This document shows, piece after piece, positions 1 through 37,067 of a stretch of DNA of 37,067 nucleotides. Position numbers and translations under genes: made by a program. Below the pieces are notes generated by a model. It was not told where the DNA came from. It did not search any database and saw only the letters and a list, made by a program, of their open reading frames with translations. Source of the DNA: Candidatus Heimdallarchaeota archaeon. GTDB lineage: Archaea > Asgardarchaeota > Heimdallarchaeia > Heimdallarchaeales > Heimdallarchaeaceae. Each line of letters starts with the position of its first letter. Position 1 is the first letter of the stretch. The stretch is from the NCBI GenBank assembly GCA_023705945.1, contig BPTM01000206.1:1-37067 (forward strand), in the 5' to 3' direction.

Positions 1-1
1 T

Positions 2-538
2 GTGTCATTGGATCATGATATATCTGTGGGACATGATGTGTCGATGGATCATGACATTTCTGGAGACCATGACATTTCTGGGGATATTACTGAAGTGCAA
101 GCAGATGGTTTTAAGGACATCACTCATACAACAGCTCCTATATTTTTACTAATGTCCACATATTTCCTTATGTTCGGAATTTTAGGTGTATCTACATTAC
201 AAATTAGCTCAGAAAGTATTGGAATAAGAATATTCAGAATAGTCGTAATAATTGTCTCACCTTTTCTATTAGCACTTGCCATTACAAATATCTGGAAGAG
301 AATTTCAGCCACAACTGTTAAACCTATTAAACGTGGTGTTCAGCTAGTAGGCAAGGTCGCAATAGTTTATGTTCCTGTTGATTCAAGAGGAGGAATCATT
401 CACGTTGATCTTGGAGAAGGTATGGGATTTCAGAAACTAAATGCAAAAAGCTTTGACCATTTCAAGAGATTTGAGCGAGAAGAACAGGTTCGTATTGTTG
501 CTGTAAAGAACAGAGTATACCTTGTTGATATTATCTAG
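2..538 (+). CDS. NfeD-like membrane protein with C-terminal OB-fold (5' end probably truncated by window edge)
   Basis: Two hydrophobic segments (APIFLLMSTYFLMFGILGV, IFRIVVIIVSPFLLALAI) followed by an NfeD-type small beta domain (GVQLVGKVAIVYVPVDSRGGIIHVDLGEG...VRIVAVKNRVYLVDII). Directly upstream of an SPFH gene, a classic pairing. Confidence 0.7.
   Translation: MSLDHDISVGHDVSMDHDISGDHDISGDITEVQADGFKDITHTTAPIFLLMSTYFLMFGILGVSTLQISSESIGIRIFRIVVIIVSPFLLALAITNIWKRISATTVKPIKRGVQLVGKVAIVYVPVDSRGGIIHVDLGEGMGFQKLNAKSFDHFKRFEREEQVRIVAVKNRVYLVDII
11..88 (+). repeat. Degenerate 18-bp tandem repeat, about 4 units, encoding (x-D/G-H-D-I/V-S)n
   Basis: Units read ggatcatgatatatctgt / gggacatgatgtgtcgat / ggatcatgacatttctgg / agaccatgacatttctgg; peptide DHDIS-VGHDVS-MDHDIS-GDHDIS. 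Confidence 0.8.
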
Positions 539-668
539 TGTATTATTTTTTTCCTAATTATTGCATAAAATCATTTTTGTTACATTTTTGTTAAATACCT
601 TCGTTTGGATACCTTAAAAAGCAACCACGTCTAATTTCACTCACAGAAAACCGAGGGTATGAAGAAGA

Positions 669-1817
669 ATGGAAATTACAATGGTCATTGTTTGGGTAGT
701 TATTGGAATCGTTGGAGTTGGTACACTATTCTTGCTATTCTATGCAAGTCGTTATCGGAAATTTACTTCTGATACGTATATGATACATTTTAGGAACGGG
801 AGAGTTATCAAAGCAGGAATAGGAGGGAAAGCTGTAGTAATTCCACTTATAGATGAAGTCAGAGTGATACCTGTAACAACACAGTCTACATTTTTAGAAG
901 CTAAAGAAAAGGTGGTTTCACGAGAATTTCAAGAAATAAGTGTAACAGCGTTTATTTTCTGGCGTGTTGTTGATCCTGAAGTAGCGTTCTCACGAACTTC
1001 ATGGGATATAAAATCACAAGCACACGTAGAGAAAATCATCAAAAATGCAGCTGAGAGCATTATAAGAACTGCTTGTGCAAATATGGCACTAGAAAAGATT
1101 ATCAGAGATAGACAAGCAATCATAGAAGCTGTAACTAAAGAATTGCACACATTAACAAGAGATTGGGGTTTAGTTATAGAATCATGTGAGATTAGAGAGA
1201 TTGAGATTATCGATCCTAATCTGAAATCAAATGTCAGTGCTATAATGAAAATTGAACAAGAGAAACTTGCTAGATTGAAGAGCGCTGAAATGGAAGAAGT
1301 AACAAAATTACGAGATCTTGAAGTAAGTCGTAAAGTGGGTATTGAACAACAAGAAGTTGGTCTAGAAGTCGACTCTAAGGAGAAAGAAAAAGACATTCAA
1401 GTTCAAGAACTAGAGAAAAAGAGAACAGAAGTCGAAGCTCAAACTTATCAAACAAAGATTCAGATTGAAGCTTCTGCCGAAGCTAATAAAATTAAAAAAT
1501 TAGCTGAAGCTAAACAATTCGAAATTGAATCAAGAGCTCGAGGGGAAGCTACAGTTATTCGTGAAGCAAAAATGGCTGAAGCTGAAGGTATTCTCAAAAG
1601 AATTGAAGCTTTAAGCAAATCAGATTCTCGTCTATTCCAAGAAATGATAATTGAGAAACTACCAGAAATTTATCAGAATCTAGAGATTGATAAAATGATA
1701 ATAACTGGTGGCAAAGACGATGCTTTCTCTGCTGTAGCTAATGCAATCCTACCATTTCTGCAAGTTATTCCTGAATTAGCTAAGAGAACCAACATAGAAA
1801 CTGAAAAGAAGAAGTAG
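669..1817 (+). CDS. SPFH/band 7 (flotillin-like) protein
   Basis: N-terminal TM, SPFH core (VVIPLIDEVRVIPVTTQSTFLEAKEKVVSREFQEISVTAFIFWRVVDPEVAF), long charged coiled coil with EAEGI/AEAKQFEIESRARGEA flotillin-type repeats. Confidence 0.85.
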   Translation: MEITMVIVWVVIGIVGVGTLFLLFYASRYRKFTSDTYMIHFRNGRVIKAGIGGKAVVIPLIDEVRVIPVTTQSTFLEAKEKVVSREFQEISVTAFIFWRVVDPEVAFSRTSWDIKSQAHVEKIIKNAAESIIRTACANMALEKIIRDRQAIIEAVTKELHTLTRDWGLVIESCEIREIEIIDPNLKSNVSAIMKIEQEKLARLKSAEMEEVTKLRDLEVSRKVGIEQQEVGLEVDSKEKEKDIQVQELEKKRTEVEAQTYQTKIQIEASAEANKIKKLAEAKQFEIESRARGEATVIREAKMAEAEGILKRIEALSKSDSRLFQEMIIEKLPEIYQNLEIDKMIITGGKDDAFSAVANAILPFLQVIPELAKRTNIETEKKK

Positions 1818-1830
1818 CTTTTTTCTTTTT

Positions 1831-2841
1831 CTATGTTTTTTGCATCAAAATAAAACTTTCATCTAGTCCAATGTATTTCAACCTGGAAATGCCGTAATGC
1901 TTTAATTTAGCGATAAATGAATTTCTTTCTAGATTGAAGTAATAAGGATCGTAAACACCCATAATCCAATCAAAACATAAGGAAAGTTTTCGAATAAGAG
2001 GTAAAGCTATATAGCCTTCATCGTGCAAAACAATTTTGCTCACATCTATAAATTTCATTAAATCCTCTTTGAAGAGGAAACTTGTTCCAACAACTAAATC
2101 AACGGAATTTGCCATTTGATTTGCTTTGAAATCATCATATTCTATAAATTCAACATTATAAATTTCATAGAGATCTTGTAGAACTTGGCACCTGTAAAGA
2201 GAGTTTGGTGGTTCTATACTGATAACTTTTCCATTGTGCCTATAGAAATCAGCTAGGTGTAAAGCATCATAACCTGAACCATTACCCCAATTAAGAAAAG
2301 TCAGTTTGTCTTTTGAGAAAAACAACGAAATTCGTTGGGAGATTGTTTTGAAGAATAAACTACGTAATTGAAAGAAATACTCTGAACCTAATATGGAATC
2401 AAGCACATTGATTAAATCAACATCTAGTAATTTGCTTGACTCTCCTTTAAGTATAGATTCATATATAGATCCAAGACGGTCAAACAATGAATCGAAATGT
2501 GTAATTAACTTAGTATCGAATTCTTTTATATCGTTCTCCATATACTCTTCTAGAAATTTCCTTCTAGGATTTTCAGCGTAAAATTCTCCTTGTTTTGTTA
2601 ATAGTTCTTTATAAGTCAGTAAATCAAAGATTCTTACGAATTCTTCTTCTAAAGTATTGAAATTGGACATATGAAATATTTCTTCAGGTGATCTAGGACG
2701 ATTAAGAATGTTGTAAATATCTAGGTTTTCAAACATCTTGGATGCCTTTAAGGCTGATAATTTCAGTAACACATCTAGGTTTTTGTTTATTTTTTCATCA
2801 GATAATGATTCTTCAGCTTCGTACATTCTCATAAAGTACAC
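1831..2841 (-). CDS. Class I SAM-dependent methyltransferase-like protein with N-terminal helical/wHTH-like region
   Basis: Motif I-like LTFLNWGNGSGYDALHLADF, then VISIEPP and VDLVVGTSFLF; motif I is atypical. Confidence 0.5.
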   Translation of the reverse strand: MYFMRMYEAEESLSDEKINKNLDVLLKLSALKASKMFENLDIYNILNRPRSPEEIFHMSNFNTLEEEFVRIFDLLTYKELLTKQGEFYAENPRRKFLEEYMENDIKEFDTKLITHFDSLFDRLGSIYESILKGESSKLLDVDLINVLDSILGSEYFFQLRSLFFKTISQRISLFFSKDKLTFLNWGNGSGYDALHLADFYRHNGKVISIEPPNSLYRCQVLQDLYEIYNVEFIEYDDFKANQMANSVDLVVGTSFLFKEDLMKFIDVSKIVLHDEGYIALPLIRKLSLCFDWIMGVYDPYYFNLERNSFIAKLKHYGISRLKYIGLDESFILMQKT

Positions 2842-2938
2842 CAGTATAGGAGATTATAGATTAAAGAATACGTAAGGTAATTTTAATCTTATTATAGTTT
2901 TTTTAGAAATTCAAAAATCTACAGGTGAAACAAAGGCT

Positions 2939-4135
2939 TTATTTTTTTCTGTAAACGTCTAAGAAACCTCTTGATTTAAGGAATATAATGAATTCTATCA
3001 CGGCGGAAACAGGGACAGACAAATCTTGGCTCAACCCATAAACGGATTTATCTCCATTTATCAAATCCAAATTTTCTAAGAAAAGTTGATAATTCTTATG
3101 AAGAGTAATCCATCCTTGTTGTCTTAGAATATTCTTACTTTTTGATAACTCAGGATAGTCATCTTCTGCATTTATAATAAGATCCATTATTTCACCTATT
3201 ATATACTTCTTAGGTTGCTTTGAGACGTTTTTATCTAAGAATTTTATTGCTTCTATGGTTGATACTTCTTTGCTATTCCCAGGAATATTTATGTAAGAAT
3301 CAAATAATATTGTAAACCATTCATCGATATAGCTATAATTAATTCTGCTCTGAGGTTTCTTAGCTCCGATTAGGATAGCATCTTTCTCGGTGTGTTGATA
3401 TACCAATAGTTCTAGACCCTTGTAATAGAGACTTATCAAGTCGCCTTCTTTCAATTCAGCTTCATTCTTTTGAGTATCAATAAATTTGAAAAGGTGAGGT
3501 AAATCTATTTTTTTCCCATCAACAATTTTTGGAAAGAATCTGCCATCCATTTCTGCTCTATGATATTGAACAAATAAGAAACCGTAGAAATTGTTAAACT
3601 CGTCTCCTTTTACCACTGAGGCATCATTAATAGTTATTCCTTTAGTTAAAGCACCATCACGACTTGAAACAGGTATTTTTTGTACAGCTGTTTTTTCAGC
3701 TTCTATAAGATGTTTTAATACTTCATTAAGTAATTGAGGATTTCCTTTAGCTCGTTCAGATAAAGATCTTGCATGTTTAGTTAATTTATCGAGATTAGCT
3801 GATGGAACACATACTAGAAGAAGGACAACGATGTTCTCTACAGCATCTTCTCTTACAATGTATCTACCAATAACTATTCTTTCTTCTAAACTAGTAATAA
3901 CATCAGCATTAGTACGTGCAAAACCCGTATAAACTTCAGAAAGAGAACTTACATCCTTTAGTTTTTCTCCAAAATTTGAGCGTGATAGTTCTCTCATATA
4001 ACAAACTGGTCCATAGATGATATCAAAAACTATCATGGAAACGACTTTGATTCCAAGATCTCGCAAAAATGGCAAGTGATAAGGAGAAATCTCTATTTCA
4101 TGGTATTTGTCGTTTTCACTAATTTTAATCACCAA
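2939..4135 (-). CDS. Hypothetical protein: possible N-terminal longin/roadblock-like domain and C-terminal winged-helix
   Basis: N-terminal alternation SMIVFDIIYGPVCYMREL / IVIGRYIV / NIVVLLLVCVP / LDKLTKHARSLSERA fits a longin-like fold; C-terminal SVYGLSQDLSVPVSAVIEFIIFLKSRGFLDVYRKK looks like a wHTH. Confidence 0.4.
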   Translation of the reverse strand: MVIKISENDKYHEIEISPYHLPFLRDLGIKVVSMIVFDIIYGPVCYMRELSRSNFGEKLKDVSSLSEVYTGFARTNADVITSLEERIVIGRYIVREDAVENIVVLLLVCVPSANLDKLTKHARSLSERAKGNPQLLNEVLKHLIEAEKTAVQKIPVSSRDGALTKGITINDASVVKGDEFNNFYGFLFVQYHRAEMDGRFFPKIVDGKKIDLPHLFKFIDTQKNEAELKEGDLISLYYKGLELLVYQHTEKDAILIGAKKPQSRINYSYIDEWFTILFDSYINIPGNSKEVSTIEAIKFLDKNVSKQPKKYIIGEIMDLIINAEDDYPELSKSKNILRQQGWITLHKNYQLFLENLDLINGDKSVYGLSQDLSVPVSAVIEFIIFLKSRGFLDVYRKK

Positions 4136-4285
4136 TATCTCTATGACAGTAAATCAAATGTTTCATGCATAATAAATCTTTTCAAGGTAATATATTAAAT
4201 AGAGTTTCACCACATTTTTAATAAATTGATTCATAGTTCGCTCCATAATGCATCGATTGAAATTGTATTAATTTGTTTAATCAAA

Positions 4286-4924
4286 CTAATTCAAGCTATC
4301 TCTTTCACCTTCCAAAACAGGTATTACATCATTAATAACATCAAAAGGGCAGTTTAACAGATACTCTTTAGATGTTTTCCAGAAATCATCAAACAGGGTT
4401 GAATGGTAACCAAGTGCCTCATAAGATAATGCTTGGACGAGCACCTCTAGCTTATCAACATAAGCAACAAATTTTGCTTCTTTTGAATCTTTATCTCTTA
4501 GTTCCGAAAATGTGTTTTTCCAAGTATTTTTTACAGTTTCATCAAGAATTAATGAGAGTAATTCATTGCTAGCAGTTGTAAGAACTTGATTTTTAAATTC
4601 TGTATATTGATCTATTCCCAACAGTATTTCCAGTTGTTTGTCAAAGTCTTGATATTGACATTCTGGTAAATCATGAATTATTGCAATCCGCATAACATTT
4701 TCAATTTTCAATTGATCAGTTGGATAAAGAGCATTATGAAGATCACCCAACAGAAGAGAAAGCATAGCTGTATTATATGAATGATCAGCAATACTTTCAA
4801 CATCAGATAAAGAAATGCCAACTCTTATCCAGCCCTGGCGAGGTAAACGCTTAAGCTGGATGGAACTCTGAATAAATCCATAGATCATCTGGTATAGCTC
4901 GTCCACTCTGCTCTCCTCTTTCAA
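4286..4924 (-). CDS. HD-domain hydrolase, HDDC2/YfbR-like (possible 5'-deoxynucleotidase)
   Basis: LPRQGWIRVGI...ESIADHSYNTAMLSLLL...VMRIAIIHDLPECQYQD: family-typical ADHS and HDLPE motifs. Confidence 0.75.
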   Translation of the reverse strand: MKEESRVDELYQMIYGFIQSSIQLKRLPRQGWIRVGISLSDVESIADHSYNTAMLSLLLGDLHNALYPTDQLKIENVMRIAIIHDLPECQYQDFDKQLEILLGIDQYTEFKNQVLTTASNELLSLILDETVKNTWKNTFSELRDKDSKEAKFVAYVDKLEVLVQALSYEALGYHSTLFDDFWKTSKEYLLNCPFDVINDVIPVLEGERDSLN

Positions 4925-5018
4925 TCTCGTCAGTAAAACCAGATGATGAAAGAGTTATTAAAAACATCGATGGGGGTAACCAGAAAGGGAAAAAGAGTAA
5001 AAAAAGAGAAGAATTGCC

Positions 5019-5927
5019 TTACATGAATTTTCTTATAAAATTCCATTGGCGTTCAGTATCAGCTTCCAAAGATTTGAGCTGATCTTCGGTGATAGATTTC
5101 AATCTTCCCTGCAGTTTTGTCCACTCAGTCACGGGCTCACGATTGGTTTTATCCTCGTATTTCTTACTTGGTCGACTGAGTTCCACTAGATTAGTTTCTC
5201 TGTCCCATTCGAATAATGGCCAGATACCTGTCTTCACAGCAAGTTGAGCTATTTTCACTGTATCTGCTGAATCTGATCTCCAGTTTGGAGGACACGGTGC
5301 ATCTATCTGAATAAGTTTGAAGCCTGTCATAGAGACAGCTTTCTTAACTTTGTAAACTAAATCCTCAAGATAACCAGAGCTAGCAGTAGCTACGTATCGA
5401 GCATTATTCGCCATCATGATGAAAGGAACCATTTTTCTTGGAGTTGTATTACCATAGGGGGTTGTTGCAGTTTTTGCTCCAATCATTGTATCTCCACTAC
5501 GTTGTCCGCCTGTATTTCCATAGACATTGTTGGAATAAATAATATGCAGAATATCTTCTTGACGATCACAAGCACCAATTTCTGTAGCAATTCCAATATC
5601 AGCTCCTGAACCATCTCCACCCCAAATAACTATTTTAAGGTCATCTTTTCCTTTCTTTTTCATTGCACGTTTAACACCAGAAGCGACAGCATCACTTGCT
5701 GCAAAAGCAGTATTAATCGTTGGAACATTAAATGCAGCTCCTTTTCCTCCACCTTGATAAACACTTGCGCAGCTTGCTGGCACAACTAATATCACCTTAT
5801 CAGCTATTGCACCAATAGCATGTCTAAAAGCAAGTGTAGAACCACATCCTGCACATGCAAAATGTCCTTTCAATAGAGCTTTCTTAGGTATATTCAATAA
5901 ATCTTTTTGAGTTACTTTCATTTGCAT
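5019..5927 (-). CDS. porB: Pyruvate/2-oxoacid:ferredoxin oxidoreductase beta subunit
   Basis: TPP-binding region GHFACAGCGSTLAFRHAIGAI, GGDGSGADIG, YSNNVYGNTGGQRSG; ordered after gamma, delta and alpha genes. Confidence 0.88.
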   Translation of the reverse strand: MQMKVTQKDLLNIPKKALLKGHFACAGCGSTLAFRHAIGAIADKVILVVPASCASVYQGGGKGAAFNVPTINTAFAASDAVASGVKRAMKKKGKDDLKIVIWGGDGSGADIGIATEIGACDRQEDILHIIYSNNVYGNTGGQRSGDTMIGAKTATTPYGNTTPRKMVPFIMMANNARYVATASSGYLEDLVYKVKKAVSMTGFKLIQIDAPCPPNWRSDSADTVKIAQLAVKTGIWPLFEWDRETNLVELSRPSKKYEDKTNREPVTEWTKLQGRLKSITEDQLKSLEADTERQWNFIRKFM

Positions 5928-5928
5928 A

Positions 5929-7080
5929 TCACTCCTTTAGTGCCTCCTTAGCAACAGCAACAATTTTCGGATAAGGTACATCATCTCCACCAAGCCCCAT
6001 GATTCTTCCTTCAACTGGAGTATCTACATTATTTCTCTTGAGCACTGCTTCAACCTCAATTCGCAGTTGACCATCATGACCAAAACTTACCGATCGATCT
6101 ATCACAAGCAATTTGTGGTTCTTCTTAGCAAATTCAACAATATCTTTTTCAGGGAATGGTCTGAAAGTTCTAACTCTCATTTCGTTGACACTTAATCCTT
6201 CTTCTTTTAGCTTGTCTACAGCATCTTGGGTTTCATCTGCTATAGTTCCCATAGAAACTATAGTTAGATCAGCTACATCGTCACCATATATTTCGATCAA
6301 ACCATTTCCATATGTTCTACCGAAATATTCTCCAAATTCCTTGTTCATAACAACAATCTTTTTCTTTGCTCGCTCCATGGCTTCCATCAAATCTTTTCTG
6401 TCTTTGTTAAATTTCTCTGGACCTACCAAACCACCAAAAATCCAAGGTTTTTCAGTATCAACTTCAATAACTGGATCGGAATATTCTCCAACAAAGTTGA
6501 AAGAATCTTCAGCATTTGGAAGATCAACTTGGGCAGTTGTATGACTGATTACAAAACCATCTAAACAAGGCATGGATGGTAATGCTATACTTTTATCCTC
6601 TGAAATTTTGAATGCTTGGAGAATAGTATCAAAAACTTCCTGATTATTCTTTGTATATATTTGAATCCACCCAGCATCTCTGAACGCCATTGAGTCTTGC
6701 AAATCTTGATAAATAGACCACCCTGGTGCTAAACATCGGTTAACAACTGGCATTACGATTGGTAGTCTTCCATAACCACTCCAAAAAACATTTTCAGCCA
6801 TATAGAGTAAACCTTGTGAAGAAGTTGCTGTGAATGTTCTCACACCGCTCCAAGCTGCACCCATACATCCAGCAAGAGCAGAATGTTCGCTCTCAACAAT
6901 AATAAATTCTGCATCTAGCTTCCCTTCATCAACATATTGACTAAGTTTTTCAATTATTGTTGTTTGGGGAGTTATAGGATAAGCAGATATTACTTTTGGT
7001 TGTGCATATAGTGCAGCAAATGCAGCGGCATCATTTCCGGTTATTGATTTTTTATCGTGTTTCACTACCATTTTAGTCAT
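5929..7080 (-). CDS. porA: Pyruvate/2-oxoacid:ferredoxin oxidoreductase alpha subunit
   Basis: ITGNDAAAFAALYAQPKVISAYPITPQTTIIEKLSQYV...VESEHSALAGCMGAAWSGVRTFTATSSQGLLYM. Confidence 0.9.
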   Translation of the reverse strand: MTKMVVKHDKKSITGNDAAAFAALYAQPKVISAYPITPQTTIIEKLSQYVDEGKLDAEFIIVESEHSALAGCMGAAWSGVRTFTATSSQGLLYMAENVFWSGYGRLPIVMPVVNRCLAPGWSIYQDLQDSMAFRDAGWIQIYTKNNQEVFDTILQAFKISEDKSIALPSMPCLDGFVISHTTAQVDLPNAEDSFNFVGEYSDPVIEVDTEKPWIFGGLVGPEKFNKDRKDLMEAMERAKKKIVVMNKEFGEYFGRTYGNGLIEIYGDDVADLTIVSMGTIADETQDAVDKLKEEGLSVNEMRVRTFRPFPEKDIVEFAKKNHKLLVIDRSVSFGHDGQLRIEVEAVLKRNNVDTPVEGRIMGLGGDDVPYPKIVAVAKEALKE

Positions 7081-7345
7081 CCTCCGAGACCATTGTTATT
7101 GCCTTGCTCGGGCATTCACTAGCACATATACCGCATCCTTTGCAGTATTCATAATCAAATTTTATAATTTGATCTTTCTCTTTGTCTGCTCGATAAATTG
7201 CATTATCTGGGCAGAATTTCCAGCAGATGTTACATTTTATGCACAGTTCTGGATCTACAACAGGTTTCTGTGTTCTCCAGTCTCCTGTTCTTCCAGCAGC
7301 ACCTTCAATTGGGAATAATATAGGGGAACTTGGACCTTCTGTCAT
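7073..7345 (-). CDS. porD: 2-oxoacid:ferredoxin oxidoreductase delta subunit (2x[4Fe-4S] ferredoxin)
   Basis: CIKCNICWKFCPDNAI and CKGCGICASECPSKAI; overlaps porA start. Confidence 0.9.
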   Translation of the reverse strand: MTEGPSSPILFPIEGAAGRTGDWRTQKPVVDPELCIKCNICWKFCPDNAIYRADKEKDQIIKFDYEYCKGCGICASECPSKAITMVSEDD

Positions 7346-7899
7346 GCGATTGCCACCTTTGTTTCTTCATAAGCTCGCTTAGCAGCTTCAACATTTTTAG
7401 GAGCTCGTTTTTCACCCCAGAAACTAATTATTGCTTTCACGAGGTTTTCTATACTTATAATATCTGTTGCTTTAACAAAAGCACCAAGCATTGTCATATT
7501 GACTAAAGTAAAACCGCTTAAAACTAATCCTAGTTCTTGTGAGATTCCTGTTGCGTCTACATATGCAATTTTCCTTCCACTGTGCTTCAGATTTTCAGGG
7601 ATTTCCTTGGAGTTAATTATAATTACACCTTCTTTATCTACAGTATTAATATCAATTCTGTCTAGAAGGCTTAAGTCTAGTATCAAAGCATGATTAGCTT
7701 CATACACAGGACTATGTATTCTTATAGGCTTATTATCAAATCTGACATAAGCTTGGACCATTGCCCCTCTTCTTTCAGAACCATATTTTGGTATGGCTTG
7801 AGCATAAAGTCCTTCATACATTATTGCAGCTTCAGCTAGAATCTTTGCACCAGTGACTCCACCACTTCCACCCCGACTTATTTGTATCACTTCTATCAT
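7342..7899 (-). CDS. porG: 2-oxoacid:ferredoxin oxidoreductase gamma subunit
   Basis: MIEVIQISRGGSGGVTGAKILAEAAIMYEGLYAQAIPKYGSERRGAMVQAYVRF; first gene of the operon. Confidence 0.9.
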   Translation of the reverse strand: MIEVIQISRGGSGGVTGAKILAEAAIMYEGLYAQAIPKYGSERRGAMVQAYVRFDNKPIRIHSPVYEANHALILDLSLLDRIDINTVDKEGVIIINSKEIPENLKHSGRKIAYVDATGISQELGLVLSGFTLVNMTMLGAFVKATDIISIENLVKAIISFWGEKRAPKNVEAAKRAYEETKVAIA

Positions 7900-8014
7900 T
7901 TATTAAAACCTAATCTTATTGTAATTTGTATATTTTGCATCTTATTATAATTGTTTAGGTGTCGCAGTTGCAGTATAAAAAAGTGCTCCGAAAAGGTGGT
8001 TTAATTCAACCCAG

Positions 8015-8866
8015 TCACAATTTTAAAACTTTTAGTAGGTTGCTTATTCCCTCATAATTTTTGATCCTTATTCCTTTCCCGCAGATTAAATTTATTGTCT
8101 CTGATTCTATTTCAGTAAAAGGACCAACTCGCGTTATAACATCAACGTTTGCATCATGCCTTCTCTTTAATCCAGATAAACCTATAACAACATTAGGTCC
8201 CTTAAATTCTATAACGTCTAACCCAGAAAATCCTGCTATCTCTTGAGGTGTTGAGATCACTAATTTTGTTATAGTTTCTTGAGTAGTATATTTTCTTAAA
8301 AATAGTGCATTTATCTTGACTTCTGAAACATTTTCAAATGTTAATGAGAGAGCTTTTGTGATGATTTTATGTTTCTCATCTTTATTAGGTGGCCAACAGA
8401 TTGATAATCCAAGCTTAGGAAAGACTGAAAGCATAATCTGTTTCTTTAAAGGTAAAAGTAAATAGTTGTTAAAATCTGTTACTTTTTCGAAAGTTAGCAG
8501 AATCTCGTAATGTAATGGTTTAGAGCTGATTTTTGCTGCGTATATTGAATATGACGTTTGATCTGAGTCTTTGACAGCAGAATCTATGCTCTTTTGAAAA
8601 GTATTTTTAATTTTTGTAGTAGTATCATATTTCTTTGAAGGCGTAATCTGAAAGGCTTTTTGATAAACGTTAAAAAACATATTTTGTAATGATAGTGTCC
8701 AAGCTTTCCGTATTTTCGCTGCAGTTATTTTTTTGCTTTTCAAGTTTTTAAGAATCAGTTTTTTAATTTCCTCTTCAGAAGATTTCTTGGTTTTTTCAGT
8801 AGCATTAGGTAAGAGAGGAAGTAAATCTTTTTTGTTAAGATACTTCAGAAAAGTTTCCTTATTCAT
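8015..8866 (-). CDS. Hypothetical protein (start likely ATG at 8866; the GTG at 8875 overlaps an SD-like GGTGA)
   Basis: Long ORF with plausible SD (cagtGGTGAatATG); no recognised family. Confidence 0.55.
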   Translation of the reverse strand: MNKETFLKYLNKKDLLPLLPNATEKTKKSSEEEIKKLILKNLKSKKITAAKIRKAWTLSLQNMFFNVYQKAFQITPSKKYDTTTKIKNTFQKSIDSAVKDSDQTSYSIYAAKISSKPLHYEILLTFEKVTDFNNYLLLPLKKQIMLSVFPKLGLSICWPPNKDEKHKIITKALSLTFENVSEVKINALFLRKYTTQETITKLVISTPQEIAGFSGLDVIEFKGPNVVIGLSGLKRRHDANVDVITRVGPFTEIESETINLICGKGIRIKNYEGISNLLKVLKL

Positions 8867-9021
8867 ATTCACCACTGAGCTTTTTCCAGACGCTTCAAAG
8901 GTTAGTGTCTTGTTGCTCTATACTCTTATGATTATTTAATATTTTTATGATTGCAGATAGAGGAAATTGATAGAATAGCCTTTATTGAGAAATAAATAAA
9001 AACAAGAGTGGAAAATATTTC

Positions 9022-9246
9022 CTAAATAATAACTCCAATTTGTAGTAAAATGAGTTGTATTTCAAAAGCTGTAACTAAGCTAATTATAACAAGAATTAGA
9101 AGAGTTAATTTCCAATTTCGTCTCTGAGACATCTCTATGTAAAGAATAAACCAAATTATTGAGACTACAGTCATAATTGAAAATAGCACTAAGAAAAATA
9201 TAAGCCAACCACCGGTTAGTAATCCGTTGTATATTGTATAGACCAT
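9022..9246 (-). CDS. Small membrane protein, two predicted TM helices
   Basis: GGWLIFFLVLFSIMTVVSIIWFILYI and LTLLILVIISLVTAFEIQLILLQIGVII. Confidence 0.5.
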   Translation of the reverse strand: MVYTIYNGLLTGGWLIFFLVLFSIMTVVSIIWFILYIEMSQRRNWKLTLLILVIISLVTAFEIQLILLQIGVII

Positions 9247-9316
9247 TATTGTCCCTTCTTACTGATTGTAACGTCTGTATCTTTATGCTTTAAAAAATTT
9301 TGTTATTTTGTTCAAT

Positions 9317-9706
9317 TTAATTAGGAATGAAAAATTCACCGTCTATTTTTCCTTTAATGTTCTTCTTTTTAAGATACATAGGAATAATTTTTTTAATACT
9401 CTCGACATTAAAACCAATTTCTTCGGCAAGATCAGTTATATTGAATTTTTCTCCAGAAGCAAGAGCATGTTCAATTTTGTATTTAGGTGTATCTTCTTGT
9501 TTAAACTCACCTTTTGTTTTTCCCTTAGCTCCAGTTCGGTTTTTACCGCAATTTGGGCAATCCCAAGTCGCCATTCTAGTAATGGTGACGTTACCTTGCT
9601 TATCAGGCATCGGACTGACTATGTTCCATTCCTTTTTTGTAGGAACATCTTCAGGAAGCCATTCTTCTCCACAGTGTTTGCATTTTATTAGTTTCTTCTT
9701 TGCCAT
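9317..9706 (-). CDS. Zinc-ribbon plus HTH-like protein (start likely ATG 9706 rather than 9871)
   Basis: MAKKKLIKCKHCGEEW...WDCPNCGKNRTGAKG (two CxxC), then FNITDLAEEIGFNVESIKKIIPMYLKKKNIKGKIDGEFFIP (wHTH-like). Confidence 0.6.
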   Translation of the reverse strand: MAKKKLIKCKHCGEEWLPEDVPTKKEWNIVSPMPDKQGNVTITRMATWDCPNCGKNRTGAKGKTKGEFKQEDTPKYKIEHALASGEKFNITDLAEEIGFNVESIKKIIPMYLKKKNIKGKIDGEFFIPN

Positions 9707-10187
9707 AAATCTCAAACATTGTTCAGTTAACATGATTAAAATCTTTTCTATCAACTTGAATTTTGTATAAATTCCTGTATATATTTTAGGAAATCCCATT
9801 TCATTTTCATCAAATATTTTAAAGACCACTGTTAGAATAATCCAATTTTGGTTCTGAGGATTCCTTTGCACAGTAATTAAAATCTGAAACCATTTCTTTG
9901 AAATTACTTTTTAGTTTTTTTAGATATTCTAATTGACTCGAATCTAGATTTTCTCTATTCATATCAAAAATAAAATACTACAATTAAAAAAAAGAACTTG
10001 TATTCAGCTTTATATGAACAGAGAAACTAACCTACTAAGCATTCGAGAATCGATTTTTTATTATGTATCTCTTTATACATATAATAATTGGGATAATCAA
10101 TTCAAAAATAATTTTTGTTGAAGTTTATAAATGCTCCATCCTAATTTCAAAGAAAAATCAAAAACCACCATAAGGAGATCACAAGAA

Positions 10188-11225
10188 GTGAAATACAAAA
10201 TAATAGAATTTAACCCTAAGGAAGCGCCAGATGATTTCTGGGAAAGCTATTTTGAATTTACTGAAGCTAATTTCAGATATCACTATCCTGATAACTCCAT
10301 GCTTAACAGAGAAGCGGTTATCCAACGTCAGAAAGCTAATATTCCAAATTATTACGTTAAACGTTGGCTTGCTTTTACTCCTGAGGATAAAATCGTTGGT
10401 TGGGCTGGTTTTGGAGCTATTACTGAGACCTCTTCAGAATTTAAAGTAAACAAACATCTTTGTAAGTTAAATATAGCCGTCTTACATGATTATCAACGCA
10501 TGGGGATAGGTACTTCTCTACTCAAAGTTTGTGTTCAAGAAGCTCTTTCTCTTAATCGAACGGTTATTGAAACTGGTGCCGAGCATGATTCTGGTCGAGC
10601 TTTTCTTAAAAAACATGGTGCAGAGCTCACTATTGAATCTGCTGAAAATCGTTTAGAGTTAAAAGATGTGGATTGGACCCTTATGCAAACATGGGTTAAT
10701 GAAGGACCTAAAAGAGCTGAAGGTGTAATAATTGAATCTTTTTACGAATGTCCTGAAGCGATTTTGAATGAATACTGTGAAATGTTTACAGAAGCATTAA
10801 ATATGCAACCTCTTGGAGACTCTGAATTTCGTTCTAATATTGATGGTAAATTACGAAGACAAACAGAGCAACAGTATAGAGACACAGGTTATACAAACTA
10901 TACTCTCATCAGCAGAGAAAAAGATGGAAAAATTTCTGGATTAACTGATTTCTTCTATGATTCTAGAGATAGTTACAAAATCTTACAAAACCTCACTGGG
11001 GTCCGCCCTGAATTTAGGGGTAGAGGACTGGGTAAATGGTTGAAAGCAAAAATGATACTCCACATAAAGGATACTTATCCTGATGTTGAAAGAATAATTA
11101 CTGGTAATGCGGAAGCTAATGCACCAATGAATTCCATCAATAAGAGGATGGGTTTCAAGAAGCATAAGGCAGCTGAAAGTTACAAGTTTCAAGTAGAAGA
11201 AACAGCTAAGAAATTAGGAATTTAG
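10188..11225 (+). CDS. Tandem GNAT-family N-acetyltransferase (likely GTG start at 10188; ORF track opens at 10131)
   Basis: Two GNAT acetyl-CoA motifs: LNIAVLHDYQRMGIGTSLLKVCVQEA and LTGVRPEFRGRGLGKWLKAKMI...NSINKRMGFK. AAGGAGATCAC sits just upstream of GTG 10188. Confidence 0.8.
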   Translation: MKYKIIEFNPKEAPDDFWESYFEFTEANFRYHYPDNSMLNREAVIQRQKANIPNYYVKRWLAFTPEDKIVGWAGFGAITETSSEFKVNKHLCKLNIAVLHDYQRMGIGTSLLKVCVQEALSLNRTVIETGAEHDSGRAFLKKHGAELTIESAENRLELKDVDWTLMQTWVNEGPKRAEGVIIESFYECPEAILNEYCEMFTEALNMQPLGDSEFRSNIDGKLRRQTEQQYRDTGYTNYTLISREKDGKISGLTDFFYDSRDSYKILQNLTGVRPEFRGRGLGKWLKAKMILHIKDTYPDVERIITGNAEANAPMNSINKRMGFKKHKAAESYKFQVEETAKKLGI

Positions 11226-11474
11226 TCTTAAATTGAACGTTCAAGAAACTAACTGAAAATAGAAAATAGCAATTTGTATATTGATTTTTTACAGCCTTTT
11301 TGATGTATGAGCTGTATTAAAATGAGTAATAACGCAAGAGAAATTCTAGAGTGTTATTCATTTCTCTTGCACTCAAGTCAGTCAACTTGAACTAAACTAC
11401 CCATGAGATATTATTCCAAAAGCTAATTTTATAAGCGGTCATGTCAGATAAGAAACATAGTAGATGTGAATAAC

Positions 11475-12011
11475 ATGAAATGTTTGGCTTGTTGGGAAGA
11501 TATACCAGAAGCTGCAAGTATATGTCATCATTGTGGTTCTGATCAAAAAGAGGTGAAGGATTTCTTTGTTTTAGCTCTGTTAAAGCAACAAAAAAGGAAG
11601 ATTGTTGTTCCTGAAGAAACAAATGTCTTAAAGTATATTCTTGAAGTTGATCCTGAATTAAAAAAAGAGATAACTATTACTAGCAGTTCTGAACCTTTAC
11701 CTTCTTATCAACCTCAACAACCCTCTTTGCTGGGAACAATCACAGGTCAGAAACAAAGTTCTTCTCCAAAACCAGTAAATCAAGCAACTCCTCAACAACC
11801 TTTATCTCAAAAACCTAAGGAGAAAACATTAGTTTGTCCCTCTTGTCAAGAAGAGGTTCCATTTCGTAAATTTTGCAAATTATGTGGATTTCAGATGCAA
11901 AGAGAATGCCCTGATTGTGGAACAGCTAATAGGGTTACAGCTAAATTTTGTACAAAATGTGGAAATGCTCTGAAACCTTTGGAAATTGATGGAAAGAAAG
12001 AAAAAACTTAG
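11475..12011 (+). CDS. Multi zinc-ribbon protein (start likely ATG 11475)
   Basis: CLACWEDIPEAASICHHCG, CPSCQEEVPFRKFCKLCG, CPDCGTANRVTAKFCTKCG with a Pro/Gln-rich linker. Confidence 0.75.
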   Translation: MKCLACWEDIPEAASICHHCGSDQKEVKDFFVLALLKQQKRKIVVPEETNVLKYILEVDPELKKEITITSSSEPLPSYQPQQPSLLGTITGQKQSSSPKPVNQATPQQPLSQKPKEKTLVCPSCQEEVPFRKFCKLCGFQMQRECPDCGTANRVTAKFCTKCGNALKPLEIDGKKEKT

Positions 12012-12052
12012 ACATATTCATCTTTTCTAGAAAACTCCCATGTGTGATAAAT

Positions 12053-14674
12053 ATGAAACTTCATAAGCCCTATATTGCAGTTATGTTTAACTGGAATAAA
12101 GAAAAACTCTCAACTGATATTATCTATTTTAACTTAAAAGAAGGAAAGGATAAGGGTTTCATTGTTCATACAAGACTGAATTTTACATATGAAAAGGAAT
12201 ACCTTAGAGTTTACAAATACATGAAACTAGGTAAAAATTCAAATTTTCACATGAAACCTCGAGCAGCTACAGAAGACCTTCGGGAGGCTGAGTATATTAT
12301 CATCCCAGATACTGATTTACCTTGGAATAACAAAGCATTTCTTGAGTACTGTACCACTTTCAAAATCTCCAAAGCTAGAATGGCAACTCTCTGTAGAACT
12401 TGTCTAGATAGGAGATATAAGTGGACAAGTTTGGAAAAAGACTCAGTCATCTATAAGGGTCAAAGAATATGTGATTACTGTTCAAAAAAGGAATTAACTC
12501 AGGAATTACAACGAAGTAATTTAGTAGTTTCCGGAGGTTTAACAAAATTTTATCAACAACAAGCAGAACGAGAAGGAAATCTTGATGTAGTTCTAGAGAA
12601 CATTTCTTTTGGTTCAGAGCAGGACCCAATAAATAATCCTAATTCAACTTTGTTTGATATCATTGAACCTGTGAAACAAGAAACAAGTCTTGCAGTAAAC
12701 AAGGTAAAAGGAGTTCCAACTAAATTCCGTGATTTACTTATTGCAGAAGGTATCAAAACCTTACTCCCTATTCAAGAGAAATCAATCGAAAAAGGATTGC
12801 TTCGAAATAGTGACCTATTAGTTGTCGCTGGAACAACTTCTGGAAAAACCTTGGTTGGAGAACTTGCTGGAGTAACCAAGGCTTTACACAACAAGAAGTT
12901 TGTTTATTTATCACCACTTGTTGCTCTTACCAATCAGAAATATGAACAATTCAAAAAGCGTTACAAAAAAATAGGTCTCAATACAGCTGTTAGAGTTGGG
13001 ATGAGTCGAATAAAAGTTGAAGGCGAGTTTACACCAATTATTGATGATGATATCAAAAACTCGGATATAATAGTAGCTACTTACGAAGCTTTTGATTTTC
13101 TCCTTAGAGATGGAAGAAGTAAGGCTATAGGCGATATTGGTGTTATTGTTGTTGATGAGGTTCAAATGATAGTATCAGAAGGAAGAGGGTTTAGGTTAAA
13201 TGGTTTAATTGCTCGTTTAAAAGCCCTTTTTCCAAGTGCTCAATTTATTTACTTATCTGCAACAATAGGAAATCCTGACCAACTAGCTGAAGATTTAGAT
13301 GCTGAAACAGTGCTATATCTTGCACGCCCTGTTCCTCTTGAAAGGCATGCAATTATCACTGAAAATGAAGCAGACCGATTTAAGAATTTGTTTAGATTAT
13401 GTCATAGAGAAGAGAAAATCAAATCAAGTACTGGTTACAAAGGGCAAACTTTGGTTTTCACTAATTCCCGAAGGAACTGTGAGAAACTAGCTAAAAATTT
13501 GAAGAAGAAAGGAATTCACTCAACCTATTATCATGCTGGTTTAACTTTTAGAAAAAGAAAGATAGTAGAAAGAGGGTTTGAAAAGGGCAAATTCTCTACA
13601 GTAGTGACAACTATTGCTTTAGGAGCTGGAGTAGATTTTCCTGCTTCGATGGTAATTTTCGAGAACCTCGCGATGGGAATCAACTGGCTATCAGTAGCAG
13701 AATTTCATCAGATGTTAGGAAGAGCAGGAAGACTAGGTTTTCATGATAAAGGTAAAGCCTATTTATTAGTGGAACCAGGAAGAAAAATTTTCATTGGACA
13801 AAAAGAAACTGAAGAACAAATAGCTTTTGAGCTGTTAACCCTACCCATTGAAGATGTCGATCCAGTTTTAGATACAATTGAGGAAGAAGAGGAAATACTA
13901 GCAACAGTGGTTGCATTTAAGGATGTAAACATTTCTCAAGATAAAATGATCTTCGCCAATATTCTAGGAAGAACTACTCCATTGAGTGAAAATATGAGTG
14001 CCTTAAAAAAAATGAAAATGATTTATGTTGAAAATAAAACTATTTTTCCAACAGATCTTGGAAAAGCTGTTTCTTTATCATTTCTTGCTCCATCTTATGC
14101 AATACGATTCGTTCAAGCGATACAACGTTCTAAGAAGAAGGATCTTCTTGATGATTTAGCTCTAACATTGGCTGTAAAAATCCAGCCTTTCAGGTCAGCA
14201 CATCTCTCACCGAAAATACATGGCGAGATAGAAAGAGCACTAAAATCCACCATTTCAACTAATATTTTTTCTGGTACTATTTTAGATCTTTATTCAGGAA
14301 ATAGTTGGGGAAGAAGAAACCCAACCCAAGCGATTTTGGAAACATTCTCAAAGTGGACGTCAAATATTTTTACGTGTAAATGTCTTGATAGACCATTCTG
14401 TGATTGTGGAGAAATTAATTTCTCTAAAATGATTTTTGAATTAAGACAGAAAGGTTATTCACCCTCAAGAATCTCAGAAGAAATGCGGAAAGAAAATAAT
14501 ATTCAATTATATCCTGGAGATGTATATTCTTGGCTTGATTCCCTCGTTCATCATCTTCAAGCAATACAACGTTTAGCAGATGTTATGGATAAAGACGAAC
14601 TAAAACAATTTGCACACAAACTCGCAAAACAGATTGAAAATCCAAATAAAACTCAAAAATATAATAAGAAGTAA
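12053..14674 (+). CDS. Ski2-like superfamily 2 DEAD/DEAH helicase with extra Cys clusters (possibly DUF5814-type archaeal helicase)
   Basis: VVAGTTSGKTLVGELAG (Walker A), VVDEVQMI (motif II), YLSATIGN (III), TLVFTNSRRNCEKLA, HQMLGRAGRLG (VI). Cys clusters CRTCLDRRYKW...CDYC and CKCLDRPFCDCGE. Confidence 0.85.
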   Translation: MKLHKPYIAVMFNWNKEKLSTDIIYFNLKEGKDKGFIVHTRLNFTYEKEYLRVYKYMKLGKNSNFHMKPRAATEDLREAEYIIIPDTDLPWNNKAFLEYCTTFKISKARMATLCRTCLDRRYKWTSLEKDSVIYKGQRICDYCSKKELTQELQRSNLVVSGGLTKFYQQQAEREGNLDVVLENISFGSEQDPINNPNSTLFDIIEPVKQETSLAVNKVKGVPTKFRDLLIAEGIKTLLPIQEKSIEKGLLRNSDLLVVAGTTSGKTLVGELAGVTKALHNKKFVYLSPLVALTNQKYEQFKKRYKKIGLNTAVRVGMSRIKVEGEFTPIIDDDIKNSDIIVATYEAFDFLLRDGRSKAIGDIGVIVVDEVQMIVSEGRGFRLNGLIARLKALFPSAQFIYLSATIGNPDQLAEDLDAETVLYLARPVPLERHAIITENEADRFKNLFRLCHREEKIKSSTGYKGQTLVFTNSRRNCEKLAKNLKKKGIHSTYYHAGLTFRKRKIVERGFEKGKFSTVVTTIALGAGVDFPASMVIFENLAMGINWLSVAEFHQMLGRAGRLGFHDKGKAYLLVEPGRKIFIGQKETEEQIAFELLTLPIEDVDPVLDTIEEEEEILATVVAFKDVNISQDKMIFANILGRTTPLSENMSALKKMKMIYVENKTIFPTDLGKAVSLSFLAPSYAIRFVQAIQRSKKKDLLDDLALTLAVKIQPFRSAHLSPKIHGEIERALKSTISTNIFSGTILDLYSGNSWGRRNPTQAILETFSKWTSNIFTCKCLDRPFCDCGEINFSKMIFELRQKGYSPSRISEEMRKENNIQLYPGDVYSWLDSLVHHLQAIQRLADVMDKDELKQFAHKLAKQIENPNKTQKYNKK

Positions 14675-14753
14675 TCCTGATAATTGTTTTAACATGTCAA
14701 TTCGTCATATTTATGAATATCTTTGTTTTTAGTAATCAACATAAGGTGAAAGA

Positions 14754-15836
14754 ATGTTCGAAAATGACTACGATATGGCAATGTCAAATGAAGACTTAAT
14801 TCTGCTTATACTAGGTGGACTTACTTTACTTTTCTCGTTTTCAGATATATTTGCAGGAACACAAGCTGCTATATCCTTTCCTGCAATTGGAGCATTCGTA
14901 ATTGGATGGGGAATAGTAAGATTTAGGAGACGCCCTCTTCCTAAACAAGTTCAATCAGCTCGATTCATTTACTTAGCTTTGATTAAAACCATCAGAAATT
15001 ATGCTCTCTTTTCAATCATCATTCAAAATATCTTTCTACTTAGTGGTTATGTTCAATTCGATGATGGATTGGCGAGATTAATAACAATTTACAGCTTTGT
15101 GGTGTTAATAATCGTATCCATTTTTGAAATTGCAGGACATGTCACTGTACCAGACGATCTCCACGTTTTTCATTTAATCGAGGGAGAAGACGAGGAAACA
15201 ATCAAGAAGAATCGATTTACTCTTCTTTATGGTCTAAGATTTTGGATATGGATAAGTATTACTTCATTAATTGTACTTGTAGTTATAGTTTTTCTACCAT
15301 TTCGTACATCGTTTGTTGTAATGGTTGAAGATAATCTAATATTGGTTGTCATTTTTCAGTTTGTTGCTCTCCTTCTTGGAGCAGGTCTTTTTGTATATAC
15401 TTATTTCAATATGATGTCCTTTGGTAAACTTGAGAAACCAGAAATGATAATCAAAGCTGTTGATTACTATAATACTGTAGAGTTAAGAGAAAGAAGTTAC
15501 GAGATATTGGAAGATTATATAGAAAACAAGCATGAAAATCTTGGTCTCTTATCTAAACTTGCTATTATGAATACCCAAGATGAAAATCATCACAAAGTAC
15601 TCGATCTAACAAGAAGGATTCTTGATGAAACAGAAGAGAAGGAGATTAATGTCCCACATATGGTAGCTAGAGCTCATTTACTTCAGGCAATCAGTTTAAA
15701 AGCTTTGGAGAATTTTAAATTAGCCTATGAAGAAGTAACAAAATCACTTCATTATATACCAGAAAACAATGTCGCAAGAAAACTTCGAAGAGAATTAAGA
15801 AGGATCCTGAAGGTTAAGAATCAAGAAAAAGAATAA
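14754..15836 (+). CDS. Multi-pass membrane protein with cytosolic C-terminal helical (TPR-like) repeats
   Basis: Several hydrophobic segments in the first ~220 aa; C-terminus VARAHLLQAISLKALENFKLAYEEVTKSLHYIPENNVARKLRREL is TPR-like. Confidence 0.5.
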   Translation: MFENDYDMAMSNEDLILLILGGLTLLFSFSDIFAGTQAAISFPAIGAFVIGWGIVRFRRRPLPKQVQSARFIYLALIKTIRNYALFSIIIQNIFLLSGYVQFDDGLARLITIYSFVVLIIVSIFEIAGHVTVPDDLHVFHLIEGEDEETIKKNRFTLLYGLRFWIWISITSLIVLVVIVFLPFRTSFVVMVEDNLILVVIFQFVALLLGAGLFVYTYFNMMSFGKLEKPEMIIKAVDYYNTVELRERSYEILEDYIENKHENLGLLSKLAIMNTQDENHHKVLDLTRRILDETEEKEINVPHMVARAHLLQAISLKALENFKLAYEEVTKSLHYIPENNVARKLRRELRRILKVKNQEKE

Positions 15837-15934
15837 GATATTGTCTAATTTCTACTAACTTCAGCTTTTTCTTATATTTCCAACAATTACAATTTACACA
15901 ATGATTTTAAATGATATAATTATAGAAAATTTAG

Positions 15935-16816
15935 ATGAGAATATGTTCCATCGATTCTACACTTAATGAGGAACTACCTGCAAAAAAAATAGCAAAACTA
16001 ATAGATTCAGATCTAGCTAAGGTAGAAATCAATATTGTGAAAAAGAAGGTCGGAAGCATAGGTTTAGACAGAAAGACTCTTGAAAAAACGCACGTTCTTT
16101 TTATAACTTTGCCTAAGAAGAAGATTACTCAAGAAATGTATATCGAGCTAATTTCTTATATTGACATAGGCGGAACACTTATACTAACCCTGCCTTCACC
16201 ACCCTGGGAAGACTTGGGTAGATTCTTTGAAGAAATGATTTATGAATTAGGTATAACATTCCAACCTAATTATGTGTATGGTTTGCCCAAAATCCCCTCC
16301 AATACTCGCTTGATTGGATCAAAATTAACCATAATAAAAGCTCATGTTATAGATTACAGTAAGAACAAAGATTTTCTTAAAGAAAATGGTATAAAGAAAT
16401 ACATTCCATTAGCTCTGATGGATAAGAGACCAGTTATTTTAGCAGGTTACAAACGTAGAGGAAAATTTGTTATAATAAGCTCTCCTGAGATTTTTACTGA
16501 TATTAATTCCGATTTTCTAAATAGATTAGTCCTCCTTTCTTCAAAGAAGATCGACTATCTATTATCTGAAAAGATTAAGAGATATAATATTGGAAAGAGC
16601 AATTTCAGTTTACAACTTCAACATGGCAGTTTACAAAGTTATTTATTGAGCCTTTACCATTATAATTATATGTTTCTTCAAGAGGAAGTAGAATTTTCTT
16701 CTAAAGAAGATTTAACAGAGAGTATATACAAAATATTATTGAAACAGAAGGTAATAGGTGATTTACCTTCAAAACAAGATATGTTCATCACAATTGAAAA
16801 AACCAAGATTGAGTGA
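15935..16816 (+). CDS. GATase-like/GIFT-like (DUF4350/IFT52 N-terminal-like) protein, tentative
   Basis: HVLFITLPKKKITQEMYIELISYIDIGGTLILTLPSPPWEDLGRFFEEMIYELGITFQPNYVYG matches the strand-helix-GG-strand pattern of that domain. Confidence 0.4.
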   Translation: MRICSIDSTLNEELPAKKIAKLIDSDLAKVEINIVKKKVGSIGLDRKTLEKTHVLFITLPKKKITQEMYIELISYIDIGGTLILTLPSPPWEDLGRFFEEMIYELGITFQPNYVYGLPKIPSNTRLIGSKLTIIKAHVIDYSKNKDFLKENGIKKYIPLALMDKRPVILAGYKRRGKFVIISSPEIFTDINSDFLNRLVLLSSKKIDYLLSEKIKRYNIGKSNFSLQLQHGSLQSYLLSLYHYNYMFLQEEVEFSSKEDLTESIYKILLKQKVIGDLPSKQDMFITIEKTKIE

Positions 16817-16821
16817 CTAAT

Positions 16822-17889
16822 ATGCTAATAAGAAGGATTTTAATCGTTAACGATGGCGGTTTACCAGTTTTCGATTATGAAGAATACTCAAGAGGAGACG
16901 AAGTTCTTGTCTCAGGATTAGTCACAGCAATTCTCAAATTTGCAGAAGAAACAGAAAAGGAACGCCTTTCTAGAGTTTATTTTGAAGAAAGTCTTTATAT
17001 TCTTACAGTTATTGAATCCGTAATCCTTATTTTTCAGATTTCAGATGAAATGCCTGGAGAATATGCCGAGTACGTAAGTAATCAAATCACTGAAAGCTTC
17101 ATTGAAAACTACCGTGAAGAAGTTAAAAATTTTCGTGGAGACGTTTCTGTTTTTCAAGGCTTTCAAGAAACATGTAAGGAAATACTATTACAAAATGGAA
17201 TAGAGATTGTTAACTGCTTAATTGATTCAACAGAAGGAAAAAAACTTAAAGCATGGTGTTTGTATTCTCTAGAAAACGAGCCATTGATAGTTAAAGTAAA
17301 TTCCCCGAATTATAATATTGACAGTTTTACAATTTTTCAAGTTCTTGGAAAAAGTTTCAGAAAAATCAGCGAAAATGTAGAGAGATGTTCAAAAGGAACA
17401 TGTTTTCATATCAGTCATGAAGGTAATCTGGTACAAGCAATTCTTTTACCATCTGTTTTCATAGTTATCGAAACGGCAATAGATGAAATGACAGTGCAGC
17501 GGTTTAGACAATTCAAAATTAAATCTAAACAGCAACTTAAAGATATTATCAAAGAATTTTACAAAACTGATAAGATTCAAATTTACAGCAAAAAGGAGTT
17601 TTTAGGGACCTCTGAAAAAACTATCAATACAAGATATATAAACCTCTATGATCTTTTTAACGCAGCTGAAAAGGGTTTAGAGTATCTCTACAAGGCACCA
17701 ATTCACGTTCAGATTTTAAATATTGATAAAGGAGTAACAGTGATTATTAAACTTGTTAATAGAGTTGCCTTCTTAGAATTTGATTCACAAAAAACTTCTG
17801 CAAGTATAATTGAATCAACAAAAAGAATGTTCGAGCAAGAACAGATAATTAAGGACGATACCCCTGAAGCAATGCTAGAAAAATCGTAG
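16822..17889 (+). CDS. Longin-like domain protein (start ATG 16822 or GTG 16813)
   Basis: N-terminus ILIVNDGGLPVFDYEEYSRGDEVLVSGLVTAILKFAEETEKERLSRVYFEESLYILTVIESVILIFQISDEM...ITESFIENYREEVKNFRGDVSVFQGFQETCKEIL fits an archaeal longin/roadblock-type signature. Confidence 0.55.
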   Translation: MLIRRILIVNDGGLPVFDYEEYSRGDEVLVSGLVTAILKFAEETEKERLSRVYFEESLYILTVIESVILIFQISDEMPGEYAEYVSNQITESFIENYREEVKNFRGDVSVFQGFQETCKEILLQNGIEIVNCLIDSTEGKKLKAWCLYSLENEPLIVKVNSPNYNIDSFTIFQVLGKSFRKISENVERCSKGTCFHISHEGNLVQAILLPSVFIVIETAIDEMTVQRFRQFKIKSKQQLKDIIKEFYKTDKIQIYSKKEFLGTSEKTINTRYINLYDLFNAAEKGLEYLYKAPIHVQILNIDKGVTVIIKLVNRVAFLEFDSQKTSASIIESTKRMFEQEQIIKDDTPEAMLEKS

Positions 17890-18853
17890 TTGCTGTCAAA
17901 TCAGCAGTTGATCCAGGATTAATCACTCTGGAATGTGAAGTTCGTAAATAGGAATCTAATTCATTTATTTTTTGTTTTCCTTGAATTGTAAAAATTCCAC
18001 CTTGTTTGATTATTGATTTAGCATTCTTATTTATCTTGGTAGCAACTTCATTACCAAATCTCTTAGCAACATGTGTATCTTTTTTTTCTGCAAGTAATGT
18101 TACATATGTTTGAATTATAGATTTTTTGAAATTACTTGTTTCCTCGTAAACCTTCACGAAAGTTGAATAACCATATTTAATTGTTGAATGATATTTATGC
18201 GATAATTCATAGAAAATAACATCTCGTTCTTCGTAGAATTTAGTAAATTCATACAAATTAGTTCGTTCATGTTGATGAACTTCTAAAAATGAGTTAAAGT
18301 TATCATCTACTTTATCAGAAGGCAGAATTCTATCGGATACAAATTTAGTTAAAGCTGCAGTTAGATGTGTACAGTCATCAGTTGTCGAATTTTTTAGAAA
18401 TTGATCTGTTATATTCAACACATTATCCAAATTTAACCTAACATTGGTTTTTAAGCCCTCGTTTGTGAAACAGTGCGCCACTCCAAGAGTGATTGGAGAA
18501 AACATTAGTATTGTACCGAAGATAGTATTTGTTTCAGATTTGTACCAAGTTATAGCTCTTTCTAGAGATTTCAAGATAAAGAACCCAAGTTCTGCATCTT
18601 CGAACCACAGATGATTTTCAGCAACTAAAATCCCTCTCTTTGAAAGACCAAACACTGGAGCAAACAAACTACTTCCCCCTGCAAGAAAATCCATTGTTTT
18701 TGTATCTGCCAATTCATAATTGAATGAAGCTCCACCTGGTTTGGGTTCTGCAGCATATAGTAAATTATGAGCTAAAACTGCGCATTGTGAGATGTGTAAC
18801 TGTACATCAAGAGCCTTTCCTTTTACATCATTGGAGTTTAGTGAGAAAGGCAT
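17849..18853 (-). CDS. Triphosphoribosyl-dephospho-CoA synthase (CitG/MdcB) family protein
   Basis: AAEPKPGGASFNYELADTKTMDFL, TNTIFGTILMFSPITLGVA and C-terminal RVINPGSTADLTATTIFLALL. Confidence 0.7.
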   Translation of the reverse strand: MPFSLNSNDVKGKALDVQLHISQCAVLAHNLLYAAEPKPGGASFNYELADTKTMDFLAGGSSLFAPVFGLSKRGILVAENHLWFEDAELGFFILKSLERAITWYKSETNTIFGTILMFSPITLGVAHCFTNEGLKTNVRLNLDNVLNITDQFLKNSTTDDCTHLTAALTKFVSDRILPSDKVDDNFNSFLEVHQHERTNLYEFTKFYEERDVIFYELSHKYHSTIKYGYSTFVKVYEETSNFKKSIIQTYVTLLAEKKDTHVAKRFGNEVATKINKNAKSIIKQGGIFTIQGKQKINELDSYLRTSHSRVINPGSTADLTATTIFLALLQGYRP

Positions 18854-19010
18854 TCTGAATATGTCTTTACATATGTTATTTTTAACTAATCGGTTTTTGA
18901 GAGAAAATACTTTTTCTAGATGAGACTAGCGTTAAGTTTATTACAATTGATGTCTAATGTATAGTTGATGTTTCCGAAAGGGAATTGTTCTCGGTTTTTT
19001 GTTAGTTTTC

Positions 19011-19018
19011 TATATATA
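19011..19018 (+). promoter_or_regulatory. Putative TATA box (tatatata)
   Basis: ctatatatag about 40 nt upstream of an SD (aggtgat) and ATG 19057. Confidence 0.4.
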
Positions 19019-19056
19019 GTATAATTTTTCCCTTTTTGAATATCTAGGTGATAAAC

Positions 19057-19623
19057 ATGAACTATGAACTAAGAAAGTCGGACTCCCTCGCACATGCGAC
19101 AGGATCTTTTATGCAAAATCTGGAAGAAGTAAATCTCAGATGGAATGAACACATAGTTAAACTAGGTAACCTAGGCCCTCAGATTATTGGAGGTATTAAT
19201 GAATCAATAAAAGTAAGTAAAAATGAAGAGGTCGCAACAAGAGTTACTTCATCTCTTTCCGAATTCAGTCAAGTCCTGAACAGTATGGATAAAATTAATG
19301 CTGATATTGTTGATCTTATGATAGATATGGAAGGTTTGGACTTTCCTCTTAATACACCAAAGAAAATTTTGAATTTGTGTGAAAAAGAAGAGGATAATTC
19401 AAAAATGCTACAAAATATAATTCGAAATTTAAGTAAAACGTATAATTTTCTTGATAAAGTAAAAACAGATAAAGGGTTACTTTTGAATTCTTTGAGCTCT
19501 TTTGAAACTGCATTCTCTGATCTACAAGAAATAATTAAAAAAAGTTTAGACTTAGCTGCTTTACTTGGAACAGAACTGGAAAAAGAACATAGAAAAGCTA
19601 AGAAATATTTAGGAAAAGTGTAA
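19057..19623 (+). CDS. Hypothetical all-helical/coiled-coil protein
   Basis: ORF with TATA and SD (taGGTGATaaacATG); heptad-like Leu/Ile pattern. Confidence 0.55.
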   Translation: MNYELRKSDSLAHATGSFMQNLEEVNLRWNEHIVKLGNLGPQIIGGINESIKVSKNEEVATRVTSSLSEFSQVLNSMDKINADIVDLMIDMEGLDFPLNTPKKILNLCEKEEDNSKMLQNIIRNLSKTYNFLDKVKTDKGLLLNSLSSFETAFSDLQEIIKKSLDLAALLGTELEKEHRKAKKYLGKV

Positions 19624-19690
19624 ACTTTTCTTTTTTCTTCACTTCTTGATAATGAAAAAGAGTTATTAATCTACAGAACAACTAATCTCA

Positions 19691-21235
19691 ATGAGTAAAG
19701 ATAGACAGGATTTCTTTACAATTCGAATGACTAGAGCTTTAGAGGACAATGTATTTGCCGAAGGTAATACGATTTATGAAATGATGGAAATTGCTGGAAA
19801 AGTAGTTGCAGAGGAAATCATTCTATTTTGCAATAAAGAATCACTTAACTCAATAACTATCTTTTCTGGATATGGTAATAACGGGGGAGATTCTATAGCA
19901 GCTGCAAAACTACTGCTAGAACAAGGTTTTAATTGTTCTATTGTCATTTTTGGTAATAAGGAAAAGTTTGATTCTTTAGCTTCTCAAAAGAACTACGAAA
20001 TACTTCAGAAAATATTACCAAAAGAGAATTGGTATTATGTTCGTGAACCAGATGATTATATCAAGATACCAAAGAAAATGTTGGAAAATGAAGTTTTCAT
20101 TGACGCTCTCTTAGGAATTGGAGTTATTGGAGATTTAAGAGACCCAATAAAAACAGCTGTTGAGATTCTTAACTCAAGAAGCCAAGATAAGATTATTGCT
20201 TTAGATATTCCCTCAGGATACAATCCAGAAACACAAAATGAGCAATTTGTTAAACACCCTAATCTTATCATTTGTTTGGGTAGAAATAAGATTCGTAAAG
20301 ATGATTTTTCTGATGCACAAATTGTAGTTAGAGATATAGGTATTCCAGAAGATGCAGAAAAATTTGTTGGAATTGGAGATCTCAAATGGTTTTATCCTAA
20401 AAGAAAACCTGATAGCTATAAAAGACAAAATGGTGTTGTTACGGTTATAGCTGGTTCTAGTGAATACATAGGTGCTCCAGCTTTAGTAGGATTTGGAGCT
20501 TTTAGAACGGGGGCGGATCTAATCTTTATTCTCACTCCTTCTGATATTAGAAAGACAGTTTCGTCCTATGCACCTGATTTCATAACAATCCCTGCTGCTG
20601 AAGGTGAAGTCACCCCGAATGATATTGAAGACATTTTCAACCACCATCGTACAAAGGGTTCTGCTTATGTAATTGGTCCAGGAATGATAGATTCCCAGAT
20701 AACAAAAGATACTTTACTCGAGTTTCTTAAATCTAAAGAATCTAGGCAAGTCGTAATAGATGCTAGTGCTTTAAGTTCAATGGAAGAGGAACACTTATTT
20801 CTATTAAAATTCCATCAAGCTGTTCTTACTCCCCATAAAGGTGAGTTCCGTAAGATTTTCAAGAAGCAACTGTCGGGAGATGTCGATAAAGATGCAGAAA
20901 TAGTATCGGAAGTGGCTGCTAAATGGAAAACTACAATTGTTTTGAAAGGTCAAAGAGATATAGTATCTAATGGAAAAATTACAAAAATCAACAAGACAGG
21001 TCATCCTGGAATGTCTGTTGGAGGTACTGGAGATGTACTCACGGGTATAATTGGGGCTCTTCTAGCTGTTAATATTGATCCATTTCTTGCATCATGTTTG
21101 GGTATCTATATTTCTGGAGCAGCTGGAGAATTAGCTGCAAAAGATTATGGAGACGGATTAATGGCTTCAGATATCCCCAACTATATTAATAGAGTCATAG
21201 AGAGGGCTCTTGCTTTCAGAGCAAAGGAGATTTGA
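19691..21235 (+). CDS. nnr: Bifunctional NAD(P)H-hydrate epimerase / ADP-dependent NAD(P)H-hydrate dehydratase
   Basis: Epimerase FSGYGNNGGDSIAAAKLL...DALLGIGVIGDLRDP; dehydratase GVVTVIAGSSEYIGAPALVGFGAFRTGADL, VLTPHKGEF, KTGHPGMSVGGTGDVLTGIIGALLA. Confidence 0.9.
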   Translation: MSKDRQDFFTIRMTRALEDNVFAEGNTIYEMMEIAGKVVAEEIILFCNKESLNSITIFSGYGNNGGDSIAAAKLLLEQGFNCSIVIFGNKEKFDSLASQKNYEILQKILPKENWYYVREPDDYIKIPKKMLENEVFIDALLGIGVIGDLRDPIKTAVEILNSRSQDKIIALDIPSGYNPETQNEQFVKHPNLIICLGRNKIRKDDFSDAQIVVRDIGIPEDAEKFVGIGDLKWFYPKRKPDSYKRQNGVVTVIAGSSEYIGAPALVGFGAFRTGADLIFILTPSDIRKTVSSYAPDFITIPAAEGEVTPNDIEDIFNHHRTKGSAYVIGPGMIDSQITKDTLLEFLKSKESRQVVIDASALSSMEEEHLFLLKFHQAVLTPHKGEFRKIFKKQLSGDVDKDAEIVSEVAAKWKTTIVLKGQRDIVSNGKITKINKTGHPGMSVGGTGDVLTGIIGALLAVNIDPFLASCLGIYISGAAGELAAKDYGDGLMASDIPNYINRVIERALAFRAKEI

Positions 21236-21248
21236 AAGAGTTAGATAA

Positions 21249-22106
21249 TTAATAAGGACTTGGGGATAATGATACTACAATTGTTCCTAAACCCAGGTGA
21301 GTTGCTAAAGCAGGAGTGAGGAAGTTAATAATTTTCTCTCCAATTGTGAATTTACCTTCTAATCGTTTTAATATATTTTCAGCTGTTTCTGAGTCATCTC
21401 CATGGGTTATCATAACATCATATTTCTGATTCTTTTTGATCCGTTCAAAGATAGAAGTAAGAACTTTATTGATAGCTTTATCCTTTCCAGTAGCTTGTCC
21501 AATTGGCTGTAAAATCCCATCCTTTAGTTCAAGTAGGGGTTTAGATTTTATGATTGAACCAATTAAAAATTTAATGTGAGAGATTCTGCCTGATTTTCTT
21601 AGATTTTCAAGGTTATCCACATAACCTAATAGAATAGATTCATCTCGTATTTCTTCGACCTTCCTTATTATTTCTTCTTCAGGAACACCTTTCCTAGACA
21701 ATTTTGCAGCAGCTAAAGAGATAAAAGCTAATACTCCTGAGCTAAATTTAGAATCTACAAGATGTATTCTCTTATCCTTAATTCTCTTAACTACAATTCG
21801 AGCTGATTGATATGTAGCTGAAAGTTTTGAAGATATAGTAGTGATGAAGATTGATGAATAATTTTTCATATTTTCATTAATTTTATCTAGAAAATCTTTT
21901 GGGCTTGTTGCTGAAGTAGTTGGTAATTTATCAGCATTTCTTAAAACTTCATAAAATTCAGCAGGAGTAATATCGATTCTATCAGCAAAAATTTCATTAT
22001 TGTGATGAACATAAACTGGCACAATATCAATATCATATTTTTTAGCTAATTCTTCCGGGAGATCACAAGTACTGTCAACTATAACTTTCATAGAACTTTT
22101 TAGCAT
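21249..22106 (-). CDS. DegV family (fatty-acid-binding type) protein
   Basis: KVIVDSTCDLPEELAKKYDIDIVPVYVHHNNEIFADRIDITPAEFYEVLRNADKLPTTSATSPKDF; SKLSATYQSAR; C-terminal ATHLGLGTIVVS. Confidence 0.9.
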   Translation of the reverse strand: MLKSSMKVIVDSTCDLPEELAKKYDIDIVPVYVHHNNEIFADRIDITPAEFYEVLRNADKLPTTSATSPKDFLDKINENMKNYSSIFITTISSKLSATYQSARIVVKRIKDKRIHLVDSKFSSGVLAFISLAAAKLSRKGVPEEEIIRKVEEIRDESILLGYVDNLENLRKSGRISHIKFLIGSIIKSKPLLELKDGILQPIGQATGKDKAINKVLTSIFERIKKNQKYDVMITHGDDSETAENILKRLEGKFTIGEKIINFLTPALATHLGLGTIVVSLSPSPY

Positions 22107-22273
22107 ATAATTTCATTCCTTTAATTTGACACAGAATAGATACAATAATTGTAATAAGGTGTAAATTATGTTACTTACAAGAAAACTAAAAGGTCTTTTA
22201 TATAAATAATTTGTTAAAACGTTGAATTTCAACAAAAAATGGTATAAGAAATTGATAGAAGAAATAGTAGAGA

Positions 22274-23176
22274 TTATTTTCCTTTATTTCTTGCTTTTTC
22301 TTCTTTTCTTACTCGTCTCTTTGCTTCTTTTTCTTCGATTTTCCTTTCTTTTTCTCTTCTTTTCTCCCTTTCCTTCATGTATTTTTCTTTCTCTTTCTCC
22401 TGCTTTTGTTTCTCCTTTTCATCCAATTTCTTAACTTCTTTCTTCAGAATAACAGGAATGGGCAGGTCCTTTGTTTTCTCAGTAACTCTAGAGAAGAACT
22501 TCAAAGTTGTCATAGCAAACTTTGTTAAATGTAGTAAATCCGCTGGTTTCTTTGTTAAATTAAATTTCATCTCGAAATTAGGTTCATCAGTCCTTATAGA
22601 AATCCATTGTAATTCCTTTGGATAATCCTCCAAGCTTCTTATGAACATTTTACTGCTAATTAGTTGTTTTACAGCTCTTGCTCTATTTGACTTTATAAGG
22701 AATTTACTATTGACTTCAAGATTAGGGGTTGGAATATCGTCAAGTTCAACAAGATAATCAAAATCCTTTCTTATAGCTGATTTGAGACGATAAGGTATCA
22801 TCTCAAAAACTACTCTAGGTTTATCCTGAAAGTTTGCTGCAATTCCAAATGAATCTTTGTTTCTATAGAACAGTCCATCAACTAGCATTGTTGGAAAACT
22901 AGTTCTAGGTAAGAGAATTAGCCACACTGATGCGCTTTTAAGCAAAAAATCCTCGTTTAGTTGGCATCTTATCTCTACTTGTCTATCGTTTGGATCTTTT
23001 CTAGCATAATTGGTAATGTAAGGATCCAATGCTGTTAAGACATCATCAAAATAAGCTTCCTTTTTCTTTTTGTTTGCTATTTTTCCCCAAATATAAAATG
23101 CAATGTACAACCCTATGAAAAGTATAATAGGTATCAGCATTGTCAAGATGCTTAGAATTTCTTCACCATTAGCCAT
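22274..23176 (-). CDS. Membrane-anchored protein with basic C-terminal coiled coil; CCDC47-like (DUF1682) architecture, tentative
   Basis: N-terminal TM (ILTMLIPIILFIGLYIAFYIWGKIANKKKKEAYFDD), alpha/beta domain, and ~60 aa Lys/Glu/Arg coiled-coil tail (KLDEKEKQKQEKEKEKYMKEREKRREKERKIEEKEAKRRVRKEEKARNKGK). Confidence 0.45.
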   Translation of the reverse strand: MANGEEILSILTMLIPIILFIGLYIAFYIWGKIANKKKKEAYFDDVLTALDPYITNYARKDPNDRQVEIRCQLNEDFLLKSASVWLILLPRTSFPTMLVDGLFYRNKDSFGIAANFQDKPRVVFEMIPYRLKSAIRKDFDYLVELDDIPTPNLEVNSKFLIKSNRARAVKQLISSKMFIRSLEDYPKELQWISIRTDEPNFEMKFNLTKKPADLLHLTKFAMTTLKFFSRVTEKTKDLPIPVILKKEVKKLDEKEKQKQEKEKEKYMKEREKRREKERKIEEKEAKRRVRKEEKARNKGK

Positions 23177-23243
23177 ACAATTAACCAGCTCTCGTAATCG
23201 ATTTTGAGGTTCCCTATTTTAATACTTTCTTTTTGTCGTTCTT

Positions 23244-23807
23244 TTAAATTTTCATCTCATTGCTCTTCTTTTTGATAATAATACGACCTAATCTAAGAAA
23301 AGCGTCGTGGACATTACCACCAGTTAAAGCGCATGTTGAGAAGTATTCTAAGAGATCAATATTCTTAAATTTATTTTTAAACTCACTAAGAAAGTTTTTG
23401 GATTGCTCATCAAAAAGCTGATTTTGTTCATACTCTAGAAGATCATGCTTATTTCCAAGAATCAATAAGGGGATTTTATAGTCTATTGCAGAATTAAGTT
23501 CCTCCAACCATTCAATTAGATTAGCAAAGGTCTCAGGTCTGCTTTTATCGAAAACTAGAAGACCACCTTCAGTTCCAACATATTGCTTGATTCTAATTTC
23601 TTGAAACTCCTTCTGACCACCCATATCCCATATCTGAAAAGTTATTTCCATGTCTTCATCCATATATTTGTGTGTAGCTAAATCTACACCCAAAGTACTC
23701 ATGTATTTTTCATCCAGATGCAAACCCATGAAAGAACGTTTCAAGGTAGTTTTTCCAGTAGCATAATCACCCAATAAAACTATTTTAGCTGCACCAAATA
23801 TGGACAT
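23244..23807 (-). CDS. Ras/Arf-superfamily small GTPase (likely ATG 23807; ORF track opens at 23870)
   Basis: G1 GDYATGKTTL, G3 WDMGGQ, G4 GNKHD, candidate G5 STCALTGGNV. Confidence 0.85.
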   Translation of the reverse strand: MSIFGAAKIVLLGDYATGKTTLKRSFMGLHLDEKYMSTLGVDLATHKYMDEDMEITFQIWDMGGQKEFQEIRIKQYVGTEGGLLVFDKSRPETFANLIEWLEELNSAIDYKIPLLILGNKHDLLEYEQNQLFDEQSKNFLSEFKNKFKNIDLLEYFSTCALTGGNVHDAFLRLGRIIIKKKSNEMKI

Positions 23808-23903
23808 AGGTATGAAAACACATGAAAGGGTGTTTATTAGTTTTTCTGATTTTCTCAGTTTTTGTAACAATATTTAACAATAAGTACCTAATTTGTCACG
23901 TGT

Positions 23904-24914
23904 ATGTCATTTTCAATTGTTTGTGGTGGGTTTTGGGGAGATGAAGGGAAGGGAAAAATACTTTCTTATCTCGCTATAGCTGATGACCCTGCAATGGTTG
24001 CACGTGCTGGTGTTGGGCCTAATGCGGGTCACACGATTGAATTTGAAGGAAAAAAATACAAACTTCGACTTGTTCCTTCAGGTTTCATAAATCCAAAAAT
24101 CAGACTGGTTATTGGCGCAGGAGTGCTTATTAATCCTCAAGTGTTACTTAAAGAACTTGAAGTCACTAAAACCAAAGACAGACTAGGGGTTGACTTCCAA
24201 TCAGGGATCATAGAACCAAATCATATAGAGATTGATTCAACTGATGCTCATCTTGAAGGAAAGATTGGATCAACTGGAAGTGGTTGTGGACCTGCAAACA
24301 TGGATAGAGTACTGAGAAAATTGAAACTTGCTAGAGAGATTCCTGAACTTAAGCCCTATTTGACAGATGTTAGCGTAGAAATTGATGATGCTTTAAATGA
24401 AGGAAACCAAGTAATTGCTGAAGGAAGCCAAGCTATCCTACTATCCTTGTTCCATGGAAGTTATCCGTATGTTACATCAAAGGATGTTTCAGCAGCTGCA
24501 ATCTGCTCTGATCTAGGTGTTGGACCAACCAAGGTAACAGACGTGATAGTTGTTTTGAAATCATTTGTAACCAGAGTTGGAACTGGGAAACTCCCTGGAG
24601 AACTTAGTGTTGAGGAAACTGAAAGAAGAGGATGGACTGAATATGGTGCAGTTACTGGTAGACTGAGAAGGGCAGCTCCCTTCAATTATGATTTAGCTAG
24701 AAAAGCTGTTAGGTTGAATGGAGCAACACAGATTGCACTAACTAAATTTGATATATTGTATCCAGATACTGCTAAAGCAAATAATATAGACTTGATCAAA
24801 GGGGAAGCAAAAGATTTCATTGATCGCATTGAGGAAGAAACCAAAGTTAAAGTGTCGCTAATTGGCACTGGACCATCCGCTGAAGATATCATCGACCTTC
24901 GTGAAAACAGCTGA
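23904..24914 (+). CDS. purA: Adenylosuccinate synthetase (short archaeal-type form, 336 aa)
   Basis: GGFWGDEGKGKI, AGVGPNAGHTIEFEGKKYKLRLVPSGFI, GSTGSGCGPANMDRVLR, GAVTGRLRRAAPFNYDLARKAVRLNGATQIALTKFDIL. Confidence 0.92.
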   Translation: MSFSIVCGGFWGDEGKGKILSYLAIADDPAMVARAGVGPNAGHTIEFEGKKYKLRLVPSGFINPKIRLVIGAGVLINPQVLLKELEVTKTKDRLGVDFQSGIIEPNHIEIDSTDAHLEGKIGSTGSGCGPANMDRVLRKLKLAREIPELKPYLTDVSVEIDDALNEGNQVIAEGSQAILLSLFHGSYPYVTSKDVSAAAICSDLGVGPTKVTDVIVVLKSFVTRVGTGKLPGELSVEETERRGWTEYGAVTGRLRRAAPFNYDLARKAVRLNGATQIALTKFDILYPDTAKANNIDLIKGEAKDFIDRIEEETKVKVSLIGTGPSAEDIIDLRENS

Positions 24915-24972
24915 TTCTTGAGTTTGGATAATCTTTATATTAGATGAAAGTATTACGGAATCGAACAAGAGA

Positions 24973-25845
24973 ATGGCAAGTATATCTAAGAATTTACACC
25001 CTGATTATCAAGATGAGTTTTTTCTTAATCTGGACCGAGTTCTAGTTCCATACGGTGGTAAAGAATTCGAATGTATGGGTTTAGAGCTGGCATTCTATAT
25101 TGCTCATGAATATGGTGCTCATATTGATCTTCTTCATGTTGGAGCAGATCCGGGTAAGAATATTGACAATTATCTTAAAAAATTAGCAAAATACGAAATA
25201 GAGCATGATTTGGTTATCAAAAACAACAAAAATGTTACCCAGACAATTATTGATTATTGGGAAAAACATAAGCACCATTTAGTTATAATGTCTAGTAGAA
25301 GAAGACCAACAGTTTTTGATAAAATCGCAGTAAAAAGCATTTCTAGCACTATAATCCCAGAGATTCACACAGAGGTTCTACAGGTCTTTCCTCCAAGAAT
25401 CAAGAAAATGAGTGACAAATTGAAGAACGTTGCAGTTCTCCTACCTTATTCTAGAAGAGATCCTTTTCTTTTAAGGTGGGCTTCAGCAATTGCAGCTCCT
25501 CAGAAAGGAGCTAAGATTAAAGTTTATCACATCTCGAGAGTTCCTGAACTTATTCCGCTAAGGGAAGCTAGGGATGAGAAAGAGATTAAGAAGGAAGAAA
25601 AAATCTTCAAAGACTACATGGACAACTATTCTAAGGTTTTTGGACAGATTATTAAACCAAAATTTGTCATTGGTCATAAAATCCAATCTTCTTTAAAGTT
25701 CATATTTAGCAAAGATGAACCTGATATTGTGATTATTGGGAAATCAAAACAAAGAAATTTTTTCCAAAAACTTTCCAAGCCACTATCCAGCAAAATTCGA
25801 GATAAACTTCTGAACACTGGAGTTTGTATTCATCACATGTTGTGA
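24973..25845 (+). CDS. Universal stress protein (UspA-like, apparently tandem)
   Basis: RVLVPYGGKEFECMGLELAFYIAHEYGAHIDLLHVG; second half VAVLLPYSRRDPFLLRWASAIAAPQKGAKIKVYHIS. Confidence 0.7.
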   Translation: MASISKNLHPDYQDEFFLNLDRVLVPYGGKEFECMGLELAFYIAHEYGAHIDLLHVGADPGKNIDNYLKKLAKYEIEHDLVIKNNKNVTQTIIDYWEKHKHHLVIMSSRRRPTVFDKIAVKSISSTIIPEIHTEVLQVFPPRIKKMSDKLKNVAVLLPYSRRDPFLLRWASAIAAPQKGAKIKVYHISRVPELIPLREARDEKEIKKEEKIFKDYMDNYSKVFGQIIKPKFVIGHKIQSSLKFIFSKDEPDIVIIGKSKQRNFFQKLSKPLSSKIRDKLLNTGVCIHHML

Positions 25846-25879
25846 AGGAAATACTTTAAGTACTAACACAACTTAATAC

Positions 25880-26839
25880 ATGAAAATGAAAAACTGCTCA
25901 TTTCTTGGATGTGAAGAAGAGGAATCTTTACCTTTCAAATGTAAGTTATGTAGTCAAGCCTTTTGTGCTAAACACAGATTACCTGAACAACATGATTGTC
26001 CAAGAATTGGCTTGTATCAAACTGAGGAATATAAAAAAGCCAAACTATCACCAAAGAAAAAAGTAGAAGATAAAGAAGAGATTAAAAAAAGAAAAGACAA
26101 ATCAAAAAAGCAAAAAGGTCTTTACACTGCAAGAGACTTAGAGATGAAGTCAAAATATGTAGAACCACAAGACAGATTTCTATTTAGATCAGCAATGTTC
26201 ACTCTATTTTCACTCAAATACAATTTTATTAACATTATAATTGCTTCAATTTATTTTCTAATTATAGTAGGTTTGAGTACTTTATTTGACCTTACTGTTA
26301 TACAAAAGCTAAACATTGAAATCTGGCCTAATATGTTTCTATTATTAGTGATTGGATATCTGATAAGTATCAGTATTGTCTATTCTGGTCACATGATTGT
26401 TGAAACTCTTTATGCAAAAAAACTAGGAATACGTGCAACACAAACATTATGGTTACAAGGGATGTTGATAGGAATAGTAAGCATTTTTCTACCTATTATC
26501 ATGACACCCAATTTTTTAGTTTTTAAGGAATATGGAACTGATAATAAGAATAGAGGAAAGGTTGCTTTAAGTGGAGTATTATGGATTCTAGTTTGGCAGA
26601 CAATAGCATTGCTTTTTGTCATTTTCAAACTATCAGGCATACTTATTCCGTTTCCAATCTTCTATTTAGGTCTTGAAATTCTTGCTCCTTTCTTCTTCAT
26701 TTATCTTATCTTTTCTTTAATACCATTTGGTTTTAATCTTGGAAGATACATACGCACCTGGAATAATAAATTATTCTGGTATTTACTTGGTTCATCAATT
26801 TTCCTTTTCTTAACTTATATGGTACTTATTACTATTTGA
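25880..26839 (+). CDS. AN1-type zinc finger fused to site-2-protease-like (M50) membrane domain lacking catalytic residues
   Basis: AN1: CSFLGCEEEESLPFKCKLCSQAFCAKHRLPEQHDCP. TM part aligns by eye to S2P: YSGHMIVETLYAKKLGIRATQTLWLQGM (HExxH region) and IPFGFNLGRYIRTWNN (LDG region). Confidence 0.65.
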   Translation: MKMKNCSFLGCEEEESLPFKCKLCSQAFCAKHRLPEQHDCPRIGLYQTEEYKKAKLSPKKKVEDKEEIKKRKDKSKKQKGLYTARDLEMKSKYVEPQDRFLFRSAMFTLFSLKYNFINIIIASIYFLIIVGLSTLFDLTVIQKLNIEIWPNMFLLLVIGYLISISIVYSGHMIVETLYAKKLGIRATQTLWLQGMLIGIVSIFLPIIMTPNFLVFKEYGTDNKNRGKVALSGVLWILVWQTIALLFVIFKLSGILIPFPIFYLGLEILAPFFFIYLIFSLIPFGFNLGRYIRTWNNKLFWYLLGSSIFLFLTYMVLITI

Positions 26840-26980
26840 CAAAGAAAACTTTTCACCTATCTAAGCCTTCTAACCTAAGAATTTAGTATTTAAAAGCCAC
26901 TTAAGTAACGAATTTAATATTCCAATTACCATAACATTCTTAAATTCCTCACAGAATTTTGCTCATAAAATGGGATACTC

Positions 26981-28237
26981 ATGCCAGAAGACAATAATAC
27001 AAACCACAACAATGGTGTCGTGGAATTATCCAAAGAGCTTGGGCTCAAAGAAGCTCTTGGGATAGCCGTTGGTGCCTTAATTGGTGGTGGAGTTTTCAGT
27101 GTCCTTGGATTAGTTATATATGAATCAGGTCCTGCCGCTTTTTTAGCATTCTTATTAGCAGGTATAGTTAGTACTTTTACAGCCTATAGTTATGTGCATT
27201 TAGCACTCAAGCATCCAAGAGCAGGAGGGGCTTTCATCTATGTTCAAGAAGCTTTCAAGAAGAAATGGTTATCAGGATCTCTTGGTATTCTCCTTTGGTT
27301 TGGTTATAGTTTTTCTGTAGGTCTCTATGCTATGACTTTTGGTAGATACTTAGGTGCAGTTTGGCCTCTTTTTGGCGACAGCATTATGCCTTTTTTTGGG
27401 ATATCTGTTTCGGCTTTTATTTTTCAGTTTCTCAGCATTTTAATTTTCATAGGGTTGAACATGCTAGGAGTAAAAGAATCCAGTCGAGCTCAAAATATAC
27501 TAGTTCTCATCAAAGTTGCAATTTTAATTCTTTATATTATAGTAGGTCTTTTTGCAGTTGAAAGTTCAAATTTTGTTCCTTTCTTACCTAATGGTGCTTT
27601 TCCTCTAATAGCAAGTTCTGTTCTTATCTTCGTTTCAATGGAAGGTTTTGAGATTTTATCCAACTCTGTTGAAGAAATGAAAAATCCGGAGAAAGACCTC
27701 AAACTCGGCATGTACATTTCAATAATCATAGTTCTAATCTTATACGTCTCAGTAGCGGTAATAACCGTTGGTGTGTTAGGACACAATGAGAGTTTGAAAG
27801 ATATTGGAGAGGTTATTCTTACTCATTCAGCTGGTAGATTCTTGGGAGTTGCAGGAGCTGGAATCATGGCTTTTGCAGCTATAATCTCAGCAGCTTCAGC
27901 CATAAATGCAACATTACTAGGATCTTCTAGACTTTCTTACATGCTATCTCATGAAAGAATTATACCTAAAGCAATTGCAAAGATCAGTCCTAAAACTCGA
28001 GTTCCAATGAGAGCTATAGCTCTTTCAGGAATAATGAGTATTATCATTGTTTTACTATTCCAACTAGATGTGGTAGCAATGGCCGCAAGTATAATTTTCA
28101 TGGTTATTTTTGCAGCTGTAAATATATCAGCAATAAAACTACTAAAAAAGAAAAAGAAAATCCCTAGCATAATTGGTGTTGTTTTAATTATCATTTACTG
28201 GGGGATTTGGATTTCAAATCTAATAATGACTGGATGA
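26981..28237 (+). CDS. APC-superfamily amino acid permease
   Basis: LGLKEALGIAVGALIGGGVFSVLGLVIYESGPAAFLAFLLAGIVSTFTAYSYVHLALKHPRAGGAFIYVQEAF and ~12 TM segments. Confidence 0.9.
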   Translation: MPEDNNTNHNNGVVELSKELGLKEALGIAVGALIGGGVFSVLGLVIYESGPAAFLAFLLAGIVSTFTAYSYVHLALKHPRAGGAFIYVQEAFKKKWLSGSLGILLWFGYSFSVGLYAMTFGRYLGAVWPLFGDSIMPFFGISVSAFIFQFLSILIFIGLNMLGVKESSRAQNILVLIKVAILILYIIVGLFAVESSNFVPFLPNGAFPLIASSVLIFVSMEGFEILSNSVEEMKNPEKDLKLGMYISIIIVLILYVSVAVITVGVLGHNESLKDIGEVILTHSAGRFLGVAGAGIMAFAAIISAASAINATLLGSSRLSYMLSHERIIPKAIAKISPKTRVPMRAIALSGIMSIIIVLLFQLDVVAMAASIIFMVIFAAVNISAIKLLKKKKKIPSIIGVVLIIIYWGIWISNLIMTG

Positions 28238-28294
28238 ATCATCAATTTTCCTTTAATGAGAATATTTTAAATATTGGTAGTACCTTGAACATCC

Positions 28295-28798
28295 ATGTTT
28301 AACTTATCAGAATATTACAAATTAGTTGAAAAAGATAGAAATGATTACTTTAAACTGTTCAAACTAGCTCCTAAGGATGTTTTCCACAAATCTTTTACTG
28401 AAGACACATGGTCTGCAGAGCTCATTTTTCGGCATAATCTTGCAGTTCTGAATTGGTTCAAAACTCTTGTTCCTAACATTGATTTCGAAGAAAGTACATT
28501 GGCAACTAAATATGGAGAAAAACCCGAAGATTCATTCTCTTTAGAGGAAATTGAAAAAGAATTCCTCAGGATATCTTCGATTATTGCCGAAGGGATCGCA
28601 AAAATGACTGCTGAAGAAGAAAATGAAATACACAAATCTGATTTTGGTGATAGCCCAAGATTCAAGAAGATTTCTGGTTTATTAAATCACGAAAGTAACC
28701 ATTTAGGACAAGTTATCTGGATTTTCAAGCGAATAACAGGTTGGACAGATCAGGATATCAGAGAAAAATTATACAGTGTTCCGAAGAAAGAAGAATAA
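28295..28798 (+). CDS. DinB/YfiT-like four-helix putative metal-dependent protein
   Basis: WSAELIFRHNLAVLNWF and ISGLLNHESNHLGQVIWIFKRITGW: His pattern of the DinB superfamily. Confidence 0.6.
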   Translation: MFNLSEYYKLVEKDRNDYFKLFKLAPKDVFHKSFTEDTWSAELIFRHNLAVLNWFKTLVPNIDFEESTLATKYGEKPEDSFSLEEIEKEFLRISSIIAEGIAKMTAEEENEIHKSDFGDSPRFKKISGLLNHESNHLGQVIWIFKRITGWTDQDIREKLYSVPKKEE

Positions 28799-28810
28799 GG
28801 TAGAGATATT

Positions 28811-29077
28811 ATGCCTGAACAACAGAAAGTTACTATAGAAATAGTTGACATATTGCTAACTGGAAAATGTAATTATGGTCATAAAATTGGGGATAAATTT
28901 GATTATCCAAGTGAAAAAGGGAAGATATGTACTGCTGCTTTGCATTCACTCTATCCATATGCTCTAAGTATACAAATTGGTGGAAGCTTTCATTGGGAAG
29001 AAGATCCTGATAGTATAACTGTTTGTTGTCCTGATTACAAAAATCCAGTTGTTTTTAAAATAATAAGAGAGAAATAG
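28811..29077 (+). CDS. Small TIGR04076-like protein
   Basis: GKCNYGHKIGDKFDYPSEKGKICTAALHSLYPYALSIQIGGSFHWEEDPDSITVCCPDYKNPVVFKI. Confidence 0.65.
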   Translation: MPEQQKVTIEIVDILLTGKCNYGHKIGDKFDYPSEKGKICTAALHSLYPYALSIQIGGSFHWEEDPDSITVCCPDYKNPVVFKIIREK

Positions 29078-29102
29078 AAATCTTTAGTAATTGTTTCTCT
29101 AG

Positions 29103-29756
29103 ATGGTTTACAACAAGTTAAATAGAACTAGGTATGAACTAATGAATCTTGATTTCAGAACCCTTCCAGTTATCATTTTAGCAGGAGGAGATTCAAAACG
29201 GATGGGAGAACCGAAAGGGCTTCTTAACTATCGAGGTAAACCTTTCCTTGTCCATCAAATAGAACAAATGTCTGAGATAGGATTATCAGAGATTATCGTT
29301 GTACTCGGAAAAGATTACAGACTCTACCATGAAAAAGTTCCTGAGCTTAATGGAGTAGAATTTACAACAAATCCATCTCCAGAGAGAGGGCAATTTTCAT
29401 CAATACAATGTGGAATGCAAAAGGTGCAATCTGGTGTGGTATCGGGAGTTTTCATTTTTCCTATTGATGTGCCCTGCCCAGGTAGAGATGTTTGGGAAGA
29501 GTTATCAAATTCATTAGGTTCCTCAGATATCGCAGTCACAATTCCTGAATTCCAAGGAAAAAAGGGTCACCCTGTTCTTATTTCAAAGAAGTTTATGCAA
29601 CATCTCATTTCATGTAAATCCGATTCTCGACTGGATTTCGAGATCTACAAGCAAATAGACCTAAAGAAAGCAAAGATTATATCTGTTAATGATAAAAATA
29701 TTACACGGAACCTCAATACACGTGAAGATTGGAAAGAATATGAGGAAATAAAATGA
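29103..29756 (+). CDS. MocA/MobA-like molybdenum cofactor nucleotidyltransferase
   Basis: VIILAGGDSKRMGEPKGLLNYRGKPFLVHQIEQM...SPERGQFSSIQCGMQ...FPIDVPCPGRDVWEEL; stop overlaps start of the molybdoenzyme gene (ATGA). Confidence 0.8.
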   Translation: MVYNKLNRTRYELMNLDFRTLPVIILAGGDSKRMGEPKGLLNYRGKPFLVHQIEQMSEIGLSEIIVVLGKDYRLYHEKVPELNGVEFTTNPSPERGQFSSIQCGMQKVQSGVVSGVFIFPIDVPCPGRDVWEELSNSLGSSDIAVTIPEFQGKKGHPVLISKKFMQHLISCKSDSRLDFEIYKQIDLKKAKIISVNDKNITRNLNTREDWKEYEEIK

Positions 29757-32386
29757 ATGTAACCTTTACTCTCAATGGAAAAGAAACTACTGCTAATTAT
29801 GAAGAGGGAATGAGTGTGCTTGATGTACTCAGAGAAGTTTGTAACATTAAAAGTTGTAAAGATGGTTGTTCAGGTCAGGGTACTTGTGGAGCTTGTACTG
29901 TTCTAATTAATGGTAGAGCTATGGTTTCCTGTAAGCAGAAACCAGCATCTATTGAGGGTAAAGAAATTATCACTATTGAAGGACTTGACAAAATTGAACA
30001 AGATATTCTATCAAAGTCCTTTGTTAAAGAAGGAGCTATACAATGTGGGTTCTGTACTCCTGGACTTGTTCTTCGAATTAAATCTTTTCTCGATCAACAT
30101 CCTACATCTACAAGAGAAGAAAAAGCAAAAGCTATAACTGGAAATCTCTGCCGATGTACAGGCTATCAACGAATTCTTGATGCTATGGAAACAGCTGAAG
30201 AACATTGGAATCCAAAGGACGATGACATATCAGGACCACCTCGAAGAAGCGAATTTTTTGGAGAAAAATATGGTCTAAAAAGGGAGTATGAACCGAAAAA
30301 GAATGGAGTAGGTTCTAATGCTCATCGTTATCGTGGAGTGGATATGGCTCTAGGTAGAAAACCCTATATCGCAGATATGGAAATGAATGAAATGCTTCAT
30401 GGAGCTTTGTTGCTCAGTGAGTATCCACGTGCTAAAGTAATCAAAATTGACACATCAAAAGCTAAGGAAGCTTGTGGAGTGATAGAAGTATTTACAGCTA
30501 AAGATGTACCTGGGGAAAGGATGGTTGGTCACATCATACCAGATTGGCCTATTTTTATTTCTGAAGGAGAATCTACAAGATATGTAGGTGATGTGCTTGC
30601 AATGATTGTAGCTGATTCCATGGTTCATGCCCGAGCAGCTCTTGAGAAAATAAAGGTTGATTATGAAATACTTGAACCAATTATTGATCCAGAAAAAGCT
30701 CTATTACCTTCTGCAGAAAAAATACATGAAAAAGGCAATTTGCTTGGTCATACATTTTTTGGAAGAGGAGATGTTAAGAGTGCTTTGGATAATTCTAAAT
30801 ACGTAATAAAACAGCGTTTCAAAACTCAACGAATTGAGCATGCTTACATGGAAGTAGAAAGTTGCTTAGCATTCCCAACAGAAAAGGGGGTTCATCTATA
30901 TAGTCAGGGACAAGGAGTTCATGAAGACCAAAGACAGATTGCAGAAGCACTCGGATTAAAAAAAGAACTAGTTATCGTTGAACTTGTTTCTAATGGTGGT
31001 GCTTTTGGTGGAAAGGAGGATCTTACATGTCAAGCACAAACTGCAATGGCTTCCATGATTTTGAAGAAACCTGTGAAAACAGTTCTTACAAGAGAACAGT
31101 CCCTTCTTATGAGCGTTAAGAGACACCCAATGACTATGGATTATGAAGTAGGAGCAGATGAAAATGGAAAACTAACAGCTGTAAAGCTCCGATTAATAGC
31201 TGATTCTGGAGCTTATGCGTCCGTAGGAGCAAAGGTTGCAGAACGTGCGGCAGGACATTGTTGTGGACCATATTACGTCCCTAATATTGATGTAGATGCA
31301 AAGGCTGTTTATACAAATAATCCCGCCTGTGGAGCGATGAGAGGTTTCGGAGTCAACCAAACCTCCTTTGCCATTGAAACATGTCTCAACATGATAGTCG
31401 AGAAGATGAAGAAAGATGGGATTGAAATTGATGATTACGATATAAGGGAGAGAAATATTCTTAGAGAAGGTCAAAGGTTTGCAACAGGTCAAAAGATGAC
31501 AAAGACCATCAATGGAATGCAACAATGTCTAGATGCTGTTAAAGACATCTATAAGAATTCTAAAGGCCCAATTGGGATAGCTTGTGGGATAAAGAATACA
31601 GGAATTGGTAATGGTTTGGAGGATACTGGGAGGGTTCTCATTAAAGTCCTCGAAAATGAACACCTTGAAATCTTAACTGGGTTTACAGAAATGGGACAAG
31701 GATTGTTTACCGTTCTTACACAAGTTGTAACAGAAGTTACTGACATCTCACCTAAACAGATGGATGTTAAATCAATTAGTTACCCAAAAACCAAGTGTGG
31801 AATGACAACTGCATCTAGAGGCACAGCTTTGGATACAATGGCAGCTAAATTTGCAGCAGAAAAACTTGCAATTGCTCTTCAAACAAAATCCCTCAAAGAT
31901 TTAGCTGGTAAAGAGTTCCACGGAGAATATATTAGCAATTTTACAGTCAAACCTGGCACTCAAACTGATAATCCTATAACACATTTAGCGTTCAGTCACG
32001 CTGTTCAAATGGCTATCTTGAATGAAGAGGGTAAACTTACCAAAATGGTAGCGGCTCATGATGTTGGAAAAGCTATCAACCCCATGGCATGTGCTGGACA
32101 GTTTGAGGGGGGAATTCACATGGGTCTAGGGCATACACTTTCGGAAGATTTCCCAACAACAAATGGAGTGCCAGACTCACTAAGAATGAGAGATATTCAA
32201 ATAATCAAAGCAAAGGATATGCCAGAGGTTGAAGTTATTCTAATAGAAGAACCTGAGGAAGTAGGAGGGTTTGGATCAAAAGGAGTGGGAGAAATTGGTC
32301 TTGTGCCAACAGCTGGAGCAGTTGCAGGAGCTCTATACCAATATGATGGTAAATGGCGTTTCGAGCTGCCAATAGCAAGAAAATAA
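29753..32386 (+). CDS. Xanthine dehydrogenase-family molybdoenzyme, 2Fe-2S domains fused to Mo-binding domain, no FAD domain (XdhD / selenium-dependent XDH-like)
   Basis: CKDGCSGQGTCGACTVLINGRAMVSC; CGFCTPGLVLRIKSFL...TGNLCRCTGYQRI; GGAFGGKEDLTCQ; AMRGFGVNQTSFAIE; GSKGVGEIGLVPTAGAVAGALY. Confidence 0.88.
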   Translation: MNVTFTLNGKETTANYEEGMSVLDVLREVCNIKSCKDGCSGQGTCGACTVLINGRAMVSCKQKPASIEGKEIITIEGLDKIEQDILSKSFVKEGAIQCGFCTPGLVLRIKSFLDQHPTSTREEKAKAITGNLCRCTGYQRILDAMETAEEHWNPKDDDISGPPRRSEFFGEKYGLKREYEPKKNGVGSNAHRYRGVDMALGRKPYIADMEMNEMLHGALLLSEYPRAKVIKIDTSKAKEACGVIEVFTAKDVPGERMVGHIIPDWPIFISEGESTRYVGDVLAMIVADSMVHARAALEKIKVDYEILEPIIDPEKALLPSAEKIHEKGNLLGHTFFGRGDVKSALDNSKYVIKQRFKTQRIEHAYMEVESCLAFPTEKGVHLYSQGQGVHEDQRQIAEALGLKKELVIVELVSNGGAFGGKEDLTCQAQTAMASMILKKPVKTVLTREQSLLMSVKRHPMTMDYEVGADENGKLTAVKLRLIADSGAYASVGAKVAERAAGHCCGPYYVPNIDVDAKAVYTNNPACGAMRGFGVNQTSFAIETCLNMIVEKMKKDGIEIDDYDIRERNILREGQRFATGQKMTKTINGMQQCLDAVKDIYKNSKGPIGIACGIKNTGIGNGLEDTGRVLIKVLENEHLEILTGFTEMGQGLFTVLTQVVTEVTDISPKQMDVKSISYPKTKCGMTTASRGTALDTMAAKFAAEKLAIALQTKSLKDLAGKEFHGEYISNFTVKPGTQTDNPITHLAFSHAVQMAILNEEGKLTKMVAAHDVGKAINPMACAGQFEGGIHMGLGHTLSEDFPTTNGVPDSLRMRDIQIIKAKDMPEVEVILIEEPEEVGGFGSKGVGEIGLVPTAGAVAGALYQYDGKWRFELPIARK

Positions 32387-32424
32387 TTAAGATGGTAAAA
32401 AGAAAGAAGAAATAGTAAAAAAAG

Positions 32425-33381
32425 TTAAGGAACGATCCTAGTTCCTGTTTTACCCTTCAAAGCCCGACTGATGTTTTCAGGATTAGTAATCAGAGCTTCT
32501 TTACCACCCTGTTCTAAAAATTGAACGATAGCTTTAATTTTTGGTTCCATCGAACCTTTGGCAAAGTGAGTTCCTTCCTCTAGGTACTTTTTTGCCTCAG
32601 CAACGGTGAGCTGATCTAACTCTACTTGATTAGGTTTACCAAAATTTAAAGAAACTTTTTCAACAGCAGTTGAAATTAAAAGCATATCCGCATTAATTTC
32701 ATTGGCCAGGAACGCAGATGCAAAATCTTTGTCAATTACTGCTGCAGTCCCCTCTACTCCTTGATCGGTCTCAATAACTGGTATTCCTCCACCACCCACA
32801 GTAATTGTAACTGTTCCAGAATCAATTAGCGTTTTGATGGCTTCCAATTCCAATATTTCCACAGGTAACGGGGATGCTACCACTCGACGCCATCCACGAC
32901 CAGCATCTTCAACTACATTCCAACCTAATTCCTCTTTCCTTTTTTCCGCCTCTTCTACTTCCATGAATGTTCCAATGGGTTTAGCAGGTGTCTGGAAAGC
33001 AGGGTCATTTGGGTCTACCCGGACTTGGGTGATCACTGTCGCTGCCGGTTTATTAATTCCCCTTTTTTTAAGCTCATTTTGGATATTCTGCTGTAGAGCA
33101 TAACCGATAGCGCCCTGGCTGTCAGCTCCGCAAACATCAAGGGGCAGTTCATGCATACCTTCCACCTTATGGGCAATTTCACTTCGTCGTAAAATGAATC
33201 CAACTTGGGGTCCATTGCCATGTCCTATTGCAATATCCCAGCCTTCTTCAATCATATCTACCAGATGAATTGCAGTTTCCTGGGTAGCTTTATATTGATC
33301 TTGTACAGTTTGATTCTGCTTGGATTTGATGAGTGAATTTCCACCAATCGCAACAACTGCTACTTTTTTCTGTTCTGACAT
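32425..33381 (-). CDS. arcC: Carbamate kinase
   Basis: VAVVAIGGNSLIKSKQNQTVQDQY...IAIGHGNGPQVGFILRRSE...LPLDVCGADSQGAIGYALQQ...GTVTITVGGGGIPVI...GSMEPKIKAIVQFLEQGGKEALIT. Confidence 0.92.
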   Translation of the reverse strand: MSEQKKVAVVAIGGNSLIKSKQNQTVQDQYKATQETAIHLVDMIEEGWDIAIGHGNGPQVGFILRRSEIAHKVEGMHELPLDVCGADSQGAIGYALQQNIQNELKKRGINKPAATVITQVRVDPNDPAFQTPAKPIGTFMEVEEAEKRKEELGWNVVEDAGRGWRRVVASPLPVEILELEAIKTLIDSGTVTITVGGGGIPVIETDQGVEGTAAVIDKDFASAFLANEINADMLLISTAVEKVSLNFGKPNQVELDQLTVAEAKKYLEEGTHFAKGSMEPKIKAIVQFLEQGGKEALITNPENISRALKGKTGTRIVP

Positions 33382-33390
33382 TTGTATCTC

Positions 33391-34371
33391 CTACCGCATT
33401 GTTAGTGCCATTACTGCTTTCTGCGCATGCATCCGATTTTCAGCCTGATCAAAAACCACTGATTGGGGACCATCCATTACTTGACTTGTAACTTCTACAT
33501 CGCGATCAGCAGGAAGCGGATGCATATAAATCGCATCTTTGTCTGCAAGAGCCATTTTCTTAGAATCAGTAATCCAATCCTTGTATTGATCCTGAATTTT
33601 TTTACCTTCAGTTGGATCCTGTGTTGTGAGTAAGGGTCCCCAAGACTTCGCATAGACGATATCTGCGTCCTTGAAACCTTCTTCCATGCTGTCAACAACC
33701 TCGAATTTGGTACCAAATTTATCTGCCTGTTCATGGGCTTGTTTCATAATCTCTGGCATCAACTTAAATTCAGGTGGATGAGCCAGGGTGACATCTAAAC
33801 CAAAGCGAGGCATCTGTAGAATCAAAGACTGTGGAACAGAAATTGGTTTCAAGTAGGAGGAAGCGTATGCCCATGATACAACAATTTTCTTTCCTTTTAA
33901 ATCACGTCCTTTTTTCTCAAAAATAGTCATGATATCAGCCAAACATTGGTGAGGATGATAAATATCGCACTGCATATTCAAAACAGGTGAGCGTGAGGCT
34001 GATGCTACGTTATTTATGTACTTGTTTCCTACTCCCCAATCACAATGTCGAATGGCAATACCATCATAATACCTTCCAAGGATTTCTCCTAGTTCTTTTT
34101 CTGTGTCTCCATGAGAAACCTGAGTTGTGCGGCTCTCCAAAAATGTGGCTTGTCCTCCTAGTTGCGCCATTCCTGACTCAAAAGAAGCCCGAGTGCGTGT
34201 GCTTGAGAAGAAGAACAGCATACAGAGAGTTTTATCCAAAAGCAAAGCGTGTCTTTCACCAAGGGCTCGTTTTTTCTTAAGATCCCAGGCTACTTCCAAG
34301 ACGGTTTCCACTTCTTCTTTTGTAAAGTCTAGGTCGCCGATTAAGTCACGACCTCGTAAATCAGATATCAT
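33391..34371 (-). CDS. ygeW: YgeW-like carbamoyltransferase (start ATG 34371; GTG 34380 overlaps SD)
   Basis: SSTRTRASFESGMAQLGG; LNMQCDIYHPHQCLADIMTIFEK; WAYASSYLKPISVPQSLILQMPRFGLDVTLAHPPEFKLMPEIMKQA...VDSMEEGFKDADIVYAKSWGPL recalls E. coli YgeW; MHPLPADRDVEV. Confidence 0.8.
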   Translation of the reverse strand: MISDLRGRDLIGDLDFTKEEVETVLEVAWDLKKKRALGERHALLLDKTLCMLFFFSSTRTRASFESGMAQLGGQATFLESRTTQVSHGDTEKELGEILGRYYDGIAIRHCDWGVGNKYINNVASASRSPVLNMQCDIYHPHQCLADIMTIFEKKGRDLKGKKIVVSWAYASSYLKPISVPQSLILQMPRFGLDVTLAHPPEFKLMPEIMKQAHEQADKFGTKFEVVDSMEEGFKDADIVYAKSWGPLLTTQDPTEGKKIQDQYKDWITDSKKMALADKDAIYMHPLPADRDVEVTSQVMDGPQSVVFDQAENRMHAQKAVMALTMR

Positions 34372-34380
34372 TATGATCAC

Positions 34381-35334
34381 CTACTCCTCTGCACCTAAAA
34401 CCAGGGCTAGAAGAGCCATGCGCATTACAACACCGTTATGGCCTTCCTTCCAGTAACGAGCCCAGCGGGTTTGATCCACATCTGGAGGAATTTCATCCAT
34501 ACGGGGCAATGAGTGGAGTAATACTGCGTCTGACTTTGCTTTGGTTTCCAAAAGTTCTTTGGTGATTTGGAATTCAGGTGGAGTTAGTGCAACATCACCA
34601 TCTCTTTCATCACGGGATTTGGTATAATCAGGCTGAACTACTGGTTCAACAAGGATCACATCAGCATCTGCGATAACTGTGCGAACATCATTACCTTCAG
34701 TAAAGTCCAGACCGTTACGTTTGAAATCTTCACGGTATTCATTAGGAAGTTCCATGTCTTTTGGTGATATGAAAGTGATTGGGCAGTCGAACTGTGTTAA
34801 AGCATGACCAAGTGAGTGCATTGTACGCATTCTCATATCACCTACAGCTACCCACCTTAATCCGTCTAAGTGACCTTTTTCTTTGTAAATTGTATAGAGA
34901 TCAGTGAGGATCTGTGTAGGATGCTCTCCCCAACCATCACCACCATTAATAATAGGGACACTTACCCATTTAGCAGCTTCTTTGGGAGCGCCTTTCTGGA
35001 AATGCCTCATAACGATGACATCCCCGTAATTTTCGAGCATCTTGAAAGTATCCTTGATGGATTCCATATAAAAGTCGCCTGCGCGGGTCATTTTAGCGTC
35101 AGAAAATCCTGTCACCTTACCACCCAATCGAAGCATGGCTGTTTCGTGAGCTAAACGAGTCCTAGTTGAAGGTTGATAAAAAGCAGTTACCATTACTTTC
35201 TCTTTCAATAAATCTACATTTTTCCTGTTGCGAGCTATCGGGGCTAATTTATCTGCAACCTCAAATATTCGCTCAAATTCATGGCGTTCAAAATCTTTTA
35301 ATGATATAATGTCACGCCCTACAAAACTTCTCAT
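34381..35334 (-). CDS. Aspartate carbamoyltransferase-like carbamoyltransferase with divergent amino-acid-binding loops
   Basis: FYQPSTRTRLAHETAMLRLGG; VIVMRH; INGGDGWGEHPTQILTDLYTI; GDMRMRTMHSLGHAL; LLHSLPRMDEIPPDVDQTRWARYWKEGHNGVVMRMALLALVLG. Confidence 0.85.
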   Translation of the reverse strand: MRSFVGRDIISLKDFERHEFERIFEVADKLAPIARNRKNVDLLKEKVMVTAFYQPSTRTRLAHETAMLRLGGKVTGFSDAKMTRAGDFYMESIKDTFKMLENYGDVIVMRHFQKGAPKEAAKWVSVPIINGGDGWGEHPTQILTDLYTIYKEKGHLDGLRWVAVGDMRMRTMHSLGHALTQFDCPITFISPKDMELPNEYREDFKRNGLDFTEGNDVRTVIADADVILVEPVVQPDYTKSRDERDGDVALTPPEFQITKELLETKAKSDAVLLHSLPRMDEIPPDVDQTRWARYWKEGHNGVVMRMALLALVLGAEE

Positions 35335-35470
35335 AATCTTTCTCCTTTATAGTTTTGACTAATTTCTTTAAAACTAATCTTATTGCTCTGCCAATACTAA
35401 TTTTTCTTTAAAAACTTTTTTTTATTCAACATGAGACGAACTTAAAACTGCTCTCCTAACCTGCGGACAA

Positions 35471-35499
35471 TGTGATTAATTTAGTTGTAAACAATCACA
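35471..35499. promoter_or_regulatory. Inverted repeat TGTGATT-N15-AATCACA, candidate operator or hairpin
   Basis: Perfect 7-bp arms, ~140 bp upstream of the carbamoyltransferase operon start (minus strand). Confidence 0.3.
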
Positions 35500-35539
35500 A
35501 CCTGTTATGGAACACATTGAATGACTCAAAGAGCTCCTT

Positions 35540-36073
35540 TCAGGTTTCGATTACATCGCCAACATATCTAAATTGTCCAGGCCAGAACATGAATGCTTTA
35601 GACCGATCATAATCTTTAGCTAAATGAGTAGCTACTACTTCACCAACAAACCACGTATGCGTTCCCCCTAAATCAAGAGTATGAACAACCTTACATTCTA
35701 GATTAACAGGACATTCTTTTACTAGATATGAACTTATTTTTGAAGCTTTTACAGGTGTAAGACCTGTTGCTTTAAATTTATCTTCAACATCTCTACCGGA
35801 AATTTTTCCGATATGCTTCACATCATCTATAAGTTCAGTTGTGGGGATGTTTATTGAATAATCCTTTACTTCTTTTATCAGTTCAAATGAATATCTTTGG
35901 GGAACAATTCCGATCATAATTAAAGGAGGATTATCAAATGAAACCATACTAATTGCAGCTACAGTTATAAGATTTTTACCAATACACCCTATAACAATGG
36001 GAAAACCTGGTAAAGATAAAATACCCTTCTTACCTGAAACAATTTCTTTATCAGAATTATCTATTTCATTCAT
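35540..36073 (-). CDS. Flavin reductase-like FMN-binding split-barrel protein
   Basis: GFPIVIGCIGKNLITVAAISMVSFDNPPLIMIGIVPQRYSFELIKEVKDYSINIPTTELIDDVKHIGKISGRDVEDKF. Confidence 0.8.
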   Translation of the reverse strand: MNEIDNSDKEIVSGKKGILSLPGFPIVIGCIGKNLITVAAISMVSFDNPPLIMIGIVPQRYSFELIKEVKDYSINIPTTELIDDVKHIGKISGRDVEDKFKATGLTPVKASKISSYLVKECPVNLECKVVHTLDLGGTHTWFVGEVVATHLAKDYDRSKAFMFWPGQFRYVGDVIET

Positions 36074-36201
36074 TATGAATCCTTTTATTTTGTGTTAATA
36101 AGTATATTCTCGAAAAAGTTTGATCATTTTCTTTCAAAAAAGACAATATTAATATGAAAGTAAGATAGTGTTAGTTCGTGAAAGAGGATTTCAGATATGA
36201 C

Positions 36202-37067
36202 ATGAGCCTTGTAAATGGTTCTATATACCGTAATGGCAATTTTTATCGCGAAGATATCTATATATCTGATCAAAAAATCACCAAAATCGTTCCTTCTGGA
36301 AAAATCCTACCATGTAAAAAAACTGTAGACTGTACAAATAAACTAGTCCTTCCTGGTTTCATTGACCCACATGTACACATCAACCTTGATCTAGGAGAAT
36401 TCAGATCAAGTGATGATTATACAAGTGCGTCAAAAGCTGCTGCTTTTGGTGGAATTACAACATTTATAGATTTCCTTGAACCGATTAACTTTGTTGAAGA
36501 ATTTGATGAAAAACTTCAGCAAAAGCATAAGGAGGCGGAATCATCATTCATAGACTATAGTTTCCATACTACAGTTGGTAATTTCAAAGATGATGTAAAA
36601 AAACTTGTTACTACTTCAATCAAAAATGGTATTCCCTCAATTAAATTATTTACAACCTACTCTGAATCAAATCGTAGATGTTCTTATGAAAAAATTAGTG
36701 AATTCATTACAAATTCTGGTTTATTTGGTTCTTTGATTTTATTTCATGCTGAAAATGATGAAATTATACTAAATTCCAGAGTTGAAGATAATACAGCCGT
36801 TTATGAAAATTCAAGACCAAAAGAAGCAGAAATAGAAGAAATTGAGAAACTTGCACAAATGGTAGCAGAGCTTAAGGGAAGGATCTATATCGTCCATGTT
36901 ACCTGTGGCTCTTCTTTAGATCTTCTAAAAGAGAAATACTCTGAGCTTTTACAGCACAATATTTTCATAGAGAGTTGTCCCCAGTATTTCTATCTTACCA
37001 AAGAAGTTTACGCCACTGAAAATGGGAACTTATTCCTTCTTGCACCTCCTCTCCGTTCTAAAGATGA
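36202..37067 (+). CDS. Dihydropyrimidinase/hydantoinase (HyuA-like), truncated by window end (start ATG 36202 or GTG 36178)
   Basis: Own translation: MSLVNGSIYRNGNFYREDIYISDQKITKIVPSGKILPCKKTVDCTNKLVLPGFIDPHVHINLDLGEFRSSDDYTSASKAAAFGGITTFIDFLEP...GIPSIKLFTTY...LFHAEN...IYIVHVTCGSS...IESCPQYFYLTKEVYATENGNLFLLAPPLRSKD. HxH metal motif, SIKLFTTY carbamylated-Lys region and PPLR present; open to the window edge. Confidence 0.88.
   Translation, partial: MSLVNGSIYRNGNFYREDIYISDQKITKIVPSGKILPCKKTVDCTNKLVLPGFIDPHVHINLDLGEFRSSDDYTSASKAAAFGGITTFIDFLEPINFVEEFDEKLQQKHKEAESSFIDYSFHTTVGNFKDDVKKLVTTSIKNGIPSIKLFTTYSESNRRCSYEKISEFITNSGLFGSLILFHAENDEIILNSRVEDNTAVYENSRPKEAEIEEIEKLAQMVAELKGRIYIVHVTCGSSLDLLKEKYSELLQHNIFIESCPQYFYLTKEVYATENGNLFLLAPPLRSKD

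Follow-up and report, generated by a model that had tools for sequence, protein, structure and literature searches.

A CCDC47 relative in a Heimdallarchaeota archaeon suggests that part of the machinery for multi-pass membrane proteins is older than eukaryotes

CCDC47 is a eukaryotic protein that assists the folding of multi-pass membrane proteins at the ribosome. The PAT complex (CCDC47-Asterix), to which it belongs, has been described as strictly conserved throughout eukaryotes (2025, PMC12572126), and prokaryotes have been stated to lack its components (2022, PMC9630114). In eukaryotes, the latch of CCDC47 sits between the ribosome and Sec61 and keeps Sec61 closed (PMC12572126, PMC7505659). 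A gene from Candidatus Heimdallarchaeota archaeon had been proposed, from its sequence, to encode a possible archaeal homolog of CCDC47. It lies in a stretch of 37,067 nucleotides (contig BPTM01000206.1 of assembly GCA_023705945.1), here called the window. We asked whether the protein truly belongs to the CCDC47 family and, if so, what it might do in an archaeon.

The gene (22274..23176, minus strand) is an intact open reading frame of 300 codons with an ATG start and a TAA stop. Orthologs were found in 44 of the 58 relatives searched, the close relatives that carry the gene being likewise Candidatus Heimdallarchaeota archaeon, and the median dN/dS was 0.07 for the whole gene and 0.15 for the tail region. 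The presence of orthologs in most related genomes, together with the overall dN/dS value, places the reading frame beyond chance and identifies a real gene under selection. We annotate its product as a CCDC47-family protein of 300 amino acids, based on the reading frame, the Pfam and fold matches, and the orthologs described below.

The protein contains all the elements originally predicted, i.e., an N-terminal transmembrane (TM) helix, a basic linker, an alpha/beta domain, and a charged tail. Hydropathy, flanking charge, and the AlphaFold2 (AF2) helix place a single TM helix at approximately residues 8 to 32 (23081..23155, minus strand), at the start of one long N-terminal helix that the model extends from residue 4 to 53. 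The positively charged C-terminal flank predicts an N-out/C-in orientation by the positive-inside rule, and a single TM helix followed by a cytosolic C-terminal domain was predicted by hydropathy and charge in all 41 family members (41/41). The TM helix is followed by the basic stretch GKIANKKKKE and by a predicted cytoplasmic alpha/beta domain with a C-terminal helix (residues 35 to 238; 22463..23074, minus strand), which was delimited from the AF2 model, Foldseek, and conserved columns. Residues conserved family-wide are R91, D108, and P199, plus G31 just ahead of the domain. The basic K/E/R tail forms a predicted helix at residues 253 to 299 (22280..22420, minus strand; pLDDT, ~65 to 86).

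The Pfam model for CCDC47 is PF07946 (formerly DUF1682; curated cutoff, 27.7 bits). The unmasked window protein scored below this threshold (17.7 bits, E = 0.0021), whereas with the tail masked it exceeded it (29.0 bits, E = 7.5e-7), residues 17 to 214 aligning with profile positions 8 to 212. PF07946 was matched by 26 of 28 aligned relatives, some of them gathered with PF07946 itself and others with the window protein alone; any other Pfam family was matched by at most two. In profile-profile comparisons (hhalign) against residues 135 to 401 of human CCDC47 (query sequence identical to PDB 6w6l_7 over 483 residues), profile A1, built from 28 archaeal members, scored 38.3, and the broader profile A3, with 41 rows, scored 39.5. 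None of 150 shuffles that separately preserved TM and soluble composition reached the real score (mean, ~12; maximum, 23). The tail-masked check put forward with the original prediction thus came out in its favor by both methods.

When PDB sequences were searched with A1, the best match was CCDC47 (9i78_4), in three colinear segments but with an E value of only 0.018. With A3, designed helical proteins came first, owing to the TM stretch, and CCDC47 ranked fourth and fifth (E, ~0.3). The contribution of the soluble domain is visible mainly in the orthologs: deprived of TM helix and tail, the window's own domain gave no Pfam match, and hhalign without the TM helix scored 21 to 22, close to the shuffle maximum, so that support for the domain at the sequence level comes from orthologs and fold. 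The soluble part of an ortholog from another family (L120), without its TM helix, scored 27.8 bits against PF07946, just over the cutoff, and that of a second ortholog (L119) scored 23.6 bits. Judged from sequence at the level of the family, the domain outside the TM helix and tail is therefore probably homologous to that of CCDC47. A 24-letter stretch of human CCDC47 also parallels LLNRENLIHHIISKFRPHYDMLFT of L120 in the alignment. Three pairings of segments with human CCDC47 had initially been drawn by eye. The alignment retained the first, around the TM helix and the GK.KN motif, and the third, LLFTFNV with FEMKFNL. The middle one was out of register: the 23-letter segment corresponds to FEMIPYRLKSAIRKDFDYLVEL, and FLIKSNRARAVKQL to a later human segment, LAILSEMGEVTDGMM.

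The AF2 model of residues 1 to 238, computed from 28 sequences and no templates, had a mean pLDDT of 89.8 and a pTM of 0.81. Foldseek comparison with 350,542 PDB chains placed the three CCDC47 chains at ranks 1 to 3, each with a probability of 1.00: 7tm3 (mammalian; E = 6.8e-10), 9i78 (Chaetomium; E = 1.8e-7), and 6w6l (human; E = 6.8e-6). The best TM-score for CCDC47 was 0.68 by query length, and the full-length model ranked its PDB matches in the same order. The CCDC47 structures among these matches date from 2020 onwards. Training of the AlphaFold2 ptm weights used structures that predate any known CCDC47 structure, so the model should not simply echo CCDC47. The structural comparison suggested for the central domain hence agrees with the profile searches, the fold being that of CCDC47, and these lines of evidence together uphold the proposal of an archaeal homolog. 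The product of the window gene is almost certainly an archaeal representative of the CCDC47 protein family.

Comparison with CCDC47 of the PAT complex (PDB 7tm3/7tut, 6w6l, and 9i78) shows how far the likeness extends. Both proteins share the order of elements, the domain fold, the stretch around R91 and D108, and the C-terminal helix, and the GKNKN that follows the TM helix in human CCDC47 has its equivalent in a G.K.N-type motif of the archaeal protein. The latter, in contrast, has neither a signal peptide nor an acidic lumenal segment ahead of the TM helix, its loops are shorter, and it is predicted to reside at the plasma membrane rather than the ER. The tail is also shorter, with 62 residues (28 K/R and 16 D/E) in the window protein versus 87 (29 K/R and 17 D/E) in human CCDC47; both tails are nonetheless basic and helical with a net charge of +12, a value that holds for the window's family. 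Across 15 sequences of this family the tail has almost no gaps and evolves under purifying selection. In the full-length model the tail helix is 47 residues long, and the alignment with Chaetomium CCDC47 grows to 344 columns, but the rmsd rises to 9.8 Å. The tail helix is a candidate for the equivalent of the latch helices of CCDC47, its low-complexity sequence preventing a claim of homology. A long tail is restricted to the window's family; other archaeal families have a short basic C terminus. Since families without the long tail could act through the domain alone, the latch is perhaps a later or lineage-specific feature.

A Ras-family small GTPase gene lies upstream of the window gene and in the same direction (23244..23870, minus strand; Pfam Ras, 6e-32), a neighbor that neighborhood comparison found to be kept across the window's family; a DegV protein is encoded downstream. 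Neighborhoods vary between families, the identified neighbors being GTPases, a KaiC-type ATPase, and metabolic genes, and no conserved linkage to secY, other Sec genes, or an insertase was found in the loci examined. A gene for a KaiC-like ATPase (cluster c4) is often the immediate neighbor (L122:5183-5845, with relatives in families f2, f3, f4, f6, and f27), and in several loci it is adjoined by a nucleotidyltransferase gene (c6).

Other observations concern individual loci. In one genome (G171), the single instance of this kind, an EMC3/TMCO1-like gene lies ~5.5 kb from the CCDC47-like gene. Directly downstream of its CCDC47-like gene, L120 encodes a protein of peptidase family M28 that has several hydrophobic segments (4343-5566, minus strand), and the same cluster recurs close to the L111 and L135 members. 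The eukaryotic BOS complex also contains an M28-like protein, nicalin, a similarity that is possibly a coincidence. In family f5, two Arf-like GTPase genes that score with the SRP receptor beta model adjoin the CCDC47-like gene (L112:3865-4413 and 4417-4986), small GTPases being abundant in these archaea. AN1-type zinc finger proteins with hydrophobic segments are encoded near CCDC47-like genes in two families (window positions 25880-26839 and L129:2235-2795).

We surveyed potential translocon partners in 232 genomes of the phylum. An EMC3_TMCO1-type insertase of the Oxa1 superfamily was present in 219 of the 232, and EMC6/OPTI-like proteins were detected in 94, in 53 of them over the cutoff; the window's own genome has both, its EMC6 match being over the cutoff. 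As general archaeal proteins, these GEL homologs (TMCO1/EMC3 and OPTI/EMC6) are weak evidence. Neither Asterix (PF03669), the partner of CCDC47 in the PAT complex, nor TMEM147 (PF09767), a component of the BOS complex with nicalin and NOMO, exceeded the cutoff in any of the 232 genomes. We do not claim membership of the archaeal protein in a PAT complex or in a multipass translocon in the eukaryotic sense.

The predicted topology and domain, which are those of CCDC47, and the tail charge in the window's family lead us to propose for the archaeal protein a role of the same kind at the plasma membrane; by analogy, the window protein probably acts like CCDC47 at the ribosome and SecY. The N-terminal helix would anchor the protein in the plasma membrane and place the alpha/beta domain on the cytoplasmic side, next to the ribosome exit site and SecY, both of which it may contact. 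The protein would cooperate with an archaeal TMCO1/EMC3-EMC6-like insertase, and the closely spaced TM segments of multi-pass proteins, its presumed substrates, would be inserted beside a closed SecY instead of through it. The basic helical tail of the window's family might reach between the ribosome and SecY in the manner of the eukaryotic latch helices.

A true CCDC47 homolog could also have another job in archaea, for instance as a general ribosome receptor tethered to the membrane or as a regulator of other membrane proteins; its translocon role would then have arisen in eukaryotes once Asterix and the BOS complex had been recruited. This alternative, which we regard as unlikely yet worth serious consideration, would account for the failure to detect Asterix and TMEM147 among the 232 genomes, for the restriction of the long tail to one family, and for neighbors of the kinds listed above, with no Sec genes among those identified. 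It sits less well with a fold and a predicted topology, joined in the window's family by the tail charge, that all match a protein contacting the ribosome and Sec61, and with insertase homologs encoded in the same genomes. A CCDC47-like action at the ribosome and SecY is our preferred reading.

Convergence, i.e., an unrelated single-TM protein whose generic helix-grip-like domain and charged tail resemble CCDC47 by chance, is very improbable. The first Foldseek match after the CCDC47 chains was TtfA (6t84; mycobacterial transport factor A; E = 1.2e-3, or 2.2e-4 with the full-length model), a weak fold match to the alpha/beta domain with 7 to 8% identity. In favor of convergence stand such weak structural matches to TtfA and to PYL/START-like domains and a single-sequence phmmer search of the PDB with the window protein, which matched the charged tail only and returned nothing relevant. 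However, the CCDC47 chains lie orders of magnitude ahead of TtfA, the next structure, and the PF07946 match, which is independent of the fold match, is colinear along both the TM helix and the domain. Convergence is largely refuted by the combination of these two results.

The distribution of the gene bears on its origin. The survey included, besides the 232 genomes of the phylum, 14 control genomes, at least three of them archaeal. PF07946 alone matched 29 of the phylum genomes (in seven the cutoff was exceeded unmasked) and none of the 14 controls. Family profiles raised the count to 81 to 82 of 232; members span 27 to 28 genera and 20 families of the phylum, and those from different families are mostly 14 to 35% identical to the window protein. 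The gene was found in 54 of 60 genomes of the window's class, the six without it being 64 to 87% complete, and it was patchy outside the class (27 of 172). Two large families, f18 and f19, gave no credible match with the family profiles. In family f28 the gene was detected in 2 of 47 genomes by two methods; a direct search with an f28 member again returned 2 of 47, which discounts an artifact of the first-look filter and makes the patchiness look real. Two candidate members, G000:C46 and G051:C127, were rejected as coiled-coil matches. Some genomes of families f5, f26, and f29 carry two divergent CCDC47-like copies (e.g., L104 and L105 versus L112 and L113; genomes G182, G179, and G231), suggesting old duplications. 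Eukaryotic contamination or recent transfer from a eukaryote, conceivable for a draft assembly estimated to be 79% complete and 5.7% contaminated, has a negligible likelihood given the uninterrupted reading frame, the neighborhoods common to related genomes, and the breadth and divergence of the family.

We found no earlier report of an Asgard CCDC47 or PAT complex in the open-access literature, supplementary tables aside, and some of these archaeal proteins may already carry the family label through automatic Pfam annotation. Asgard homologs of TRAP and OST, several of them from Heimdallarchaeia, have been described (Eme et al. 2023, PMC10307638; TRAP also in PMC11186639), and the subunits of these complexes are likewise translocon accessory proteins traced to Asgard archaea; the portions of the main texts of the two papers that we drew on report no Asgard CCDC47.

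That a Heimdallarchaeota archaeon encodes a CCDC47 relative suggests that part of the machinery for multi-pass membrane proteins is older than eukaryotes. The window's class has been proposed as the archaeal source of eukaryotes. Heimdallarchaeia may already run a minimal multipass translocon, in which SecY works with a TMCO1/EMC3-EMC6-type insertase and with CCDC47 as a gate where the ribosome exit lies, and which eukaryotes would have inherited and to which they would later have added Asterix and the BOS complex; we consider the chances of this scenario to be about even. With CCDC47 present in almost every genome of the class, hypotheses on how the eukaryotic membrane-protein insertion machinery originated become testable. 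Two questions follow: did gating of Sec61/SecY by CCDC47 come before the ER, and were Asterix and the BOS complex added later? The archaeal CCDC47 also offers a small protein with which the core function could be reconstituted without the eukaryotic partners.
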